Assembly: GCF_029626155.1 (NCBI RefSeq)
Contig: NZ_JARUBL010000001.1
Coordinates: 7,818,816 to 7,882,815, forward strand
From: Solwaraspora sp. WMMD1047
GTDB lineage: Bacteria > Actinomycetota > Actinomycetes > Mycobacteriales > Micromonosporaceae
Length of the DNA stretch: 64,000 bases
Direction of reading: 5' to 3'
A program made the translations under genes and the position numbers. Shown one piece after another: positions 1-64,000 of the stretch. How positions within the stretch are numbered: position 1 is the stretch's first letter; every line of letters begins with the position of its first letter. The notes under the pieces are model-generated. The model was given only the letters and a program-made list of their open reading frames with translations. It was not told the DNA's origin and did not search any database.

Positions 1-171
1 GTCGACCCGGTACTCCGTGCCGTCCGGGCCGGTGACCTGGTCGATCCGCTCGCCTTCCGGGGTGAGCAGTTGTACGAGGTCCGGGTCGCCCGGACCGCCC
101 GCACCGGCTCGCCCGGGCCGAGGTGTGGCCCGCCTGCCGCGGGCCGTGGCCACGCGGTCACCCTTCGCCAT
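1..171 (-). CDS. pdhA: Pyruvate dehydrogenase E1 alpha-like subunit, N-terminal fragment (cut by window edge)
   Basis: Only the first 57 codons are inside the window; the gene runs off the left edge. The translated start contains PDLVQLLTPEGERI followed by an acidic stretch and EYRVD, the characteristic N-terminus of actinobacterial thiamine-diphosphate E1 alpha subunits of pyruvate or branched-chain 2-oxoacid dehydrogenase (decarboxylation of the 2-oxoacid as first step of the complex). The ATG at 171 is preceded by a GGGAGAG ribosome-binding site. The TPP-binding region is outside the window, so the assignment rests on this N-terminal block alone; a branched-chain 2-oxoacid specificity is equally possible. 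Confidence 0.62.
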   Translation of the reverse strand, partial: MAKGDRVATARGRRATPRPGRAGAGGPGDPDLVQLLTPEGERIDQVTGPDGTEYRVD

Positions 172-700
172 CCGTCTCTCCCTGTCGTTCGTGCGTCGCG
201 GCGGGGGTATCCCGACCACGCAGCTCGCGTACCCGCCCGACTGCCGCCGGGCCGGTTTCCTGGCCGCCGCGCCTAGCCCTGGTGGGGGTTGCCGCGCGGC
301 TGTGAACCCGGCCCTGACCGAGACGTGTCGGCCGGGACCCGGTCCGGGAGGTTGCCGGCGCCGGAGTCGCGCCTACCGCAGGGGTGCGCGGAGGACACGG
401 CTGCGTTGCCGTCTCGCTCCATATTCGCAGAGCAGGTGAGCGCGCCCACAATTCGACCCCATGATCATGATCGAGCTGCAACACATTCGCGCTTGTTGTC
501 CGGGTTTCGCCCATCCGATCGCGGGCGCGGCCAGAACTTGGCGGCCGGACACGCGGCGGGTGACTGGCCATCCACCGACGGCTGAGTCACTGTATGACAC
601 GGATTCGGCACCCTCCGAATTCGGCACGATCGGGCGGGCTCCCGGCCTGGGTTGCCGGATCGGTGGTTGACCAGCAGGTTCGACGACGAGGAGCACTCCG
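172..700. other. Intergenic region between divergent genes, no gene seen
   Basis: About 530 bases with no convincing coding frame; the open frames here lack ribosome-binding sites and family similarity. It should hold promoters for the leftward pdhA-like gene and the rightward proline-rich gene. Visible structure: a perfect 10-bp palindrome GATCATGATC near 463-475, a short CAACA/TGTTG inverted repeat just after it, and a direct repeat of ATTCGGCAC at 603-611 and 619-627. No firm -35/-10 pair could be assigned. Confidence 0.5.
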
Positions 701-1594
701 GTGACCGTGCCCGGCCAAGACCCTGGTCCGACGCCGCCGACCGCCCACCGGACGGACGGCCCCCGCACCGGCCGGCGCCGGCTCACCGGCGCGCACCGCG
801 CGGAAGGGCTGGCCGGTCCGACCCGGCGCTACCTGTTCATCGTCGGGCTGCTGGCCGGGACCTCCTCGCTGCCCATCCTGGCCGCGATCAGCGCCGGATC
901 GGCCACCGTCAGCGGGTTCACGCCGCCGACGGGCACCACCCCGTTCGTCGCTCCGCCGCCCAGCCGGCCGTTCGTGGTCGTACCGCTGCCGCCGACCATG
1001 CCGGCCGACGGACCGTTCGGGCCGGGCGATCCCGGCATGACCTCGACGTGGCAGGTGGGGGCGCCGACCGCCGGCACCCGCTCGGGCATCGGCCCGGCGG
1101 CACCGGTCACGCCGCGGCCCCCGCGACCGGCGCCGGAACCTGCCCCGGAACCTGTCCCCCCGGCGCCACCGCCGTTGCCCACCGCCCCGGCCCCGACTCC
1201 CGCGCCACCCGCATCGACCCCCTCCGCCCCGCCGCCACCCCAGTCCCCCGAGCCGACACCGACCGAACCCACGCCCCCCGCGCCCTCCGATCCACCCGCG
1301 CCTCCCGACCCGTCGACGCCCCCCGGATCACCGGCACCGTCTCCCACCCCCTCAGGCCCGCCGGCACCATCCGAGACGCCCGCACCACCCGAGACGCCGG
1401 CGCCATCTGACATGCCCACGCCGTCCGAGCCGCCGGCACCATCCGGACCACCCACCCCGACGGCGCCCACACCGACCGCTCCCGCGACGCCACCCACCCC
1501 GCCCACACATCCGGCACCGCCGCCCGCGCCCACCACGCCGGCAGAGCCGCACCCCACCCCCGCGCCGACCCCGAGGCTCGCACGCAGCAGCTGA
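701..1594 (+). CDS. Proline-rich single-pass membrane protein
   Basis: 297-residue protein with a GTG start preceded by GAGGAG at good spacing. Residues 1-43 are hydrophilic and basic, about 44-65 form one hydrophobic segment (YLFIVGLLAGTSSLPILAAI), and from about residue 135 to the end the sequence is almost entirely Pro/Ala/Thr/Ser with PAPSETP/PTPSEPP-like repeats, typical of an extended linker crossing the actinobacterial cell wall. No catalytic domain is seen. Topology suggests a cytosolic N-terminus and a wall-spanning tail. It stands alone, convergent with the Nudix gene. Function unknown. The repeated composition keeps other frames open, but this frame has the start signal and TM segment. 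Confidence 0.7.
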   Translation: MTVPGQDPGPTPPTAHRTDGPRTGRRRLTGAHRAEGLAGPTRRYLFIVGLLAGTSSLPILAAISAGSATVSGFTPPTGTTPFVAPPPSRPFVVVPLPPTMPADGPFGPGDPGMTSTWQVGAPTAGTRSGIGPAAPVTPRPPRPAPEPAPEPVPPAPPPLPTAPAPTPAPPASTPSAPPPPQSPEPTPTEPTPPAPSDPPAPPDPSTPPGSPAPSPTPSGPPAPSETPAPPETPAPSDMPTPSEPPAPSGPPTPTAPTPTAPATPPTPPTHPAPPPAPTTPAEPHPTPAPTPRLARSS

Positions 1595-1682
1595 CCGAAA
1601 CGCGGTGCGGCCTCCCGAGCCGGTCAGATCCGCGCCCGCAACGCTGGCATGCCGCGATCCCGGTCGTTGATGGCCGGGCCGC

Positions 1683-2375
1683 TCAGTTGTCCGCGCGTTG
1701 GCGCAGCATCGGCGGATGCAGCACGGCGGCTCCGCCGGCCCGGAAGAGGCGGGCCGGCCGGCCCGGCCCGCCCTCGGTGGACCGTCCGGTCCACTCCACG
1801 AAGTCGACGGTTCCGGTGACCTTGCGGTGGAAGTTCCGGGCGTCGAGCTCGCGACCCCAGACGATTTCGTACACCTCGCGGAGCTGGGCGATGGTGAACT
1901 CCGGCGGGCAGAACGCGGTCGCCAGCGAGGTGTACTCCAGTTTGGAGCGGGCCCGGTCCACGCCGTCGGTCACAATCTTGTGGTGGTCGAAGGCGAGCCG
2001 GTCGGCCGCGACCCTGGTCACCGACCGCCACTGCGCCTCGGCGGCGTCGGAGCCGGCTTCCGGGATGGACAGGTTCGGCAGCAGCGCCAGGTAGGCGACG
2101 GTCACCACCCGCTGGCGCGGGTCCCGCCGTGGTTCGCCGTAGGTGCCGAGCTGTTCGAGATGTGGCGCCGGTTCACGGATTCCGGTCTCCTCGGCGAGTT
2201 CCCGGGCCGCCGCGGCGGGCAGGTCCTCGTCGATCCGGACGAAGCCGCCGGGCAACGCCCACCGCCCCTCGTACGGCGGCACTCCCCGGCGGACGAGCAG
2301 GATCTTGAGTTCTTCCTCGCGGACGGTGAGGACCACCAGGTCCACAGTGACCGCGAAGGGTGGATATTCTTCCAT
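1683..2375 (-). CDS. Nudix-domain transcriptional regulator (NrtR-like)
   Basis: 230-residue protein. Residues 44-66 form a canonical Nudix box (GFVRIDE...RELAEETGI), including the REUXEEXGU core. The C-terminal 75 residues (FTIAQLREVYEIVWG, RNFHRKV, then GRPARLFR) match the winged-helix domain that accompanies Nudix domains in the NrtR/ADP-ribose-sensing repressor family. NrtR regulators bind ADP-ribose-type ligands and control NAD-cofactor genes; here the divergent operon encodes an SPFH protein and an NAD-kinase-like protein, which fits. The intact Nudix box means hydrolase activity cannot be excluded. The ATG at 2375, with GGTGAG upstream, is preferred over a longer frame because that frame crosses the intergenic operator region and enters the divergent gene. 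Confidence 0.85.
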   Translation of the reverse strand: MEEYPPFAVTVDLVVLTVREEELKILLVRRGVPPYEGRWALPGGFVRIDEDLPAAAARELAEETGIREPAPHLEQLGTYGEPRRDPRQRVVTVAYLALLPNLSIPEAGSDAAEAQWRSVTRVAADRLAFDHHKIVTDGVDRARSKLEYTSLATAFCPPEFTIAQLREVYEIVWGRELDARNFHRKVTGTVDFVEWTGRSTEGGPGRPARLFRAGGAAVLHPPMLRQRADN

Positions 2376-2393
2376 GTTCGCTTTCTCACCACC

Positions 2394-2434
2394 TTGACGA
2401 GAACCTACCACGAACGTTATCGTCAACAAGACGA
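2394..2434. promoter_or_regulatory. Candidate operator: inverted repeats between the Nudix regulator and SPFH gene
   Basis: TTGACGA at 2394-2400 is mirrored by TCGTCAA at 2420-2426, and the latter is half of a second palindrome, TCGTC-AACAA-GACGA (2420-2434), directly upstream of the GGAGG of the SPFH gene. Overlapping dyads in a 79-bp divergent intergenic region suggest autoregulation by the Nudix/winged-helix protein and control of the SPFH-NAD kinase pair. Binding is inferred, not shown. Confidence 0.5.
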
Positions 2435-2454
2435 GAAAATGGAGGTACGACCCG

Positions 2455-3516
2455 ATGGCCGACGTCACCAGCAGGCTCTTTCTGCGCCACCTGCGCGGCA
2501 CCCCCACCACCTGGGTGCGCCACCAGGTGAAGGGAAAGGTGCGCACCGAGGGCGTCGGGCAGTCCTTCTGGTACCGGCCGCTGGTCGCCGTCATCAGCGA
2601 GGTCCCGATCGACGACCGCGAGCTGCCCCTGCTCTTCCACGCCCGGACCAGCGACTTCGTCGACGTGACCGTGCAGGCGACGGTGACCTACCGGGTCGCC
2701 GACCCGGCGCTGGCCGCCAGCCGCCTCGACTTCTCGGTCGACCCGCGCAAGGGCACCGCCCGGGCCCGTCCGCTGGACCAGGTCGCCACCCTCCTCGCCG
2801 AGCTGGCCCAGCAACCGGCGCTGGACCTGCTGGCCCGGGTCCCGCTGGCCGAGGCGCTCACCGGGATCGCCCCGGTCCGGGAGGCGGTCAGCGCCGCGCT
2901 GCGCGACGAGCCACGGCTCACCGACGTCGGGGTGGCGGTGGTCAGTTCCCGGGTGGTCGCCATCCGGCCCGAGCCGGAGTTGGAGCGGGCCCTGCAGACG
3001 CCGACCCGGGAGGCCATCCAGGTCGAGGCCGACCGGGCCACCTACGCCCGCCGCGCCCAGGCCGTCGAGCAGGAACGCGGCATCGCCGAGAACGAGCTGC
3101 AGAACAAGATCGAGCTGGCCCGTCGGGAGCAGCAGCTGGTCGAGCAGCACGGCACCAACGCGCGCCGCAAGAACGAGCTCGCCGCCGAGGCCGAGCTGGT
3201 CGACGCGCGCGGCCAGGCCGAACGGGACCGGGTCGCCCAGGCGGCGGCCGCCGAGAAACTGCGGGTGCTCGCCGCCGCCCGCGCCGACGAGGAGCGGACC
3301 GTCACCGCCGCCCGCGCCGACGGCGTACGGGCGGTGGGGCTGGCCGAGGCGGAGGCCGAGACCGCGAAGCTGGCCGCGTACCGGGATCTGCCGCCCGGCG
3401 TGCTCCCGGCCCTGGCGGCCAAGGAGCTGGCCGGCAATCTCCCGGAGATCGGGCAGCTCACGGTGACGCCCGATGTGGTGACCGATCTGATCGCGCGGCT
3501 GGGTCCGGCGCGATGA
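2455..3516 (+). CDS. SPFH/band 7 domain protein (soluble, flotillin-like)
   Basis: 353 residues. Roughly residues 20-190 fit a band-7/SPFH fold (VPIDDRELPLLFHARTSDFV, DVTVQATVTYRV, TDVGVAVVSSRVVAI), followed by a long Ala/Glu/Arg-rich coiled coil (about 195-315, with repeated AEAEL/AEAEAE) typical of flotillin-like oligomers. There is no N-terminal membrane helix or signal peptide, so it is likely cytosolic or peripherally associated. GGAGG lies 9 bases before the ATG; an upstream ATG at 2439 lacks a site. Its stop overlaps the start of the NAD-kinase-like gene (ATGA), implying coupled translation and possibly complex formation. Role inferred only: a scaffold linked to nucleotide/NAD metabolism under the divergent Nudix regulator. 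Confidence 0.82.
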   Translation: MADVTSRLFLRHLRGTPTTWVRHQVKGKVRTEGVGQSFWYRPLVAVISEVPIDDRELPLLFHARTSDFVDVTVQATVTYRVADPALAASRLDFSVDPRKGTARARPLDQVATLLAELAQQPALDLLARVPLAEALTGIAPVREAVSAALRDEPRLTDVGVAVVSSRVVAIRPEPELERALQTPTREAIQVEADRATYARRAQAVEQERGIAENELQNKIELARREQQLVEQHGTNARRKNELAAEAELVDARGQAERDRVAQAAAAEKLRVLAAARADEERTVTAARADGVRAVGLAEAEAETAKLAAYRDLPPGVLPALAAKELAGNLPEIGQLTVTPDVVTDLIARLGPAR

Positions 3517-4466
3517 CGGGCGGGCTCGCGCCACGGGTGGTCGTGGTGAACCGGCACAGCGAGCTGGACGAGCTGCTGGGCCGGCACGGCACTCGGGCCG
3601 CGGCCGCCCACTACCTGCGGCAACGCGGCCGCAACATAGACGAGGTCGTCGACCGGCACGACGGCCTTGCGGCGGCGCTGACCACGGTCAGCGCCGCCGT
3701 CCCGGTCGACTGGCGGCGCGGGCAGGTGAACCGGGACGACCTGCCCCGGTTCCTGTTCGGCCCGGAGGACATCGTGGTGGTGGTCGGACAGGACGGGCTG
3801 GTGGCCAACGTCGCGAAGTACCTCGACGGGCAGCCGGTGGTCGGAGTGGACCCGGAGCCCGGCCGCAACGCCGGCGTACTCGTGCGGTTCACCCCGGCGG
3901 CGGCCGGCCGGCTGCTACCGGCCGTCGCCGCCGGCCGGGCCACCGTGCGGGACCGCACGATGGTGCGCGCCGAACTCGACGACGGCCAGGAGCTGCTCGG
4001 CCTGAACGAAATCTTCGTCGGGCACCGGTCCCACCAGTCGGCCCGTTACCTGCTGTCGGTGGTGACCACGCCCCCACCGGGCGTGCCGGCCGGGAGCGAC
4101 CGGCGGCGGCGACCGGTGCCGAAGGTGGAGCGGCACTCCTCGTCGGGGGTGGTGGTCGGCACCGGCACGGGGGCGACCGGCTGGTGCGCGTCGATCGCGC
4201 GGGACCGACCGGGCGCGCCGGTGCCACCCGCCCCCGAGGAGCCGGCGCTGTGCTGGTTCGTCCGGGAGGCGTGGCCGTCGCCGGTCACCGGGGTCGCGCT
4301 CACCACCGGCCGGCTCGGTGCCGACGAGTCGCTGCAGGTGGTCGCGGAAGGGCCGGGGATGGTGGTGTTCGCGGACGGGCTGGAGACCGACCGGCTCGCG
4401 ATGAGCTGGGGGCAGCGGGTCACCGTCCGGGTCGCGCCGCGCCGCCTCCGGCTGGTGGTGCCGTGA
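3513..4466 (+). CDS. NAD kinase-like protein with altered GGDG motif
   Basis: 317 residues, start ATG overlapping the SPFH stop. It retains the NAD-kinase architecture: a Rossmann-like N-terminus (PRVVVVNRHSELDELL), VVVVGQDGLVANVAKYL at about residues 88-104 in place of the usual GGDGT loop, LNEIFVGHRSHQSARY (about 164-179, the conserved NE motif) and GVVVGTGTGATGW (about 212-224, the GTPTGSTAY-like motif). The first Gly of GGDG is replaced (GQDG) and the following Thr by Leu, so phosphate transfer may be altered or lost; the Asp is kept. True NAD kinases in actinobacteria usually sit beside recN/tlyA, so this is a divergent paralogue. Known family activity: ATP/polyphosphate-dependent phosphorylation of NAD. 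The actual substrate here is inferred at best. Confidence 0.8.
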   Translation: MTGGLAPRVVVVNRHSELDELLGRHGTRAAAAHYLRQRGRNIDEVVDRHDGLAAALTTVSAAVPVDWRRGQVNRDDLPRFLFGPEDIVVVVGQDGLVANVAKYLDGQPVVGVDPEPGRNAGVLVRFTPAAAGRLLPAVAAGRATVRDRTMVRAELDDGQELLGLNEIFVGHRSHQSARYLLSVVTTPPPGVPAGSDRRRRPVPKVERHSSSGVVVGTGTGATGWCASIARDRPGAPVPPAPEEPALCWFVREAWPSPVTGVALTTGRLGADESLQVVAEGPGMVVFADGLETDRLAMSWGQRVTVRVAPRRLRLVVP

Positions 4467-4566
4467 CAGCCGTCCGGCTGATCCGGCCGACCACTGACAC
4501 ATAGATAAGCTGACCTCCTTCGATAGCGTCCGGAAATCCCGGCGACTGGAAGATCAGGAGGGCAGC

Positions 4567-6093
4567 GTGGGTCAGACCAGACGTACCTGGGGCCGCCGAA
4601 CACTGGCGGCCACGATCGCCGTCACGCTCGCGGTGGTGGCCGCGCCACCGGCGGCGCAGGCCAGCCCCGGCAGCATCAGCTCGTGGGCGCTGCGCCAGTT
4701 GGTCACCGCGAACGGGGTCATGAAGCACCTCAAGGAGCTGCAGCGGATCGCCGACCGGCACGGCGGCAGCCGCGCCTCCGGCAGCCCCGGCTACGACGCG
4801 TCGGTCGACTACGCCGAGCGGGTGTTCCGGCGGGCCGGCTACCGGACCAGCCGGCAGGCGTTCGACTTCCAGACCTTCCTGATCAACTCACCGTCCGAAC
4901 TTGAGCGCACCGCCCCGGCGCCGGCCGGCCCGCTCCCGCACCGGATCATGAGCTACTCCGGCAGCGTGGACGCCACCGCGCCGGTGACGCTGCCCACCGG
5001 CGACCCGCAGGGCTGCGCGGCCGGCGACTTCGGGCCGGCCAACGTCGGCACGATCGTGCTGATCAGCCGGGGTGCCTGCCCGTTCGGCCAGAAGGGCCGT
5101 AACGCGGCCGCGGCCGGCGCCGCCGCCGCGGTCGTCTACAACAACACCACCGGGGATCTCGCCGGCACGCTCGGCAACGACTACACCCTCGACTTCGGGG
5201 TGGTGGGCATCACCCAGGCCCTCGGCCAGGAACTCGCCGCCCAGGTCGACGACGGTCTGACGCTCCGGCTGCACACCGACACCTACCGGGGCCAGGCGCG
5301 GACCGAGAACCTCTTCGCCGAGTCCCGATGGGGCGACCCGGACAACGTCGTGATGGCCGGCGCGCACCTCGACTCGGTCGCCGAGGGTCCGGGGATCAAC
5401 GACAACGGCACCGGCAGCGCCGCCATCCTGGAGATCGCCGACAAGATGCGCTGGTTCCCGACCCGCAACAAGGTCCGGTTCGCGCTCTGGGGGGCCGAGG
5501 AGGCGAACCTGGTCGGCTCGACCCGCTACATCGCCGACCTGCCGCAGGCCGAGCGGGACCGGATCGCGCTCTACCTGAACTTCGACATGGTCGGCTCGCC
5601 GAACTACGTCCGGTTCGTCTACGACGGCGACAACTCCGCCTTCCCGCCCGGCACCGGCTCGGCCGCCGGCCCGCCCGGATCGGGCGCCATCGAGAAGCTC
5701 TTCCACGACTACTTCGCCTCGCAACGGCTCGACTCGGCGGAGACGCCGTTCTCCGGGCGCAGCGACTACGGCCCGTTCATCGCGCCCGGCGTCGACATCC
5801 CGGCCGGCGGCCTCTTCACCGGCGCCGAGGGGATCAAGACGCCCGAGCAGGCGGCGGTCTACGGCGGCACCGCCGGCGTCTCCTACGACCCCTGCTACCA
5901 CCAGGCGTGCGACACCATCGACAACGTGAGCAAGAAGGCGGTCGGCGAGATGTCCGACGCCATCGCGCACGCGATCATCACGTACGCCTGGGACACCCGC
6001 AGCCTCAGCACCCCGCCGGCCGGCCCGACCGGCGGCACCACCGCGCCGGCCGGCGAGGGCGGCGGCCTGCACGACCACGAGGTCGAAATCTGA
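4567..6093 (+). CDS. Secreted M28 family zinc aminopeptidase with PA domain
   Basis: 508 residues, GTG start behind a strong AGGAGG. Residues 1-32 are a signal peptide (basic start, AATIAVTLAVVAAPPAAQA). Residues about 120-235 form a protease-associated domain (GTIVLISRGACPFGQKGRNA). The M28 catalytic core shows all expected zinc/catalytic residues: H267 and D269 in AGAHLDSV, D279 in NDNGTG, E311/E312 in GAEEANL, D340 in NFDMVG and a late His in CYHQACDTID. Resembles Streptomyces griseus-type aminopeptidases that release N-terminal hydrophobic residues from extracellular peptides. A C-terminal Pro/Gly tail follows about residue 480. Monocistronic. Confidence 0.93.
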   Translation: MGQTRRTWGRRTLAATIAVTLAVVAAPPAAQASPGSISSWALRQLVTANGVMKHLKELQRIADRHGGSRASGSPGYDASVDYAERVFRRAGYRTSRQAFDFQTFLINSPSELERTAPAPAGPLPHRIMSYSGSVDATAPVTLPTGDPQGCAAGDFGPANVGTIVLISRGACPFGQKGRNAAAAGAAAAVVYNNTTGDLAGTLGNDYTLDFGVVGITQALGQELAAQVDDGLTLRLHTDTYRGQARTENLFAESRWGDPDNVVMAGAHLDSVAEGPGINDNGTGSAAILEIADKMRWFPTRNKVRFALWGAEEANLVGSTRYIADLPQAERDRIALYLNFDMVGSPNYVRFVYDGDNSAFPPGTGSAAGPPGSGAIEKLFHDYFASQRLDSAETPFSGRSDYGPFIAPGVDIPAGGLFTGAEGIKTPEQAAVYGGTAGVSYDPCYHQACDTIDNVSKKAVGEMSDAIAHAIITYAWDTRSLSTPPAGPTGGTTAPAGEGGGLHDHEVEI

Positions 6094-6191
6094 AACCCCT
6101 TCCGGGTACGACGACAGCAGTACGGCGGCATCCGTGTCACCCGGCCGGGAGCTAGCCGACCGACCACCCTTCCCGTACTCTCCGCAACGAG

Positions 6192-6920
6192 ATGACTACT
6201 ATCGTTTCCCGGGTCGTCGCGGACCAGCCCGCTTTCCACTCCGGTGGGGAGCGGGCCTGGTCCGCCCTGCCCGCCACACTCGGCCTGCTCGCGTCGCTGG
6301 TGCGACCGGGCATGGCCACCATCGAAACCGGGGCCGGCTCGTCCACCGTCACCTTCGCGGCGGCCGGCGCCGAGCACACCGCGATCAGCCCGAGCGCCGA
6401 CGAACACGACCGGATCCGGTCCTACTGCGCCGCCCGCGACGTCGCCACCGACCGGGTCACCCTGCTCGCCGAACCGTCGGAGCAGGCGCTACCCCGGCTC
6501 TGGGCCGCGGGCAACCGGGTCGACATCGCCTTCATCGACGGGAAGCACTCGTTCCCCGGGCCGGCGGTCGACTACGCGTACCTGTCGATGATGCTGCGGG
6601 TCGGCGGGGTGCTGGTCCTGGACGACGCCCCGATCCCGGCGGTCGCCGTGGTGCACCGGCACCTGCACCGCTCCCCGCGGTGGCGGCGGATCGCGGTCGC
6701 CGACGACCGCGCCGTCGCGTACCAGAAGCTCGCCGACGAGCCGGCCGGGGACGACTGGCGCGCGCAGCCGTACAACGTGGGTTTTCCGGATTTTCGGTTG
6801 CTGGCGCGGCCGCCGCGACGCTGGGTGCTGGCCTGGGGGATCCGGGCCCGGCGGCTGCGCGGCCGGCTCGCCCGCCGGTTCCCGGCGCTGGTCGCCGTCC
6901 GGCGCCGGCTGCTGGGCTGA
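6192..6920 (+). CDS. Class I SAM-dependent methyltransferase (Methyltransf_24 type)
   Basis: 242 residues. ATIETGAGSSTVTFAAAG (about 41-58) is a motif-I-like SAM-binding glycine loop; DIAFIDGKHSF (about 112-122) and GGVLVLDDAP (about 139-148) match the acidic post-I/motif IV pattern seen in FkbM/Methyltransf_24 methyltransferases. The C-terminal 45 residues are strongly basic and hydrophobic (RRWVLAWGIRARRLRGRLARR), perhaps a membrane-surface anchor. The start ATG has AACGAG just upstream. Substrate unknown; neighbours give no pathway context. Confidence 0.75.
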   Translation: MTTIVSRVVADQPAFHSGGERAWSALPATLGLLASLVRPGMATIETGAGSSTVTFAAAGAEHTAISPSADEHDRIRSYCAARDVATDRVTLLAEPSEQALPRLWAAGNRVDIAFIDGKHSFPGPAVDYAYLSMMLRVGGVLVLDDAPIPAVAVVHRHLHRSPRWRRIAVADDRAVAYQKLADEPAGDDWRAQPYNVGFPDFRLLARPPRRWVLAWGIRARRLRGRLARRFPALVAVRRRLLG

Positions 6921-6967
6921 GCTGCGCGGGTAGACTCGACCGCCCACGTTCTCGGGTGGTGCGGCCG

Positions 6968-7357
6968 ATGACCGACTGGTACGAATCACGGATCGAACGG
7001 CAGATCCGCGAGGCGCAGGAGCGGGGCGACTTCGACAACCTGCCCGGCGCGGGGAAGCCGCTGCGCGGCAGCGGCGAGCAGTACGACGAGAACTGGTGGC
7101 TCAAGGACCTGGTCCGCCGGGAGAACATCACCGGCGTGCTGCCGGCCACGCTGGCGTTGCGCAAGGAGATCGACGATCTGCTGGCCACGGTGGTCAAGAT
7201 GCCGTCGGAGCAGTCTGTGCGAACCCTTGTCGGCGAGTTGAACCAGCGGATCGTGCGCGCTCGGCGAGGGCTGGTGGACGGCCCACCGGTGGTGCTCGGC
7301 ACCGTCGACGTGGACCGCGCGGTCCGGGCCTGGCGGGAGCGGCGCGGGCTCGGCTAA
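6968..7357 (+). CDS. DUF1992 (DnaJ-homologue subfamily C member 28-like) protein
   Basis: 129 residues with the hallmark N-terminus WYESRIERQIREAQERGDFDNLPGAGKPL abbreviated here by its key blocks ERQIREAQ and LPGAGKPL, followed by NWWLKDLVRREN and LPATLALRKEI. This domain is found in small bacterial proteins and in eukaryotic DNAJC28; its biochemical role is not established. A longer upstream open frame exists but similarity begins at this ATG, about 50 bases after the methyltransferase. It overlaps the 3' end of the opposing downstream gene by 4 bases. Confidence 0.85.
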   Translation: MTDWYESRIERQIREAQERGDFDNLPGAGKPLRGSGEQYDENWWLKDLVRRENITGVLPATLALRKEIDDLLATVVKMPSEQSVRTLVGELNQRIVRARRGLVDGPPVVLGTVDVDRAVRAWRERRGLG

Positions 7358-7791
7358 GGGGTTGCCTCGTGGCCCGGCCGGCCGTGGGTGCGGCGGCGCT
7401 GCTTCATCTCCGCCTCGTGCAGGTGCCGCCGGCCGCCGGCCAGCCGCTCCCGGGCTTCCCGCTCGACCTCCTGGAAGGTCGCGTAGTAGCCGTCGTCGAA
7501 CTCCTCGACCACCTGGAACGTCCACCGGCCCGGCAGCACGTTGCGGCCGAGCAGGTCGTACTCGACCCGGTCCGCGATCTCGTCGTGGCCGGCCTCGCGC
7601 AGCAGCTTCACCACCCGGTCCAGGGTCAGGTCGGCACCGCCGACGAGCTGGTGCGCCGAGTAGAGGTGGCCGCGTACCCGGTGGATCGTCTCCAGCGCCT
7701 TGCTCAACTCGCCCAACGCCTCGACCGTCGTGTCGTCCAGTCCCGCCGGCCGTGAATGCGCCTCGTCGACCGGCCGTTGCTCTTCCGCCAT
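7354..7791 (-). CDS. Conserved actinobacterial hypothetical protein
   Basis: 145 residues, no signal peptide or membrane segment. TVEALGELSKALETIHRVRG forms an amphipathic helix, followed by LYSAHQLVGGADLTLD, DEIADRVEYDLLGRNVLPGRWTFQ and a charged helix EEFDDGYYATFQEVEREARERL; it ends in a basic His/Arg tail. I recognise the family as widespread in actinobacteria but without assigned function. The ATG at 7791 starts the similarity; upstream in-frame codons cover a region containing the merR promoter. Convergent and slightly overlapping with the DUF1992 gene. Confidence 0.65.
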   Translation of the reverse strand: MAEEQRPVDEAHSRPAGLDDTTVEALGELSKALETIHRVRGHLYSAHQLVGGADLTLDRVVKLLREAGHDEIADRVEYDLLGRNVLPGRWTFQVVEEFDDGYYATFQEVEREARERLAGGRRHLHEAEMKQRRRTHGRPGHEATP

Positions 7792-7859
7792 GCCGTCCCG
7801 GATACCCGCAACGGCAGGCCCGGAATCCAGCCCATTGGTGAGCGGGCACACCTTGCCTT

Positions 7860-7893
7860 GACACCGGCGACAAGCTTTAGCGTTTGAGGTGTC
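7860..7893. promoter_or_regulatory. Dyad GACACC-N22-GGTGTC in front of merR
   Basis: Perfect 6-bp inverted repeat (7860-7865 and 7888-7893) separated by 22 bases, starting inside a TTGACA-like -35 hexamer (7858-7863) and ending about 20 bases before the merR start. MerR-family proteins bind dyads located between -35 and -10, so this is a plausible autoregulatory site for the merR-trx operon. The -10 hexamer is not obvious. Confidence 0.45.
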
Positions 7894-7913
7894 GGGCTGG
7901 TGAGGGAGGTCGG

Positions 7914-8297
7914 ATGCTGATCGGCGAACTGGCTGAGCGCGCCGGCACGAGTAGCCGGACGCTGCGCTACTACGAGGCGAACGGGCTGCTGCGGGCCGGT
8001 CGGTCCGCCAACGGCTACCGGGTCTACGACGAGGCGGAGCTGCGGGTGGTACGCGAGATCCGGGCGCTGCTCGCCGTCGGGTTCGCGCTGGACGACATCC
8101 GCCCGTTCGTGGCCTGCCTGCGGGCCGGCAACACGTCCGGCGACGTCTGCCCGGACTCGGTGGCCGTGCTGCGCCGCAAGCTCGCCGAGGTTGACGCCTG
8201 CATCGGTCAGCTCCAGGCGGTTCGGCACCAGCTACACGGGCAACTGGCAAACGCGATCGCGCAACGGGAGGAAACATGTCGGCAACCACCTCGCTGA
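7914..8297 (+). CDS. MerR family transcriptional regulator
   Basis: 127 residues. The N-terminal winged helix is clear (MLIGELAERAGTSSRTLRYYE, then NGYRVYDEAEL), followed by a helical dimerisation segment. Two Cys in the effector region (VACLRAGNTSGDVCPDS) could sense thiol oxidation or a metal. The ATG at 7914 has GAGGGAGGT upstream; the longer frame has no site. Its last 22 bases overlap the thioredoxin gene in a different frame, so the two are co-transcribed, and redox control of thioredoxin is the natural hypothesis. The inducer is unknown. Confidence 0.9.
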   Translation: MLIGELAERAGTSSRTLRYYEANGLLRAGRSANGYRVYDEAELRVVREIRALLAVGFALDDIRPFVACLRAGNTSGDVCPDSVAVLRRKLAEVDACIGQLQAVRHQLHGQLANAIAQREETCRQPPR

Positions 8298-8632
8298 TCA
8301 CCGTCACCGATGACACCTTCGCCGAGCAGGTGCTGGCCAGCGACCGGCCGGTGGTGGTCGATTTCTGGGCCGACTGGTGCCCGCCCTGCAAGGCGATCTC
8401 GAAGAGCGTCGCCGAGCTGGCCGAGGAGTTCGGCGACCAGATGACGGTGGCCGCCCTCGACACCGACCAGAACCCGGTCGCCACCCGGACCTACGGGGTG
8501 TTGTCCCTGCCGACGTTGCTGGTGTTCCGCGGCGGCGAGGTGGTCGGCTCGATCGTCGGCGCCCGGCCGAAGAGCCACCTGCGGCAGGCCCTGGCCGCGA
8601 AGGCCGGCCTCTCCGACGACTTCCACGCCTGA
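8276..8632 (+). CDS. trxA: Thioredoxin
   Basis: 118 residues, full-length thioredoxin fold. The active site is WCPPC (residues 34-38) rather than the classical WCGPC, inside VVDFWADWCPPCKAI; the cis-Pro loop LSLPTLLVF is intact. No signal peptide, so a cytosolic disulfide reductase. The start ATG lies inside the end of merR (22-base overlap) with GGGAGGAAAC just before it. The WCPPC motif is seen in some actinobacterial thioredoxins and should shift redox potential; this is inference. Coupling to a Cys-containing MerR suggests redox-inducible expression. Confidence 0.93.
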   Translation: MSATTSLITVTDDTFAEQVLASDRPVVVDFWADWCPPCKAISKSVAELAEEFGDQMTVAALDTDQNPVATRTYGVLSLPTLLVFRGGEVVGSIVGARPKSHLRQALAAKAGLSDDFHA

Positions 8633-8638
8633 CTCTCG

Positions 8639-9127
8639 ATGGCCGAACTTGACCGGCTCGGGTCCGGGCACGCCGAGGCGCTGCTCCGCTTCGAGCTGGA
8701 GAACCGGGCGTACTTCGCCCGGTCGGTGCCGGATCGGGGCGACGACTACTTCACCCCCGCCGGGTTCGCCGCCCGGCACGCGGAACTGCTCGCGGAGCAG
8801 GAGGCCGGGCTGCACCATTTTCATGTGCTTGTCGATGACGAAGGTGCGGTGCTCGGCCGGTTCAACCTGATTGACGTCGCCGACGGTGGTGCCGAGTTGG
8901 GGTTCCGGGTGGCCGAGCGGGTGGCCGGGCGCGGCGTCGCGACCGACGGCGTCCGCCGCGTCTGCGAGCTGGCCCGGCATGGGTACGGGCTCCGCCGGCT
9001 GGAAGCGTCGGCCACGCTCGACAACGCCGGCTCCCTCGCGGTGCTGCGGCGGACCGGGTTCACGCCGGTCGGCGAGGTGCTGTTGGCCGGGCACCCCGGC
9101 ATGCGCCACGTCCGTGAGCTGACGTGA
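8639..9127 (+). CDS. GNAT family N-acetyltransferase (RimJ/RimL-like)
   Basis: 162 residues. FHVLVDDEGAVLGRFNLID, LGFRVAERVAGRGVATDGVRR (acetyl-CoA pyrophosphate loop, R-x-x-G-x-G/A type) and LEASATLDNAGSLAVLRRTGF match RimJ/RimL-type GNAT enzymes that acetylate protein N-termini or small amines. The start is 7 bases after trxA, so it probably belongs to the same transcript; its stop overlaps the GTG of the next gene (GTGA). Substrate unknown. Confidence 0.85.
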   Translation: MAELDRLGSGHAEALLRFELENRAYFARSVPDRGDDYFTPAGFAARHAELLAEQEAGLHHFHVLVDDEGAVLGRFNLIDVADGGAELGFRVAERVAGRGVATDGVRRVCELARHGYGLRRLEASATLDNAGSLAVLRRTGFTPVGEVLLAGHPGMRHVRELT

Positions 9128-9744
9128 CGGAGCTGCGGAGCGTCTACTGGATCGGCGGCGGCAGCGGCGCCGGCAAGTCGACGATCGCCCGCCGGCTGGC
9201 GGCCCGGCACGGTCTGCGGCTCTACGACACCGACGGCGTGATGTCCGACCACGGCCGCCGGAGCACGCCCGAGACCTGCCCGTACCTGGCCGAGTTCATC
9301 GCGATGGACATGGACGAGCGGTGGTTGAACCGGTCTCCGGAAACGATGCTGGAGACGTTCCACTGGTACCGGGGTGAGGGTTTCGACCTGATCGTGGAGG
9401 ACCTGCTCGGGCTGCCACCTGGGCCGGGGGTGGTCGTCGAGGGCTTCCGGCTGTTGCCGCACCTGGTTGAGCCGCTGCTGGTCGAGCGGCGTCGAGCGGC
9501 CTGGCTGCTGCCGACGCCCGAGTTCCGGCGGTTCGCGCTGGAGAGCCGGGGTTCGACCTGGCAGATCGCCGGGCGGACCAGCGACCCGGAGCGGGCCCTG
9601 CGCAACCTGCTCGACCGCGACCGGATGTTCACCGACCGCCTCGCCTTGGAGGCGGCAAGCCTCGGGCTACCGGTCATCGAGGTCGACGGCACCATGACCG
9701 AGAACGACGTGGCCGAGCGCGTGACGACGGCGTTCGGCCTTTGA
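9124..9744 (+). CDS. P-loop kinase-like NTPase (AAA_33/AAA_18 type)
   Basis: 206 residues. Walker A GGGSGAGKST at about residues 11-20 follows SVYWI; LYDTDGVM is a kinase-like acidic motif; VVVEGFRLLP acts as Walker B. A C-terminal segment (PERALRNLLDRDRMF) resembles the arginine-rich lid of small nucleoside/shikimate-type kinases. GTG start overlapping the GNAT stop indicates coupled translation. Likely phosphorylates a small molecule; the substrate cannot be told from sequence. Confidence 0.75.
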   Translation: MTELRSVYWIGGGSGAGKSTIARRLAARHGLRLYDTDGVMSDHGRRSTPETCPYLAEFIAMDMDERWLNRSPETMLETFHWYRGEGFDLIVEDLLGLPPGPGVVVEGFRLLPHLVEPLLVERRRAAWLLPTPEFRRFALESRGSTWQIAGRTSDPERALRNLLDRDRMFTDRLALEAASLGLPVIEVDGTMTENDVAERVTTAFGL

Positions 9745-9750
9745 GCCGGC

Positions 9751-10071
9751 TCAGACGATGTGGATCTCGCGTTTGGTGCCGTCGGGCAGGACCACGGTCA
9801 GGTGGCCGTCAGGCGCGATGGCGTGGAGGATGGCGGCGACCTGTAGTGCGCGGTTCACGCTGTCGGTCTTGCTGAGTCCTTGACCGCTCGCGAGCGCTGC
9901 CAGCGCCCGATCGGCCGGGCCGGTGAGGTTGACGGTTATCCGGACCAGAGGCGGGCGCGGCGTCTGCTCGGCGGCTGGGTCCGATTTCGGCCCGGTCGAT
10001 CCCGGTCCGGATCGAAGAAGGCGGTAGACCGATTGCGGCGCCTGATTGGGGCGGCGAGGTTCGATCGTCAT
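9751..10071 (-). CDS. Small ribbon-helix-helix-like protein
   Basis: 106 residues. VRITVNLTGPADRALAALAS followed by GLSKTDSVNRALQVAAIL has the strand-helix-helix layout of CopG/MetJ-Arc DNA-binding proteins; the remaining C-terminus (HLTVVLPDGTKREIHIV) is a short beta hairpin. The ATG overlaps the stop of the upstream small gene (ATGA), so the two are coupled. Base composition is lower in GC than the flanking genes. It may be an antitoxin-like or regulator component of an accessory element; no toxin is recognised nearby. Confidence 0.6.
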   Translation of the reverse strand: MTIEPRRPNQAPQSVYRLLRSGPGSTGPKSDPAAEQTPRPPLVRITVNLTGPADRALAALASGQGLSKTDSVNRALQVAAILHAIAPDGHLTVVLPDGTKREIHIV

Positions 10072-10370
10072 TGCTCTGTGCCGGGTCCAGCGGGAGAACC
10101 AGTCTGACTCTGATCGCACGGATCGGCATGTCCGTAGACAAGGGGACACCGGACGTCGGGACGCCCGATCTTCCTGTTGCAGAGGACTCGGTGATGTTCC
10201 TGCTGGTCGCCTCCGCACGTGACAGTGGTCTCGCCCTGATCGATGTCGGGGACGAAAGCGAGGACATCGACGAGCCTCGCCGCGATTTCGAAGGCGGCTC
10301 CTAGGGTGGTGGCTCTGATAGGGATGTGGACTACGTATGGATTCCGTTCGCAACGCTCGGCATCCGGCAT
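10068..10370 (-). CDS. Small Cys/His-rich hypothetical protein
   Basis: 100 residues, not recognised. The C-terminal half carries a spaced set of potential metal ligands: VTCGGDQQEHH, RVLCNRK, VRCPLVYGHADPCDQ. The CPLVYGHADPC segment resembles the C-x-L-x-x-GHxGPH/C motif common in small actinobacterial mobile-element proteins. GAGGGG stands about 9 bases before the ATG. Codon bias is weaker than in neighbours (lower GC), consistent with acquired DNA. Translationally coupled to the ribbon-helix-helix gene. Confidence 0.5.
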   Translation of the reverse strand: MPDAERCERNPYVVHIPIRATTLGAAFEIAARLVDVLAFVPDIDQGETTVTCGGDQQEHHRVLCNRKIGRPDVRCPLVYGHADPCDQSQTGSPAGPGTEQ

Positions 10371-10528
10371 CTACACGATCCCCTCATCCTGTCTGCGTTC
10401 CGAGGCGGTCGACCGGGGCCGGGATGCGGGGTGTGATGGGCGGTTGGTAAGGCCCCCGCATCCCGGCCGGTCAGTGTCGGGTCACTCGGTCACGAGTTCA
10501 TCGAACCCCGCTGGGGCTGGGCGGGACA

Positions 10529-10548
10529 GGTGTCACGACAGGGACACC
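10529..10548. promoter_or_regulatory. Dyad GGTGTC-N8-GACACC upstream of the XRE/TPR gene
   Basis: GGTGTC (10529-10534) and GACACC (10543-10548) form a perfect 6-bp inverted repeat about 50 bases before the XRE start. It is embedded in further repeats of GGGACA (near 10523 and 10541) and TGTCCC (near 10564). A plausible autoregulatory site for the XRE protein; the intergenic stretch around it (10371-10599) holds no other gene. Confidence 0.35.
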
Positions 10549-10599
10549 ATGCGTCACCGGGGTCTGTCCCCGTCGTGATCGGAGCGGGACAATGGGGCC

Positions 10600-11883
10600 A
10601 TGATCCCATCGAGCCAGCTCGCCGATGAGCGACCATCCTGGGCCCGGCGGATGCGCGCCGAGCGCGCGAGTCGAGGTTGGTCCCAGGCGGACGCGGTGGC
10701 AGCCCTGCGAGCGCGGGCCAGGGACCGAAGCCTGCCTGGACCGGAGAGCGTGCTGCGCAACTGGAAGCGCTGGGAGTCCGGTGAGGTCGAGCCGGACGAC
10801 TTCTACAAGCCGCTGATCGCAGCCGTCTTCGGCATCGCCACCGGCACTCTCTTCCCCCGACGCTCGACACCCGGACAGGACGCCGAACTCATCTCCCGAG
10901 TCGGAATGGACACCCTGGAGATCCTGGCTCGGCTCCGCGCATCCGACGCGTCAACCGGCACCATCGAGGCACTGGAGATCACCGCCGACAGATTGGCCTG
11001 CGCGTACTCCCATGAGCCACCTGAGCTGCTGCTGGCCGAGGGACGCGAATGGCTGCGCCGCATCAGCGCCCTACGCGATGGTCGCCTAACGCTGACCCAG
11101 CATCGGGAGATCCTGCGGTTGGCAGGCCGAGTCGCCCTACTCGTGGGTTGCGTGGAGTACGACATCGAGGACCGCCGGGCGGCAGAGGCCACCCGTCTCG
11201 CCGCACTGTCGCTCGGGAAGGAGTCCGGTGACTCCGACACAGTCGGCTGGGCCCACGAGATGCGAACCTGGTACGCCCTGACCCAGGGCCAGTTCCGGGC
11301 GGCGCTCAGCGCCGCCGACGCCGGCCTGGCGGCGGTCGGAGCCAGCCACAGTGTCGCCGTCCAGCTCGCCGCCCACCAGGCCAAAGCATGGGCCCGAATC
11401 GGTGATCGGCGGCAGGTCGAGGTCATGCTGGACCGGGGACGAGCCACGCTCGAAGCTCTCCCATATCCCGACAGCCTCGACAACCATTTCGTGATTGATC
11501 CCTCGAAGTGGGACTTCTACACCATGGATTGCTACCGACATGTTGGCGAAGACCGGCTCGCCGACATGTACGCCGATGAAGTCATCCGCTCCTCGACCAC
11601 CCCGGACGGAACGGTGATGAAACCGATGCGCGTCGCCGAAGCACACATCACCAAGGGCGTGGTGGCTGCCCGACTCAATGATCTTGAACAGGCACTTTCG
11701 GAAGGCAGGAGCGCACTTGGGTCCTCGCGACGGTCGATCCCGTCACTGCTGCTGCACACCAGGGAGCTCGTAGACGTCCTTCAGGACCGGTTCCCTGACG
11801 AGCCCGCCGTCGACGCGTACTGCACGGAAGTCCAGAGCCTGCGTCGTCACCAGACCAAGGCGAGTTCGGGTTGGAGCGGGTGA
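10600..11883 (+). CDS. XRE-type HTH regulator with TPR-like C-terminal domain
   Basis: 427 residues. An N-terminal helix-turn-helix (RRMRAERASRGWSQADAVAAL, LRNWKRWESGEVEPDDFY) is followed by about 320 residues of helical repeats resembling the TPR-type sensor of large actinobacterial XRE regulators. The gene is near-leaderless: the segment just before the ATG has only GGAGCGG. The end is unusual: the last four codons and the stop (11872-11883) are made from the 3' end of the adjacent tRNA-Gly gene on the other strand, as happens when an integrated element recombined at the tRNA. Ligand and targets unknown. Confidence 0.85.
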   Translation: MIPSSQLADERPSWARRMRAERASRGWSQADAVAALRARARDRSLPGPESVLRNWKRWESGEVEPDDFYKPLIAAVFGIATGTLFPRRSTPGQDAELISRVGMDTLEILARLRASDASTGTIEALEITADRLACAYSHEPPELLLAEGREWLRRISALRDGRLTLTQHREILRLAGRVALLVGCVEYDIEDRRAAEATRLAALSLGKESGDSDTVGWAHEMRTWYALTQGQFRAALSAADAGLAAVGASHSVAVQLAAHQAKAWARIGDRRQVEVMLDRGRATLEALPYPDSLDNHFVIDPSKWDFYTMDCYRHVGEDRLADMYADEVIRSSTTPDGTVMKPMRVAEAHITKGVVAARLNDLEQALSEGRSALGSSRRSIPSLLLHTRELVDVLQDRFPDEPAVDAYCTEVQSLRRHQTKASSGWSG

Positions 11884-11945
11884 CGGGAATCGAACCCGCA
11901 CTGTCAGCTTGGGAAGCTGATGTTCTGCCATTGAACTACACCCGC
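11872..11945 (-). tRNA. tRNA-Gly (anticodon CCC)
   Basis: Read on the minus strand the gene runs from GCGGGTG to the pairing CACCCGC, discriminator T and an encoded CCA (11872-11874). Anticodon stem TCAGC/GCTGA encloses the loop TTCCCAA, giving CCC. The T-arm GCGGG-TTCGATT-CCCGT is canonical. The 3' end overlaps the end of the opposing XRE coding frame. Confidence 0.95.
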
Positions 11946-12164
11946 GAGCGGACCCCACTGTACCTGGTCGGCCCGCCGCGCGCACCAAGGTACCCACCCC
12001 GCCCAGGTCGGCCCAGTTCAGGGCCACTGTCAGCACATCGACCAAATACTGCCCCAGGGGCCACTATGGCAAGGGCCGTCCCGAACGGTAGCGTGCGCCA
12101 CACCTGTAACGCGGCGCGGTCACCCCCGACTGCGCCGCCCTCCATCGGGGCCAAGAGGTGAGGC

Positions 12165-13154
12165 ATGGGGTTGCACCGCACTCGATGGATGCTGCGCGCT
12201 GCCGGCGTGGCGTCCACTTCTCTCGTACTCCTGCTCGGGTCGACCGCCGTGGCGACGGTGCCGGCGGCTGCCAGCGGCGCCGGCGCGTCCGCAGACGTCT
12301 GCGCCGAGCCGGCGGACACGCACGCGAACGCGAAGATCCGGCCGTCGTCGCCCGACGCGGAGCACGAGCACGAGCACGACCCGAACGACGTGACCGAGGC
12401 CGAGGCCGCCGCCCGCACCCGCGAGCTTGACCGGGCGTACGCGGCCCGGGTCGGAGTGGCGCCGTACGAGGTGCCCCGCAAGCCGCGGGTCACCATCCCG
12501 GTCGTGGTCCACGTGATCCAGGCGAACACCACCCGGGCCGGGGGGAACATCCCCGATTCGATGATCCAGTCGCAGATCACCGTGCTCAACGAGGCGTTCG
12601 CCGGAAGTCGCGGGCCGGCCGCGTTCAAGTTCGTGCTCAAGCAGATCAACCGGGTGGTCAACCCGTCCTGGTACCCGATCGTGGCGGAGAGCACCGTCGA
12701 GGCGCAGATGAAGGCGCAGTTGCGGGTCGGCGGCAAGGAGACCCTCAACATCTACCTGGGTGACCTGACCGACGACCTGCTCGGCTGGGCGACCTTCCCG
12801 CAGACCACGCTCACCTCGTACGACGGGGTGGTGGTGCTCAGTGAGTCGCTGCCCGGCGGCACGGCGGCGCCGTACAACCTGGGCGACACCGGCACCCATG
12901 AGGTGGGCCACTGGCTGAGCCTCTACCACACGTTCGAGGGTGGCTGCTCCGGCCAGGGCGACCTGGTGGCGGACACCCCGGCGGAGCGGGAGCCGGCGTT
13001 CGGCTGCCCGACCGGCCGGGACACCTGCGCCTCGGCCGGGGTGGACCCGATTCACAACTTCATGGACTACACCGAGGACGCCTGCATGGACCACTTCACC
13101 CCCGGCCAGATGAGCCGGATGGTCAAGGCCTGGCAAGCATTCCGGGCACCCTGA
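12165..13154 (+). CDS. Secreted zinc metalloprotease, pappalysin (M43) type, copy 1
   Basis: 329 residues. Signal peptide about 1-37 (RWMLRAAGVASTSLVLLLGSTAVATVPAAA). A His/Glu cluster EHEHEHD lies in the propeptide (about residues 65-72). The catalytic zinc motif is HEVGHWLSLYH (extended HEXXHxxGxxH), and NFMDYTEDACM supplies the Met-turn. Four or more Cys (GGCSG, FGCP, DTCAS, DACM) suggest disulfides. MEROPS M43-like enzymes are extracellular endopeptidases. It lies directly upstream of a close paralogue in the same orientation; GAGGTGAGG precedes the ATG. Confidence 0.93.
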   Translation: MGLHRTRWMLRAAGVASTSLVLLLGSTAVATVPAAASGAGASADVCAEPADTHANAKIRPSSPDAEHEHEHDPNDVTEAEAAARTRELDRAYAARVGVAPYEVPRKPRVTIPVVVHVIQANTTRAGGNIPDSMIQSQITVLNEAFAGSRGPAAFKFVLKQINRVVNPSWYPIVAESTVEAQMKAQLRVGGKETLNIYLGDLTDDLLGWATFPQTTLTSYDGVVVLSESLPGGTAAPYNLGDTGTHEVGHWLSLYHTFEGGCSGQGDLVADTPAEREPAFGCPTGRDTCASAGVDPIHNFMDYTEDACMDHFTPGQMSRMVKAWQAFRAP

Positions 13155-13355
13155 CCGACCAGCGGCGCCGGGGCCGGTCGTGACCTTTCCACAGGTTGCG
13201 GGCGGCCCCGACGCATGTCACGCGACGTCATCCAGGTTTACCGGGGTGTAACACATGTCCATTCTCAAATGTATCGATCAGATGTAACGTTCCCTCCACG
13301 TCAATGGACGCGGTGCGACACACCCCGGTCGTGCCGCTGGAGGGAAGAGGTACCC

Positions 13356-14339
13356 ATGGGGCTGCGTCGCACCACGCTGGCCTGGCGGATCGCCGGTGTC
13401 ACGTCCACAACTCTCGTCCTCTTGCTCAGCACCGGCGCCGCGCCCGCGTCGGCGCACGCCCATGAACACGACCTGGCGCAGGAGTGCGCCGAGCCGGCCG
13501 AGGCGCACGCCCACGCCAAGGCCCGCCCCGGCGCCGCCGCCGGGCACGACCCGAACGAGCTGACCGCCGCCCAGATCGCCGCCCGCGAGGCCGACCTCAC
13601 CGCCGCGTTGGCGCGCCGGGCGCAGCGGAACGCGGGGGCCGCCGCCGGCCCCAGCGTGCTGGCCACGGTCACCATCCCGACCGTCGTGCACGTGATCCGG
13701 CGGGACACCACCCGGGCCGGCGGGAACATCCCCGACTCGATGATCCAGTCGCAGATCAACGTGCTGAACCAGTCGTTCGCCGGCTCGACCGGCGGGGCGG
13801 TCACAGCGTTCGCCTTCCAGCTGCAGAGCATCAACCGGGTCACCAACACGTCGTGGTACCCGATCGTGAGCGGGTCGGCCGCCGAGCGGTCCATGAAGAG
13901 CTCGCTGCGGGTCGGCGGCAAGAACACCCTGAACATCTACCTCGGACAGCTCAGCGGCGGGCTGCTCGGCTGGGCGACCTTCCCGCAGAGCACGCTGAGC
14001 AGCTACGACGGCGTGGTGGTCTTGAGCGAGTCGCTGCCCGGCGGCACCGCCACCAACTACAACCAGGGCGACACCGGCACCCACGAGGTGGGGCACTGGC
14101 TGAACCTCTACCACACCTTCCAGGGTGGCTGCTCCGGCTCGGGTGACCAGGTCTCGGACACCCCGGCCGAGGCGTCGCCGGCGTACCAGTGCCCGGTCGG
14201 GCGGAACACCTGCAGCTCGGCGGGGGTCGACCCGATCCGCAACTTCATGGACTACACGTACGACTCCTGCATGTACCAGTTCACGGCCGGACAGGCGACC
14301 CGCATGATCAACGCCTGGAACGCCTACCGGGCGCCGTAA
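13356..14339 (+). CDS. Secreted zinc metalloprotease, pappalysin (M43) type, copy 2
   Basis: 327 residues, ATG preceded by GGAGGGAAGAGG. Signal peptide ending around TGAAPASA, a His-rich SAHAHEHD at the mature N-terminus, then VTIPTVVHVI, the zinc motif HEVGHWLNLYH and Met-turn NFMDYTYDSCM. Very close to copy 1 over its catalytic part (both share GGNIPDSMIQSQI, WATFPQ and YDGVVVLSESLPGG), so the pair is a tandem duplication with diverged propeptides. The 200-bp gap before it contains its own leader, so it may be expressed independently. Confidence 0.93.
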   Translation: MGLRRTTLAWRIAGVTSTTLVLLLSTGAAPASAHAHEHDLAQECAEPAEAHAHAKARPGAAAGHDPNELTAAQIAAREADLTAALARRAQRNAGAAAGPSVLATVTIPTVVHVIRRDTTRAGGNIPDSMIQSQINVLNQSFAGSTGGAVTAFAFQLQSINRVTNTSWYPIVSGSAAERSMKSSLRVGGKNTLNIYLGQLSGGLLGWATFPQSTLSSYDGVVVLSESLPGGTATNYNQGDTGTHEVGHWLNLYHTFQGGCSGSGDQVSDTPAEASPAYQCPVGRNTCSSAGVDPIRNFMDYTYDSCMYQFTAGQATRMINAWNAYRAP

Positions 14340-14366
14340 CGATCCCCGGTAGGCCCGCCGCCGTGT

Positions 14367-14410
14367 CGCCGGTGCCGGCCCGGTCCCGATTCATGGGGCC
14401 GGCACCGGCG
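14367..14410. terminator. Bidirectional hairpin terminator between convergent genes
   Basis: Perfect 15-bp inverted repeat CGCCGGTGCCGGCCC (14367-14381) / GGGCCGGCACCGGCG (14396-14410) with a 14-base loop, placed at the junction of the second metalloprotease and the convergent PNPOx-like gene; the right arm lies inside the last codons of the latter. No T-run, as is common in actinobacteria. Confidence 0.7.
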
Positions 14411-15035
14411 ACTCCGGCGGCGCCGCATGCCGCCCCCGCGAACGGCGACTGCGCCGGGCCGCGGCCGAGCCGGCCACGACCTGTTCGGTCAGCACCGCCG
14501 CCTGGGTGCGGGTGGGGCCGGACTGGGCGGGGCTGGACCCGGCCGCAGGGGTGGCTCCGGCGGCCGGGTCCAGCCAGACCTGGACGGCGGGACGGTCGCC
14601 CCGCGCGTCGGCAAACGGTGTCGCTCCGGTGCGGCCGTGCCGGGCCACCATCGCCACGTCGACCGTGAACTCGAACAGGCGCCAGTCAACCTCGGGTGCG
14701 GCGCGCAGGTCGCCGGCGAGCCGGTCCACCCGGGCCGGGTCGGTGACCGGCCGGGCCCGGCCCGCCACGTACGCCTCGTCGTCGCTCTCCTCCGGTGGGA
14801 ACGAGTGCAGCGCGTACCGGCCGTCGCGTTCGAGGTCGCGGCGCTTCGGCGAGTCCACCACGAAGCAGAACAGCCCCTCGTCGGTGATGACCGGGGAAAC
14901 CGGGTGCACCCGGGGACCGCCGTCGGCGCGGACGGTCGCCAGGTAGCCGAGACCCGGGCCGTACTGCTGCATGAGGAGACGGATCGAGTCGGCGAGCCGC
15001 GGCTCGTCGGAGGCGAATTCGGACCAGGATGCCAT
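14391..15035 (-). CDS. Pyridoxamine 5'-phosphate oxidase-like flavin-binding protein
   Basis: 214 residues. The split-barrel PNPOx-like core is seen in LGYLATVRADGGPRVHPVSPVI, GLFCFVVDSPKRRDLERDGRYALHSF and the dimer strand DEAYVAGRARPV. Members bind FMN, F420 or haem and act as oxidoreductases or detoxifiers. The C-terminal 40 residues are Arg/Ser/Ala-rich and low complexity. Start ATG at 15035; the region upstream contains AACATACGTTCG, an AT-rich dyad-like stretch. Cofactor cannot be assigned from sequence alone. Confidence 0.82.
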   Translation of the reverse strand: MASWSEFASDEPRLADSIRLLMQQYGPGLGYLATVRADGGPRVHPVSPVITDEGLFCFVVDSPKRRDLERDGRYALHSFPPEESDDEAYVAGRARPVTDPARVDRLAGDLRAAPEVDWRLFEFTVDVAMVARHGRTGATPFADARGDRPAVQVWLDPAAGATPAAGSSPAQSGPTRTQAAVLTEQVVAGSAAARRSRRSRGRHAAPPESPVPAP

Positions 15036-15118
15036 GCGGTGATTCTATCGAACATACGTTCGATTCGCGACCCCGGCCCTGACCAGGCCGGACCGTGACC
15101 GCTCGGTATGGTGGCACG

Positions 15119-15700
15119 ATGCTGCTCTCCGACCGCGACCTCGCAGACGAGATCAAGGCCGGCACGCTGGCACTCGACCCGTTCGAACCCGAACTGGTGC
15201 AGCCGTCGAGCATCGACGTCCGGCTGGACCGGCTGTTCCGGGTCTTCAACAACCACCTCTACACGCACATCGACCCGGCCGTGCAGCAGGACGACCTGAC
15301 CTCGGTGGTCGAGGTACCCGACGGCGAACCCTTCGTGCTGCACCCGGGCGAGTTCGTGCTCGCCTCCACGCTTGAAGTGATCTCGCTGGGCGATCAGCTC
15401 GCCGGCCGGCTGGAGGGGAAGTCGAGCCTCGGCCGGCTCGGCCTGCTCACCCACTCGACCGCCGGCTTCATCGACCCGGGCTTCTCCGGCCACGTCACGC
15501 TGGAGCTGTCAAACGTGGCGAATCTGCCGATCACGCTCTGGCCGGGCATGAAGATCGGCCAGCTCTGCATCTTCCGGCTCGCCTCACCGGCCGAGCACCC
15601 GTACGGCTCGGCCATCTACGGGTCGCGCTACCAGGGCCAGCGGGGGCCGACGCCGAGCCGCGCCTGGCGCAACTGGCGGGTCTGGCCGACCACCCGCTGA
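15119..15700 (+). CDS. dcd: dCTP deaminase (bifunctional dCTP deaminase/dUTPase type)
   Basis: 193 residues, the usual length for Dcd. [47 protein letters not shown] with the catalytic Glu-Lys-Ser-Ser, [21 protein letters not shown] and the C-terminal [13 protein letters not shown] are all classical. It converts dCTP to dUTP (and, in actinobacterial bifunctional forms such as M. tuberculosis, directly to dUMP), supplying dTMP synthesis. The ATG lacks an obvious Shine-Dalgarno site; GGTATGGTGGCACG just upstream suggests a short or absent leader. Confidence 0.96.
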
Positions 15701-15731
15701 CGCGTGGTGGCCGGCCAGCATCCGCGAGACG

Positions 15732-16763
15732 TCAGCCCGGTCGGCCGTAGCTGTGGATCGGGGAGGTGTCGACCTTCTTCATCTTCACCGGTTCGCCCGC
15801 CTGAGGGGCGTGCACCACCCAGCCGTTGCCGACATACATCCCGACGTGATGCAGGTCGGCGTAGTAGAAGACCAGGTCACCGGGGCGCAGGTTGGCCCGG
15901 CTGACACTCGGCACGGCCTGGCGCTGCTTCGCGGCGTTGTGCGGCAGACCCACGCCGGCCTCCGCCCAGGCGGCCAGCATCAGACCGGAGCAGTCGTACG
16001 AGTTCGGCCCGGACGAACCCCAGTAGTAGGGCTTGCCGATCTGGGCACAGGCGAACTTGACGGCGACGCCGGCCTTCCCGCCCGGGTAGGTGGCCGGGCA
16101 GGGCGCCGGCCGCAACGGACCGGCCGACCCGTTGCCGTACGCGGTCAGCCGCATCTCCTGCAACTTGTCCACCTCGGCGTCGATCTGCTTCTTCTTCTTG
16201 GCCAGTTCCGCCTCGGTCTTGGTCAGCTCCGCGACGAGCGCGTCCAGCGGGGCCTTCTCGGCGGCGTACTTGTTCTTGAGCTCGACGACGGTCTGCACGT
16301 CCTGCTGCTGCCGCCGGGCGAACTGGTCCAGCACCGTGAGCTGGTCCATCAGGTTGCTTGGCGAGCCGGTGGCCAGCACCGCGTTCAACGCCGACGCCCG
16401 GTTGTCCTTGTACGCCTCGACGGCGAAGTCGCCGACCCGGTTCATCGCCAGGTCGATCTGCAACTGCAGCGGCTCGATCTTCTTGTTGAGCGCGGCGACC
16501 TGCTTCTTCTTGACGGCCAGGTCCTGGCGGGTGGCGTTGTGCCGTTCGATGATCGGCTCAAGCGAGTTCCACGCCTCGTCGATCTGCTTCTCGATCTCGG
16601 GAACCGATGGCTGGGCGGCGGCCGGGGCGGCGCCGAAGAGGGCGACGGTGAGGCCGGCGACCGTGGCGAGCACGGGTGTGATCAGGGACCAGCGGCGCGG
16701 GCGGGACCGGGCGGCGGCCTGGGCCACCGGAGCGGGTCGCGACCGCGGGGCAGGGGTTGCCAC
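15732..16763 (-). CDS. NlpC/P60 peptidoglycan endopeptidase, riboswitch-controlled copy
   Basis: 343 residues, GTG start with AAGGAG 12 bases upstream. Basic N-terminus and signal/anchor segment about 27-50, then a long coiled coil (about 55-205) as in RipA/PcsB-like hydrolases, then an NlpC/P60 domain: catalytic Cys258 in DCSGLMLAAW, His306 in LHHVGMYVG and a third polar His318 in VVHAP. It cleaves the D-Glu/meso-DAP bond of stem peptides; the coiled coil is thought to restrain the enzyme or dock a partner. Preceded by a c-di-AMP riboswitch, unlike the paralogue downstream on the map at 17103-18128. Confidence 0.94.
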   Translation of the reverse strand: MATPAPRSRPAPVAQAAARSRPRRWSLITPVLATVAGLTVALFGAAPAAAQPSVPEIEKQIDEAWNSLEPIIERHNATRQDLAVKKKQVAALNKKIEPLQLQIDLAMNRVGDFAVEAYKDNRASALNAVLATGSPSNLMDQLTVLDQFARRQQQDVQTVVELKNKYAAEKAPLDALVAELTKTEAELAKKKKQIDAEVDKLQEMRLTAYGNGSAGPLRPAPCPATYPGGKAGVAVKFACAQIGKPYYWGSSGPNSYDCSGLMLAAWAEAGVGLPHNAAKQRQAVPSVSRANLRPGDLVFYYADLHHVGMYVGNGWVVHAPQAGEPVKMKKVDTSPIHSYGRPG

Positions 16764-16787
16764 CGGAGTCGGTACTCCTTCTTCCGT

Positions 16788-16935
16788 GACCGCCTACCGG
16801 GTTAGCTGACGGGTTCGGGCGGGAAGGAAAGCGCCCTACCGCAGGTTCGCGGATTCACCCCGGACTTCGTGGGTCCCCGGTTCGCCTGGCGACGATTCGG
16901 CGGTGTCGAGCCGATGCCGCCCGGCTGGGCGACCT
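16788..16935 (-). promoter_or_regulatory. Cyclic di-AMP (ydaO/yuaA) riboswitch
   Basis: On the minus strand the leader carries the signature blocks of the ydaO aptamer in order: GCCGAATCG (16894-16902), CCGGGGACCCAC (16869-16880), GGGGTGAATCC (16851-16861) and GTCAGCTAACCCGGTAGGCG (16791-16810), ending about 25 bases before the GTG. These match actinobacterial members, which are known to sit upstream of NlpC/P60 and Rpf wall hydrolases and act as c-di-AMP-dependent OFF switches. The 5' boundary is approximate. Confidence 0.9.
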
Positions 16936-16957
16936 GCTGCCGACTCGACGGCACCCC

Positions 16958-16987
16958 AGAGTAGGGAAAGCCGTTATCGCAGCGCAA
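16958..16987 (-). promoter_or_regulatory. Candidate promoter of the riboswitch-NlpC/P60 transcript
   Basis: Minus strand: TTGCGC (16982-16987), 18-base spacer, TACTCT (16958-16963). The -10 surroundings GCTTTCCCTACTCTGGGG closely match the corresponding element of the paralogous gene (AGCTTCCCTATTGTGGGG), so the shared block is probably functional. Confidence 0.42.
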
Positions 16988-17056
16988 CCCTTGATGTCAA
17001 TCGATTCGTTGCGTAGATGGTCGACTGCGGACAGTTGCATTATCCGGCCGGAAAGT

Positions 17057-17091
17057 CCGAAAAGCCCGCCACGGTCGGGCGGGCTTTTCGG
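17057..17091 (-). terminator. Rho-independent terminator downstream of second NlpC/P60 gene
   Basis: Near-perfect 14-bp stem: CCGAAAAGCCCGCC (17057-17070) and GGCGGGCTTTTCGG (17078-17091), loop about 7 bases. Lies 12 bases after the stop of the gene at 17103-18128 and separates it from the riboswitch leader of the next gene. Confidence 0.85.
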
Positions 17092-17102
17092 CTATGGAAC
17101 TT

Positions 17103-18128
17103 TCAGCCGACGCGTTTGAAGCCCGCGATCGGCATTGCGTCGATCTGCTGCATCTGCACCGGTGTCCCGGAGCGCGGCGCGTGCACCATGATGCCGTTTC
17201 CGACATACAGCCCGACGTGGTGCAGGTCACTGTAGAAGAAGACCAGATCTCCCGGTCGAGCATTCGCGCGACTCACCGTACTGCCCTGATTCCACTGCGC
17301 ACCGGTGAAATGTGTCAGCGATACGCCGGCCTTGCCCCACGCGTACTGGGTCAGGCCGGAACAGTCGAACGAACTTGGACCGGTGGCACCCCACACGTAC
17401 GGCTTGCCGATCTGGGCGCACGCGGTCCGCACCGCGACACCGGCCGGTCCGCCGATGTACGTGGCGGGGCAGGGCCCGATCCGCTGTGCCGCGCCGGAGC
17501 CGGTGTAGCCGGCCGCGGTGAGCCGCAACTGCTCCAGCCGCTTCATCTCCGCGTCGATCTGCTTCTTCTTCGCGGCCAGCTCGGCGTCCTGCTTGCGCTG
17601 CTGCTCGATCAGGTCGTCCAGCTTGCGCTTCTCCGCGTCGTACTTGTCGCGGGCCGCGACCACCGCGGCGATCTGCTCCTGCTCGTCGCGAGCCAGCCGG
17701 TCCAGCAGCGCGAGCTGGTCGGTCAGGGTGCTGGCCGAGCCGGTGACCAGCAACGCGTTCAGGTCGGAACCGGGGCCGGTCTTGTAGTAGCGGGACGCGA
17801 GCCGGCTCATCTTGTTCATCGACAGCTCAGCCTGCAGCGCCAGCGGCTCGATCTTCTCCGCCAGGTCGGCGGACTTCTTCTGGTTCGAGCGCAACTGACT
17901 GCGTACCTTGTTGAACTGCTCGATGGTCGGTTCGAGCTGCTCCCACTGCTTGTCGAGCTGCGCCTCGATCTCCTCGATCGAAGGTGCGGCCGTGGCCGGT
18001 GTCGCGGGCAGCAGACCGACACAGACCAGCGCGGCGAGTGCCAGCGCGCCGAAAACGGCGCGGGACCGGCGGGGGCGACCGGCGGGCACAGGATCAGGGG
18101 TACGACGTTGAAAGGGCACAAGTGCCAC
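17103..18128 (-). CDS. NlpC/P60 peptidoglycan endopeptidase, paralogue without riboswitch
   Basis: 341 residues, GTG start with AGGAG about 10 bases upstream; the longer frame to 18674 runs through the opposing gene and is rejected. Signal peptide about 20-48 (AVFGALALAALVCVGLLPATPATA), long coiled coil, and C-terminal NlpC/P60 domain with FDCSGLTQYAW (catalytic Cys), LHHVGLYVG (His) and IMVHAP. Close paralogue of the gene at 15732-16763 with the same domain order, so tandem duplication. It has its own promoter and terminator and no aptamer, so the two enzymes are regulated differently. Confidence 0.93.
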   Translation of the reverse strand: MALVPFQRRTPDPVPAGRPRRSRAVFGALALAALVCVGLLPATPATAAPSIEEIEAQLDKQWEQLEPTIEQFNKVRSQLRSNQKKSADLAEKIEPLALQAELSMNKMSRLASRYYKTGPGSDLNALLVTGSASTLTDQLALLDRLARDEQEQIAAVVAARDKYDAEKRKLDDLIEQQRKQDAELAAKKKQIDAEMKRLEQLRLTAAGYTGSGAAQRIGPCPATYIGGPAGVAVRTACAQIGKPYVWGATGPSSFDCSGLTQYAWGKAGVSLTHFTGAQWNQGSTVSRANARPGDLVFFYSDLHHVGLYVGNGIMVHAPRSGTPVQMQQIDAMPIAGFKRVG

Positions 18129-18209
18129 TGGCAGCGACTCCTCTGTTACCGACCGCGGGCGCCTTTCGGAGGGGGACGAAGGGCGACGTGCCACAGCGGT
18201 CGGTGCCCC

Positions 18210-18238
18210 ACAATAGGGAAGCTTTGATGCCGAATCAA
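18210..18238 (-). promoter_or_regulatory. Candidate promoter of the second NlpC/P60 gene
   Basis: Minus strand: TTGATT (18233-18238), 17-base spacer, TATTGT (18210-18215) within AGCTTCCCTATTGTGGGG, a block shared with the paralogue's promoter. It lies about 80 bases before the GTG, leaving a short leader without aptamer motifs. Confidence 0.5.
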
Positions 18239-18293
18239 GACATCGGATTCCGGTCCTGATGCGGTCTCGTGGCGGCCCGGATACGGTCGGATC

Positions 18294-18968
18294 ATGTCGA
18301 CGCTGACGCTCGCGGAGGAACTGCTGCTGCTCGTCTACAACGACGAGGGAACCGCCGAGCTGAGCAATCCGGCCCTCTCGCACGGGCTCGGCGGCTCGGT
18401 GCTGCTCGACCTGACGCTCGCCGGGCGGGTCGACGTGGCCGACAAGAAGGTGACCGTGACGGACCCGGCCCCGACCGGCGAGCCGCTGCTTGACGACGCG
18501 CTGCGCCGGATCGGCGAGGCGAAGAAGCCGCGCTCGCCGAAGCACTGGGTCAACCGGCTGGGCAACGGCCTGGACGAACGGGTGCTGGACCGGTTGGTTG
18601 ATTCCGGCATCCTGCGCCGCGAGCGGGACAAGGTGCTCTGGGTCTTTCCGCGTACCCGCTATCCGGCCCCGCACGGGGTGCAGCCGCCGGTGGAGACGGA
18701 CCTGCGGCAGCGGCTCGCCGCGGCCGTGACCGGCGACGGACCGGTCGAGCCGCGACTCGCCGCGCTCTGCGGGCTGCTCCGGGCGGTCGGGCTGGACAAG
18801 AAGGTGTTCAGGGACCTGCCCCGGGACCGGGTCAAGGAGCGGCTGACGCGGATCGCCGAGGGCGACTGGGCCAGCGCCGCGACCAAACGCGCCATCGAGG
18901 AGGCGCAGGCCGCGATGATGGTGGCGATCAGCACCGCGACCACCGTCGCCGCGACCAGCAGCAGCTGA
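18294..18968 (+). CDS. GPP34 (GOLPH3/VPS74-like) family phosphoprotein
   Basis: 224 residues. LTLAEELLLLVYNDEGTAEL at the N-terminus, LGGSVLLDLTLAGRVDV, VLWVFPRTRYPAPHGVQP and LAALCGLLRAVGLDKKVF are hallmarks of bacterial GPP34 proteins, homologous to eukaryotic GOLPH3, which binds phosphatidylinositol 4-phosphate at the Golgi. The bacterial role is unknown; many actinomycetes have several copies. The C-terminus is Ala/Thr/Ser-rich and mildly hydrophobic (AAMMVAISTATTVAATSSS), perhaps membrane-associated. Ends 5 bases before the converging Fe-S gene. Confidence 0.88.
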   Translation: MSTLTLAEELLLLVYNDEGTAELSNPALSHGLGGSVLLDLTLAGRVDVADKKVTVTDPAPTGEPLLDDALRRIGEAKKPRSPKHWVNRLGNGLDERVLDRLVDSGILRRERDKVLWVFPRTRYPAPHGVQPPVETDLRQRLAAAVTGDGPVEPRLAALCGLLRAVGLDKKVFRDLPRDRVKERLTRIAEGDWASAATKRAIEEAQAAMMVAISTATTVAATSSS

Positions 18969-18972
18969 GCGG

Positions 18973-21132
18973 CTACGCCTGCGGCTGGACCGACCGGAGC
19001 AGCACCGTCGCCACGTCGACCACCTCGACCTCGCCGTCGGCGCCCTTGCCGGTCACCCCGTCGCCGAGCATCGTGTAGCAGAACGGGCAGCCGACGGCCA
19101 CCGTCTTCGCGCCGGTGGAGATGGCCTCCTCGACCCGTTCGACGTTGATCCGCTTGCCGATGCGCTCCTCCATCCACATCCGGGCACCGCCCGCGCCGCA
19201 GCAGAACGACCGCTCGCTGTTGCGGGGCATCTCGGTGAGGCCGTCGGCCGCCGCGGCCCCGAGCACCTCGCGTGGCGGCGTGAAGACCCGGTTGTGCCGG
19301 CCCAGGTAGCACGGGTCGTGGTAGGTGACGCCGCCGTCCACCGGCTGCACCGGGGTGAGCTTGCCGGTGGCGACCAGGTGGGCCAGCAGCTGGGTGTGGT
19401 GCACCACCTCGAAGTGACCGCCAAGCTCGCCGTACTCGTTGCCCAGGGTGTTGAAGCAGTGCGGGCAGGTCGCGACGATCTTGCGCTTGGTCGGTTCCCG
19501 GTCGCCGAACGCCTCGTTGAGGGTCTCGACGTTCTGCTGGGCGAGCATCTGGAAGACGAACTCGTTGCCGATCCGACGGGCCGGGTCACCGGTGCAGGTC
19601 TCGCCCTCACCGAGGATGGCGAAGTCGACCCCCGCCTCGTGCAGCAGGGTGGCCACCGCCCGGGTGGTCTTCTTCGCCCGGTCCTCGAAGGCGCCCGCGC
19701 AGCCCACCCAGAACAGGTACTCGAAGTCGTCACGCTCACCGACCCGCGGCACCTCGAAGTCCAGCCCTTTGGTCCAGTCCTCGCGGGTGTTCGGCGGGGC
19801 GCCCCATGGGTTGCCCTTGTTCTCCAGGTTGCGCAGCATCACGCCGGCCTCGGACGGGAAGCTCGACTCGATCAGGACCTGGTACCGCCGCATGTCGACG
19901 ATGTGGTCGACGTGCTCGATGTCGACCGGGCACTGCTCCACGCAGGCCCCGCAGGTGGTGCAGGACCAGAGCACGTCCGGGTCGATGATGCCGAGCTCCT
20001 CGGCGCCGCCGATCAGCGGCCGGTCGGCCTCGGCCAACGCCAGCGCGTCGACGCCTGCCAACTGCTCCGCGGTGCCCTTCTCCTCGCCGGTGAGGTCCTT
20101 GCCGCCGCCGGCCAGCAGGTAGGGCGCCTTCGCGTACGCGTGGTCCCGCAGCGACAGCACCAGCAGCTTCGGCGACAGCGGCTTGCCGGTGTTCCAGGCC
20201 GGGCACTGCGACTGGCAGCGGCCGCACTCGGTGCAGGTGGTGAAGTCGAGCAGGCCCTTCCAGGTGAACTGCTCCACCTGGGCGACCCCGAACTGGTCTT
20301 TCTCCGGGTCGGCTTCCTCGAAGTCGAGCGGCTTGCCGCCGATCGTCATCGGCCGCAGCGCGCCGAGCCCGGACTCCGGCCGGCCGGGGTCGCGCTTGAA
20401 GAAGATGTTGAAGAACGCCGCGAACCGGTGCCAGGCCACCCCCATCGTGACGTTCAGGGCGATGACGATCAGCCAGGTCATCGAGATGGCGATCTTGACG
20501 AGGGCGGTGATGCTGACGCCGGCCTCCCAGTCCGGCAGCAGCGCGCCGACCGCGTGGCTGACCGGGGTGCCCCAGGCCGGGTACTCGAAGTGGTCGGTGG
20601 CGACCTTGAAGCCCCGGATCAGGAAGCCGCAGATCAGCACCGCGACGATCACCGCCTCGACGAAGTAGCCCTGCCACATCGTCGAGCCGGTGAACCGGGA
20701 CTTCCGCCCGGCGTCCGCGGGCCGGTTGCGCAACCGGATCCCGATCAGGACCAGAATCCCCACCAGACCGAGTACGCCGATCAGCTCGGTGGCGATGCCG
20801 TAGACCGCCCAGCCGCCGATAATCGGCAGCCCGCCGGTCGGGCTGACGACCTCGAAGTACGCCTCCAGCACCAGCAGCGACAGCACGACGAACGCCACCA
20901 TCACGAACCAGTGCGCGGCGCCCACCACGCTCCACCGCAGCATCCGGGTGTGGCCGAGTGTCTCGGTGAGCATGGTGCGCAGCCGGTTGCCCCGGTCGGT
21001 GAAGCGCGTCGGGTCGGGCTGGCCGAGCCGGATCACGGCCACCATCCGCAACACCGCCCGGGTCGCCAGCCAGACCGCCACCGCGGTGACGGCGGCGGCG
21101 AGGACGGTGGTGACGATCTGGACGCTGCCCAT
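18973..21132 (-). CDS. Membrane-anchored Fe-S oxidoreductase (HdrD/GlpC-like)
   Basis: 719 residues. Five or six hydrophobic segments in residues 1-240 (respiratory nitrate reductase gamma/DUF3483-like) precede two 4Fe-4S motifs (CTECGRCQSQCP and CTTCGACVEQCP, separated by about 100 residues) and two cysteine-rich CCG domains (CPHCFN...; HDPCYLGRHN, FCCGAGGARMW, CPFCYTML). The architecture matches actinobacterial heterodisulfide-reductase-like proteins (M. tuberculosis Rv0338c) thought to move electrons between quinone and cytosolic partners. In M. tuberculosis the homologue lies next to the iniR/iniB region; here an ini-like locus is about 22 kb away. Confidence 0.9.
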   Translation of the reverse strand: MGSVQIVTTVLAAAVTAVAVWLATRAVLRMVAVIRLGQPDPTRFTDRGNRLRTMLTETLGHTRMLRWSVVGAAHWFVMVAFVVLSLLVLEAYFEVVSPTGGLPIIGGWAVYGIATELIGVLGLVGILVLIGIRLRNRPADAGRKSRFTGSTMWQGYFVEAVIVAVLICGFLIRGFKVATDHFEYPAWGTPVSHAVGALLPDWEAGVSITALVKIAISMTWLIVIALNVTMGVAWHRFAAFFNIFFKRDPGRPESGLGALRPMTIGGKPLDFEEADPEKDQFGVAQVEQFTWKGLLDFTTCTECGRCQSQCPAWNTGKPLSPKLLVLSLRDHAYAKAPYLLAGGGKDLTGEEKGTAEQLAGVDALALAEADRPLIGGAEELGIIDPDVLWSCTTCGACVEQCPVDIEHVDHIVDMRRYQVLIESSFPSEAGVMLRNLENKGNPWGAPPNTREDWTKGLDFEVPRVGERDDFEYLFWVGCAGAFEDRAKKTTRAVATLLHEAGVDFAILGEGETCTGDPARRIGNEFVFQMLAQQNVETLNEAFGDREPTKRKIVATCPHCFNTLGNEYGELGGHFEVVHHTQLLAHLVATGKLTPVQPVDGGVTYHDPCYLGRHNRVFTPPREVLGAAAADGLTEMPRNSERSFCCGAGGARMWMEERIGKRINVERVEEAISTGAKTVAVGCPFCYTMLGDGVTGKGADGEVEVVDVATVLLRSVQPQA

Positions 21133-21305
21133 GCCATGGCCTCCCGGTCTGCCGCGGACGTTCGGCTGATCGGTACAGCCTACGCGCTAGCTACCCACCG
21201 GTAACGTGAGTAACGTCGCAGCTCTTCGGGACACCCTAGTGTCCGACGAACCGGCCCTCACCAGCGGCTGGACGCGATGTGACCTGGTCGCGACGGGGCG
21301 GCGGC

Positions 21306-21569
21306 TCAGCGCCAGCGGGAGAGCAGGATCAGCGAGCTGACCATCGCCCCGAACCCGACGAGCAGGTTCCAGTACCCCCAACTCGCCACCGGGTAGGCGG
21401 TCTCGGAGAGGTAGTAGACGACCAGCCAGCCGATGCCGAAAACGATCAAGGACACCGCGGCGATCGGCAGCCAGATGGGACTAGGCTTGCTGGTGGCGGC
21501 GGTCGCCGTCGGTCGGACGTCCGTTGGCGGGGTGTAGACCTTCTTCTTGCGAACCTGCGACTTCGGCAC
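21306..21569 (-). CDS. crgA: Cell division protein CrgA
   Basis: 87 residues from a GTG with AGGAG 7 bases upstream, giving VPKSQVRKKKVYTPP, the canonical CrgA N-terminus (compare PKSKVRKK in mycobacteria). Two transmembrane helices: PIWLPIAAVSLIVFGIGWLV and WNLLVGFGAMVSSLILLS. CrgA recruits PBPs and late divisome proteins and coordinates septation in sporulating actinomycetes. The longer frame adds an unsupported 24-residue extension. Divergent from the DUF881 gene and near pknB, the standard origin-proximal arrangement. Confidence 0.95.
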   Translation of the reverse strand: MPKSQVRKKKVYTPPTDVRPTATAATSKPSPIWLPIAAVSLIVFGIGWLVVYYLSETAYPVASWGYWNLLVGFGAMVSSLILLSRWR

Positions 21570-21801
21570 GACGCTCTCCTGAGGTGGGCGATCCTCGTCC
21601 GGCCTGACAACCAGACGCGGTGGGCGACGGTCCATGGCCAATAATGTTCGAGAGCTAGCGTAGTCGGGCGAACCCGATCAGGCCACGAACGGGGGGAACC
21701 CGGAAGTCCCCGGTACGGGCAGATCGGGACGCTGACGGCAATTGCCCGCTGTCAATGGCATGCTGGGACAGAGCGGCGGAACCTGGGAGGGGGAGGCTTC
21801 G

Positions 21802-22611
21802 GTGGAGTACACGTCCGGCGGCACCTCCTGGCGGCAGGTCGTCCTGCGTGCGCTGCGCGGCCTGCTGCCCCGCCGGTCCGGGTCACGCCGGCCGGGCTGG
21901 TCGGTCGTCGTACCGCTGATCGCCCTCGCCGCCGGCCTGCTCTTCACCACCTCCGCGACCACCGCCGGCGGCACCTCCCTGCGCGAGGACCGTCGACCCG
22001 AGCTGGCCCAACTGATCGAGGACCGGCGCCGGCAACTCACCGCCAGCGAGGAGCGCGCGGCAGCCCTGCGGGCCGAGGTCGAGGCACAGACCGAGGCCCT
22101 GGCCGGCACCGACGAGCCGATCGGCGAGCAGCGCGACCGCGCCGCCGGCAGCCGGCAGGCAGCCGGCTTCACCGAGCTGATCGGTCCCGGTCTGAGCGTC
22201 GAACTCGACGACGCTCCCCGGTACGGCGACGGCCAGGCACCCGACGGGGCCACCAACGACGACCTGGTCGTCCACCAGGGCGACGTGCAGGCCGTCGTGA
22301 ACGCCCTCTGGGCCGGCGGCGCCGAGGCCATGACGATCATGGACGTCCGCGTCCTGGCCACCAGCGCGGTACGCTGCGTGGGGAACACGCTGCTGCTACA
22401 CGGACGGGTCTACTCGCCGCCATTCAAGATCACGGCCATCGGCGACCCCGCCGCGCTGCAACAGGCGCTCAATGACTCCGAGGGGGTCAGGTGGTTCAAG
22501 GACGCCGTGGAGGACTACCAGCTCGGCTACCGCGAGGCGGTGCTGACCGAGGTGCGGATGCCCGCGTTCGACGGCTCCACCGGTCTGCGCTCGGCTGAGG
22601 TGCCCCGATGA
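21802..22611 (+). CDS. DUF881 family membrane protein
   Basis: 269 residues from a GTG preceded by GGGGGAGG at 5 bases; an ATG 11 codons upstream has no site. One transmembrane helix (about 34-54, [20 protein letters not shown]), a short coiled coil (about 65-110), then the DUF881 domain: [44 protein letters not shown] and [20 protein letters not shown]881 proteins (M. tuberculosis Rv0012 is in the same position) are extracytoplasmic with unknown biochemical role, linked genetically to division. Stop overlaps the sortase start (ATGA). Confidence 0.92.
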
Positions 22612-24473
22612 CCACCGGCTCCAGCGGCCCGGCCGAGCGCCGCAACGGCCGGCACCGCGCCCCGGACCCCGACCAGCCGACCGACGTGATCACACCGGTT
22701 CCCGAGCCGCCGGGACAGCCCGAGCCGCCGGGGCCACCGGCGGGCCAGTGGCCACCGCCGGCCGCCGCCAACCACCCGTCCGCCACACCGCGCCCGTCGC
22801 CCGCCCGGCGTCCGTCACCGACGCCCCGGCCGGCCCCGCCGGCCTGGCCAGCGGCGACCCCCCGGCCCTCCCCGGCTCCCCGACCGTCCCCCGCCCCGCG
22901 GCCCACCCCGCCACCCGACCCGGCCAAACCGGCTCCCCGACCGGCGCCCGGCCCGCGGCCCACGCCGCCATCCGACCTGGCCAGAGAGCCGGCCGCGGCG
23001 GCCTGGCTGTCGCCGCCGGCGACGCCCCCCGCCTCAGCGCCGTGGCCGGCACCGCAGCCGGGCAGACCAACCTCATCCGGGCCACCGGCCAGTCCCCCGC
23101 CCGCCGCCCAGGCGCCTTCGCCCACGGCTGCCCAGCCGGTGGCACAGCCCACGCCTGCCCGGCCAGGGGCACAGTCGCCCACGGCTGCCCGGCCGGGGCC
23201 GTACCCGCCGGCGCCGGGCCGGCCGGGGCCGCATCCGCCTACGCTCGCTCCTCCGGCGCCCCACGCCGAGCCGACGCCGCCCACCGTGGGGCGGCCGGTG
23301 CGGCCGGTGACCGAACCGATGCGACCGGCTCCCGTCCCACCCCGGGCGCCGCTGCCGGGACGCGCCGTTGAACCGCCCACCACGCTGCTCCCCGCCGTGG
23401 CCGACCCCGCCGCCCGGCACGGCGGCGCGCGGTGGCTGGACGACGGCGCGACCGCGCTGATGCCCGCCGTACCGGCGGTAGACGGCACCCGGCCGCCGGT
23501 GACCGGCTCGTCGTGGCGGTCCGACGCCGGATCACCGACCTGGCCACGGACGGACGATGGTGCCACCGCGCTGATTCCGGCGCTCCGCGGACCCGCCGGA
23601 CCGACGGTCGACGGCGGGGCCGGCGGCTCGCGAGCCGATGGAAGCGCGTCAGACAGGCCGGTGCCCGACGGTGCCGACGACGGCGACCCGCCCGGGTCGA
23701 CCGGACGGCGCGGCGAACGGGTGGTCAAGTTGCGACCGGAACGCACCGGTGAGGGTTACAAGAGCGTCTTCTCCGAGCTGACCCGGCCCACCTTCGCGTC
23801 CCGGCTGCGTACCGGCATGCGGGTCAGCGGCGAACTGTTGATCACATTCGGACTCGTGGTGCTCCTCTTCGCCGGGTACGAGATCTGGGGCAAGTCGACG
23901 ATCGTCAACGCCCACCAGGAGGATCTCTCCGCGCAGCTGGAGCAGTCCTGGGAGGACCAGCCCGCGGTGGCGCCCAGCGCGCCCGCCCCCAGCGAGTCGC
24001 CGAGCCCCGCCCCCGTCGTCCAGGGCAAGCCGATCGCCGGCCTCTACATCCCCAAGCTGGACAAGAACTGGATCGTGGTGGAGGGGGTGGAACAGAAGGA
24101 CATCCGGTACGCCCCCGGCCACTACCCGGAGAGCGCGATGCCGGGCCAGGTCGGCAACTTCTCGGTCGCCGGGCACCGCAACCGGGCCACCTTCTGGCGC
24201 CTCGACGAGCTGGACAACGGCGATGCGATCGTGCTGGAGTCCCGCGACGAGTGGTTCGTCTACCAGGTTTCCCAGTCGCGGATCGTCCGCCCGCACCAGA
24301 CCGAGGTGGTGGCGCCGGTGCCCGGCCGGCGGGGGGCGAAGCCGACCAAGGCGATGCTCACCCTGACCACCTGCCATCCGAAGTTCAACAACTACGAGCG
24401 ACTGATCGTGCACGCCGAACTGGTCCGCAGTGAGCCCAAGTCCGGCGGCCGGCCGGCCGAGTTGGGCGGCTGA
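22608..24473 (+). CDS. srtE: Class E sortase with very long proline-rich cytoplasmic region
   Basis: 621 residues. Residues 1-400 are Pro/Ala/Arg/Gly-rich low complexity, followed by one membrane helix ([18 protein letters not shown], about 420-437) and the sortase barrel: [21 protein letters not shown], catalytic His in [11 protein letters not shown], catalytic Cys in [20 protein letters not shown], with Arg in ERLIVHA. Class E sortases anchor LAxTG-type substrates to peptidoglycan in actinobacteria. The cytoplasmic tail is far longer than usual and its repeats may mediate interaction with division proteins. Start ATG overlaps the DUF881 stop. Confidence 0.93.
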
Positions 24474-24479
24474 CCGACG

Positions 24480-24776
24480 ATGTACGCCTGGATCTGGAGC
24501 AAGCTCCCGTTCGGCCTGCCGGGGAAGCTGGCCGGGTCGCTCCTGCTGACCACCGCCGCCCTGGCCCTGCTCTGGTACGTCGTCTTCCCTTGGGCCGAGC
24601 CGCTGCTGCCGTTCGACGACGTGCAGGTCACCCAGGACTCCGAGGTGCCCGGTGCCCCGGCCGGCGACCCCGGTGTCGACCCGGGCCAGGAGGGTTCCGA
24701 GCCCGCGCCCGACGACCACGACCTGCCGTACGACACCGAGCGCAACGCGACCCCGCCCCCGAGCCCGAGCAGGTGA
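24480..24776 (+). CDS. Small single-pass membrane protein
   Basis: 98 residues. MYAWIWSKLPFGLPGKLAGSLLLTTAALALLWYVVFPWAEPLL gives a short cytosolic start and one transmembrane helix, after which an acidic Pro/Glu/Asp-rich extracellular tail follows. It starts 6 bases after the sortase and ends 4 bases before pabA, so it belongs to the operon. Conserved in position in related actinomycetes; function unknown. Confidence 0.85.
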   Translation: MYAWIWSKLPFGLPGKLAGSLLLTTAALALLWYVVFPWAEPLLPFDDVQVTQDSEVPGAPAGDPGVDPGQEGSEPAPDDHDLPYDTERNATPPPSPSR

Positions 24777-24780
24777 CCCG

Positions 24781-25431
24781 ATGCGCGTCCTGGTGATCGA
24801 CAACTACGACTCGTTCGTGTTCAACCTCGTCCAGTACCTCGGCCAGCTCGGCGTCGAGTGCGAGGTGCGGCGCAACGACGAGATCGCGCTGGCCGACGTC
24901 GGCCGGCTCGGCGCCGCCGGGGTGCTGCTCTCCCCCGGACCGGGCACCCCGGAACGGGCCGGGATCTGCCTCGACGTGATCCGGGAGTACGCCGGCCAGC
25001 TCCCGATCTTCGGGGTCTGCCTCGGCCACCAGGCGATCGGCGTCGCCTTCGGCGCCACCGTCACCCGCGCCCCCGAGCTGCTGCACGGCAAGACCTCCGA
25101 GGTCCGGCACCACGGTGACGGCGTGCTGGCCGGCCTGCCCGACCCGTTCACCGCGACCCGCTACCACTCGTTGGCGGTGCTGCCGGAGACCCTGCCGGCC
25201 GAGATCGAGGTGACCGGCCGGACCGCCTCCGGGGTGGTGATGGCGATGCGGCATCGGAGCCTGTCGATCGAGGGCGTCCAGTTCCACCCCGAGTCGGTGC
25301 TGACCGAGGGTGGTCACCTGATGCTGGCCAACTGGCTCGCCGCCTGTGGCCTGCCCTCCGCACTGGACCGCGCCCCGGCGCTGGCCGCCGAGGTCGACGC
25401 CCGCCGCCGCGCCGCCTTCGCCACCGCCTGA
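24781..25431 (+). CDS. pabA: Aminodeoxychorismate/anthranilate synthase component II (glutamine amidotransferase)
   Basis: 216 residues. Class I glutamine amidotransferase: MRVLVIDNYDSFVFNLVQYL, LLSPGPGTP, nucleophile Cys in FGVCLGHQAIG, His-Glu pair in VQFHPESVLTEGG. It releases ammonia from glutamine for the chorismate-using partner. Position before pknB matches M. tuberculosis trpG (Rv0013), used for both folate and tryptophan branches; without a neighbouring component I the choice between pabA and trpG remains open. The C-terminal extension (about 195-216) is Ala/Arg-rich. Confidence 0.93.
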   Translation: MRVLVIDNYDSFVFNLVQYLGQLGVECEVRRNDEIALADVGRLGAAGVLLSPGPGTPERAGICLDVIREYAGQLPIFGVCLGHQAIGVAFGATVTRAPELLHGKTSEVRHHGDGVLAGLPDPFTATRYHSLAVLPETLPAEIEVTGRTASGVVMAMRHRSLSIEGVQFHPESVLTEGGHLMLANWLAACGLPSALDRAPALAAEVDARRRAAFATA

Positions 25432-25496
25432 CCCGCCGCGGGGTCTATCAGTCCTCGCCGTCCCGAACACGTCCAGGCGGCGGGCGGGCCGGTGCG

Positions 25497-27353
25497 TCAG
25501 GAGTCTCGGGTCAGGGGGAGGGTGGGGGTCAGCCTCGGCACCGGCAGGCCGCCGCCAGTGCCGCCTCCGTTACCGGTGCCGCCACCGTTGCCGGCGCCGT
25601 CACCACCGCCGTCACCGGGGGGCTCGGTCGGCGTGGACGGCGGCTGGGTGGTCGGATCGGGCTCCGGCTCCTCCTCCCGCTCCTGCCGGACGGTGATCCT
25701 GATGACGGTGTTCAGCTTCTCCTTGCTGTTGGCGCGCGGGTTCTGTGCCTGCACCGTGCCGGCGCCCTGGCCGGGCCCGACACTGTCGCCCTTGAGCACC
25801 TCGACCCTGAAGCCGGCGTCCTCCAGGATGTCCCGGGCCCGGGACTCACTCTGATCGATCACGTTCGGGACGGCCCGGACGTTGCCCCGGGAGACGCTGA
25901 CCTTGACCGTGGAGTCGATGCTGACCGCCGTACCCTCTTCGGGGTCGATCTTGACGACGGTGCCCTCGGGCGCCTCGTTGTCGACGTCGACCCGGTCGAC
26001 CTGCAGATTCCGTTCCCGCAGTGTGGCTTCGACGAGCGGGAACTGGTTGCCGACCAGGTTGTCCGGGATGGTCACCTCCGGCTTACCGGAACAGATCTTG
26101 ATCGTGACCTCGGTGTTCGGCTCGACCGACTCCTGGGCGGCCGGCGCCTGCGACGAGACGGTGCCCTCCTGGCAGGTCTCGGTCGCCTCCTCGCCGCCGT
26201 CGACCACCTGCAGGCCCTCGTCCTGAAGCAACTGCGCCGCGACGTCGCGGGGCTGGTTCACCACGTCGGGAACTGTCACGTTGTCGCTGCCCCGGTCGGA
26301 CAGCAGCAGGCCGGCGACCAGGGCCACCACCGCCAGTACGCCGAGCGCGCTGAGGGTGGCCAGCACCCACGCGGAGGACTTGCGCCGGTTCGGGTCACCG
26401 ACCCGGGCCGGTTGCATCGCCCGGGTGGCGCCGGCCGGACCGGGGCGGACGGCGGTCGACGCCATCGCCATGGTCTCGTCCTCGCGCAGCACCGGGGTGG
26501 CCATCACCGGCCGGCCGGCCGCCGCGCGGAGCAGATCGGCCCGCATCTCGCCGGCGCTCTGGTAGCGGTTCAGCGGGTTCTTCGACAGCGCCTTGAGCAC
26601 GATCGCGTCGATCGGCGGGGTGACGTCCCGGTTGATATCGCTGGGCGACGGCGGGTCCTCCCGGACGTGCTGGTAGGCCACGCTGACCGGGCTGTCGCCG
26701 ACGAACGGCGGGTGGCCGCAGAGCAGCTCGAACAGCACGCAGCCGGCCGCGTACACGTCGGATCGGGCATCGACGGCCTCGCCGCGGGCCTGCTCCGGGG
26801 AGAGGTACTGGGCGGTGCCGATCACGGCGCTGGTCTGGGTCATCGTGGTGGCGCCGCTGGCCAGGGCCCGGGCGATGCCGAAGTCCATGACCTTGACCTG
26901 GCCGTTGAGGGTCATCATGACGTTACCGGGCTTGATGTCCCGGTGGATGATCCCGTGCCGGTGGCTGAACTCCAGCGCGGCGCAGACGTCGGCGGTGATC
27001 TCCAACGCCCGGCGCGGCATCAGCCGGCCCTCGGCGGCCAGCACCTCCTTGAGGGTGCGGCCGTTCACGAACTCCATCACGATGAACGGCAGCGTCTCGC
27101 CGGTCGGCGCGATCTCCTCGCCGGTGTCGTAGACCGCGACGATGGCGGGGTGGTTCAGGGAGGCGGCGTTCTGCGCCTCCCGCCGGAAGCGCATCTGGAA
27201 GGTGTCGTCGCGCGCCAGGTCGGTGCGGAGCATCTTGATGGCGACGTCCCGGCCCAGCCGGAGGTCACGCCCCCGGTGCACCTCGGCCATGCCGCCGTAT
27301 CCGAGCAGCTCGCCGACCTGGTACCTGCCACCCAGCAGGCGGGCCTGCGTCAT
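25497..27353 (-). CDS. pknB: Ser/Thr protein kinase PknB with PASTA domains
   Basis: 618 residues. Kinase domain 1-275: GYGGMAEVHRG (Gly loop), VAIKML (Lys), HRDIKPGNVM (catalytic loop), DFGIARAL (DFG), GTAQYLSPEQARGE (activation segment, with TMTQTSAV phospho-Thr region). One transmembrane helix (about 333-355) and three recognisable extracellular PASTA repeats (NVTVPDVV, EVTIPDNLVG, RAVPNVIDQS), then a Pro/Thr and Gly/Thr-rich tail. PASTA repeats bind muropeptides/lipid II; PknB controls wall synthesis and division. Last gene of the fhaA-to-pknB operon; 27 bases after pknA. M. tuberculosis PknB has four PASTA units, so one may be degenerate here. Confidence 0.97.
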   Translation of the reverse strand: MTQARLLGGRYQVGELLGYGGMAEVHRGRDLRLGRDVAIKMLRTDLARDDTFQMRFRREAQNAASLNHPAIVAVYDTGEEIAPTGETLPFIVMEFVNGRTLKEVLAAEGRLMPRRALEITADVCAALEFSHRHGIIHRDIKPGNVMMTLNGQVKVMDFGIARALASGATTMTQTSAVIGTAQYLSPEQARGEAVDARSDVYAAGCVLFELLCGHPPFVGDSPVSVAYQHVREDPPSPSDINRDVTPPIDAIVLKALSKNPLNRYQSAGEMRADLLRAAAGRPVMATPVLREDETMAMASTAVRPGPAGATRAMQPARVGDPNRRKSSAWVLATLSALGVLAVVALVAGLLLSDRGSDNVTVPDVVNQPRDVAAQLLQDEGLQVVDGGEEATETCQEGTVSSQAPAAQESVEPNTEVTIKICSGKPEVTIPDNLVGNQFPLVEATLRERNLQVDRVDVDNEAPEGTVVKIDPEEGTAVSIDSTVKVSVSRGNVRAVPNVIDQSESRARDILEDAGFRVEVLKGDSVGPGQGAGTVQAQNPRANSKEKLNTVIRITVRQEREEEPEPDPTTQPPSTPTEPPGDGGGDGAGNGGGTGNGGGTGGGLPVPRLTPTLPLTRDS

Positions 27354-27380
27354 CTCGTCCGCCGTCCTTCGCTCATCTGG

Positions 27381-28712
27381 TCACACCCCGCCGGCCTGCA
27401 CGAGCCGCCCCACCTCAAGACGGTACGGCGATTTTTGCGAATCGTCGCATCCGCCGTCCGACTGAGACCGGCCCGTCACCATCTGTTCGCTCACCATCGT
27501 GCAGGCCGACCCGTTCCCCTGTTGAAACGCCTGGTAGGAGAGGCGGGCGGAGCAGAGCAGCACCACTACGCCGAGCACGACGAGCAGCACGATCAGTAGT
27601 CGGTTGGTTCCGGGCCGGGCGGGTCGGGACGGGCCGACCGACGGGCGCGGATAGCCACCGTACCCCTGATCCGGTCGCGGCCGGGCCGGCGGCACGGGCG
27701 CCGCGCCCCGGTTGCCCGGCGCCGTCGGCGGGCCCGACGGCTGCCGCTGCGCCGGCACGGCCGGGCTGCCGGCCGGCGGATAGGGCGGCATCATCCGGGT
27801 GCCGCCCGGCCCGGCCGGCGGGCGCGGCGGCTGCCCCTGGTACGCCGGCTGGGCCGGTGGGCGCGGCGGCTGGGCCGGCGGGCGGGGCGGAGCGGCGGGG
27901 GCGGTCGCGGCCTGCCGGGCCACCGCCCCGAGTACGGTCGCGCTCGGCCAGCGGGCCGCCGGGTCCTTCGCCATCGCCCGCTCGACGATCGACCGGATCT
28001 GCGGCGGGATGTCCGGCGGCAGCGGGCGGGGCGTCTCGCGGACGTGCTTCATGGCGATCTCGAGCGGATTGTTGCCGTCGAACGGCCGACGCCCGGACAG
28101 ACACTGGTACGCCACCACGCCCAGCGCGTACACGTCGGAGGCCGGCGTGGCGACGGAGCCGGTCGCCTGCTCCGGCGAGATGTAGGACGCGGTGCCGAGC
28201 ACCGAGCCGGCGGCGGTGAGCTGGCCGACCAGGGCCGACCGGGCGATGCCGAAGTCGGTGAGCACCAGCGTGCCGTTCGGCCGGACCAGCAGGTTGCCGG
28301 GCTTCACGTCGCGGTGCACGATGCCCTTGTCGTGGGCCGCCTGCAGGGCGTCGGCGGCCTGGGCGACCAGGGCCATGGTCCGGGCCGGGGTGAGCCGGCC
28401 GACCCGGCCCAGGGTGCGCGACAGCGCGTCGCCCTCGACGTACTCCATCACCAGGAAGGCGACCTGGTTGTCGCTGCCGTAGTCGTAGACGTCCACCACG
28501 CCCGGGTGGTTGATCGTCGCCATCGTCCGGGCCTCGCCCCGGAACCGCTCGGCGAAGCCGGGCTCGTCCAGCAGCGCCGGGAGCAGCACCTTCACCGCGA
28601 CCGTACGACCGAGGACCTCGTCGGTGCCCTTCCAGACATCGCCCATCCCACCACCGGCGATACGGTCATCGAGCCGGTAGCGGTTGCCGAGGAGGACCCC
28701 GCGGCTGAGCAT
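27381..28712 (-). CDS. pknA: Ser/Thr protein kinase PknA
   Basis: 443 residues. Kinase domain 1-270: AGGGMGDVWKG, VAVKVL, HRDVKPGNLL, DFGIARSAL, GTASYISPEQATG. A Pro/Gln/Arg-rich juxtamembrane linker (about 280-380) precedes one membrane helix (LLIVLLVVLGVVVLLCSARL) and a short extracellular tail with Cys pairs and no PASTA repeat. Phosphorylates division/wall proteins (Wag31, MurD and FtsZ in mycobacteria). ATG has GGGGAGG upstream, with the stop of pbpA 1 base away. Confidence 0.96.
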   Translation of the reverse strand: MLSRGVLLGNRYRLDDRIAGGGMGDVWKGTDEVLGRTVAVKVLLPALLDEPGFAERFRGEARTMATINHPGVVDVYDYGSDNQVAFLVMEYVEGDALSRTLGRVGRLTPARTMALVAQAADALQAAHDKGIVHRDVKPGNLLVRPNGTLVLTDFGIARSALVGQLTAAGSVLGTASYISPEQATGSVATPASDVYALGVVAYQCLSGRRPFDGNNPLEIAMKHVRETPRPLPPDIPPQIRSIVERAMAKDPAARWPSATVLGAVARQAATAPAAPPRPPAQPPRPPAQPAYQGQPPRPPAGPGGTRMMPPYPPAGSPAVPAQRQPSGPPTAPGNRGAAPVPPARPRPDQGYGGYPRPSVGPSRPARPGTNRLLIVLLVVLGVVVLLCSARLSYQAFQQGNGSACTMVSEQMVTGRSQSDGGCDDSQKSPYRLEVGRLVQAGGV

Positions 28713-28713
28713 G

Positions 28714-30216
28714 TCAGCTGCCTCCCCGATCCGCGATCACCGCGCGCATGATCTCGCGGCTGATCCGGGCCGCCTCCGAGCTGCCGCCGCTGCCGGCCGA
28801 TTCGAGCAGCACGCAGACCGCCGAGATCGGCTGGCCGTCCCGGCTGACGAAGCCGATGAACCAGCCGTGGTCCTCCTCGCCGACGCCGGCCTGGGCGGTC
28901 CCGGTCTTGCCGCCGACCTCGTAGCCGGAGATCCGGGCCGGCCGGCCGGTGCCGTTCTGCACCACGCTGACCATCATCTCGCGCAGCGAGGCGGCCACCT
29001 CGCCGCTGATCGGGCGGCCCAGCTCGTCGCTGGAGGCGGTGTAGTAGCTGCTGGTGCGGTCCGGACCGAGGAGCTGGCGCACCACGTACGGGCGCATTTG
29101 CCGGCCCTCGTTGGCGACCGCGGCGGCGATCATCGCGCCCTGCAGCGGCGACATCCGGACGTTGTTCTGCCCGATCGACGACTGGGCCAGCGCGGCCGGG
29201 TCGTCGCTGCCGTCGGCGTTCTGGATGTCGCCGGTGCGGCTGGCCGCGACCGGCAGGCCACCGTTGTCGAGCCGGCCGACCGTCAGCTCCTCGTTCTCGA
29301 AGCCGAACTGGCGGGCCTGCTCCTTGACCACGTCGGCGCCCATCGCGACCCCGAGCTGGGCGAAGCCGGTGTTGCAGGACTCGGTGAGGGCCTCGATCAG
29401 GGTGACCTCGGACTCCGGGCAGATCGAGGCCGCGGCGTTGCGGATATCGGTGCCGGAGGTCGGCGCCCGGTAGACCGGGCCGGCCGGGATCTCGGTGTCG
29501 ATGGTTCGTCCGTTGGCCAGCGCCGCGGCCGCGACGACCACCTTGAACGTCGACCCCGGGGGCAGCACCTCGCCGAGCGCGCGGTTGCGCAGCGGCCCGT
29601 TCGGGGCGCCCTCCAGCTTGTCGTACGCGGCCTGGGCGGCCTCGGTGTCGTGGCTGGCCAGCGGGTTCGGGTCGAAGCTGGGCATCGAGACGAGGGCCTG
29701 GATGGCCCCGGTGCGGGGGTCGATGGCGACCGCCGCCCCCTTGTCCACCCCGACCCGGTTCTCGGCCAGCTCCCGGAACGCCGTCTCCTGGGCCCGCTGG
29801 GAGATGCTGAGCAGCACGTTCCCGCCGGCGGTCTGCTCGCCGGTGAAGAGGTCCCGGACCCGGTCGCCGAAGAGCTGGTCGCTGGTGCCGGAGAGGAACT
29901 CGTTCTCGCTCCGCTCGATGCCGGTGGCCGCGAGGTTCACCGGCTTGTAGCCGAGCAGGTGGGCGTACACCTGCTCCTTGGGGTAGGTGCGGAGGAACTT
30001 GAGCGTGCCGTCGGTCTCCCGGCTCACCGCGACCGGGGTGCCGCCGGCCTCGATGTTGCCGCGCCGCCGCTCGTACTCGGCGACCTGCACCCGGCCGTTG
30101 TAGTCGCTGTTGCGGTATTCGTCCGCCTTGTAGGCCTGAACGTAGTTCAGGTTCACGAAAAGCAGCCCGAACAGGACCATCACCACGACGCCTACCCGAC
30201 GCAACGGGGCGTTCAC
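28714..30216 (-). CDS. pbpA: Penicillin-binding protein A (transpeptidase)
   Basis: 500 residues, GTG preceded by a perfect GGAGGTGAT. One N-terminal membrane helix (VGVVVMVLFGLLFVNLNYVQA), a dimerisation/PBP-like domain and a transpeptidase domain with the serine motif GSTFK, the SxN equivalent SCN (ESCNTGFAQ) and the KTGTAQ triad. Class B monofunctional D,D-transpeptidase partnered with RodA/FtsW in septal or polar wall synthesis. The GTG overlaps the rodA stop (GTGA). Confidence 0.97.
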   Translation of the reverse strand: MNAPLRRVGVVVMVLFGLLFVNLNYVQAYKADEYRNSDYNGRVQVAEYERRRGNIEAGGTPVAVSRETDGTLKFLRTYPKEQVYAHLLGYKPVNLAATGIERSENEFLSGTSDQLFGDRVRDLFTGEQTAGGNVLLSISQRAQETAFRELAENRVGVDKGAAVAIDPRTGAIQALVSMPSFDPNPLASHDTEAAQAAYDKLEGAPNGPLRNRALGEVLPPGSTFKVVVAAAALANGRTIDTEIPAGPVYRAPTSGTDIRNAAASICPESEVTLIEALTESCNTGFAQLGVAMGADVVKEQARQFGFENEELTVGRLDNGGLPVAASRTGDIQNADGSDDPAALAQSSIGQNNVRMSPLQGAMIAAAVANEGRQMRPYVVRQLLGPDRTSSYYTASSDELGRPISGEVAASLREMMVSVVQNGTGRPARISGYEVGGKTGTAQAGVGEEDHGWFIGFVSRDGQPISAVCVLLESAGSGGSSEAARISREIMRAVIADRGGS

Positions 30217-31709
30217 GGCCGGATCACCTCCGTTGTCATCCCGTGCAACTGGGCCGGCGGACCGGCCGACCCGCCGCCCGGCTGGCCCGGCCCGCCACCG
30301 CTGGGCACCGGCCGGCGGGCGGCATCCGAGATCCGCAGCAGCATCGCCACCAGCAGCCAGTTCGCCATCAGCGACGAGCCGCCGGCGGAGAGGAACGGGG
30401 TGGTCTGACCGGTCAGCGGGATCAACTTGCTGATCCCGCCCACGATCACAAAGACCTGCAGGCCGAGGGTGAAGGCCAGGCCACCGGCGAGCAGCTTGCC
30501 GAACGAGTCGCGGACCGCCAGCCCGGCCCGCAGGCCGCGCTCGACGATCAGCAGATAGACGATCAGCAGCGCGGAGAGGCCGAAGAGGCCGATCTCCTCG
30601 CCCATGCCGGCGAAGATGAAGTCGTTGTGCACCTCGGGCACCTCGCCCGGCTGCCCGCCGCCCGGCCCGGCACCGAACAACCCGCCGGTGCCCAGCCCGA
30701 GCAGGCCCTGCACCAGTTGATAGCCGTCCGCGTACGGGTCGGCGAACGGGTCGAGCCAGATCTCGGCGCGCAGGTAGAAGTTGGCGAACGGGCCACCCAC
30801 GCTGGCGCCGAGGAAGTACGCCAGGAAGGCGCCGCCGAAGAAGAGCAGCAGACCGATGATCAACCAGCTCACCCGCTCGGTGGCGATGTAGAGGGTGACC
30901 ACGAACATGCCGAAGTAGAGCAGCGAGGTGCCCAGGTCCTTCTCGAAGACCAGCACCAGGACGCTGAGCAGCCAGACCACGACCACCGGCCCGAGGTCCC
31001 GGCCGCGCGGGAAGTCGATGCCCAGGAACCGGCGGCTGGCCAGCGAGAGCACCTCCCGCTTGCGAACCAGGTAGTAGGCGAAGAAGACCAGCAGGGCCAG
31101 CTTGGCGAACTCACCCGGCTGGATGGAGAAGCCGCCGATCAGGATCCAGAGCTTCGCGCCGTTGATCTCCGAGTACGCGCTCGGCAACACCGCCGGGATC
31201 ATCACCAGCACGATGCCGGCCAGGCCGAGGGTGTACGAGTAGCGGGAGATGGTGCGGTGGTCGCGGAGCAGCACCAGCAGGGCGGCGGCGAGGATCACGG
31301 CGGCCAGGGTCCAGGCGAGCTGCCGCCCACCGGTGCCGGCGAAGATCGGGAAGTCGACCCGGTCGGCCGGGTCGGCCTCACCCAGGTCGAGCCGGCGCAG
31401 GAACCCGACGCCCAGCCCGTTGAGCAGCGCCACCGCCGGCACCAGGGCCGGATCGGCGTACGGGGCGAAGAAGCGCACCACCAGGTGCAGCCCGAGGAAG
31501 AGCGCGCCCAGCACCGCCGCCGGCATCCAGAAGTCCGCCGTCACGGTCTCCAGCAGGTTCGCCTCGACCGCCGCGCCGTACGCCGCCACCAGACCCAACG
31601 CGAGCAGCAGCAGCGCCAGCTCGGCGTTGCGCCGGGCCCGGGAGATCCGGACGCGGGGCAACTCGCCCGTCGCTGCGGGCGTGGCTGCCGGAGTGGCCGG
31701 GGCGGTCAC
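30213..31709 (-). CDS. rodA: SEDS family peptidoglycan polymerase RodA/FtsW
   Basis: 498 residues from a GTG with GAGGGA upstream, preferred over a longer frame whose start lies in the pstP tail. About 12 transmembrane helices. SEDS signatures: INGAKLWILIGGFSIQPGEFAKL, EKDLGTSLLYFGMF, HNDFIFAGMGEEIGLFG (the conserved extracellular loop), PLTGQTTPFLSAGGSS. Polymerises lipid II together with PbpA. Position equals M. tuberculosis Rv0017c. Confidence 0.96.
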   Translation of the reverse strand: MTAPATPAATPAATGELPRVRISRARRNAELALLLLALGLVAAYGAAVEANLLETVTADFWMPAAVLGALFLGLHLVVRFFAPYADPALVPAVALLNGLGVGFLRRLDLGEADPADRVDFPIFAGTGGRQLAWTLAAVILAAALLVLLRDHRTISRYSYTLGLAGIVLVMIPAVLPSAYSEINGAKLWILIGGFSIQPGEFAKLALLVFFAYYLVRKREVLSLASRRFLGIDFPRGRDLGPVVVVWLLSVLVLVFEKDLGTSLLYFGMFVVTLYIATERVSWLIIGLLLFFGGAFLAYFLGASVGGPFANFYLRAEIWLDPFADPYADGYQLVQGLLGLGTGGLFGAGPGGGQPGEVPEVHNDFIFAGMGEEIGLFGLSALLIVYLLIVERGLRAGLAVRDSFGKLLAGGLAFTLGLQVFVIVGGISKLIPLTGQTTPFLSAGGSSLMANWLLVAMLLRISDAARRPVPSGGGPGQPGGGSAGPPAQLHGMTTEVIRP

Positions 31710-31740
31710 GATGCATCCCTCGGGTCGGTGGTGCTGCCGC

Positions 31741-33168
31741 TCACTCGGCCGACCGGCATCCGACCGGGTCGGGCGCCGGCGGAACCGGGTCGGAGGGCGG
31801 CGCGTCCGGCGTGTTGGCCGGAGTGACAACGCCACCCGGCAGGGTCGGCCCCGGTGAGGGCGTACCGGTGGCGGTCGCCGATCCCGGCGGCGGCACGGTC
31901 GGCGTACCGGTCGGGTCGATGGTCGGCAGCGGCGGTGGGCAGATCGGCTTCAGGTTCGGGTTGGCCGGGTCGTCGCTCGTCAGTTCGGCCAGCCGGCGCG
32001 CGGCGTCCGGCTGGTCCTTGGCCTGGATGCCCTGCTTGACCTGCTCCTGCGCGGCGGCGGTCAGGTCGGTCAGCTCGGTGTCGCTGGTGGAGTGCACGCT
32101 GGAGAGGTCCAGCCCGGCGATCTGCCCCGGCACACCCTGGAAGACCGCGATCTGGCCGTCCTCGGTGGCGCCGACGTAGTACTGCCGCTGGGTCCAGGTC
32201 CAGCCGCCCCAGACCCCGGCACCGAGCAGTCCGAGCAGCGCGACCAGCAGGACCGCGGTGCGGACCGGGTGCCGGCGTGGCCGCTCCGGGTCGTCGTCGC
32301 GGCCCGGGGCCGGTGGCTGCTCCGGAGCCGCCGGGCGGGGGGCCGAGAGCGCCGAGGCGCGTGCGGCCGGGGTCGAGTCGTCGGCCGAGGTGGCCATCCC
32401 GCGGTCCCGGGAGGCGGCGCCGCCGACGATCGGGGCGGCCTCGACGATGTCCTGGTCGGTCGCGTCGGCGATGATCACGGTGATGTTGTCCGGGCCGCCG
32501 CCCCGGAGCGCGAGCTGCACCAGCCGCTCGACGCACTGCTGCGGGTCGGGGTAGTCCCGGAGGGTGTCGGCGATGGTCTCGGCGCTGACCACCCCGGAGA
32601 GACCGTCGCTGCAGATGAGGTACCGGTCGCCCGGCAGCACCTGACGCACGGAGTATTCCGGGTCGATGTCCCGGCCGTCCAGGGCCCGGGTGAGCAGCGA
32701 CCGCTGCGGGTGGCTGCTCGCCTCCTCCAGGCTGATCCGGCCCTCGTCGACGAGCATCTGGACGTAGGTGTCGTCCTTGGTGATCTGGGCGAACTCGCCG
32801 TCGCGCAGCAGGTAGGCGCGGGAGTCGCCGATGTGCACCATCCCGATCTTGCTGCCGGAGAAGAGGGTCGCCGTCAGCGTGGTGCCCATCCCCTCCATCT
32901 GCGGGTTGGCGTCCACCGTGTCGCGCAGTTGCTGGTTGGCGGTGTCGACCGCGGAGCGGAGCGCGTCGACCAGGGCGTCGCCGGGCACGTCCTCGTCCAG
33001 CGGCGCCATCGCGCCGATGACGATGTTGCTGGCGACGTCGCCGGCCGCCATTCCGCCCATGCCGTCGGCGACGGCGAGAAGCCGCGGCCCGGCGTAGACG
33101 GAGTCCTGGTTTCCGTCTCGGATCAGACCGCGGTCGCTGTGAGCCGCGTAGCGCAGGGTCAGAGTCAT
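31741..33168 (-). CDS. pstP: PP2C-type Ser/Thr phosphatase PstP
   Basis: 475 residues. PP2C motifs in residues 1-235: HSDRGLIRDGNQDS, ADGMGGMAAGDVAS, GTTLTATLF, HIGDSRAYLLRDG, ICSDGLSGVV, GGGPDNITVIIAD, giving the metal-binding aspartates. A linker, one membrane helix (about 300-320, AVLLVALLGLLGAGVWGGW) and an extracellular Pro/Thr-rich tail follow. Dephosphorylates PknA/PknB and their substrates. Start overlaps the fhaB stop (ATGA). Confidence 0.97.
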   Translation of the reverse strand: MTLTLRYAAHSDRGLIRDGNQDSVYAGPRLLAVADGMGGMAAGDVASNIVIGAMAPLDEDVPGDALVDALRSAVDTANQQLRDTVDANPQMEGMGTTLTATLFSGSKIGMVHIGDSRAYLLRDGEFAQITKDDTYVQMLVDEGRISLEEASSHPQRSLLTRALDGRDIDPEYSVRQVLPGDRYLICSDGLSGVVSAETIADTLRDYPDPQQCVERLVQLALRGGGPDNITVIIADATDQDIVEAAPIVGGAASRDRGMATSADDSTPAARASALSAPRPAAPEQPPAPGRDDDPERPRRHPVRTAVLLVALLGLLGAGVWGGWTWTQRQYYVGATEDGQIAVFQGVPGQIAGLDLSSVHSTSDTELTDLTAAAQEQVKQGIQAKDQPDAARRLAELTSDDPANPNLKPICPPPLPTIDPTGTPTVPPPGSATATGTPSPGPTLPGGVVTPANTPDAPPSDPVPPAPDPVGCRSAE

Positions 33169-33647
33169 GGCCGTAACTCGAGAGATGTGCGGCCGATCCG
33201 GATCGGCACGCCGAGGGGGACGGGGGTTGGTCCGGAGACCTTAGCGCGATCCAGATAGGTGCCGTTAGTCGAGCCGAGATCTTCGACGAACCACTGGCCG
33301 GCACGAGGCACCAGCCGCGCGTGCCGGGCCGAGGCGTAGTCGTCGGTGATCACCAACGTGGAATCCTCGGCTCGACCGATCGTGATCTGAGCTTCACCCA
33401 GGGTGATCCTGGTGCCGGCGAGCTGCCCGGCGGTCACCACCAACTGGTGGGCCGCCCGCCCCCGCTTGACCTTCGCCGGCTTGCCCTGACCGATGTTGGT
33501 GCCGACGCCACGCGGAGCCGCGACCAGCCGGCTCGACCTGGAGCCGGCGAAGAGGTCCCGACGGATCACCCCCACCACCGTGAACACGAAGATCCACAGC
33601 AGGATGATGAACCCGAACTGGGCGACGGTAATGACAAATGGGGGCAA
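33165..33647 (-). CDS. fhaB: FHA domain membrane protein FhaB (FipA-like)
   Basis: 160 residues. N-terminal membrane helix (ITVAQFGFIILLWIFVFTVVGVI) and C-terminal FHA domain: ITIGRAEDSTLVI, DDYASARHARLVPR, VEDLGSTNGTYLDR with the phospho-Thr-binding Arg/Ser/Asn. Reader of phosphothreonine made by PknA/PknB, linking wall synthesis and division. The start is a rare TTG directly after fhaA (5 bases) without a clear ribosome-binding site, so translation is probably coupled to fhaA. Confidence 0.93.
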   Translation of the reverse strand: MPPFVITVAQFGFIILLWIFVFTVVGVIRRDLFAGSRSSRLVAAPRGVGTNIGQGKPAKVKRGRAAHQLVVTAGQLAGTRITLGEAQITIGRAEDSTLVITDDYASARHARLVPRAGQWFVEDLGSTNGTYLDRAKVSGPTPVPLGVPIRIGRTSLELRP

Positions 33648-33652
33648 GGTTG

Positions 33653-34423
33653 CTAACCGTCCACGCGGAACGTGAGGGTGGTCGTACCGAGCTGGATCAT
33701 GTCACCGGGGTTGAGCGCCACCGCCGAGACCCGCTGGCCGTTGACCATCGTCCCGTTCGTCGAGCCGAGATCGGTGAGCACGACCTGCGCGCCGTCGAAG
33801 TCGAGCCGGGCGTGTCGCCGCGAGATGCCGACGTCCGGCAGCCGCAGGTTCGCCTGGTCACCCCGGCCGATCACCGTGGAGCCCATCTGCAGCGGGTAGG
33901 TCCGGCCGTCACCGGAGACCAGCCGGACGTTGCGGCCGGCACCGTGCCCCGGCGGCGGACCGTAGCCACCCCCACCCTGCTCGTACGGCGGGTAGCCGCC
34001 GCCCTGACCCGGCGCGTCGTAGTGCGACTGCTGGGCGGGCGCGACATCGCCACCCGTGTAGACCTCCGCGGTGACCCGGAACATCCCGGTGTCCAGGCCG
34101 TCACCCCGCTCGATCTCCACGATCACGTCGCCGTAGACCGTCCAGGCCTGCTCGCCGATGAACTCGGCCTGGGACTGCGCCAACTCCTGGGCCAGCGCGG
34201 CGGCGTACGGCGCCAGCCGGCTGTGGTCGTACGGCGAGAGATCGATCACGTAGCGGTTGGGCACGAGAGTGCGGCCACCGGCCAGGATAGCCTTGTGCGC
34301 CTCTGCCTCCCGCTGCATCGCGTTGAGGATCTCCACGGGGTGGACGACCCCCTTGAACACCTTCGCGAAGGCCCCCTCGACCAGGCCTTCCAGACGCTTC
34401 TCGAAGCGTTGCAGCACGCTCAC
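33653..34423 (-). CDS. fhaA: FhaA: DUF3662 plus FHA domain protein
   Basis: 256 residues from a GTG preceded by GAGGAG; family members begin at this SVLQRFEKRLEGLVEGAFAK sequence, while the longer frame lacks support. Residues 1-125 form the DUF3662 domain (HPVEILNAMQREAEAHK, VPNRYVIDLSPYDHSRL), then a Gly/Pro/Tyr-rich linker, and an FHA domain (VIGRGDQANLRLPDVGISRRHARL, LTDLGSTNGTMVNG). In M. tuberculosis FhaA binds phosphorylated MviN and Pkn substrates to restrain peptidoglycan synthesis. First gene of the seven-gene operon; its promoter lies in 34424-34637, where no single hexamer pair stands out. Confidence 0.96.
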   Translation of the reverse strand: MSVLQRFEKRLEGLVEGAFAKVFKGVVHPVEILNAMQREAEAHKAILAGGRTLVPNRYVIDLSPYDHSRLAPYAAALAQELAQSQAEFIGEQAWTVYGDVIVEIERGDGLDTGMFRVTAEVYTGGDVAPAQQSHYDAPGQGGGYPPYEQGGGGYGPPPGHGAGRNVRLVSGDGRTYPLQMGSTVIGRGDQANLRLPDVGISRRHARLDFDGAQVVLTDLGSTNGTMVNGQRVSAVALNPGDMIQLGTTTLTFRVDG

Positions 34424-34637
34424 CGGCTCCTCCTCGGGTCCCGAGGACATGATGGTATCCGGCCGTCGCACCTGCGGCTCGCATGCCGCTCGGCCGTGGG
34501 TTGCCGGCCTGTCCTTGGCGGCCGGAGTTCTCGTGCTAATGTTCCATCCGCCGCGAGCGGGAACGCCCGCGGTCGTACGGACTACAGTAGTATGTCCCGG
34601 CACCTGCCGAAGGGCGGGGCCACGGGCGGTCCGGCAC

Positions 34638-34723
34638 GGGGAAGTGGCGGAATGGCAGACGCGCACGGTTCAGGTCCGTGTGCCCGAAAGGGCGTGGGGG
34701 TTCAACTCCCCCCTTCCCCACCA
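34638..34723 (+). tRNA. tRNA-Leu (anticodon CAG)
   Basis: 86-nt class II tRNA with encoded CCA. Acceptor GGGGAAG/CTTCCCC, D-arm GTGGCGGAATGGCAGAC, anticodon stem CACGG/CCGTG around TTCAGGT (anticodon CAG), a long variable arm GCCCGAAAGGGC, and T-arm GGGGGTTCAACTCCCCC. Same position relative to fhaA as the tRNA-Leu in other actinobacteria. Confidence 0.96.
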
Positions 34724-34725
34724 CA

Positions 34726-34765
34726 CGAGGGGCCTCGCGGCGACGCGGGGCCCCTCGACATTTTT
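34726..34765 (+). terminator. Rho-independent terminator of tRNA-Leu
   Basis: Stem CGAGGGGCC (34726-34734) / GGCCCCTCG (34749-34757) followed by ACA and a T5 run at 34761-34765, starting 2 bases after the tRNA CCA. Confidence 0.88.
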
Positions 34766-34863
34766 CCCGGTGTGGCCGCCCAGCCATCGCCGCATATCAG
34801 GACGTGTCCGGCGCCACGTTATGCTCCGATGGTTTCTTCGTACCCCGACCAGTGGAGTGGCGT

Positions 34864-35937
34864 GTGAGTGTCGCGTTGGTGACCGGATCCGGCGGCCTGA
34901 TCGGCTCGGAGGCGGTCCGGCACTTCGCCGGCCTCGGCCTGGACGTGGTCGGGATCGACAACGACATGCGCAGCCGGTTCTTCGGCGAGGAGGCGTCGAC
35001 CGCCTGGAACGTCCTGCGGCTGACCAGCGATCTCGGGCCGGCGTACACGCATCACAGCGTCGACATCCGGGACCGCGACGCGCTGGCGGAGATCTTCCGG
35101 CGGTACGGCCGCGAGATCGCCGTGGTGATCCACACCGCCGCCCAGCCGTCCCACGACTGGGCCGTGCGCGACCCGTTCACCGACTTCGACGTCAACGCCG
35201 TCGGCACCCTGAACGTCCTCCAGAACGTGCGCGACCACTGCCCCGAGGCGCCCTTCATCCACTGCTCGACGAACAAGGTGTACGGCGACCGGCCGAACAG
35301 CCTGCCGCTGGTCGAGCGGGACACCCGCTGGGAGATCGAGCCGGACCACCCGTACGCCGACGGCATCACCGAGGACATGTCGATCGACGCCTGCCTGCAC
35401 TCGGTCTTCGGCGCCTCGAAGGTGGCCGCCGACGTGATGGTGCAGGAGTACGGCCGCTACTTCGGGATGCGGACCGCCTGCTTCCGGGGCGGCACCCTGA
35501 CCGGGCCGGCGCACTCGGCCACCGAACTGCACGGCTTCCTGGCGTACCTGATGCGCTGCAACATGGAGCGGCGCACCTACAAGATCTTCGGCTACAAAGG
35601 GAAGATGGTCCGCGACGCGATTCACAGTCACGATGTGGTCTCGGCGTTCGAGGCGTTCTTCCGGGCGCCCCGGTCGGCGGCGGTCTACAACCTGGGCGGC
35701 GGGCGGCACTCCAACTGCTCCCACCTGGAGGCGTTCGCCCTGGCGGAGAAGATCTCCGGCCAGGAGATGCAGACCGAATACCACGAGGCGAACCGGGTCG
35801 GCGACCACCAGTGGTGGATCGGGTCGAACGCCGCCTTCCAGCGGGACTACCCGAACTGGCGGCAGGCGTACGACGTGCCGCTGATCCTGCAGGAGATCTA
35901 CGAGGCGAACGCGGACAGGTGGGTACCGAAAGCATGA
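34864..35937 (+). CDS. NAD-dependent sugar-nucleotide epimerase/dehydratase
   Basis: 357 residues, GTG with GGAG upstream; the longer frame begins inside the tRNA. Extended [20 protein letters not shown] (Rossmann GxxGxxG), [28 protein letters not shown], and a relaxed catalytic region with [18 protein letters not shown]. The motifs are closest to CDP-paratose/CDP-tyvelose 2-epimerase-type enzymes. Overlaps the glycosyltransferase start (ATGA), suggesting both make or use the same activated sugar for a surface glycan. Confidence 0.88.
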
Positions 35938-36740
35938 TCGCCCGGGGCAAGCGCAACGTGCTCGGCGTCCTGGTGGACGCGGTCGACTACGAGGCAGCGG
36001 TCGACCAGGTGGTGACGGCCGCGGTGGACCGCCGCCCGTTCGCGCTCACCGCACTGGCCGTGCACGGGGTGATGACCGGGGTGACCGACCCGCCGCACAA
36101 CGCCCGGTTGAACTCCTTCGACCTGGTCACCCCGGACGGGCAGCCGGTCCGCTGGGCGCTGAACCTGCTGCACTCGGCCGGGCTCGCCGAGCGGGTCTAC
36201 GGGCCGACCCTCACGCTGCGCGTCCTGGAACGCTGCGCGGAGCTCGGCCTGCCGGTCTACCTGTACGGCTCGACCGAGCCGACCCTGGCCCGGCTGGTCC
36301 CGGCGTTGGAGCGGATGTTCCCGGCGCTGAAGCTGGCCGGCGTCGAGCCGTCGAAGTTCCGGTCGGCGCAGCCGGGCGAGGCGGCCGAGATCGCCGACCG
36401 GATCCGGGCGTCGGGTGCCCGGCTGGTCCTGGTCGGGCTCGGCTGCCCCCGCCAGGAGATCTTCGCGTACGCGATGCGCCCGCTGCTGGACATGCCGCTG
36501 ATGGCGGTGGGGGCCGCGTTCGACTACCACGCCGGGTTGCTGCGCACCCCCCCGCCGTGGATGCAGCGGGTCGGCCTGGAGTGGCTCTGGCGTCTCGGCC
36601 TGGAGCCCAAGCGCCTCTGGCGCCGCTACGTCCTCCTGAACCCCGCCTACCTGACCCGCCTGACCGCCCAACACCTACGCCTCTGGAAAGCCACCCCCCC
36701 ACCCCCCACCACCGACCCCCTCCCCACCTTCCCCGTCTAG
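35934..36740 (+). CDS. WecG/TagA/CpsF family (GT26) glycosyltransferase
   Basis: 268 residues, ATG overlapping the epimerase stop. GT26 signatures: [102 protein letters not shown] and a C-terminal [19 protein letters not shown]26 enzymes transfer N-acetylmannosamine(uronate) or related sugars to lipid-linked GlcNAc. The C-terminus is Pro/Thr-rich. Substrate here is inferred only. Confidence 0.92.
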
Positions 36741-36748
36741 CCAGCTCA

Positions 36749-36810
36749 TGATCCACAGGACATTCGGCACGCCAGCCGACTGATGAACGTGCTCGATGTC
36801 CTGTCGATCA
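36749..36810. repeat. Palindromic element, left copy
   Basis: Arms TGATCCACAGGACAT (36749-36763) and ATGTCCTGTCGATCA (36796-36810), 14 of 15 pairing, with additional GCACG/CGTGC pairing inside. The left arm continues TCGGCACGCC. A related element with the same AGGACAT-YCGGCACGCC core lies at 37897-37994 on the other side of the AbiEi/DUF559-like gene. Confidence 0.8.
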
Positions 36811-36858
36811 CGGAAGTCACTGGCGGCGGGCGTAGCAGGTGATGGGCCAGGGCGAGGG

Positions 36859-36886
36859 TTGTCCACAGGGCGGCGAGTTATCCACA
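36859..36886 (+). promoter_or_regulatory. Pair of DnaA-box-like sequences
   Basis: TTGTCCACA (36859-36867) and TTATCCACA (36878-36886), both followed by G, in the same orientation at a 19-bp interval and about 50 bases before the start of the AbiEi/DUF559-like gene. The second is a perfect consensus DnaA box and the first is a common actinobacterial variant. They could place the gene under replication-linked control; binding is untested. Confidence 0.55.
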
Positions 36887-36937
36887 GGTCGACGGGAAGG
36901 GTGATCCGGTTCGTGGGGATCGGGCAGCCTCGGTGCC

Positions 36938-37834
36938 GTGAATCCGGTACTTGCCGAGGCGATCGCGGCCGGTGGTGGACTCGTCCGGCCGGGTGAGGTG
37001 CCGCGCGGGATGCTCGGACGGGCGGTGCGTGCCGGAGAGGTTCGCCGACTGCTGCCCGGGGTGTATGCCGACGCGCGGCCTGCGAACCCGGCACCCGAGC
37101 TGCTGCACCGTGCGGCCCTGGCCTGGGCGGGTGGGCGGGCGGCCCTCAGCCACCTCACGGCCATGGACGTCTGGGGCGTGCGCGGCCAGGTCGCTGGCGA
37201 GCCGGTGCACCTGACCGTGCCCGCTGGCGCGAAGCCACGTGTTCCCGCCGGGTTCGCCGTTCATCAGCGGCTCGGCTTCGTGCCCGAGCCGCCGCAGGCA
37301 CTGCACCGGAGCGGGCTGCCGGTGATCCGGCTGGAACGGAGCCTGGTCGAGTCCTGGCCTGTGCTGGCACCCGCCGATCGGCCCGAACCCGTGATCCGGG
37401 CCGTCAACGACCGGCTGACCACGCCCGCGCGTCTCAGCGCCGCCCTCGCCGAGCTGCCCAGGCTGGCCGGCCGCGCCGAGTTGCGCACGCTACTTGACCG
37501 GCTGGCCGCCGGCTGCCGCAGCATGCTGGAGATCTGGGGACACGACCACGTCTTCACCGGCGCGGAGATGCCACCCATGCGCCGACAGGTCCGCATCCAG
37601 GTCGGCACCCGACGCTTCTACCTCGACGTGTACGCCGAACGGGAGCGGGTCGACTTCGAGTTGGACGGTGCCACCAGCCACGGCGACCCCCGTCAGCGCG
37701 AGATCGACCTACGCCGCGACGCCCTGCTGGCGACCCTGGGCATCCTGGTGGTCCGCTACGCCCACCGCAGACTCATCCACGAACCGGCCGAGGTACGCCG
37801 CGAAGTCCTGGCCATCCTCGCCAGCCGGCGATGA
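36938..37834 (+). CDS. AbiEi-antitoxin-like winged-helix protein with Vsr/DUF559-type nuclease-like C-terminus
   Basis: 298 residues, GTG start. Residues 1-60 resemble the AbiEi N-terminal winged-helix (VRPGEVPRGMLGRAVRAGEVRRLLPGVYAD); about 60-170 match the AbiEi-like middle (HRAALAWAGGRAALSHLTAMDVWGV); about 200-298 resemble the Vsr/DUF559 endonuclease fold, with YLDVYAERERVDFELDGATSH (Asp-Glu acidic residues) and RRDALLATLGILVVRYAHRRL. Such proteins are abundant and multi-copy in actinobacteria, function unproven; both a nuclease and a type IV antitoxin role have been suggested by name only. It stands alone between two palindromic elements and interrupts a carbohydrate gene cluster. Confidence 0.75.
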   Translation: MNPVLAEAIAAGGGLVRPGEVPRGMLGRAVRAGEVRRLLPGVYADARPANPAPELLHRAALAWAGGRAALSHLTAMDVWGVRGQVAGEPVHLTVPAGAKPRVPAGFAVHQRLGFVPEPPQALHRSGLPVIRLERSLVESWPVLAPADRPEPVIRAVNDRLTTPARLSAALAELPRLAGRAELRTLLDRLAAGCRSMLEIWGHDHVFTGAEMPPMRRQVRIQVGTRRFYLDVYAERERVDFELDGATSHGDPRQREIDLRRDALLATLGILVVRYAHRRLIHEPAEVRREVLAILASRR

Positions 37835-37896
37835 CAGGACCCACCTGCGCGCAGCCGCCAAACCCAACGGAATCGCCCCCGCCGCCCGGATGACCT

Positions 37897-37994
37897 CAAG
37901 ATCGTCAGGACATCCGGCACGCCCGCGCGACGAGCCTGTTGCATTTTGGAGTGTCCGTATTACCAATTGCGTGCTGCATGTCCTGACGATCTTG
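37897..37994. repeat. Palindromic element, right copy
   Basis: Perfect 17-bp arms CAAGATCGTCAGGACAT (37897-37913) and ATGTCCTGACGATCTTG (37978-37994) around a 64-base centre; the inner flanks GGCACGCC and GCGTGC extend the pairing imperfectly. The centre is AT-richer than its surroundings (TTGCATTTTGGAG, CGTATTACCAATTGC). Related in arm sequence to 36749-36810. Confidence 0.85.
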
Positions 37995-38062
37995 ATGATC
38001 CCGAGGCCGCTCCCATCGTGGTGGGGGTTTCGGCGGGGGAAGCGCTTTCCTATGCTGAGGGG

Positions 38063-39457
38063 ATGATGCGGATCGACGATGAGGTGACGGCGGCGGGGCT
38101 GGGGCCGAAGATTGAGCGGCTGTGGGGGGTGTCGGGGCAGAAGATCGAGTCGATCGAGAAGAGTTGCCCGCCGGGCTCGGCGTCGCCGGTCTTCACCGTC
38201 GATGGGCAGTACACGGCCCGGGGCTGGACCGAGTGGACCCAGGGCTTCCAGTACGGCTCCGGGCTGCTGCAGTTCGACGCCACCGGCGACCGCCGCTTCC
38301 TGGACACCGCCCGCGAGCTGACCGTCTCCGTGATGGCCAGCCACGTCAGCCACATCGGCGTACACGATCATGGTTTCAACAATGTGAGCACCTACGGGAA
38401 CCTGTGGCGGCTGATGGCCGAGGGGCGACTGCCCCGGGACCGCGCCGAGCGGGACTTCTACGAACTCGCGCTCAAGCTGACCGGCGCGGTGCAGGCGGCC
38501 CGGTGGAGCGAGACCGCCGACGGCACCGGCTTCATCTACTCGTTCAACGGGCCGCAGTCCCTCTTCGTCGACACCATCCGCTCCTGCCGGGCGCTGGCCG
38601 TCTCACACCTGCTCGGCCACGTGCTGATGGGCGAACGGGACCAGCGGATCTCGCTGCTCGGCCGGCTGATCGAGCACGCCCGCAACACCGCCCGGTGGAA
38701 CATCTTCTACGGCGAGGGCCGGGACAGCTACGACGTGCGGGGCCGGACCGCCCACGAATCGATATTCAACATGAACGACGGCAGCTACCGGTGCCCGAGC
38801 ACCCAGCAGGGCTACTCCCCGTTCAGCACCTGGACCCGCGGTCTGGCCTGGGCGATGCTCGGCTTCCCGGAGCAGCTCGAATTTCTCCAGATCCTCCCCG
38901 ACGAGGACCTCGAACCGTACGGCGGGCGGGCCGAGGTGACCGCGATGATGCTGGCCGCGGCCACCGCCACCTGCGACTTCTACCTCGACCACAGCCCGGT
39001 CGACGGGATCCCCTACTGGGACACCGGCGCCCCCGGCCTGGTCCACCTCGGCGACTACCTGGACCGGCCGGCCGACCCGTACAACGGGTACGAGCCGGTC
39101 GACTCGTCGGCCGCGGCCATCGGCGCGCAGGGGCTGCTCCGGCTGGGCCGCTACCTGACCGGCAACGGGCAGCCCGAGGCGGGCCGGCGCTACTGGCAGG
39201 CCGGCCTGACCGTCGCCGACACCCTCTTCGACGAGCCGTACCTGAGCGTCGACGACCGGCACCAGGGCCTGATCCTGCACTCGGTCTACCACCGTCCCAA
39301 CGGCTGGGACCACGTCCCGCCCGGCCAGTCGGTGCCGAACGGCGAATCCAGCATGTGGGGCGACTACCACGCCCGGGAGTTGGCGCTCTACCTGCAGCGG
39401 GCGGCCTGCGACCAGCCGTACTACGCCTTCTTCGGACCGGTGGGGGCGACCCGGTGA
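38063..39457 (+). CDS. GH88-like (unsaturated glucuronyl hydrolase-type) glycoside hydrolase
   Basis: 464 residues. The (alpha/alpha)6-barrel pattern of family 88/105 is suggested by [51 protein letters not shown] and [12 protein letters not shown], plus [16 protein letters not shown] near the C-terminus. No signal peptide, so it probably cleaves unsaturated uronyl oligosaccharides in the cytosol. The ATG at 38063 (GAGGGG just upstream) is chosen because the longer frame begins inside the palindromic repeat. Overlaps the SDR start (GTGA). Specific substrate unknown. Confidence 0.75.
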
Positions 39458-40245
39458 CGGGCCGGGGCAGCGGTCGGCCGGCCGCCCTGGTGACCGGCGG
39501 CTCCCGGGGCATCGGCCGGGGGATCGTGCTGGCGCTGGCCGGCGCCGGCTACGACATCGTGGTCAACTACGCCCGGGACGCCGACGCCGCCCGCGAGGTC
39601 GGCAAGGAGGTGGCCGCCCTCGGCGGTCGGGCGGTCGCCGTACAGGCCGACGTCTCGAAGTCGGCGGACCGGCGCCGGCTGATCGACGAGACGGTCACCG
39701 CCCTCGGCCGGCTCGACCTGTTCGTCAGCAACGCCGGGGTGGCGCCGCTGGTCCGGGCCGATCTGCTCGAATCCCAGGAGGAGTCGTTCGACCGGCTCGT
39801 CGAGATCAACCTCAAGGGGCCGTACTTCCTCACCCAGCTCGCCGCGAAGACGATGATCGAACAGCTCGCCGCCGGGGTGATCAGCCGGCCGAAGATCGTC
39901 ATCGTCTCGTCGATAAGCGCGTACACGGCGAGTGTCAACCGGGGCGACTACTGCGTCACCAAGGCCGGGCTGGCGATGGTGGCCCAGCTCTACGCCACCC
40001 GGCTGGCCGAGCACGGGATCAACGTGTACGAGATCCGGCCGGGCATCGTCGAGACCGACATGACCGGCCCGGTCAAGGCCAAGTACGACGACCTGATCTT
40101 CGAGCAGGGACTGACCCCGATCCGGCGGTGGGGGCAACCGGCGGACGTCGGCCGGGCGGTGGTGGCGATCGCCGGCGACCTGCTGCCGTTCAGCACCGGC
40201 CAGGTGATCGACGTGGACGGCGGCTTCCACCTGCGTACCCTCTGA
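39454..40245 (+). CDS. Short-chain dehydrogenase/reductase
   Basis: 263 residues, GTG overlapping the hydrolase stop. Classical [22 protein letters not shown] (TGxxxGxG), [22 protein letters not shown] (NAG), Ser in [10 protein letters not shown], Tyr-x3-Lys in YCVTKAG, and C-terminal [18 protein letters not shown](P)-dependent oxidoreductase of the FabG/GolD group; together with the GH88-like enzyme it probably processes a released 4-deoxy or keto sugar, which is inference from adjacency. Confidence 0.92.
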
Positions 40246-40264
40246 CCCAGCCGGGACGGGTCAG
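40242..40264. terminator. Short hairpin shared by convergent stops
   Basis: CTGACCC (40242-40248) / GGGTCAG (40258-40264) with a 9-base loop; it contains the stop codons of both the SDR and iniC-like genes. A weak bidirectional terminator candidate. Confidence 0.4.
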
Positions 40265-41727
40265 CCGCGGTGGTACAGCTCGGCCAGGATGCCCTCGCAG
40301 CTGCGGACCACGGTCCGCGCGGCCCGCCGCTGATCCGGACCGAGCTCGGGATCCTCGGCCCGGTCCTGCCAGCGGCGCAGCGCCTCGTTCCCCCTCGCCC
40401 ACAGCTCCGCCGGGTCGGCCTCGTGGTCGACGCCGAGCCGGGCCGCGATCGCGGTGCCGTTCCCGCCGACCAGCGGGCGGGCCTGCTCGGCCAGTTCGCC
40501 GTCGAGTTCCAGCACCCCGTCCTGCAGCGCGGCGAGCAGCCCCAGTTCGGCGAACTCGTGCGCACCGGCGAGGATCCGTTCCACCCCGGCCAGCAGCTCC
40601 CGCGCCCCGGGCCGCGGCCGCGCCCGCAGCAGGTCCTCCAGGGCCGCCAGGGCACCCCGCGCCCGCAGCGCCTCCCGCCGGTCGATCAGGTAGCGGGCCA
40701 TCGCCTCCCGCAGCTCGAGGAGTCCGCTGCGCCGGACCAGCTCGGCCGCCAGGCTGGCCCGGGTGTCGCTGCCGGAGCGGATCAGGGTGGTCGCCAGCCG
40801 GACGCCGAAGATGCCCAGCCGGTCCAGCAGGGCCCGACGGGCCTCGACCGGCAACGGGGCTCCGGTCGCACCGAGAAACCGGTCCGTGGAGAGCAGCAGG
40901 TCGTCCAGCTCGGCGCGGGGCAGCGCCGCCAGCGTGCCGAGCGCCGCGAACTCCGGCTCGCTGAGCAGCCGGCCGGCCAACGCGACCAGACCGCCGAACG
41001 GCACCACGGTCCGGCAGGATGCGCTGACCCGGGGATCGCGGCGCAGCCGGCGGGCCTGCCGCTTCGCGGTCAGCAGCGCGTCGATCCGCCCGCCGCCGGC
41101 CTCGTCCGCGCGGGACAACACCATGATCACGTTCACCGGACCGGACCGGCCGACCAACCCGCGCCGCACCGACTCCAGGAACCGCAGGTCCGCCTCGCCG
41201 CCGTCGCGGGTCAGGTAGAGCAGGGCGTCGGCCTCCCGCAGGATCCGGTCCACCACCCCGCCCCGATCGGACTCCACCTCACCCGGCGGCAGGGCCGGGG
41301 TGTCCAGGAAGGTGGCCTGCCGCAGCGCCCGGGTCGGCCAGCGTACGACGATGTCGTCGATCCGGCCCGGCCGCCAGCCGCCGAGATCGACCTGGATCCC
41401 GCCGGCCGACCGGGTCACCACCAGCTCGCCGGTCACCCCACCGGCCGCGTACGCGGTGGCCCGCGGCTCGGGCCCGTCCTCGTACCAGGTGAGGACCGCG
41501 CCCCCGGCGGGGACCTCGACCGGTGCGACCTCCTCGCCCAGCACCGCGTTGATGAGGGTCGAGCGGCCCGACCGCCAGCCGCCCACCACGGCGATCCGCA
41601 GCGGACCGTCGAACCTGGCGAGCTGGTCGTGCAGCGCGTCGGTGGCGGTCCGGCTGTCCCGGTAGACCTCCAACGCCTCGTGCAGCAGCCGCCACACCGC
41701 ACCGGGCAGATCCGGCCGGCCGGTCAC
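40261..41727 (-). CDS. iniC: Dynamin-like GTPase, IniC-like
   Basis: 488 residues, GTG overlapping the stop of the upstream dynamin gene. GTPase motifs: P-loop GGWRSGRST (about 49-57), DTPALPPGEVESDRGG (G3), SRADEAGGG (G4). The rest is helical (stalk-like) with LAAELVRRSGLLELREAMARYLI and an alpha-helical C-terminus; no membrane helix. Mycobacterial IniC is a smaller, accessory dynamin-like protein co-transcribed with IniA. The name is assigned by order and architecture; sequence identity to the mycobacterial protein was not computed. Confidence 0.8.
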   Translation of the reverse strand: MTGRPDLPGAVWRLLHEALEVYRDSRTATDALHDQLARFDGPLRIAVVGGWRSGRSTLINAVLGEEVAPVEVPAGGAVLTWYEDGPEPRATAYAAGGVTGELVVTRSAGGIQVDLGGWRPGRIDDIVVRWPTRALRQATFLDTPALPPGEVESDRGGVVDRILREADALLYLTRDGGEADLRFLESVRRGLVGRSGPVNVIMVLSRADEAGGGRIDALLTAKRQARRLRRDPRVSASCRTVVPFGGLVALAGRLLSEPEFAALGTLAALPRAELDDLLLSTDRFLGATGAPLPVEARRALLDRLGIFGVRLATTLIRSGSDTRASLAAELVRRSGLLELREAMARYLIDRREALRARGALAALEDLLRARPRPGARELLAGVERILAGAHEFAELGLLAALQDGVLELDGELAEQARPLVGGNGTAIAARLGVDHEADPAELWARGNEALRRWQDRAEDPELGPDQRRAARTVVRSCEGILAELYHRG

Positions 41728-43553
41728 CCGGTCGCCTCCAGTCCGGTCCGGGTCCGCCCCACCACCAGGGCCTGGGCCTCCTCGAAGAGGCCGGCCAGCC
41801 GCTTCATCTTCCGCTCGATGTCGCGGTGGCGCTGCTCCCGCTCGGCGGCGTCGGCGTCGGCGGCCTGCTTGGCGGTCCGGAACGAGTGGACGATCTCCTC
41901 CTGCAACTCCTCGGTCAGCGCGGTGAAATGGTCCCGCAGGGTCCGCTGCACCTGCCGGACCGACTCCTTGCTCTCCTTGCTGATCCGCATGAAGAACTCG
42001 TCGACGTGCCGCTGGGCGGCCGCCTTCACCACCGCCTGCCGGCGCTTGCGCAGCGAGCGGCTCTCGTCCCAGATGCTCTTGCCGCCGAACAGCGCCCCGG
42101 CTCCGAGCGACACCGGGTTGATCAGGGGCAGGCCGGCCAGCGTCGTCGCCAGACCGAACATCAGAACCCCGCCGTACGATCCCTTCAGTCCACTGAAGAC
42201 CTTCTGGGTGGGGGTGAATCGCTCGATCTGCGGTTGCTCGATGTCGGGTATCGCGGCCCGCAGGTCCGGGGCCCGCACCGACCAGGTCGGCAGCACGTCG
42301 TACCGGTAGGGCAGGAAGTGGTCGGCGACCTGCCGGGCGATGAAGTCGCAGCGCTGGACCAGCCACTCGTGGTTCGCCGTCGCCGCCTCGGCCAGGTTCT
42401 CCGCGAACCAGTCCCGCAGCGCCGGCCAGGCCGGTTGCGGATCGGCGGTGTCCAGCGCCTCGTCGACCCGTTTCAGGATGGCCCGGCTGCGGTCGCGCAG
42501 GTCGAACTCGAGGTCGGCGATCAGGTCGGTCATCTCGTCGGAGAGGGCGTTCTGCCACCGCTGCGAGCAGCGCCGCAGCTCGTCGACGGCCCGCTGGGCC
42601 TGGTGCAGCCGGGACAGCGGGGCCGGCGTACCGCCGCTGTTGCGGGACAGCTCGGCCCGCATCGGCGCGGCGAGCTGCTCGATCACCGTCCGGGTGAGCA
42701 GCCCCACGCTGGCCCGCGCCAGCGTGTCGCCCTTGGCGGCCAGATCCTGGGTCAGGCGGCTGATCAGGGCGGGGAAGCCGGACTCGGCGTTCATCGACGG
42801 GTCGTTCCCGGCCGCCGCCCGCAACCGCAGCGCCGCCGAGACCGGGACCTGCACGGCCGGCACGCCGGCGCCGGCCAGGTGCTGCCGGTTTCGCTCGGCC
42901 ACCGTACGCCAGTCCGGTGCCAGGTCGGTCTTGGTCAGCGCCACGATCAGCCGGGGATAGGACTGCATCGCGAAGAGCAGCAGGTTCAGCTCGGTGACCG
43001 AGAGTTCCCGGGTGGCGTCCGAGACCATCAGGACCACGTCGGCGCGGCCGGCGGCCGCGAGCGATGTGATGCTGGCGGCCGGATCCGGCCCGACGGCGGC
43101 CGGGGTGTCGATCAGGACCAGCCCGCTGGCGAGCAGTCCACGGGGGACGCCGACCTCGACGTGGGTGGCGGCCGGGGAGAGTCCGGCGAGCCGACCGCCG
43201 AAGCCGGCGGCCAGGTCGGTCAGCGGCACCGGGGTCCGGTCGACCGGCCCGGCACCGTCCCGGCCGGGGGCCGGCGCCGCGGTGCGGACCAGCGTCGCAT
43301 ACGGCTCGGCGGCGTGCTGGATGACGGTGGGCACCCCCGATTCCCCACCCACCGGGCAGATCGGAGCGTTGATGAGGGCGTTGACCAGCTGACTCTTGCC
43401 CTGCTTCGGTTCACCGATCACCAGCACCCGCAGCTGCGGGTCGAGCAGCTGGGCTCGACGTTGCCGCAGCGACTGGACCAGATCGGTGCGGCCGTGCGCG
43501 GCGCACACCCGAACGGTTTCATCCAGAACGTCGAGCCAGGTCGGCGCAATCAC
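41724..43553 (-). CDS. iniA: Dynamin-like GTPase, IniA-like
   Basis: 609 residues. P-loop GEPKQGKSQLVNAL at 47-60, switch I Thr in GVPTVIQH, G3 LIDTPAAVGPD, G4 VALTKTDL, then long helical stalk segments and a hydrophobic paddle-like region (GGVLMFGLATTLAGLPLINPVSLGAGALFGGKS, near residue 460-490), matching the bacterial dynamin IniA, which remodels membranes under cell-wall stress (isoniazid/ethambutol in mycobacteria). Start is GTG at 43553, itself inside a 9-bp repeat; no clear Shine-Dalgarno. Coupled to iniC by a 4-base overlap. Confidence 0.85.
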   Translation of the reverse strand: MIAPTWLDVLDETVRVCAAHGRTDLVQSLRQRRAQLLDPQLRVLVIGEPKQGKSQLVNALINAPICPVGGESGVPTVIQHAAEPYATLVRTAAPAPGRDGAGPVDRTPVPLTDLAAGFGGRLAGLSPAATHVEVGVPRGLLASGLVLIDTPAAVGPDPAASITSLAAAGRADVVLMVSDATRELSVTELNLLLFAMQSYPRLIVALTKTDLAPDWRTVAERNRQHLAGAGVPAVQVPVSAALRLRAAAGNDPSMNAESGFPALISRLTQDLAAKGDTLARASVGLLTRTVIEQLAAPMRAELSRNSGGTPAPLSRLHQAQRAVDELRRCSQRWQNALSDEMTDLIADLEFDLRDRSRAILKRVDEALDTADPQPAWPALRDWFAENLAEAATANHEWLVQRCDFIARQVADHFLPYRYDVLPTWSVRAPDLRAAIPDIEQPQIERFTPTQKVFSGLKGSYGGVLMFGLATTLAGLPLINPVSLGAGALFGGKSIWDESRSLRKRRQAVVKAAAQRHVDEFFMRISKESKESVRQVQRTLRDHFTALTEELQEEIVHSFRTAKQAADADAAEREQRHRDIERKMKRLAGLFEEAQALVVGRTRTGLEATG

Positions 43554-43608
43554 GATACGAGTGTGCCGATTTCATCGTGATTGGCAAGGGTTCCACCGCA
43601 ATCACGAT
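43548..43608 (-). promoter_or_regulatory. Three phased ATCGTGATT repeats in front of iniA
   Basis: AATCACGAT at 43548-43556, ATCGTGATT at 43574-43582 and AATCACGAT at 43600-43608 (+ strand) are identical 9-mers in alternating orientation; centres are 26 bp apart each time. The first overlaps the iniA GTG. The arrangement resembles an operator array for a cooperative regulator, or a structured leader. Confidence 0.6.
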
Positions 43609-43626
43609 GGGTTGCCGCACGTGGAG

Positions 43627-43674
43627 CAAGGGCTGCCGGGAACTGGAGGCGAATCGAACTCCCGGCAGCCCTTG
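43627..43674 (-). terminator. Strong hairpin between iniB-like and iniA-like genes
   Basis: Perfect 15-bp stem CAAGGGCTGCCGGGA (43627-43641) / TCCCGGCAGCCCTTG (43660-43674), loop 18 bases, no T-run. It lies 25 bases after the iniB stop and could end or attenuate transcription so that iniB is made in excess over iniAC. Confidence 0.65.
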
Positions 43675-43699
43675 GGTCACTGTGGCGGGTTCCGCCAGA

Positions 43700-44566
43700 T
43701 CAGAGCAGACCGTCGCCCAGGTCGAGCAGGCCGCCGGTGCCGGCCGAGGCGTCCGCCCCGGCGCTCAGCCCGAGACTGCCGGTGACGTTGCCGACACCGA
43801 CCCCGTCCAGGGTGTTGTCGACGGTCCCGGTGACGCCGCCGACGACCCGAGCGGCGTCGAGGTCGCCGACCACCGGCGCCTGCGTGCCGCCGAGGCCCTG
43901 GCCGAGCCCGCCCACGTCGAGCGAGTTCACCAGGTTGGTGGCGGTGTCCAGGGTGCCGGTCACGGTGTTCAGGGTGAGGTCGGCGGTGCCGAGCAGCCCG
44001 TCGGGGGCCACGCCACCCACCAGGTCGTCACCGATGCCGACCGTCGAGTCGACGGTGCCGCCCACGGTGCCGACCGCGTCGGTGGTCACCGGCTCCAGCA
44101 CCTCGGCGTCGAGCGTGCCGGCCACGTCGTACGCGCCGGAGACGTCGACGCCGACCCCGGACGGGCTCACCCCGACCCCGATGTCGGAGAGCAGGGAGGC
44201 CCCGACGCCCAGCCCGACCGGGTCGACCGTGATCGCGCCGAGGGTGGCGACGTTGACGTCGGCGCTGGTCGGGCTCGCGGCGACGGTGACCTGCTCGACG
44301 GTGGACTGGACGTGCCCGACCAGACCGCTGACGTCGGGCGAGAGCTCACCCAGGCCGAGGCCGCCCACCGCGTCGAGGTTGGTGAGGCCCTGCACCGGGA
44401 CGTAGTCGACGACCAGCGGTACGACATCCTGGACGTCGGCCGGGGTCAGGTCACCCAGCCCGGCGCTGCGCAGGGTGCCCTCCGGGTCGAGCTCGAACGC
44501 CGACCGGGCGTCCGGGTTGGTGAGCAGGTTCAGCACAAAGTCGTGCAGGGTCTGGGTCGAATCCAT
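43700..44566 (-). CDS. iniB: IniB N-terminal-domain protein with Gly/Val/Asp-rich repeat region
   Basis: 288 residues. Residues 1-60 (STQTLHDFVLNLLTNPDARSAF, DPEGTLRSAGLGDLTPADVQDVVPLV) match the IniB N-terminal domain. The rest is low-complexity repeats of G-V-G, V-D-x-T-V, T-G-T-L-D type with Asp/Thr, predicted beta or disordered, like the Gly-rich tail of mycobacterial IniB. No signal peptide is evident. RBS GAGGAGAACG before the ATG. Its role is unknown, although iniB is the most strongly induced member under wall stress in mycobacteria. Upstream of, and in line with, the two dynamin genes. Confidence 0.85.
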   Translation of the reverse strand: MDSTQTLHDFVLNLLTNPDARSAFELDPEGTLRSAGLGDLTPADVQDVVPLVVDYVPVQGLTNLDAVGGLGLGELSPDVSGLVGHVQSTVEQVTVAASPTSADVNVATLGAITVDPVGLGVGASLLSDIGVGVSPSGVGVDVSGAYDVAGTLDAEVLEPVTTDAVGTVGGTVDSTVGIGDDLVGGVAPDGLLGTADLTLNTVTGTLDTATNLVNSLDVGGLGQGLGGTQAPVVGDLDAARVVGGVTGTVDNTLDGVGVGNVTGSLGLSAGADASAGTGGLLDLGDGLL

Positions 44567-44698
44567 GGGTGACGTTCTCCTCGAACGGCGGGGGATGGAG
44601 CGGTTGGCAGATTGGAGCTCCGTGGGCTGTCACCGACGGTAGGCGTCGGGGGTCCCCCGGGCATCGGGGTCGGTGCCGGAACCTGCGCCGGCTGAACT

Positions 44699-44758
44699 AG
44701 GGCACCCGGCGCCGCGTGGGTTAGGGGCATAGGGGATCCGTACCGCCAGATTTAGGGT
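44699..44758. promoter_or_regulatory. Four TAGGG repeats in the iniB/hsp70 divergent region
   Basis: TAGGG at 44699-44703, 44723-44727, 44731-44735 and 44754-44758, spaced 24, 8 and 23 bases, in the 305-bp region between the divergent iniB-like and Hsp70 genes; the rest of that region (44567-44871) holds no other gene. LuxR/NarL-type regulators often bind short repeated heptamers, and a LuxR-type gene is encoded in the rightward operon. No confident -35/-10 set. Confidence 0.4.
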
Positions 44759-44871
44759 CCCGTCGGTGGATGGATCTCTGGTACGAACAGGGGAGCCCAA
44801 AGTGGGCGAGCCAGGGGGCGGCCGGCGTTCGCGATCGCCCCATGATCACTGTCGGTGAAGGAACGGGTGGG

Positions 44872-46203
44872 ATGCCGTACGTCCTCGGGATCGACATCGG
44901 TGGCACCAGCACCACCGCCGCCGTCGCCCGGCTGACACAGGACGGCTGGACCCGCCCCGAACCGGTCCGGCTGGGTGCCCACTCCTTCGCCATCCCGTCG
45001 GTGCTGCAGCTGGGCGCCGACGGCTCGCTGGCCGTCGGCGACCCCACCGAGTACGGCCAGCCACCCGACCGGGGGCGGACCGCCCGCGGATTCGCCCGGC
45101 GGATCGGTGATCCGGTGCCGATGCTCGTCGACGGCGAGGCGTGGACCCCGGAGGCGCTCACCGCCGTGCTGGCCACCTGGGTCATCGAGCGGGTGATGGC
45201 CCAGCAGGCCGACCGCCCCGCCGAACATGTCGTGCTCAGCCATCCGGCGGGCTGGGGACCGTACCGGACCGAGCTGCTCCGGCACGCCCTCTGGGCGGCC
45301 GGCATTCCACACGCGACGCTGCTGCCCGAGCCGGTGGTGGCCGCCGAGAGCCACGCCTGCCAGGGCTTCACCGGACGCAGTCTGGCGGTGTACGCGCTGG
45401 GCGGCGAGACCTTCGCCGCCTCGGTGGTGCGCCGGTCCCGGGCGGGCGGGTTCGAGCTGGTCACCGGTGGAGATCCGGGGCAGCCACTGGGCGGCGCGGA
45501 CTTCGACGCCGCGCTGCTGCGACACGTCCGCGACCAGCTCGGCCGGCCGGCCAGCACCCCTCGCCACCAGGCCGACCCACACCCGCCGGCCCTGGCCGGG
45601 CTGGCCGCGGCCTGCGTGAGCGCGAAGGAACGACTTACCGTCGCGGCCGAGGCCGACGTCCGGCTGCAGCTGCCCGACGGCCCGACCCGGGTGCCGGTGA
45701 GCCGGGCCGAGTTCGAGGAGCTGATCCGCCCCGGGCTGCGGCTCACCGTGGAGACCCTGGCCGGGGCGGTCCGGGCGGCCGGCCTGACCGCCGACCAGCT
45801 CGACGGGGTGCTGCTGATCGGCGGTTCGGCCCGGATCCCGCTGGTGGCCGACCTGGTCGCGCAGCGGCTGCCGGTCGGCGTGACGGTGGAGTCCGATCCC
45901 CAGCTCACCGCCGCCGCCGGGGCGGCCTGGGCGGCCCGGCAGATCGTCGCCCCACCTCGACCGTCGCGCTGGGACCGCACCGATCCGGGCCGGCCCACGC
46001 CGGGTGGCCGCGCCCCGGAGCGGGCCGGCCCGGCGACCGTTCCGGCTCGCCGGCCGGACCTGGCCGACGACGGCCGGCGCGAGCCACCACCCCGCCCACC
46101 AGTCAGGATCACCCCACTGAAGCTGCCCCGGAACCGCCTGGCGCAGCCGGCCGCCGGCCCGGCCAACCGGGACCGGACCGCCTACTCCCGAGCCCGTTCG
46201 TGA
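44872..46203 (+). CDS. Hsp70-like ATPase lacking a substrate-binding domain
   Basis: 443 residues; ATG chosen because it begins MPYVLGIDIGGTSTTAAVARL, the phosphate-1 motif of the actin/Hsp70 ATPase, with AAGGA about 9 bases upstream. LAVYALGGETFAASVVRR is the phosphate-2-like region, VLLIGGSARIPLVADLV the adenosine motif. The sequence then ends in a Pro/Arg-rich tail (about 365-443), with no peptide-binding beta domain or lid. Such truncated Hsp70-like proteins occur widely in actinobacteria next to regulators; activity is unproven. Stop overlaps the next GTG. Confidence 0.85.
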   Translation: MPYVLGIDIGGTSTTAAVARLTQDGWTRPEPVRLGAHSFAIPSVLQLGADGSLAVGDPTEYGQPPDRGRTARGFARRIGDPVPMLVDGEAWTPEALTAVLATWVIERVMAQQADRPAEHVVLSHPAGWGPYRTELLRHALWAAGIPHATLLPEPVVAAESHACQGFTGRSLAVYALGGETFAASVVRRSRAGGFELVTGGDPGQPLGGADFDAALLRHVRDQLGRPASTPRHQADPHPPALAGLAAACVSAKERLTVAAEADVRLQLPDGPTRVPVSRAEFEELIRPGLRLTVETLAGAVRAAGLTADQLDGVLLIGGSARIPLVADLVAQRLPVGVTVESDPQLTAAAGAAWAARQIVAPPRPSRWDRTDPGRPTPGGRAPERAGPATVPARRPDLADDGRREPPPRPPVRITPLKLPRNRLAQPAAGPANRDRTAYSRARS

Positions 46204-48959
46204 GGACATCCTTGAGCTTGCCGACCACCACCGAACCGCAGCTCGTCCTGGACGAGCCGTCCCGGGCGCTCCTCGACGCCATCGAGACGGACCCGCACGC
46301 GCCGCTCACCGCGGCCATCCAGGCTCCCGGCGGGTACGGCAAGTCCAGCCTGCTGGCGGAGGCGCGACGGCGGTACCGGCAGGCGGGAGTGCCGGTCTGG
46401 GACGGTTGGACCGGCCCGGCCGGACCGGTCGACCCCGGCACGCTGGCCTGGGCGGACCGGGCCGCGAGCCTCCTCGGCGCGGCCGGCGACCACACCGCAC
46501 TGGCCGGCCACGCGCTCCTGGTCGACGACGCACACCTGCTGCACGACGCCGCCCTGCGGGAGCTCTGCACGCTCGTCCGCACCGGTCGGATCAGGTTGCT
46601 GCTGGCGTACCGGCCCTGGCCGCGACCGCCGGCGCTGGCCGAACTGGCCGAGCTGCTGCGGCGGGACCGGCCGGCGCTGCTGCCGGCTCCGTTCACCCCG
46701 GCGGAGACCGCCACCCAGCTCGCCCGGGTCGGCGGCGCGGCCCCGCATCCGGCGATGGTCAGCTTCGTGCACCGGCAGACCGGGGGCATTCCCCGGTCGG
46801 TCGATCGGCTGGCCCGCACGCTCGGCTCCGCCGCCATCGCCGGGCCGCCCCCGCCGGAGGTGCCCGAATCCGCGCTGGCCGCGTTCGCGCCGGACCTGGA
46901 GGAGCTGACCGGGGACGTCCGCCGGATTCTGCTGGCGGTCGCGGCCGGCGTCGAGTTCCCGGTCGAGATGCTCGACCGGCTGCTGACCGGTCCGGCGTCG
47001 ACCTCCCCGGACGGCCCCGACCGGGGCGTCCACACCGCGGACGGTGGCGGGACGGTGGCGGCGGCCCGGGCCGCCGGGCTGCTCGGGCGGGACGACCGAC
47101 TGCCACCGATCGTCCGCCGGGCACTCGTCTCGCTGGCCCCACCGGCCGAGCGGGCCGACGTGTGGCGCCGACTCGCCGAGCTGCAGCTGCGTCGCGGTGG
47201 ACCCGTGTTGCCGCTGGTCCGCCCGCTGCTCGGCACCGCCGGCGGAACCGGCTGCCCGGTCCCGCTGTTGACCGCGGCCGCCGAGGAGGCACTCGCCGAC
47301 GACCCGGGGCTCGCCACCGACCTGTTCGCCGCCGCGGTCGCCGCCGGCGGACCGGCGACCGCCCGACAGGCCACCGCCGCCGCCCTCGCCGGGCACCTCG
47401 ACTCCGCGCTCCGGTTGGCCGACCGGCTGGTCGAGGCGGCCGGGCCGACGGACCGGGCGGAGGCGGCCACGGTCGCCGCCACCGCGCTGACCCACCGGGG
47501 TCAACACGGCCGGGCCGCCGACCTCTACCGCTGGTCGGGCACCACCTCGTCACTGGCGTTCGCCGCGATCAGCGCCCTCGCCACCGGCGACCGCGACGAT
47601 CTCGACCGGCTGGTCCGCGAACCACCGACCGGCGGGCCGCCGACCCTGCTCACCGGGGCCGCCACCCAGACCGCCCGCGGGGTACGCGAGACGCTGTCCG
47701 AGCCGCCGACCACCGCGCTGGCCACCCTGGTCCGGGCGGCCGGGCTGCTGGAACCGGCCGGTCGGGCCGTACTGCTGCCGGACAGCCCGGCCGCCCTGGC
47801 CGCCCTGGTGGCCATGCACTGTGGGGAGCTGGACATCGCCGACCGGGTGCTGGAGCGGGCCACCGCCAGCCGCACCGGCGCCGCGCTGATGGCCCGCCGG
47901 CACGGCCTGCTGCAGGCCTGGATCGCGATGGTGCGGGGCCACTGCGGTGCGGCCACCGACCGGCTCGCCACCGTGCTCGGGCGGGACGACGCCGAGCCGG
48001 CCGACGGCGCCGCGTCGACCGACGACGGCGGGCCGTCCGCCGGCCGATCCGGGGCAGCGGGATCGGTCGGACCGGACGTCGGCGGGCTGGAGTCGCGGGA
48101 TCTGCTCTTCGCCGCCGGCCTGGAACTCGGCATCGCCCGGCGCAACAGTGACCTGCCGGCGCTGCGCCGGGCCTGGGAGCAGGCCCGCGAGGCGGTCATC
48201 CGGCACCCCGTCGACCTGTTCACCCTGCTGCCCCTCGGGGAGTTGGCGGTGGCGGCCGCCCGGCTGGGTGAGCTGGCCCAACTCGCCCCGTACCTGGCGG
48301 AAGCCAGCACGGTGCTGGCCCGGCTCGGCGACCCGCCGTTGTGGGCGGCCCCGCTGCACTGGAGCAATCTGCACGCCGCGATCATCGCCGAACAGCCTGC
48401 CGAGGCCGACCGGCACGTCGCCGCGCTCACCGCCGCCGCCGGCCACAGCCGATACGCCGCCGTGCTGGCCACCGCGGCGCAGAGCTGGGTGGAGGTGCTG
48501 CGCGGGACCGTCGATCCGGTCCGGGTCGAGGGCGCCGCCCGGGGCCTGCACGGCATCGGTCTGCACTGGGACGGGGCCCGGCTGGCGGGCCAGGCGGCGA
48601 TCCGGACCTCGGACCGCAAGGCGATGACCACGCTGCTCGACTGCGCCCGGATGTTGCAGGGCCGCACCGGTGGTCCCGGTCGGGCACCCGGCTCCGCCGC
48701 CGACCCGGTGACCGGCCGGGACCAGGGCCGACTCAGCGATCGCGAACAGGAGGTGGCCGACCTGGTGCTCGCCGGGCTCACCTACCGGCAGATCGGCGAC
48801 CGGTTGTTCATCTCGGCGAAGACCGTCGAACACCATGTGGCCCGGATCCGGCAGCGGCTGAACTGCGCCAACCGCAGTGAGCTCCTGGCCCGGCTGCGGG
48901 TGATGGCGGATGACCGATCCGGTGGCAGCGACCTGACCGGCCAGCCATGGCCGGCCTGA
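46200..48959 (+). CDS. Large ATP-binding LuxR-type regulator (IniR-like)
   Basis: 919 residues. AAA/STAND-like ATPase at the N-terminus: Walker A APGGYGKSS (42-50), Walker B ALLVDDAHLL, then about 600 residues of helical TPR/MalT-like repeats, and a C-terminal LuxR HTH: LSDREQEVADLVLAGLTYRQ, IGDRLFISAKTVEHHVARIR. Domain order matches M. tuberculosis IniR (Rv0339c), the regulator required for iniBAC induction, so the divergent iniBAC-like operon is a natural target. Start is GTG at 46200 overlapping the Hsp70 stop; a TTG at 46212 behind GAGG is an alternative. The name is by architecture and context. Confidence 0.85.
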   Translation: MRTSLSLPTTTEPQLVLDEPSRALLDAIETDPHAPLTAAIQAPGGYGKSSLLAEARRRYRQAGVPVWDGWTGPAGPVDPGTLAWADRAASLLGAAGDHTALAGHALLVDDAHLLHDAALRELCTLVRTGRIRLLLAYRPWPRPPALAELAELLRRDRPALLPAPFTPAETATQLARVGGAAPHPAMVSFVHRQTGGIPRSVDRLARTLGSAAIAGPPPPEVPESALAAFAPDLEELTGDVRRILLAVAAGVEFPVEMLDRLLTGPASTSPDGPDRGVHTADGGGTVAAARAAGLLGRDDRLPPIVRRALVSLAPPAERADVWRRLAELQLRRGGPVLPLVRPLLGTAGGTGCPVPLLTAAAEEALADDPGLATDLFAAAVAAGGPATARQATAAALAGHLDSALRLADRLVEAAGPTDRAEAATVAATALTHRGQHGRAADLYRWSGTTSSLAFAAISALATGDRDDLDRLVREPPTGGPPTLLTGAATQTARGVRETLSEPPTTALATLVRAAGLLEPAGRAVLLPDSPAALAALVAMHCGELDIADRVLERATASRTGAALMARRHGLLQAWIAMVRGHCGAATDRLATVLGRDDAEPADGAASTDDGGPSAGRSGAAGSVGPDVGGLESRDLLFAAGLELGIARRNSDLPALRRAWEQAREAVIRHPVDLFTLLPLGELAVAAARLGELAQLAPYLAEASTVLARLGDPPLWAAPLHWSNLHAAIIAEQPAEADRHVAALTAAAGHSRYAAVLATAAQSWVEVLRGTVDPVRVEGAARGLHGIGLHWDGARLAGQAAIRTSDRKAMTTLLDCARMLQGRTGGPGRAPGSAADPVTGRDQGRLSDREQEVADLVLAGLTYRQIGDRLFISAKTVEHHVARIRQRLNCANRSELLARLRVMADDRSGGSDLTGQPWPA

Positions 48960-51181
48960 ACACGAAGCCGGCCGGGGCCGGGGTGACCGCACCGCCGGGC
49001 CGGACCGGCTCGGCGGGTCGGCGCCGGGTCGCGTTGCTGGTGGCGGCGCTGACCCTGTGCTGGGGGTACGCGGCGTTCCTGACCGGACGGGACGCCGCCG
49101 ACCTGCTCCGGGTACGCACCCTCAGCACCACGCTCGGGCAGCCCACCGACGCGCTGATCCTCAGCCTGCAGACCGAGCGGCGGCTCACCGCGGCCGCGCT
49201 GGCGGAGCCCGGCGGCGGTCCGGCGTCGCTGGCCGCCCAGCGGGCCGACACCGACGCGGCGATCGCCAAGCTCCGCGCCTTCAACACCGGCACCGACCTC
49301 CGGCTGGTCGGTGCCGAGGAGGTACGCGACCGGGCGGCTGAGCTGATCCGGCGGCTGGACACCCTCGATCCGCTGCGCCGGTCGGTCGACGCGGGCGGGC
49401 TGGACCGCGACCAGGCCACCACGGCCTACACCGAGATGATCGATGCCGGATTCGCCGTCTACGCCGGCCAGTGGACGAGTCGGGAGACCGGCCTGATCGA
49501 GCAGACCAGGTCGTTCGTGGCGCTGGCCCGCGCCCGCGAGGTGCTGGCCCGGGAGGACACCCTGCTCACCGGAGCGCTCACCGCGCGGCGGTTGACGCCC
49601 GCCGACCGGGCCCGGCTGGCCGACCTGGTGGCGGCGCAGCGGTTCGTCCGCGCCGAGGCCGCCGCCGCCCTGCCGCCGCCGGAACGCGACCGCTACCGCA
49701 CGCTTGTCGGCGGGGACGGGCTGACCGCGCTGCGCACCCTGGAGGACCAGCTGACCGCGCCCGGCAGCGGCGACGACGAGATCCCGGCGATCCCGCCACA
49801 GGTGTGGCGGTCGGCCGTGGAGCCGGTCCTCGCCGACCTGCGGGACCTGGTGGCAGACGGGGTCCGCGACAGCGTGGAGCGGGCCACCCCGGCCACGATC
49901 GGGGTGGTGGTCCGCACCGGCCTGGTGGGCGGCCTCGGCTTCCTCGTGGTGGTGGCGGCGATCGTCGGCGCCCTCGCCACGACCCGGTGCCCGGCCCGCC
50001 GGCCGGTGGAACAGGCCGACCCGACCGAACCCATCCACCCACCCGACCAGCCGCAACCGGGCGACCGGACCCACCCGAGCGACCGGACCCGAACGAGCGA
50101 CCGGACCCGAACGAGCGACCGGACCCGAACGAGCGAACTGGCCCGACCGAGCGACCGGCACGTCCACAACGGTTCGTTGGCCGATCCGTCCAGGTTGCCG
50201 GGCGATGACCTCTTCCTGCAGCTCAGCCGCCGCAACCAGGTGCTGCTTCGCCAGCAGCTGAACCTGCTGGACGCGATGGAGCGTCGCGAGACCGACGCCG
50301 AGGAGCTGGCCGACCTGTTCCGGGTGGACCATCTGACGACCCGGATCCGGCGCAACGTGGAAAGAATGATCACCGCCGCCGGGGCCCGGCCGGCCCGGCG
50401 CTGGCGGCGGCCGGTGCCGTTGATCGACGTGGTCCGCGGGGCGGCCGGTGAGGTGGCCGAGTACGAGCGGGTGCTGGTCTCCTCCGCCTGGGCCGGATCG
50501 CTCGCCGGACCGGCCGTCCTGGATCTCACCCACCTGCTGGCCGAACTCATCGAGAATGGTCTGCACTGCTCCCCGCCGGAGAGCACGGTCCGGGTGAGCG
50601 TGCAGTTCCGCGACCACGGTTGCCTGATCGTCGTATTGGACGACGGGCCGGGCCTGGCCCCGGAGACGCTCGCCGCCGCGAACGCCCTGCTGCGCGACCC
50701 GCCGCCGGTCCGGCCGCCGGGGGCGGGACACGGCCTGTACGGGGCCGCCCTGGCGGCCAGCCGGTGGAGGGTCCGGGTCGAGCTGGCCCCGGGACACCGC
50801 GGCGGCACCGCCGCCCGGGTGCTCATTCCCGCCGCGCTGCTCGCCGGACCCGGCGGTCCCGGCGGTGAGCAGACGACGATGGAGCTGCCCGCGGTCGACC
50901 CCCAGGGCCAACCCGACGGCCAGCCGGACGATCCGACCAACGGACCGGCACCGGTACCCGCCCCGCACCCCGCGCCGGCCGGACCCACTCGCGCCGCCAA
51001 CCCCGCCAGCGGCGCCAGCGGCGCCAACCCCGCCAGCGGCGCCAACCCCGCCAGCGGCGCCAACCCCGCCAGCGGCGCCAACCTCACCAGCTCCGCCGAC
51101 CCCACCCGGGCGGCCGACCGCACCCGCAGGACCGGGCCGGCCGACCGGGTCACCCTGCCGAACCGGCGGCGTCCCCAATGA
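48947..51181 (+). CDS. CvnA-like membrane sensor ATPase (histidine kinase-like, no phosphoacceptor seen)
   Basis: 744 residues. N-terminal helix (VALLVAALTLCWGYAAFL), an extracellular nitrate/nitrite-sensing-type helical domain (about 50-315), second helix (VVVRTGLVGGLGFLVVVAAIVGAL), a repetitive Thr/Arg/Ser linker, then LSRRNQVLLRQQLNLLDAMERRE and a HATPase domain: N-box LLAELIENGLHCSPP, G1 DDGPGL, G2 GHGLYGAALA. The dimer helix carries no clear H-box, as in conservon CvnA proteins. A Pro/Ala/Asn-Gly-Ala-rich tail follows. Overlaps luxR by 13 bases and the DUF742 start by 4. Probable signalling partner of the DUF742 protein. Confidence 0.85.
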   Translation: MAGLNTKPAGAGVTAPPGRTGSAGRRRVALLVAALTLCWGYAAFLTGRDAADLLRVRTLSTTLGQPTDALILSLQTERRLTAAALAEPGGGPASLAAQRADTDAAIAKLRAFNTGTDLRLVGAEEVRDRAAELIRRLDTLDPLRRSVDAGGLDRDQATTAYTEMIDAGFAVYAGQWTSRETGLIEQTRSFVALARAREVLAREDTLLTGALTARRLTPADRARLADLVAAQRFVRAEAAAALPPPERDRYRTLVGGDGLTALRTLEDQLTAPGSGDDEIPAIPPQVWRSAVEPVLADLRDLVADGVRDSVERATPATIGVVVRTGLVGGLGFLVVVAAIVGALATTRCPARRPVEQADPTEPIHPPDQPQPGDRTHPSDRTRTSDRTRTSDRTRTSELARPSDRHVHNGSLADPSRLPGDDLFLQLSRRNQVLLRQQLNLLDAMERRETDAEELADLFRVDHLTTRIRRNVERMITAAGARPARRWRRPVPLIDVVRGAAGEVAEYERVLVSSAWAGSLAGPAVLDLTHLLAELIENGLHCSPPESTVRVSVQFRDHGCLIVVLDDGPGLAPETLAAANALLRDPPPVRPPGAGHGLYGAALAASRWRVRVELAPGHRGGTAARVLIPAALLAGPGGPGGEQTTMELPAVDPQGQPDGQPDDPTNGPAPVPAPHPAPAGPTRAANPASGASGANPASGANPASGANPASGANLTSSADPTRAADRTRRTGPADRVTLPNRRRPQ
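50063..50152 (+). repeat. Five 18-bp tandem repeats in the cvnA-like linker
   Basis: Units of GACCGGACCCGAACGAGC: the middle three are identical (50081-50134), with diverged units on either side. They encode D-R-T-R-T-S repeats in the cytosolic linker right after the second membrane helix; the copy number is likely variable between strains. Confidence 0.85.
51020..51091 (+). repeat. Four 18-bp tandem repeats in the cvnA-like tail
   Basis: GGCGCCAACCCCGCCAGC repeated at 51020-51037, 51038-51055 and 51056-51073, with a fourth slightly altered unit at 51074-51091. Encodes G-A-N-P-A-S units in the C-terminal extension. Same 18-bp period as the linker repeat, different sequence. Confidence 0.85.
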
Positions 51182-51582
51182 CCACGCGTGGATACCCCGC
51201 CGTGCTGGCCAACCTCGACGAGGAGGACGCCTGGTACGACGACGACGCCGGGCCGGTGGTCCGGCCGTACGCGATGACCAGCGGTCGGACCCGGCCGGTC
51301 CGGCCGGAGCTGGACCTGATCTCCCAGGTGACGACCTGCCCGGACGTCCGGGGTGCGGAGCCGCTGTCGCCGGAGCAGACTGAGATCATCGAGCGCTGCC
51401 GGCGACCGCTGTCGGTGGCCGAGATCGGCGCGGCGCTGAACCTCCCGGTCGGCACCGTACGGGTCCTGGTCGGCGACCTGCTCGACGCCGGGCTGGTCGA
51501 GACCCGGGAGCCGCCGCTGTTGACCGAGCTGCCCTCCGAGAATCTGCTGGAGGCGCTCCTCGCCGGACTGCGTGCGCTGTGA
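51178..51582 (+). CDS. DUF742 (CvnC-like) protein
   Basis: 134 residues. VVRPYAMTSGRTRPVRPELDLISQV is the DUF742 signature, followed by a winged-helix-like half (LSPEQTEIIERCRRPLSVAEIGAALNLPVGTVRVLVGDLLDAGLV). DUF742 proteins are the third member of conservons (CvnA-CvnB roadblock-CvnC-CvnD GTPase). Here the roadblock/LC7 CvnB and the small GTPase CvnD are absent on both sides. ATG overlaps the cvnA stop (ATGA). Confidence 0.92.
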   Translation: MTTRGYPAVLANLDEEDAWYDDDAGPVVRPYAMTSGRTRPVRPELDLISQVTTCPDVRGAEPLSPEQTEIIERCRRPLSVAEIGAALNLPVGTVRVLVGDLLDAGLVETREPPLLTELPSENLLEALLAGLRAL

Positions 51583-51667
51583 CGGCGGACGGGCCGGAAA
51601 CGGTCGGGCCGGAAACGGTCGGGCGGAGAGCCGGCCGGGTGGGGGCCGGGTGAGCAAGGAGACAGTG

Positions 51668-52408
51668 GTGAGCAGAGTCAGGCAGGGTCCCCCGCGGACC
51701 AGGGCGGTGGCCGCGCTGGACCTCGCGCAGGCCGCGGTGAGTGGCCTCGGGCGGGCGCCCCACCGGCTGGTGACCGGAGCCCGCGGCAACCGGCTGATGA
51801 TGCGCGGACTGGTCGTCGCGGCCATCGCCGTGGTGGTGGGAACCGGCCTGGTGGTCACCGCGCTGGTGCGGACGCCGGACGGGCTCGCTCCGCTGGGCGT
51901 GGCGCCGCCGGCCGCCACCGAGGCGGCACCCACCTCGGACCCCGGCACGGCCGGCATCGGCCCGGGTGGCACCGACGGCGCCCCCGCCGGGTCCGTCGAC
52001 CCGCCGGGTCCGACCGACGGTCCGACGACCGCACCGCCGCCGGCCGCCGAACCGCCCGCGCCGGTGCCGCTGACCGCCGGGTACGCGACCGAGGATCCGT
52101 CCCTCCTCGGTTACCTGGGGGCGGTGGAGATCGCCAATCCCGGGCCGGTCGCGGTGTCCGGCTGGACGGTGGTGATCACCCTGCCGCGGCGTACCCTCGC
52201 GGTCGGCCAGGTCACCGGGGCGCAGGCGGCGCAGGACGGTGCCATCTGGACGTTCACGCCGCTGCCGGACGCCGCCGGCGTGCCGGCCGGCGGCACCTTC
52301 CGATTCACCTTCCGGGTCTCCGGTGCCGCGCTCGGTGCCACCACGCCGACGGCCTGCACGATCGACGGTCGGCCGTGCACCGGCGACCTGCCGTCGCCGA
52401 CCCCCTGA
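51668..52408 (+). CDS. Membrane-anchored CBM2-like (cellulose-binding-type) protein
   Basis: 246 residues from a GTG 6 bases after AAGGAG; in-frame GTGs at 51650 and 51665 are alternatives. One membrane helix (LMMRGLVVAAIAVVVGTGLVVTALV), a Pro/Gly/Thr linker (about 75-140), then a CBM2-like beta-sandwich: AGYATEDPSLLGYLGAVEIANPG, GWTVVITLPR, GAIWTFTPLPDAAGVPAGGTFRFTFRVSG and CTIDGRPC. No catalytic module. Probably a surface glycan-binding protein or a sensor domain linked to the preceding operon; it starts 86 bases after DUF742. Confidence 0.72.
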   Translation: MSRVRQGPPRTRAVAALDLAQAAVSGLGRAPHRLVTGARGNRLMMRGLVVAAIAVVVGTGLVVTALVRTPDGLAPLGVAPPAATEAAPTSDPGTAGIGPGGTDGAPAGSVDPPGPTDGPTTAPPPAAEPPAPVPLTAGYATEDPSLLGYLGAVEIANPGPVAVSGWTVVITLPRRTLAVGQVTGAQAAQDGAIWTFTPLPDAAGVPAGGTFRFTFRVSGAALGATTPTACTIDGRPCTGDLPSPTP

Positions 52409-52426
52409 TGGCCGGTTCCCGCTCGC

Positions 52427-54292
52427 CTACACGGTGAGGGTCCAGCCGTCGAGGTGGCCGGTGTCGTAGGCGAAGACGTCGCGGACCCGCAACCGCCAGG
52501 TCCCGTCGGCGGGCTCGGCCGAGAGGTCCACCGCAAAGGTGGCGTCGACGTTGTCGGCGCTGTCCAGATAGCTCGCGGACTTCAGTCGGTACGCCGAGCC
52601 GTCCGGCGCGATCAGATCGACCACCAGGTCACCCCGGTAGCTGTGCAGGATCCGCACAGCGACCGTCGCCCGTGCCGCGGCGACCCGCCCGCAGCCGGTG
52701 ATGGTGACCGGGCTGTGCACCGGCGGGCCGGCGTCCGGGATGCGGTGATCGGTCCCGTTGCTCGCGGTGCAGGTGCCGCCCGTTCCGGTGACCGTCAGGA
52801 CGTAGCTCGCGGTCCGGGTGACCAGCCGACCGGTACCGGTCACCGTCACCGGGTACCGGCCGGCCGGGGTGCCCACCGCCGTGCTGATCGTCAGGGTGGC
52901 GGACTCGCCGGAGGTGACGGTGGGCGGCTCGAACACCCCGGTGGCACCGGCGGGCAGACCGCTCAGGGTGAGCCGTACCGGCTGCGCGGAACCGCTGGTG
53001 GTGGCGGTACGGACGGTCGTGGTGACCGAGCCGCCGGGGGCCGTCGAGCCAGCCGCCGGGGTGAGGGCGACGGAGAAGTCGTCCGCCGGGGGCGGTCCGT
53101 CCGGGAGGGTGACCCGCAGCAGCCGGTTCGGCGAGCCGGCGCCCGGGCTGGTCACCACCCCGGTGGTGGCGGTCTCCACCAGACGGTCGCGGACCTGCTG
53201 CGGGCTCCAGGACGGATTGGCGGCCAGCAGCAGGGCGGCGGCGCCGGCCACGTGTGGGGCCGCCATCGAGGTGCCGCTTATCGTGTTGCTGGCGCCGTCA
53301 CCGGTATGCCAGGCCGAGGTGATCCCCGAGCCGGGCGCGAACAGGTCCAGGCAGGAGCCGATGTTCGAGAAGGACGACCGGGAGTCGTTCAAGGTGGTGG
53401 CACCGACGGTGATTCCCTCGGCGACCCGGCCCGGCGAGTTGCCGCAGGCGTTGGCGCCGAAGTCGTTCCCGGCGGCCAGGCCGTAACTGATGCCCGAGTT
53501 GATCGAGTTGCGAACCGCGGTGTCCAGGGAGAGGGTGGCCGCGCCGCCGAGACTCATGTTGGCGACCGCCGGTCGGACGGCGTTGGCGGTCACCCAGTCG
53601 ACGCCGGCGACGACCCCCGCCGTGGTGCCGCTGCCGCCGCAGTTGAGCACCCGTACCCCGACGATCCGGACCGCCTTGGCCACCCCGTGGGCCGAGCCGC
53701 CGATGGTGCCGGCGACGTGGGTGCCGTGCCCGTTGCAGTCGTCGGCCGGTCCGCCGTCGACCGCGTCGAAACCGCTAACCGCCCGGCCACCGAAGTCGGA
53801 GTGGCTGACCCGGACTCCGGTGTCGATGACGTAGGCGTGCACGTCGGTGGCGGGGTCCGGGTACGTGTAGGAGCTGTCCAGCGGCAGGTTGCCCTGGTCG
53901 ATCCGGTCGAGCCCCCAGGACGGCGGGTTCGGCTGGATCCCGGCGAGGGTGACGGCGTGGTTCTGCTCGACGAACGCGACCGACGGGTCGGCGGCGATCC
54001 TGGCCGCCACCCGCGCCGGCGCCCGCAGTTCGGCACCGCGCAGCGCCGCCCGGTAGGTGCGGGCCACCGTGCCGCCGTACCGGTGAACCAGGTCCCCGAC
54101 CGCGGCGCCCACCTCGCTGGCGGCGACCGCGGAGGTCTCGAAGACGACGAGGTAGCTGCCGGCGATGGCGGTCGGGCCGCCGGCGGAACGGATCACCCCG
54201 GCGGGCTCGGCCGCCGCGGCGGGCGTGGCGGCTACCGCCAACAGGCCGCAGATGGCCGATACGGCGACAGCGGCGCGGTGGGAGCGGCGCAT
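52427..54292 (-). CDS. Secreted subtilisin-like serine protease (S8) with P-domain
   Basis: 621 residues from an ATG behind GAAGGAG; the longer frame overlaps another gene. Signal peptide 1-28, I9 inhibitor propeptide (SYLVVFETSAVAASEVGAAV to FVEQNHAVTLAGI), catalytic triad Asp in AYVIDTGVR, His in NGHGTHVAGTIGG, Ser in SGTSMAAPHVAGAAALL; then an immunoglobulin-like region and a proprotein-convertase P-domain (ARATVAVRILHSYRGDLVVDLIAPDG, WRLRVRDVFAYDTGHLDGW). Secreted protease of the proteinase K/kexin-like group. Confidence 0.96.
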   Translation of the reverse strand: MRRSHRAAVAVSAICGLLAVAATPAAAAEPAGVIRSAGGPTAIAGSYLVVFETSAVAASEVGAAVGDLVHRYGGTVARTYRAALRGAELRAPARVAARIAADPSVAFVEQNHAVTLAGIQPNPPSWGLDRIDQGNLPLDSSYTYPDPATDVHAYVIDTGVRVSHSDFGGRAVSGFDAVDGGPADDCNGHGTHVAGTIGGSAHGVAKAVRIVGVRVLNCGGSGTTAGVVAGVDWVTANAVRPAVANMSLGGAATLSLDTAVRNSINSGISYGLAAGNDFGANACGNSPGRVAEGITVGATTLNDSRSSFSNIGSCLDLFAPGSGITSAWHTGDGASNTISGTSMAAPHVAGAAALLLAANPSWSPQQVRDRLVETATTGVVTSPGAGSPNRLLRVTLPDGPPPADDFSVALTPAAGSTAPGGSVTTTVRTATTSGSAQPVRLTLSGLPAGATGVFEPPTVTSGESATLTISTAVGTPAGRYPVTVTGTGRLVTRTASYVLTVTGTGGTCTASNGTDHRIPDAGPPVHSPVTITGCGRVAAARATVAVRILHSYRGDLVVDLIAPDGSAYRLKSASYLDSADNVDATFAVDLSAEPADGTWRLRVRDVFAYDTGHLDGWTLTV

Positions 54293-54418
54293 CTCTTCTC
54301 CTTCTCTCAGCGGGGTGGGGCCGTCCGCGGGGTTGCGGCCCTTACGGGTCTGATCTGGGGGAGCACGGGGGGTACGACCCGGATTCGGGCGGCCGCGAAC
54401 CGGGAAAGAATCGGTTTC

Positions 54419-55021
54419 ATGAACATCGAGCTGGCAATGCTGATCGGGCTCGCCGCCGGGTGGCTCGCGGCCGGCCTGGTGGCCGACGGCCTGCCCGGCG
54501 CCCGAACCGCCGGAGCGTTGCGCCGACGCACCGGCTCGCTCCTCGCGCTCACCCTGGCCGGGCTCCTGGCGATGGCGGCGGTCGGGTTTGCCGCTCTGAT
54601 CTCGGCGGGGCCGACCGTGGCCGACCGGCTCAGCCTGCACCTCGCCCTGCCGGCGATGCCGGCGATGGTGGTGGCGCTCTCGGCCGTACCTCGGTTGCGT
54701 CGGCTCTGGCTGGCCGCCGGCGCCTTCCGGGCGGCGCCGGACACCCCGGTGCCGCCGGCCCTGCGCGCCGGTGCCGCCCATCCGATGATCGGCTTCCCGT
54801 TGCAGGTCGCCGGCCTGGTGACCCTGCCGGCGATGGTGACCGCCACCGGCCTGGTGGCACTGACCGGACCGGCGATGATCGGGATGGTGCTCACCGGCGC
54901 GGTCTTCGTCGCGGTGACGATCGGCGTCCGGCATGCCCTGCGCCACAGCCGGCTCGCGGAGCGGGCCGTAGTGGTGCGGCCGCCGGCCTCACCGCGGCCG
55001 AGTGGTCTCTTGCACGTATAG
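54419..55021 (+). CDS. Multi-pass hypothetical membrane protein
   Basis: 200 residues, about five hydrophobic helices (LAMLIGLAAGWLAAGLVADG, LLALTLAGLLAMAAVGFAALI, PAMPAMVVALSAV, GFPLQVAGLVTLPAMVTATGLVALTG, MIGMVLTGAVFVAVTIGV) with basic loops. Not recognised. Divergent from the subtilisin gene; the start follows GGGAAAGAATCG. Its last 33 bases overlap the end of the opposing gene at 54989. Confidence 0.65.
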   Translation: MNIELAMLIGLAAGWLAAGLVADGLPGARTAGALRRRTGSLLALTLAGLLAMAAVGFAALISAGPTVADRLSLHLALPAMPAMVVALSAVPRLRRLWLAAGAFRAAPDTPVPPALRAGAAHPMIGFPLQVAGLVTLPAMVTATGLVALTGPAMIGMVLTGAVFVAVTIGVRHALRHSRLAERAVVVRPPASPRPSGLLHV

Positions 55022-55405
55022 CAGTTCCAGGATGGACCGGGCGGCCTCGAACCAGCGATCCAGCCACTCGGTTCCCGGGGCGGTTCCGCGGGGCGGGAGT
55101 TCGAGCAGCAGGCCCCGCAGCAGCGGATGTTCCACAAGCGACTCGCCGGAACCGGCGTGCCAGTCCTGGGGTGGGTAACCGACCGGATCGGGGCCGGGCA
55201 GGTCACCGAGTCCGTTCAGGTCGAGCGGGGTCGGCGGCAGGTCGGCGGGTCCCACCAGCTCCAGACCGGCCGGGTCGCCGCCGATCTCCACCGACGGGCC
55301 GAGGTCCTCCCGGGGCGGATTCTCGCGGCGCGCTCCGCGGTACTTCCCGGCGAACCGCGCCGGCTTGGCAGAACCGTTGCTCAGGTCGTCCAATTCGATA
55401 GTCAT
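54989..55405 (-). CDS. Hypothetical protein
   Basis: 138 residues, acidic, no signal or membrane segment. MTIELDDLSNGSAKPARFAGKY starts a charged region, a Pro/Leu-rich middle (PPTPLDLNGLGDLPGPD) follows, then helices with HPLLRGLLLELPP, EWLDRWFEAARSILELLYVQET. Function not recognised; the C-terminal helix is the best candidate for a folded part. Overlaps the convergent membrane-protein gene by 33 bases. Codon use is typical of the genome. Confidence 0.55.
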   Translation of the reverse strand: MTIELDDLSNGSAKPARFAGKYRGARRENPPREDLGPSVEIGGDPAGLELVGPADLPPTPLDLNGLGDLPGPDPVGYPPQDWHAGSGESLVEHPLLRGLLLELPPRGTAPGTEWLDRWFEAARSILELLYVQETTRPR

Positions 55406-55537
55406 CGTCTCGCCCGCCTCGCTAGTCGCCCGCCTGATCGGCCCGCCAGCGCGGATGGGGAGTGGTTTCCGCGGTGTCGGGTGTCCGGTACAACGACCCG
55501 GGCCGGACTTTGGCGACGGGTCGGCCGGGAAACGGCC

Positions 55538-55586
55538 GGGGCGCGACCGTCCGCCGGCTCCGCACCGGCTCGGACGATCGCGCCCC
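55538..55586 (-). terminator. Large hairpin downstream of the XRE-DUF397 pair
   Basis: GGGGCGCGACCGTCCG (from 55538) pairs with CGGACGATCGCGCCCC (to 55586) with one mismatch and additional inner CCGG/CCGG, giving a stem of about 15 bp in the 242-bp gap after DUF397. No T-run. Confidence 0.65.
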
Positions 55587-55647
55587 CGGATGGCGCAACA
55601 TCCATCCGACCTGCTGATCTGGTGTCGATTCCGCTTACCCCGGCCGG

Positions 55648-55875
55648 TCAGGCCAGGTCGAACTCGCCGACCTTTGTACTTCCGACGAAGGCACCCCATT
55701 CGCCAGGGCTGAAGATCAACGCTGGGCCGGTCGGGTTCTTCGAGTCGCGTACGGCGACGGCGCCAACGGCGAACGCCACCTCGACGCAGTTGTCGCAGTT
55801 CGGCCCACTGCGCGAGCTCTTACGCCAGGCCACACTGCTCAAGTCCACGCGGAACCCTTTTGCCTTGACTTCCAC
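55648..55875 (-). CDS. DUF397 domain protein
   Basis: 75 residues, GTG with AAGGAG 5 bases upstream. WRKSSRSGPNCDNCVEVAFA, VAVRDSKNPTGPALIFSPGEWGAFV and GEFDL are the classic DUF397 blocks. These small proteins pair with XRE-DUF5753 regulators (bldB/whiJ-like systems) in actinomycetes and influence differentiation in Streptomyces. The start lies inside the end of the XRE gene (37-base overlap). Confidence 0.95.
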   Translation of the reverse strand: MEVKAKGFRVDLSSVAWRKSSRSGPNCDNCVEVAFAVGAVAVRDSKNPTGPALIFSPGEWGAFVGSTKVGEFDLA

Positions 55876-56720
55876 AACGGCTCCTTTGCCAGCTTCGCGA
55901 TGAGAGCTACGGTCTCCTCCGGGCGGATGGCCGCTGCTCGGATGTGGTCGAAGATGAACGCGTACTTCTGTAGCTCTTCACTCTTCTCCAGGAAGAGACC
56001 ACCCGTGGCGTTCTCCGCGTAGACCACGTCGGGGTCTCCCGGTTCCGGGAAGTCGAGAATCGTGAACGTGCCGTCCATGCCGGCGTGCGCGCCGACCTCG
56101 AACGGCAGGACCTGGAGCGTGACATTCGGCAGGTCGGCGGCTTCCACCAGCCGCTCCAACTGGGTCCGCATCACCGCATCGCCGCCCACCGGCCGACTCA
56201 ACACCGCCTCATCGAGCACCACCCATAGATCGATCGGATCGTCTTGGGTCAATAACGACTGGCGGCCCAGTCGGACACGGACGCGTTGTTCGACCTCGTC
56301 GGCGGTTATGTCGGGACGGGCGGATCTGATCATGGCGCGGGCATACTCCTCGGTCTGCAACAGCCCGGGAACAACCTGCTGCTCGTACGCCCGGATTGAC
56401 CCGGCCGCCGCCTCCATGCCGACGTAGGCGCCGGTCAGCACGGTGCTGTACGGATGCCACCAGCCCTTCTGCCGGGCCTCTCGGGCGATCTGGATCAACT
56501 CGTCACGCTCCACGCCGCCGACGCCGTATATGTCGAGCATGTCGCGGACATCGCGAACTGTCGCCATGGTGTGTCCGGTCTCGATCCGGGACACCTTCGA
56601 CGCGGAACACTCCAACCGCTCGGCGACCCCGTCGATGGTGACGTTCGCCGCGTCCCGGAGCCGGCGAAGTTCGGCTCCGAGTCGACGGCGACGGATGGTC
56701 GGGCTCCGGCGCTCGGTCAC
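55839..56720 (-). CDS. XRE-type regulator with DUF5753 ligand-like domain
   Basis: 293 residues from a GTG preceded by GGAGGTGACC. HTH: RRLGAELRRLRDAANVTIDG and LECSASKVSRIETGHTMATV; the remaining 200 residues (QVVPGLLQTEEYARAMIRSA, VVLDEAVLSRPVGG, LQVLPFEVGAHAGMDGTFTIL) are DUF5753. Typical WhiJ-like partner of the overlapping DUF397 gene. Targets unknown; these pairs are numerous in actinomycetes. Confidence 0.95.
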   Translation of the reverse strand: MTERRSPTIRRRRLGAELRRLRDAANVTIDGVAERLECSASKVSRIETGHTMATVRDVRDMLDIYGVGGVERDELIQIAREARQKGWWHPYSTVLTGAYVGMEAAAGSIRAYEQQVVPGLLQTEEYARAMIRSARPDITADEVEQRVRVRLGRQSLLTQDDPIDLWVVLDEAVLSRPVGGDAVMRTQLERLVEAADLPNVTLQVLPFEVGAHAGMDGTFTILDFPEPGDPDVVYAENATGGLFLEKSEELQKYAFIFDHIRAAAIRPEETVALIAKLAKEPLWKSRQKGSAWT

Positions 56721-57246
56721 CGGGTCACCTCCGGTCAATCGCGCGAGTGGAAGACCCCGCCGCGGGCGCGACCTCGAACAGCGGGCGATCAGGACGGCGG
56801 CGAAAGTTGTCATGATTCAGTCGGCCGCGCAACCGAAACGGATCCAGTCTGCCGCCCGGCACTCGGCCCATCAAGCGGCCGGATGTCATCGAATCACCCT
56901 TTGGAGCAAGAACCAAACTGCAACTTGCATTGATCATGTTCTTGATGCAGTCTGTCCGTATGCCTCAGGTTACGCAGCGTCCTCACGGTAACGGGTGGTC
57001 GAGGGCCGCCCCCCACCGACCACCCGGTCGCGCCGTAACCTGGGCCGGATCCCCAACTCCGGGGTAATCAGGCCCAGCCGCTGTAAGCCAGCGGACGCTA
57101 CGGCGGCTGGCGCGGTCCCGGAGTCGACGGGTGTTGGCCGGGCCGGACCTGCTGACGATCTGCGGATCGGTCCGTCCGGTCTGGCCAACCCCCCCACCAG
57201 ACACACCCGAGCCGGTCCCATCCGGCCACTTTGAACAGGAGCTGAT
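56721..57246. other. Intergenic region upstream of the XRE gene, no gene seen
   Basis: 526 bases. Positions about 56900-56970 are notably AT-rich for this genome and contain ACTGCA and TGCAGT as outer arms with TTGATCA inside, a plausible promoter/operator for the divergent transcripts. The remainder shows no coding frame with a start signal or family motif. Confidence 0.45.
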
Positions 57247-57546
57247 GTGCTACCCCGCTCCGGCGACGTTCTACATGTGACCCGCGCGGCGAGCGTGCAG
57301 TTCGCCGAGCCGATCCTCTTCCGGGTGATCCGGGTGCACGACTGGCCCACCTACACCGGCTGGGTCTGGCTGGACGGCTACCAGCTCAACTCGGCCGGCG
57401 ACGCGGTCGAACGCCGGTCCATCTTCGTGCAGGTCGCGGGGCTCAATCAGCTACGGCCGACGCCGATCCGGCGCAACCAGCGGCCGATCTCCCCGATCCG
57501 GCGTACCTCGTCGTCGGTGGTCGCCAGGCGGTTGCGGGTCAGCTGA
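57247..57546 (+). CDS. Small conserved hypothetical protein
   Basis: 99 residues from a GTG with AGGAGCTGAT just upstream. VTRAASVQFAEPILFRVIRVHDWPTYTGWVWLDGYQLNSAGDAVERRSIFVQ (in part) gives a small beta-rich domain with W-x-x-Y-T-G-W-V-W-L-D-G-Y, then a basic, Arg/Pro-rich tail. Resembles small conserved actinobacterial proteins of unknown function, often near differentiation regulators. Confidence 0.6.
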   Translation: MLPRSGDVLHVTRAASVQFAEPILFRVIRVHDWPTYTGWVWLDGYQLNSAGDAVERRSIFVQVAGLNQLRPTPIRRNQRPISPIRRTSSSVVARRLRVS

Positions 57547-57559
57547 CCGGGCCTGAGGG

Positions 57560-58375
57560 TCAGTCGTTCGGATCCGGCCCGGCCGAGGTCGACGGGCCGG
57601 TCGGACCGGGTTCCGGACTGGCCGGCTCCGCGACCACCAGGATCACCGGCTCCCCCTCCGCCACCGGCTCACCGGCGGCCGGGTCCGTCTCGATCACCGT
57701 CCCGGCCGGACGGTTCGACGGCCGCAGCCGGATCTGGTAGTCGATGCCCAACCCGTCGAGCAGGTCGGTTGCCGCCTGCCGGGGCAGCCCGACCAGGGGC
57801 GGCATCGGCACGCTCGCCGGCGTCGTCTCCGCCGGCGTCGGCGAGGCGGTGGTGGGCGCCGCCGAGGTCGGGCGCGGCGTGGGTGAGGCGGTCGGTGCCG
57901 GCGACGGCACGGGCGGGCCGTCACTGTCCCCGGTGGACTGCAGGATCAACCAGCCACCGAAGATCAGGACTCCGATCAGGATCAGCGCCACCACCCCGAC
58001 CAGGATCGGCATCCACCACCGCCGGTCGGACTGCTCGTAGTACTCGCCGCCGCCCCAGTCCGGTGGGGAGCCGGCCGCCGCCGACCGTGGCGGCGGCACA
58101 CCGGCCCGGCCCGACCAGGCCGGCCCCCGGTCCGACCCGGACCCGGCCGGCGAGACCGGCACTCCGCCGGCCGTCGGCGGCAACGCGGCGGTCTCGTCAC
58201 CGCCCGTCGGCGGCAACGCGGCGGTCTCGTCACCGCCCGTCGGCGGCAACGCGGCGGTGTCACCGGGCTGCGGGGGCAGCGCGGCGGTGTCACCGGGCTG
58301 CGGGGGCAGCGCGGCGGTCCGGTCGTCAGCGCGATCAACCGGTTCGCCGCCGGGTTCCTGACGCTCGTCGGCCAT
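57560..58375 (-). CDS. Membrane-anchored single-PASTA protein with N-terminal repeats
   Basis: 271 residues; ATG with GGGAGGGG upstream. N-terminal cytosolic repeats (PPQPGDTAAL twice, PPTGGDETAAL twice), a Gly/Pro linker, one membrane helix (WWMPILVGVVALILIGVLIFGGWLIL), a Thr/Pro extracellular linker and one PASTA domain (MPPLVGLPRQAATDLLDGLGI ... AGTVIETDPAAGEPVAEGEPVILVV). PASTA domains bind muropeptides; no kinase is attached, so this may sense or scaffold wall precursors. Followed on the same strand by a two-PASTA protein gene. Confidence 0.82.
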   Translation of the reverse strand: MADERQEPGGEPVDRADDRTAALPPQPGDTAALPPQPGDTAALPPTGGDETAALPPTGGDETAALPPTAGGVPVSPAGSGSDRGPAWSGRAGVPPPRSAAAGSPPDWGGGEYYEQSDRRWWMPILVGVVALILIGVLIFGGWLILQSTGDSDGPPVPSPAPTASPTPRPTSAAPTTASPTPAETTPASVPMPPLVGLPRQAATDLLDGLGIDYQIRLRPSNRPAGTVIETDPAAGEPVAEGEPVILVVAEPASPEPGPTGPSTSAGPDPND

Positions 58376-58493
58376 GGCCGGTCCCCTCCCCACCCGGTGG
58401 GCGCCCGCCCCACGACTGTGTCAACTATCTCTCGCGGAACCCGGCGGCACCGGGCTCAGTTGTCCAACTGACAGACCCGGCCCGGCGCGACGG

Positions 58494-59189
58494 TCAGCCC
58501 TCCGGCGAGGCGCTCGGCCGGTCCGGGTCGCCACCGCAGTAGAGGTTCACCTGGTCGTTCCAGCGGACCTCCGTCCCGGCGGCCGGGTCCTGCCGGACCA
58601 CCGGCCCGACCTTACCGGTGGGATACCTCGGGTAGAGACCATTGTCGATCAGTTTGGCGGCGGCCCGGGCGCAGGGCAGGCCGGTGGCCTCCGGAACCGC
58701 CACCGCCGGGGCCGCGCCGACGACGTACAGCTTGACGGTGGTTCCCCGGCCGACGGTCGTGCCGGCCCGGGGCTCGGTCCGGGACACGGCCGGATCGTCG
58801 CCGGCCGCGCCGAAGATCACCTGCCAACCCAGGCCGCGCTTACGCAGCTCGGTCCGCGCCTCCTTGAAGTCCGTGCCCACCAGGTCCGGCAGCCGAAGCC
58901 GGTTGTCCGGCACCTCGGGCAGGGCGGTCGGCCGATCCGGCGTCACGGCCGGGGGTTCCGGTTCCGGGGTGGTCGGGACGGGCGCCGGGGTGGTCGCGGT
59001 CGGGCTGGCGCCGGCCAACCGGTCCTCCGGGTCCGCGTCGCCGCCGACTCCGCCGGCGAGCAGCCACCCACTGAGCGTGCCGATCGCGGCGAGCAGGACG
59101 AAACCCGCGATGACGCCCGCGACCAGCGGAAGCCGCCCGCGTCCCGCCGGCCGCTGCGGTTCCGCCCCACCCGGGAACCCGTCCGCCAT
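58494..59189 (-). CDS. Membrane-anchored two-PASTA protein
   Basis: 231 residues. Short Pro/Arg cytosolic start, one membrane helix (PLVAGVIAGFVLLAAIGTLSGWLLA), a Thr/Pro linker and two PASTA repeats (RLPDLVGTDFKEARTELRKRGLGW; VAVPEATGLPCARAAAKLIDNGLY), ending VRWNDQVNLYCGG with a Cys pair likely forming a disulfide (PCARAA/LYCGG). No kinase. ATG at 59189 chosen; a GTG at 59210 is possible. Same strand and orientation as the single-PASTA gene 118 bases downstream. Confidence 0.82.
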   Translation of the reverse strand: MADGFPGGAEPQRPAGRGRLPLVAGVIAGFVLLAAIGTLSGWLLAGGVGGDADPEDRLAGASPTATTPAPVPTTPEPEPPAVTPDRPTALPEVPDNRLRLPDLVGTDFKEARTELRKRGLGWQVIFGAAGDDPAVSRTEPRAGTTVGRGTTVKLYVVGAAPAVAVPEATGLPCARAAAKLIDNGLYPRYPTGKVGPVVRQDPAAGTEVRWNDQVNLYCGGDPDRPSASPEG

Positions 59190-59371
59190 CTTCGAACACC
59201 GCCTCACCATCCGGGCGGTAGCACCCGCCGAGATCCCGTCACCGACGTGCCCCGCTGACCGACAGCATCCTGTGCCCTGTCCAGCACGGCAACCGGCACC
59301 CACGGTGAGCAGGCCGGTACGCTGCTCCGCCCGGCTCGCCCCGCTGGCGGCTGAACGCTACGCTGCCCGGC

Positions 59372-60655
59372 ATGGCCGCACGAGGCTGGGGAGGGTCGAT
59401 CGCCACGGCGATCGGCGTCGCCGCCGGCGCGGGGGCCGCGCAGCTGGGACTCGGGTACGGGCTCGGCATCATCGCGTGGTTGCCGTCCGCCGACGGCGCG
59501 GCCGAGGCCGCCTGGGTAGCCAGCCTGACCTGGGCCGTCTGGATCGCCGCCACCTCCACCATCTTCGGCGCCACGCTGGCCCACCGGCTCGGCCGACCGG
59601 ACGTCGACCGGGCGGGCGCACCAGCGGAGGCCGACGACCGGTGGGCGCCGACCGGTCCCCGGCACGGCGAGTCCCTCCGGTCGGTGGACGGCCCGCTGTG
59701 GCGAATCTCGCTCGCGGTCGCCGCCGCCGTCGGCGCGCTGCTCACCGTCGCGCTGGTGGCCGTGCCGGCCCGGGCGGCCACCCGGGCCGACACCTTCTCG
59801 CCGCAGACCATCGCCGCCGGGTACGCGGTGCTCGGCATCCTGCTCGGCCTGTTGGCGGCCTGCTGGGCCCTGCACTCGCCGGCGGTCGCCAGCAACATCA
59901 TCGGCACCGCGGGCTGGCTCTGGTCGCTCGCGGTGGTGGCGGTGGCCAGCGGTGTGGCGGCCGGCCGCGGACTGGCCACGGCCCAACTGGGGGTCTGGCA
60001 GATCACCTCCGACGGCGAGCGGTTCTGGTACCGCGACCACCTCTACTGGCCGGCGGCGGCGCTCGCTCTCGGCTCGGCGCTGGTGATCGGCGCACTCACC
60101 GCCCGGGCCGCCGCCCGGACGGCACGGACCCGGGTCGGCGCCACCGTCTCGGGCGCGGTCGGCCCGCTGCTGGTGGCGGTCGCCTACTTCCTGACCGCGC
60201 CCCGACTGATCGGCAGCGAACCCGAGCAGCTCTCCGCGCACCTGATGGCGCCGTACGCGGTGATCGCCGGGCTGGCCGGCTCGGCGCTTGTCGCGGCCCT
60301 GGCCCAGCGCCGCGAGTTCGCCTCGGCAACGGTCGAGCCGGATCGGTACCGCTCGGACCTCGACCACCCCGAGGACGCCCGGGCCGCTGCCGCGGACGCG
60401 ACGGCGCCAGCCCGCGCAACCGGCACCGATCCGGAGGCCGACCGGACGGACGAGGATCGGCAGGCCGGGCCGGCGGTCGGCGGGGAGCGTACCGAGTCCG
60501 ATCGTCCGGCCGCCGAGTCCGGCCGGGAGCCGGGGCCGACCCGGCGCGGTTCGGCAAAGGGGCTGCGCGGCCGGATCGGCCGGCAGCGGGCCACCACCGA
60601 CGATCCGCCGCCGCCTGCGGGCGCCGCCACCAGTGACGACCGCCCCGCGGACTGA
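59372..60655 (+). CDS. Multi-pass membrane protein with charged C-terminal tail
   Basis: 427 residues, about seven to eight hydrophobic helices up to residue 310 (examples: IATAIGVAAGAGAAQLGLGYGLGII, SLAVAAAVGALLTVALVAV, AAGYAVLGILLGLLAACWAL, VGPLLVAVAYFLTAP, APYAVIAGLAGSALVAALAQ), then about 115 residues of Asp/Glu/Arg/Pro-rich low complexity. Not recognised as a transporter family. The ATG follows TACGCT at 7 bases, so the mRNA could be leaderless. Function unknown. Confidence 0.7.
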   Translation: MAARGWGGSIATAIGVAAGAGAAQLGLGYGLGIIAWLPSADGAAEAAWVASLTWAVWIAATSTIFGATLAHRLGRPDVDRAGAPAEADDRWAPTGPRHGESLRSVDGPLWRISLAVAAAVGALLTVALVAVPARAATRADTFSPQTIAAGYAVLGILLGLLAACWALHSPAVASNIIGTAGWLWSLAVVAVASGVAAGRGLATAQLGVWQITSDGERFWYRDHLYWPAAALALGSALVIGALTARAAARTARTRVGATVSGAVGPLLVAVAYFLTAPRLIGSEPEQLSAHLMAPYAVIAGLAGSALVAALAQRREFASATVEPDRYRSDLDHPEDARAAAADATAPARATGTDPEADRTDEDRQAGPAVGGERTESDRPAAESGREPGPTRRGSAKGLRGRIGRQRATTDDPPPPAGAATSDDRPAD

Positions 60656-60684
60656 TCGCCCGAGACGGACCCCGCCCGCTCCCG

Positions 60685-60712
60685 CACGAGCAGCGGAACT
60701 CCCGTGCTCGTG
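60685..60712. terminator. Hairpin between convergent genes
   Basis: CACGAGCA (60685-60692) / TGCTCGTG (60705-60712), 12-base loop, 30 bases after the membrane-protein stop and before the 3' end of the ligase gene. Likely bidirectional, no T-run. Confidence 0.55.
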
Positions 60713-60782
60713 GCGCAGCCAGGCCGTGACGAGACGCCGAATCCCGACGGCCCAGTGCGCCACGATCACGGGTGACGGCGGG

Positions 60783-62261
60783 TCACTCCACCGGCCAGCT
60801 GTGTACCGGCTCGTTGGTGCGCTGCAGGTCGCCGTACCGTTTCAGCATGTGACGCAGCGCGGCCGGGCGGTCCAGGCCGCGGTGGTGTTCGGCGGCCCAG
60901 ACCGTTTCGGTCTGCCAGACCGCGCCGTTGCGGCCGGTGCGACAGCGCTCCTCGATCACGCCGAGTAACCGGTCGCGCTGCTTCGGGCTGACTCCGAACC
61001 GGTCCAGTCCGGTGGCGGCCCGGGGCAGCAGGACGTCGAGGACCAGGTCGGTGACGCGCACCTCGCCCAGGCGTGGCCAGTAGACGGTGGCGTCGATGCC
61101 GCGCCGGGCGGCAGCGTGGAAGTTCTCCTCCGCGACGCTGAACGTCAACTGGCTCCAGATCGGCCGCTCGGCCTCCGCCATCTCCCGGGCCAGCCCGAAG
61201 TAGAAGGCGGCGTTGGCGAGCATGTCGATCACCGTGGGGCCGGCGGGGAGCACCCGGTTCTCCACCCGCAGGTGCGGCCGGCCGGCCATGATGTCGTACA
61301 CCGGGCGGTTCCAGCGGTAGACGGTGCCGTTGTGCAGCCGCAGTTCGCCCAGCTGGGGTACTCCGCCGCTGTGTAGCACCTCGACCGGGTCCTCGTCGTC
61401 GCAGATCGGCAGCAGCGGCGGGAAGTACCGGACGTTCTCCTCGAAGAGGTCGAAAATGGAGGTGATCCACCGCTCCCCGAACCAGACCCGAGGGCGTACG
61501 CCCTGGGCCTTCAGCTCGTCCGGTCGGGTGTCGGTGGCCTGCTCGAAGACCGCTACCCGGGTCTCGGCCCAGAGTTGTCGCCGGTACAGGTAGGGCGAAT
61601 TGGCTCCCAGCGCCACCTGCACCCCGGCGATCGCCTGGGAGGCGTTCCAGTAGTCGGCGAAGCTGTCCGGCGCCACCTGGAGGTGGAACTGGACGCTGGT
61701 GCAGGCCGCCTCGGGGGCGATCGAATCGGTGTGGATCTGCAGCCGCTCGACGCCCCGGATGTCCAGCTCGATGGCCTCGCCGCGGGCCGCCACGATCTGG
61801 TCGTTGAGGGTCCGGTACCGCCCGTTGGTGGAGATGTTGTCCAGGGTCAGGTGCCGGGAGGTGAGGGTCGGCAGGGTGCCGATCAGGATGATCCGGGCGT
61901 CCGACTTCATCGCCCGGTCGTCGGCCCGGCCGATGCTGGCCAGCAGGTCACCCTCGTACTCGGCGAAGCCGGTCTCCTCGATCAGCCGGGGCGGGGTGTT
62001 GAGTTCGAGATTGAACTGGCCGAGTTCGGTCTGGAAGGTGGGGTCGGCGATGTTGGCGAGCACCTCGTCGTTGCGCATCGCCGGCTCGGCGTGGGCGTCG
62101 ACCAGGTTGAGTTCGATCTCCAGCCCGGTCATCGGCCGGTCCGCGTCGAACCCGAAGTCGTCGAGCATCAGGGCGAAGACGTCCAGGCAGCGTCGGACCT
62201 TCTGCCGGTACCGGACCCGGTCCTTACGGGAGAACGCGTCGGGAGAGAAGTCCTGGCCCAT
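60783..62261 (-). CDS. Glutamate-cysteine ligase-type (GCS2) carboxylate-amine ligase
   Basis: 492 residues, ATG with GGGGAGGACAC upstream. GCS2-like signatures: TGLEIELNLVDAHAEPAMRN, FQTELGQFNLELNTPP, ACTSVQFHLQVAP, ANSPYLYRRQLWAETR, PHLRVENRVLPAGPTVIDMLANAAFY. Forms gamma-glutamyl amide bonds; in actinobacteria such enzymes include EgtA (ergothioneine) and uncharacterised carboxylate-amine ligases. No egt genes are nearby, so the amine partner is uncertain. Confidence 0.88.
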   Translation of the reverse strand: MGQDFSPDAFSRKDRVRYRQKVRRCLDVFALMLDDFGFDADRPMTGLEIELNLVDAHAEPAMRNDEVLANIADPTFQTELGQFNLELNTPPRLIEETGFAEYEGDLLASIGRADDRAMKSDARIILIGTLPTLTSRHLTLDNISTNGRYRTLNDQIVAARGEAIELDIRGVERLQIHTDSIAPEAACTSVQFHLQVAPDSFADYWNASQAIAGVQVALGANSPYLYRRQLWAETRVAVFEQATDTRPDELKAQGVRPRVWFGERWITSIFDLFEENVRYFPPLLPICDDEDPVEVLHSGGVPQLGELRLHNGTVYRWNRPVYDIMAGRPHLRVENRVLPAGPTVIDMLANAAFYFGLAREMAEAERPIWSQLTFSVAEENFHAAARRGIDATVYWPRLGEVRVTDLVLDVLLPRAATGLDRFGVSPKQRDRLLGVIEERCRTGRNGAVWQTETVWAAEHHRGLDRPAALRHMLKRYGDLQRTNEPVHSWPVE

Positions 62262-62515
62262 GTGTCCTCCCCGGCGCGAGGCGGTATGTCGGCGCGACCC
62301 GGTGGCCTGGCGGCACGGCCGCCGGGAAGCGCGGTGGAACTTTCACGGTATGGCTGCCGAGCGCGTCTGACCAGCCGCTATGTCTCCAACGTCAGCTGGT
62401 CGTCCAGCCATGAAACGGCCGGACGGCCCGTCGGGAGCCCGTGGAGAGCATCGGCCCGCGACCACCCTGGCATACGATCTCCACCGCTCTGTCACCGGGC
62501 GTCATACCCAGAGGG

Positions 62516-62551
62516 ACGCCCCGGTCACCGTGGGCCTGGTCACCGGGGCGT
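62516..62551 (-). terminator. Hairpin downstream of yceI-like gene
   Basis: ACGCCCCGGT (62516-62525) / ACCGGGGCGT (62542-62551), plus an inner ACC/GGT pair after one mismatch. It lies in the otherwise gene-free 62262-62587 stretch, 36 bases past the end of the YceI gene. Confidence 0.55.
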
Positions 62552-62587
62552 TTCTCGTCAGGGCGGCGGGCGCCGTCCGACCGGGGC

Positions 62588-63169
62588 TCAGCCCTGGCGG
62601 ATCGCCTCCCCCTCGATCTCGATCTTGACCTTCTTGCCGACCAGCACGCCGCCGCTCTCAATGGCGACGTTCCAGGTCAGACCGAAGTCCTCACGGTCGA
62701 TCTCGGCGGTGGCGGAGAAGCCGAACACCTCCTGGCCGTAAGGGCTGGTGCCGGCGCCCTCGAACTCGACCTGGAGGTCGACGGGGCGGGTGACGTCCTT
62801 GATGGTCAGCTCGCCGGCGAGGACGAACTCGTTGCCGCTGTGCGACTTCACGCCGGTGCTGCGGTACTCCAGGGTCGGGTACTTCTCGGCCTCCAGGAAG
62901 TCGCCGCTGCGCAGGTGGTTGTCGCGGTCGGCCTGACCGGTGGTGATGCTCGCGGCCTGCAGGGTCGCGGTGACCGAGGAGGCCAGCGGGTCCTCGGCGA
63001 CGGTGATGGTCGCGGTGGCCTCGGCGAACTCGCCCCGGACCTTGCTCACCATCATGTGCCGGGCCACGAAGCCGACGCGCTTGTGCGCCTGGTCGAGCTC
63101 GTAGGTGCCGGCGGCCGGGATGGTGAGACCGTCCCAGGAGCGGGTAGCGGAACCGGTGCTGCTGGTCAT
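62588..63169 (-). CDS. YceI family protein
   Basis: 193 residues, ATG behind GGAAGGC. GTYELDQAHKRVGFVARHMMVSKVRGEF, FLEAEKYPTLEYRST, LTIKDVTRPVDLQVEFEG and FSATAEIDREDFGLTWN are YceI/lipocalin-like blocks that bind isoprenoid lipids (polyisoprenoid or quinone-like). No signal peptide, so cytosolic, as typical of actinobacterial members. Divergent from a MarR regulator with a shared 101-base intergenic region, so probably its target. Confidence 0.93.
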   Translation of the reverse strand: MTSSTGSATRSWDGLTIPAAGTYELDQAHKRVGFVARHMMVSKVRGEFAEATATITVAEDPLASSVTATLQAASITTGQADRDNHLRSGDFLEAEKYPTLEYRSTGVKSHSGNEFVLAGELTIKDVTRPVDLQVEFEGAGTSPYGQEVFGFSATAEIDREDFGLTWNVAIESGGVLVGKKVKIEIEGEAIRQG

Positions 63170-63220
63170 CGTGATGCCTTCCGTGAGAATTCGTTTACTG
63201 CGCCAACGACTGACGTAGCA

Positions 63221-63251
63221 ACTATAGCCAAAGCAATATTCCCCGTGTCAA
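63221..63251 (-). promoter_or_regulatory. Promoter of the yceI-like gene in the MarR divergent region
   Basis: Minus strand TTGACA (63246-63251), TATAGT (63221-63226), 19-base spacer; slightly long, but consensus hexamers. The spacer is AT-rich (GGAATATTGCTTTGG). Position between the divergent marR and yceI starts suggests MarR control. Confidence 0.5.
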
Positions 63252-63270
63252 GCACTGGTACGATGGGCAG

Positions 63271-63792
63271 GTGACCGAGGAGATGAACGTCTTCGACGAC
63301 AGCCGGATCACCGCCATCGGCCTGCTCGTCGAGACCTACACGGGCCTGTCGGCGCGGTTCGCCGCGCAGTTCGAGGCGCACGGGCTCTCGGCGGTGGAGT
63401 TCGAGGTGCTGATGCGGCTGGCCCGATCCCCCGGCCACCAACTCCGGATGACCGACCTGGCCGCCCAGACCTCCCTCTCCACCAGCGGCGTCACCCGGGT
63501 GGTGGACCGGATGGAACGGGACGGCCTGCTCACCCGCCGGGCCTGCCCGTCCGACCGCCGCAGCTCGTACGCCGTGGTGACCGCGGCCGGCCGGAAACGG
63601 CTGGATGAGACGCTGCCCGGCCATCTGGAGCTGATCGAGCAGTGGTTCACCGGACAGCTCGACCCGATGGCGCTCTGTGGTCTGCTGGACGCCCTGCGCA
63701 AGGTCCGGGACGCAGTCCATCCGGGCGCCGTCGCCGGCAGCGCGGGTGGCCTGGAGCACGCCACCGAGGAGGCGACCGAGCCGGCCCGGTGA
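63271..63792 (+). CDS. MarR family transcriptional regulator
   Basis: 173 residues, GTG start. Winged helix: GLSAVEFEVLMRLARSPGHQLRMTDLAAQT, SLSTSGVTRVVDRMERDGLLTRR, PSDRRSSYAVVTAAGRKRL. A C-terminal 40-residue Glu/Ala-rich extension is longer than usual. Probably represses the divergent yceI-like gene and itself in response to a phenolic or redox ligand; ligand unknown. Confidence 0.93.
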   Translation: MTEEMNVFDDSRITAIGLLVETYTGLSARFAAQFEAHGLSAVEFEVLMRLARSPGHQLRMTDLAAQTSLSTSGVTRVVDRMERDGLLTRRACPSDRRSSYAVVTAAGRKRLDETLPGHLELIEQWFTGQLDPMALCGLLDALRKVRDAVHPGAVAGSAGGLEHATEEATEPAR

Positions 63793-64000
63793 CGGACCAC
63801 GCCTGATCCGGTGACACCCGGTGCGCGGGATTCTCCCGTACCGGCAGAAAGACCGGCAGAACCCACGTGGCCACCTCCGCAATTACCCCCTTATGCCGCC
63901 AAGGGGGCAGAACTACTGGCTACTGTACGTCTGGGAGCAGGGGGGCTCCGCGAGGTGGCGCGGGCGAGGAAATACGAGGGGCTCTGTCGGGGGGCTTGTC
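63793..64000. other. Right-end intergenic sequence
   Basis: No gene recognised. Contains the hairpin CCCCCTT (63886-63892) / AAGGGGG (63901-63907), a possible terminator for marR, and a direct repeat ACCGGCAGAA around 63839-63862. It may be the upstream region of a gene beyond the window. Confidence 0.35.

What the first reader, a model, noticed from the sequence alone, without database searches (positions are those of the whole stretch)
1683..4466. Nudix-repressor / SPFH / NAD-kinase-like triad
A Nudix-winged-helix regulator with an intact Nudix box is divergent from a soluble SPFH protein and a coupled NAD-kinase-like protein, with overlapping dyads in a 79-bp gap. NrtR-type regulators sense ADP-ribose-like molecules. 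A soluble flotillin-like scaffold plus NAD kinase homologue under such control suggests an uncharacterised NAD(P)- or nucleotide-signalling module.
Basis: partly seen in the sequence, partly recalled or inferred. Interest (0 to 1): 0.6.

Follow-up and report, generated by a model that had tools for sequence, protein, structure and literature searches.

The report
ADP-ribose-type repressor, ring protein, NAD-kinase-like operon
A gene switch of the kind that senses NAD breakdown products sits beside, and almost certainly controls, a two-gene unit (a ring-type scaffold protein and an NAD-kinase-like protein) that recurs together in several bacterial phyla and on plasmids, so it looks like a real, undescribed NAD-stress module.

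Summary
Window 1683-4466 carries an NrtR-type Nudix/winged-helix gene divergent from an SPFH gene that overlaps an NAD-kinase-like gene by 4 bp. Of the 80 named actinobacterial loci kept, 80 have SPFH upstream of the kinase-like gene and 69 the divergent nrtR. Whole triads also stand on Rhizobium, Methylomonas, Moraxella and Providencia plasmids. The 79-bp gap holds two 21-bp operators 34 bp apart, overlapping a likely -35/-10 pair; 68 of 69 nrtR-adjacent loci have two such sites. In seven genomes of one genus nrtR is unlinked, yet its own promoter and the SPFH promoter both carry the operator pair: good evidence of control in trans. Residues that contact ligand in solved relatives are invariant. 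The kinase-like protein has the fold of human mitochondrial NAD kinase (Z 24.8) but forms its own clade with GQDGLVAN in place of GGDGT. The operator also precedes a TIR gene (window genome, imperfect sites) and a SIR2-like gene (another genome, perfect sites), and in a third genome flanks a phosphorylase/NB-ARC operon. Best reading: an NAD-breakdown-responsive operon that re-routes or protects NAD(P). Binding, ligand, substrate and SPFH assembly are inferred. My searches found no paper on the triad.

The parts
1683..2375 (-). NrtR-family Nudix/winged-helix regulator gene (230 aa)
   Evidence: Pfam NUDIX and NrtR_WHD; divergent from the SPFH gene in 69 of 80 named loci; SoNrtR/BtAraR ligand residues conserved
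2376..2454 (.). 79-bp divergent intergenic region
   Evidence: sequence; 87 homologous gaps compared, window included
2383..2403 (.). operator 1, TTCTCACCACCTTGACGAGAA (the weaker site: 3 mismatches to the pattern used)
2417..2437 (.). operator 2, TTATCGTCAACAAGACGAGAA (0 mismatches), 34 bp from operator 1
2394..2423 (+). likely promoter of the SPFH operon: TTGACG (2394-2399), 18 bp, TATCGT (2418-2423); each hexamer lies in one operator
   Evidence: pattern TTGACN-N16..19-TANNNT in 67 of 69 nrtR-adjacent loci, 50 of 4000 random windows; start site not measured
2455..3516 (+). SPFH/Band 7 protein gene (353 aa) without a predicted membrane helix
   Evidence: Pfam Band_7; model m9d7dc98e0fb5, pLDDT 87.4, best Foldseek matches HflK/C, flotillin, stomatin, further down the vault protein; hydropathy
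3513..4466 (+). NAD-kinase-superfamily protein gene (317 aa), 4-bp overlap with the SPFH gene
   Evidence: profile match to human NADK2 8e-16; model pLDDT 94.9, Z 24.8 to 7r4l; separate clade from housekeeping NadK

Best explanation
A self-contained, horizontally mobile operon that answers NAD breakdown. The NrtR-type repressor binds two 21-bp operators that carry the -35 and -10 elements of the SPFH promoter, and so represses the SPFH-kinase operon and probably its own gene. When ADP-ribose or a close relative builds up (from NADases, ADP-ribosyl transfer or other NAD cleavage), the ligand enters the Nudix pocket and the repressor leaves. The cell then makes a soluble SPFH ring or cage protein and, by overlapping translation, an NADK2-type protein that phosphorylates NAD(H) or a nucleotide made from it, keeping an NADP(H) pool while NAD falls. 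Shown by sequence: triad, operators, unlinked nrtR with matching operators, conserved pocket, fold and most catalytic motifs. Inferred: binding, ligand, kinase reaction, SPFH assembly, and the protective role. My odds: NrtR-type control of the pair 0.9; ligand of the ADP-ribose type 0.7; active kinase on NAD or an NAD-derived nucleotide 0.55; protective role under NADase stress 0.4.
For: Co-conservation: SPFH 80 of 80, nrtR 69 of 80 named loci; intact triads on plasmids of four proteobacterial genera. Operators: two sites in 68 of 69 nrtR-adjacent loci; composite operator-pair pattern in 63 of 150 family genomes, reversed control 0 of 150; in 107 of 354, control 0. Trans evidence: in seven of seven genomes of genus g32 examined nrtR is unlinked, its own promoter has the pair, and so does the SPFH promoter. 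Where nrtR is not adjacent and not known elsewhere, operators are mostly missing: 4 of 4 family loci outside g32, 6 of 10 uncut named loci. Spacing clusters at 33-34 bp (56 of 68) and 44-45 bp (10 of 68), about one helical turn apart. Pocket: R30, R84, R87, H131 align with SoNrtR Arg41, BtAraR Arg86, SoNrtR Arg98, BtAraR His131 (roles from passages of PMC4666351), invariant in 41 actinobacterial rows and with four proteobacterial rows. Kinase: fold Z 24.8 to human NADK2; catalytic-position Asp and N165 invariant in 56 rows. The window genome has its own housekeeping NadK elsewhere. Other operator-bearing promoters: TIR gene, SIR2-like gene, PNP/NB-ARC operon. Precedent: an NADase toxin in Pseudomonas is countered by NrtR-controlled NAD salvage (passages of PMC11535050).
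Against: No binding, ligand or enzyme assay. The loop GGDGT is GQDGL (or GPDGL) in the family, so the protein may be inactive or act on another substrate; it scores below the Pfam NAD_kinase cut-off, and two proteobacterial relatives are annotated 'sugar kinase'. BtAraR shows that the NrtR fold can sense a sugar instead. Pairs without any operator exist, so NrtR control is not universal. NADase targets are rare: in the class, 42 of 43 genomes with the pair pattern have it at the kinase-like match and the 43rd (G455) at an nrtR-SPFH gap at a contig end; in the 150 family genomes the sites away from the kinase-like match were nrtR promoters, a contig-end triad (G002) and one SIR2-like gene. The listing was cut. 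The TIR sites are imperfect and 50 bp apart, and the only other TIR relative found (G003) has no operator.
Confidence: 0.5

Rival explanations
1. An extra NADP(H)-supply unit for oxidative or other redox stress, not linked to NADases or immunity: the kinase is simply an inducible NAD kinase isozyme, and the regulator reads NAD status.
For: NADK2 fold; housekeeping NadK present elsewhere; duplicated nadK genes in actinobacteria are published and were linked to sporulation (passages and section 14 of PMC6675116); NdnR, an NrtR-family regulator, responds to NAD (passage of PMC4666351).
Against: Separate clade from housekeeping NadK (100/100); patchy distribution and plasmid carriage fit an accessory module better; operators at TIR and SIR2-like genes.
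Confidence: 0.25
2. A sugar or sugar-nucleotide module: the regulator senses a pentose or pentose phosphate, as AraR does, and the kinase-like protein acts on a sugar.
For: Best PDB match of the regulator is BtAraR; 'sugar kinase' annotation and a sugar-transport neighbourhood in Rhizobium; transaldolase beside the Treponema pair; two ABC permease families that look like sugar permeases by eye occur within about 10 kb in 6 of 80 loci, at varied distances.
Against: BtAraR has Gly in place of SoNrtR Arg98 (passage of PMC4666351) whereas triad regulators keep Arg87; the kinase fold is NADK.
Confidence: 0.12
3. A pseudo-kinase sensor: the NADK-like protein binds NAD(P) without catalysis and gates the SPFH assembly, which is the effector.
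For: GQDGL in place of GGDGT, with D94-G95-L96 invariant in 56 actinobacterial rows and GQDGLVAN in the seven rows of a cross-phylum alignment; tight coupling with SPFH.
Against: The catalytic-position Asp and the SSSG...TG motif region are retained; invariance fits catalysis as well as sensing.
Confidence: 0.15
4. An anti-phage or abortive-infection system in which SPFH and kinase kill or arrest the cell (this overlaps in part with the best explanation).
For: Plasmid carriage; the repressor's operator also precedes TIR and SIR2-like genes and an EAD2/NB-ARC operon.
Against: No PADLOC model matches SPFH or kinase at E 0.001; no homologue of either in 50,697 phage records; no defence gene was noticed by eye among the 45 largest neighbour clusters shown for 80 loci (not scanned with profiles).
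Confidence: 0.15

Closest known systems
[quoted passage not shown]
   Same: Nudix plus NrtR winged helix; palindromic operator; ADP-ribose contact residues kept; MsNrtR is an auto-repressor with a 23-bp palindrome GTTTTCGA-N7-TCGAAAAC (passages of PMC6800001)
   Different: Controls an SPFH-kinase pair, not nadABC or salvage genes; two operators mostly 33-34 bp apart; actinobacterial members keep an intact Nudix box, unlike MsNrtR; scores 152 against 400 bits for the NCBIfam equivalog
Human mitochondrial NAD kinase NADK2 (7r4l, 7n29)
   Same: Fold over 281 residues, Z 24.8, 22% identity; the Asp of GxDG, the LNE region and the TGTG...W motif align
   Different: GQDGLVAN signature, shorter, paired with SPFH, under an NrtR-type repressor; activity unknown
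HflK/C, flotillin, stomatin, major vault protein (SPFH superfamily)
   Same: SPFH domain followed by a long helix (model helix 174-310); Foldseek E 1.8e-10 and weaker, TM by query length about 0.3-0.5. That such helices build cage walls in flotillin and HflK/C is recalled
   Different: No membrane anchor seen; partner is a kinase-like protein, not FtsH or NfeD
ARG-centred conflict systems with Nudix-HTH regulators (Viruses 2022, PMC9503650; authors not checked)
   Same: A Nudix-HTH repressor thought to sense ADP-ribose and switch on an operon (section 31)
   Different: No ADP-ribosylglycohydrolase, phosphatase or chaperone in the triad; 'SPFH', 'NAD kinase' and 'NADK' do not occur in that paper's main text
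NatT-NatR and NrtR-controlled NAD salvage in Pseudomonas
   Same: NAD-degrading activity countered by genes under an ADP-ribose-binding NrtR (passages of PMC11535050)
   Different: Response there is NAD salvage, not an SPFH-kinase pair

Membership tests
NrtR-family regulator | Nudix domain plus NrtR winged-helix domain | tested here: met
   Pfam NUDIX 77.2 bits, NrtR_WHD 58.2 bits, both over cut-off
NrtR-family regulator | ADP-ribose contact residues | tested here: met
   R30, R84, R87, H131 by alignment to 3gz5/5bs6, invariant in A4 and A6; ligand itself not tested
NrtR-family regulator | palindromic operator at its own and its target's promoter | tested here: met
   binding not testable here
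NrtR equivalog of NAD synthesis (NCBIfam NF050029) | score over the curated cut-off | tested here: not met
   152 against 400 bits
NrtR equivalog of NAD synthesis (NCBIfam NF050029) | nad genes under its control | tested here: inconclusive
   none noticed by eye among the 45 largest neighbour clusters of 80 loci or at the operator-bearing promoters looked at; no profile scan for nad genes was made
Active Nudix hydrolase | GX5EX7REUXEEXGU | tested here: met
   met here and in 68 of 69 named actinobacterial triads; catalytic acids lost in the proteobacterial rows; activity not tested
SPFH/Band 7 protein | Band_7 domain over cut-off | tested here: met
   54.7 against 23.6 bits; fold matches
Flotillin proper | Flot domain and membrane attachment | tested here: not met
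   Flot 19.4 against 27 bits; no hydrophobic segment over 1.6 in the window protein
NAD kinase (NadK/NADK) | fold | tested here: met
   Z 24.8, 281 residues, rmsd 3.0
NAD kinase (NadK/NADK) | GGDG(T) loop | tested here: not met
   G-Q-D-G-L in 47 and G-P-D-G-L in 9 of 56 rows
NAD kinase (NadK/NADK) | Pfam NAD_kinase cut-off | tested here: not met
   16.5 against 25.5 bits; not among PF01513 matches in the window genome
NAD kinase (NadK/NADK) | ATP- or polyphosphate-dependent NAD phosphorylation | not testable with these tools
   needs an assay; so it is filed as NADK superfamily, NADK2-like, not as an NAD kinase
ARG-centred Nudix-regulated conflict system | ADP-ribosylglycohydrolase core | tested here: not met
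   no such domain in the three proteins
Known anti-phage system | match to a curated defence model | tested here: not met
   PADLOC: none for SPFH or kinase at E 0.001; the regulator only matches candidate model PDC-S07 over its Nudix stretch (1.9e-5)

The most novel reading that the evidence does not exclude
The triad is an 'NAD refuge' induced by NAD breakdown: ADP-ribose made by immune NADases (TIR, SIR2-like) or by invading ADP-ribosyl transferases releases the repressor, and a membrane-free SPFH cage with its NADK2-like partner converts and holds the remaining dinucleotide as NADP(H), out of reach of NAD-specific NADases. In some genomes the same repressor also controls the NADase genes themselves, making a feedback loop between immune NAD depletion and recovery.
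Probability: 0.2. Interest if true: 0.88.

Novelty: new variant of a known kind. Interest (0 to 1): 0.64.

Why it matters
NrtR regulators are known for NAD synthesis and salvage. Here the same sensor type drives a two-protein unit with no known role, conserved from Actinomycetota to Pseudomonadota and carried on plasmids (an SPFH-kinase pair with a nudix gene 4 kb away also occurs in Treponema). It joins three open questions: what cytosolic SPFH proteins do, what NADK2-type proteins do in bacteria, and how cells that carry NAD-destroying immune enzymes recover. The operator gives an immediately testable promoter and reporter.

Tried and rejected
Chance dyads: rejected. Ordinary housekeeping NadK: rejected. 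TIR gene as a conserved partner: rejected; matches in only 2 of 150 family genomes, the window's own among them, and the other has no operator. Wider gene neighbourhood: in script clusters beyond the triad the largest recurs in 10 of 80 loci and looks like an ABC-transporter ATPase by eye (45 largest clusters seen, no profile scan). Phage carriage: none found. PADLOC: nothing for SPFH or kinase. Tree of operator-linked nrtR with the window genome's nrtR paralog: unresolved, one paralog only. Tree: 17 triad rows chosen from 81, and 8 housekeeping rows; 13 stretches had been fetched for these and 5 were dropped because the script found no frame with both motifs; eukaryotic NADK2 was not included. 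Structure matches absent from the lists exclude nothing. The script gene-caller is GC3-based and rough; it misplaced or fused genes in several loci (for example SPFH in L218, L220, L225), so SPFH and kinase were located by tblastn. Part's output was cut in its gene lists; the header line of each locus was shown. Literature: full-text searches; none listed the triad; Rodionov 2008 and Huang 2009 are not held and were not read.
Full report
WHAT IS THERE. At 1683-2375 (-) is a 230-aa protein with NUDIX and NrtR_WHD domains. Divergent from it are an SPFH protein (2455-3516) and, overlapping its stop by 4 bp, a 317-aa protein (3513-4466) that Pfam barely sees as an NAD kinase (16.5 bits, cut-off 25.5). 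The same 4-bp overlap is found in 46 of 78 named loci with an SPFH reading over 300 aa.

CO-CONSERVATION. The kinase-like protein has a match in 76 of 150 genomes of the window's family, three of them weak only (E above 1e-4), so 73 strong. In the 30 loci fetched, the window's included, SPFH is adjacent in 30 (one only a fragment at a contig end), and the start of nrtR is visible in 18. In a draw of the class 65 of 394 genomes carry it, in a phylum-wide draw 12 of 296. Beyond the triad, the largest neighbour cluster recurs in 10 of 80 loci.

BEYOND ACTINOMYCETOTA. Among 72,556 plasmid records, 57 match the kinase-like protein. Complete nudix-SPFH-kinase triads in the same arrangement stand on records of Methylomonas, Rhizobium, Moraxella and Providencia. 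Cupriavidus and Proteus records (the latter 4.1 Mb long), without annotation there, match all three proteins in that order. Roseomonas, Streptomyces and Kitasatospora records have the SPFH-kinase pair without an nrtR match in the stretch; the Streptomyces and Kitasatospora ones nevertheless keep two operator sites each upstream of SPFH, the Roseomonas one none. Treponema has the pair, with a nudix gene 4 kb upstream. Annotations there read 'NUDIX', 'SPFH' and 'sugar kinase' or 'hypothetical'.

OPERATORS. In 87 homologous gaps the best match to TTATCGTC-N5-GACGATAA averages 15.0 of 16 positions, against 8.3 in shuffles with a maximum of 13 (the consensus was read from these same gaps). Of 69 nrtR-adjacent named loci, 68 have two sites within 260 bp of the SPFH start and one has a single site. 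Of 10 uncut loci without adjacent nrtR, six have none, two (Plantactinospora) have two, one (L074) has three of 1-3 mismatches, two of them overlapping, and one (L102) has a single perfect site; one further locus is cut by a contig end. Random windows with two or more: 31 of 4000. Start-to-start spacing is 34 bp (47), 33 (9), 45 (8), 44 (2), 51 (1), 27 (1): two main classes one helical turn apart, as expected if repressors touch on one face of the DNA (inference). A TTGACN-N16..19-TANNNT promoter lies in 67 of 69 (control 50 of 4000); in the window the two hexamers lie one in each operator. A composite two-operator pattern occurs in 63 of 150 family genomes at up to three mismatches (0 with the pattern reversed), in 107 of 354 at up to two (control 0), and in 43 of 394 class genomes (control in one genome). 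In the class, 42 of these 43 have it beside the kinase-like match (positions compared by eye); in the other, G455, it lies between nrtR and an SPFH gene cut by a contig end.

REGULATION IN TRANS. In seven genomes of genus g32 (G031, G057, G077, G091, G103, G112, G119) nrtR has no SPFH or kinase match in its stretch; in G031 and G119 it is megabases away. All seven nrtR promoters carry the operator pair and so do all seven SPFH promoters. In G031 and G119 nrtR still sits between the same two neighbours as in the window (an M28-type peptidase and a proline-rich protein; by eye), so the pair seems to have moved away. Pairs without operators also exist: L199, L208, L211, L212 and the four family loci L025, L026, L028, L038 (L028 and L211 are the same genome). 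Whether those genomes hold an nrtR elsewhere was not searched, except G061 (L199), which has one.

CROSS-PHYLUM OPERATORS. In Moraxella, Proteus and Providencia the gap carries three to four sites of the type TTA-N-TGTC-N5-GACA-N-TAA at up to four mismatches, the first two 33-35 bp apart (shuffle means 0.09-0.15, maxima 2-3). The pattern was read from the Moraxella gap, so Moraxella is in-sample and Proteus closely alike. Methylomonas has three weak matches, Rhizobium one, Cupriavidus none but a perfect palindrome of another sequence. So the layout may be kept while the letters drift.

SENSOR. By alignment to 3gz5 and 5bs6, P0001 R30, R84, R87 and H131 correspond to SoNrtR Arg41, BtAraR Arg86, SoNrtR Arg98 and BtAraR His131, named as ligand contacts in passages of PMC4666351. 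All four are invariant in 41 actinobacterial rows and in the five rows of the cross-phylum alignment. BtAraR, which binds arabinose, has Gly at the Arg98 position. The hydrolase signature is complete in 68 of 69 named actinobacterial triads but has lost catalytic acids in the proteobacterial rows. Sensing an ADP-ribose-like ligand is therefore the better-conserved property and hydrolysis an optional one.

KINASE-LIKE PROTEIN. A profile of 56 rows finds human NADK2 first (8e-16), ahead of bacterial NadK (1e-7). The AlphaFold model (pLDDT 94.9) aligns to NADK2 at Z 24.8 over 281 residues, 3.0 A, and to bacterial NadK at 22.5 and below. D94, G95, N165, S210-S211-G212, T219, G220, T222, G223, W224, D288 and G289 are invariant in 56 rows. 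The family mark is G-Q-DGLVAN-xx-KYL-x-GQ (P for Q in 9 of 56 actinobacterial rows), kept in the Treponema and proteobacterial members, where housekeeping NadK of the same genomes has GGDGT or GGDGS (8 actinobacterial sequences). A tree separates the two sets with 100/100 support (17 and 8 rows).

SPFH PROTEIN. The model (pLDDT 87.4, pTM 0.56) shows an SPFH head and one helix of 137 residues. The best Foldseek matches are HflK/C, flotillin and stomatin, with erlin, prohibitin and the vault protein lower. No hydrophobic segment reaches 1.6 in the window protein; three of 78 relatives reach it. A cytosolic ring or cage is a reasonable but unshown inference.

OTHER TARGETS. Genome-wide, up to three mismatches, the window genome has 66 distinct sites (my count; 92 rows, many read on both strands). 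Besides the triad, the only non-overlapping pair within 60 bp is at C1:5588978 and 5589028 (3 and 2 mismatches, 50 bp apart); I estimate 0.02 such pairs by chance. The gene behind it encodes a 501-aa protein with a TIR domain (TIR_2 6.6e-20). In G112 a perfect pair 34 bp apart lies about 10 bp upstream of the called start of a SIR2-like protein gene (SIR2_2 1.5e-9) and also faces a divergent gene that looks like a histidine kinase by eye. In G061 nrtR with two sites (1 and 2 mismatches, 33 bp apart) is divergent from an operon with a PNP_UDP_1-EAD2 protein and an NB-ARC/TPR-EAD2 protein, while the SPFH-kinase pair of that genome has no site of up to two mismatches. Three such cases, one with imperfect sites and one with two candidate genes, are suggestive only; other extra sites precede genes of no clear kind (L197, L237).

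MECHANISM. From what is published on NrtR (ADP-ribose releases the repressor), the likeliest logic is: NAD cleavage raises ADP-ribose, the operon opens, and SPFH plus NADK2-like protein are made in coupled amounts. NrtR-controlled recovery from an NADase toxin is published for Pseudomonas (passages of PMC11535050), and Nudix-HTH repressors have been proposed for ARG-centred conflict systems (section 31 of PMC9503650). What the kinase phosphorylates and what SPFH does are not shown.

NOVELTY. Each part belongs to a known superfamily. The combination, its operator layout, its cross-phylum spread and the GQDGLVAN clade were not found in print in the searches listed under Tried and rejected. I rate it a new variant of a known kind: an NrtR-type regulon with a new output.

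Noticed in passing
L168:3523-7713 (G000:C1:79522-83712): Second NrtR-family gene of the window genome heads a run of genes for a kinase-like protein (weak Pfam match), a 337-aa protein without Pfam match and an adenylosuccinate-synthetase-like protein; its upstream region shows no operator of the triad type.
   Followed up: partly
L167:5487-8603: Na/H exchanger with a zf-UBP domain directly upstream of the TIR-domain gene that carries the operator pair.
   Followed up: partly
L203, L216, L217, L218, L219, L222, L226, L228: In at least these 8 of 15 g70 loci the operator pair lies between SPFH and a divergent gene that reads as arginine deiminase, followed by an apparent ornithine carbamoyltransferase; in seven of them a Pnkp-like RNA-repair gene is seen beyond the kinase-like gene. 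In L203 Pfam confirms deiminase, Pnkp and Hen1. May be genus synteny or shared control.
   Followed up: partly
L207:9862-10725: A Sir2-type deacetylase-like gene (by eye, not scanned) lies just downstream of nrtR in genome G302.
   Followed up: no
L260, L264, L259: Moraxella and Proteus triads sit next to tet(H) or tet(J); plasmid pHHV216 keeps the kinase-like gene beside tet(H), but tblastn finds only a partial SPFH match and no nudix match there.
   Followed up: partly
L197:8070-8090 and 14509-14529: Two perfect operator palindromes 6.4 kb apart in G167; the first precedes a 449-aa protein without a significant Pfam match.
   Followed up: partly
L075:12586-12954: A second, partial kinase-like match downstream of the triad in Pseudarthrobacter.
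   Followed up: no
L237:4731-5435: Genome G029 has an nrtR of this type with an operator at its promoter, but the kinase-like protein was not matched in that genome.
   Followed up: partly
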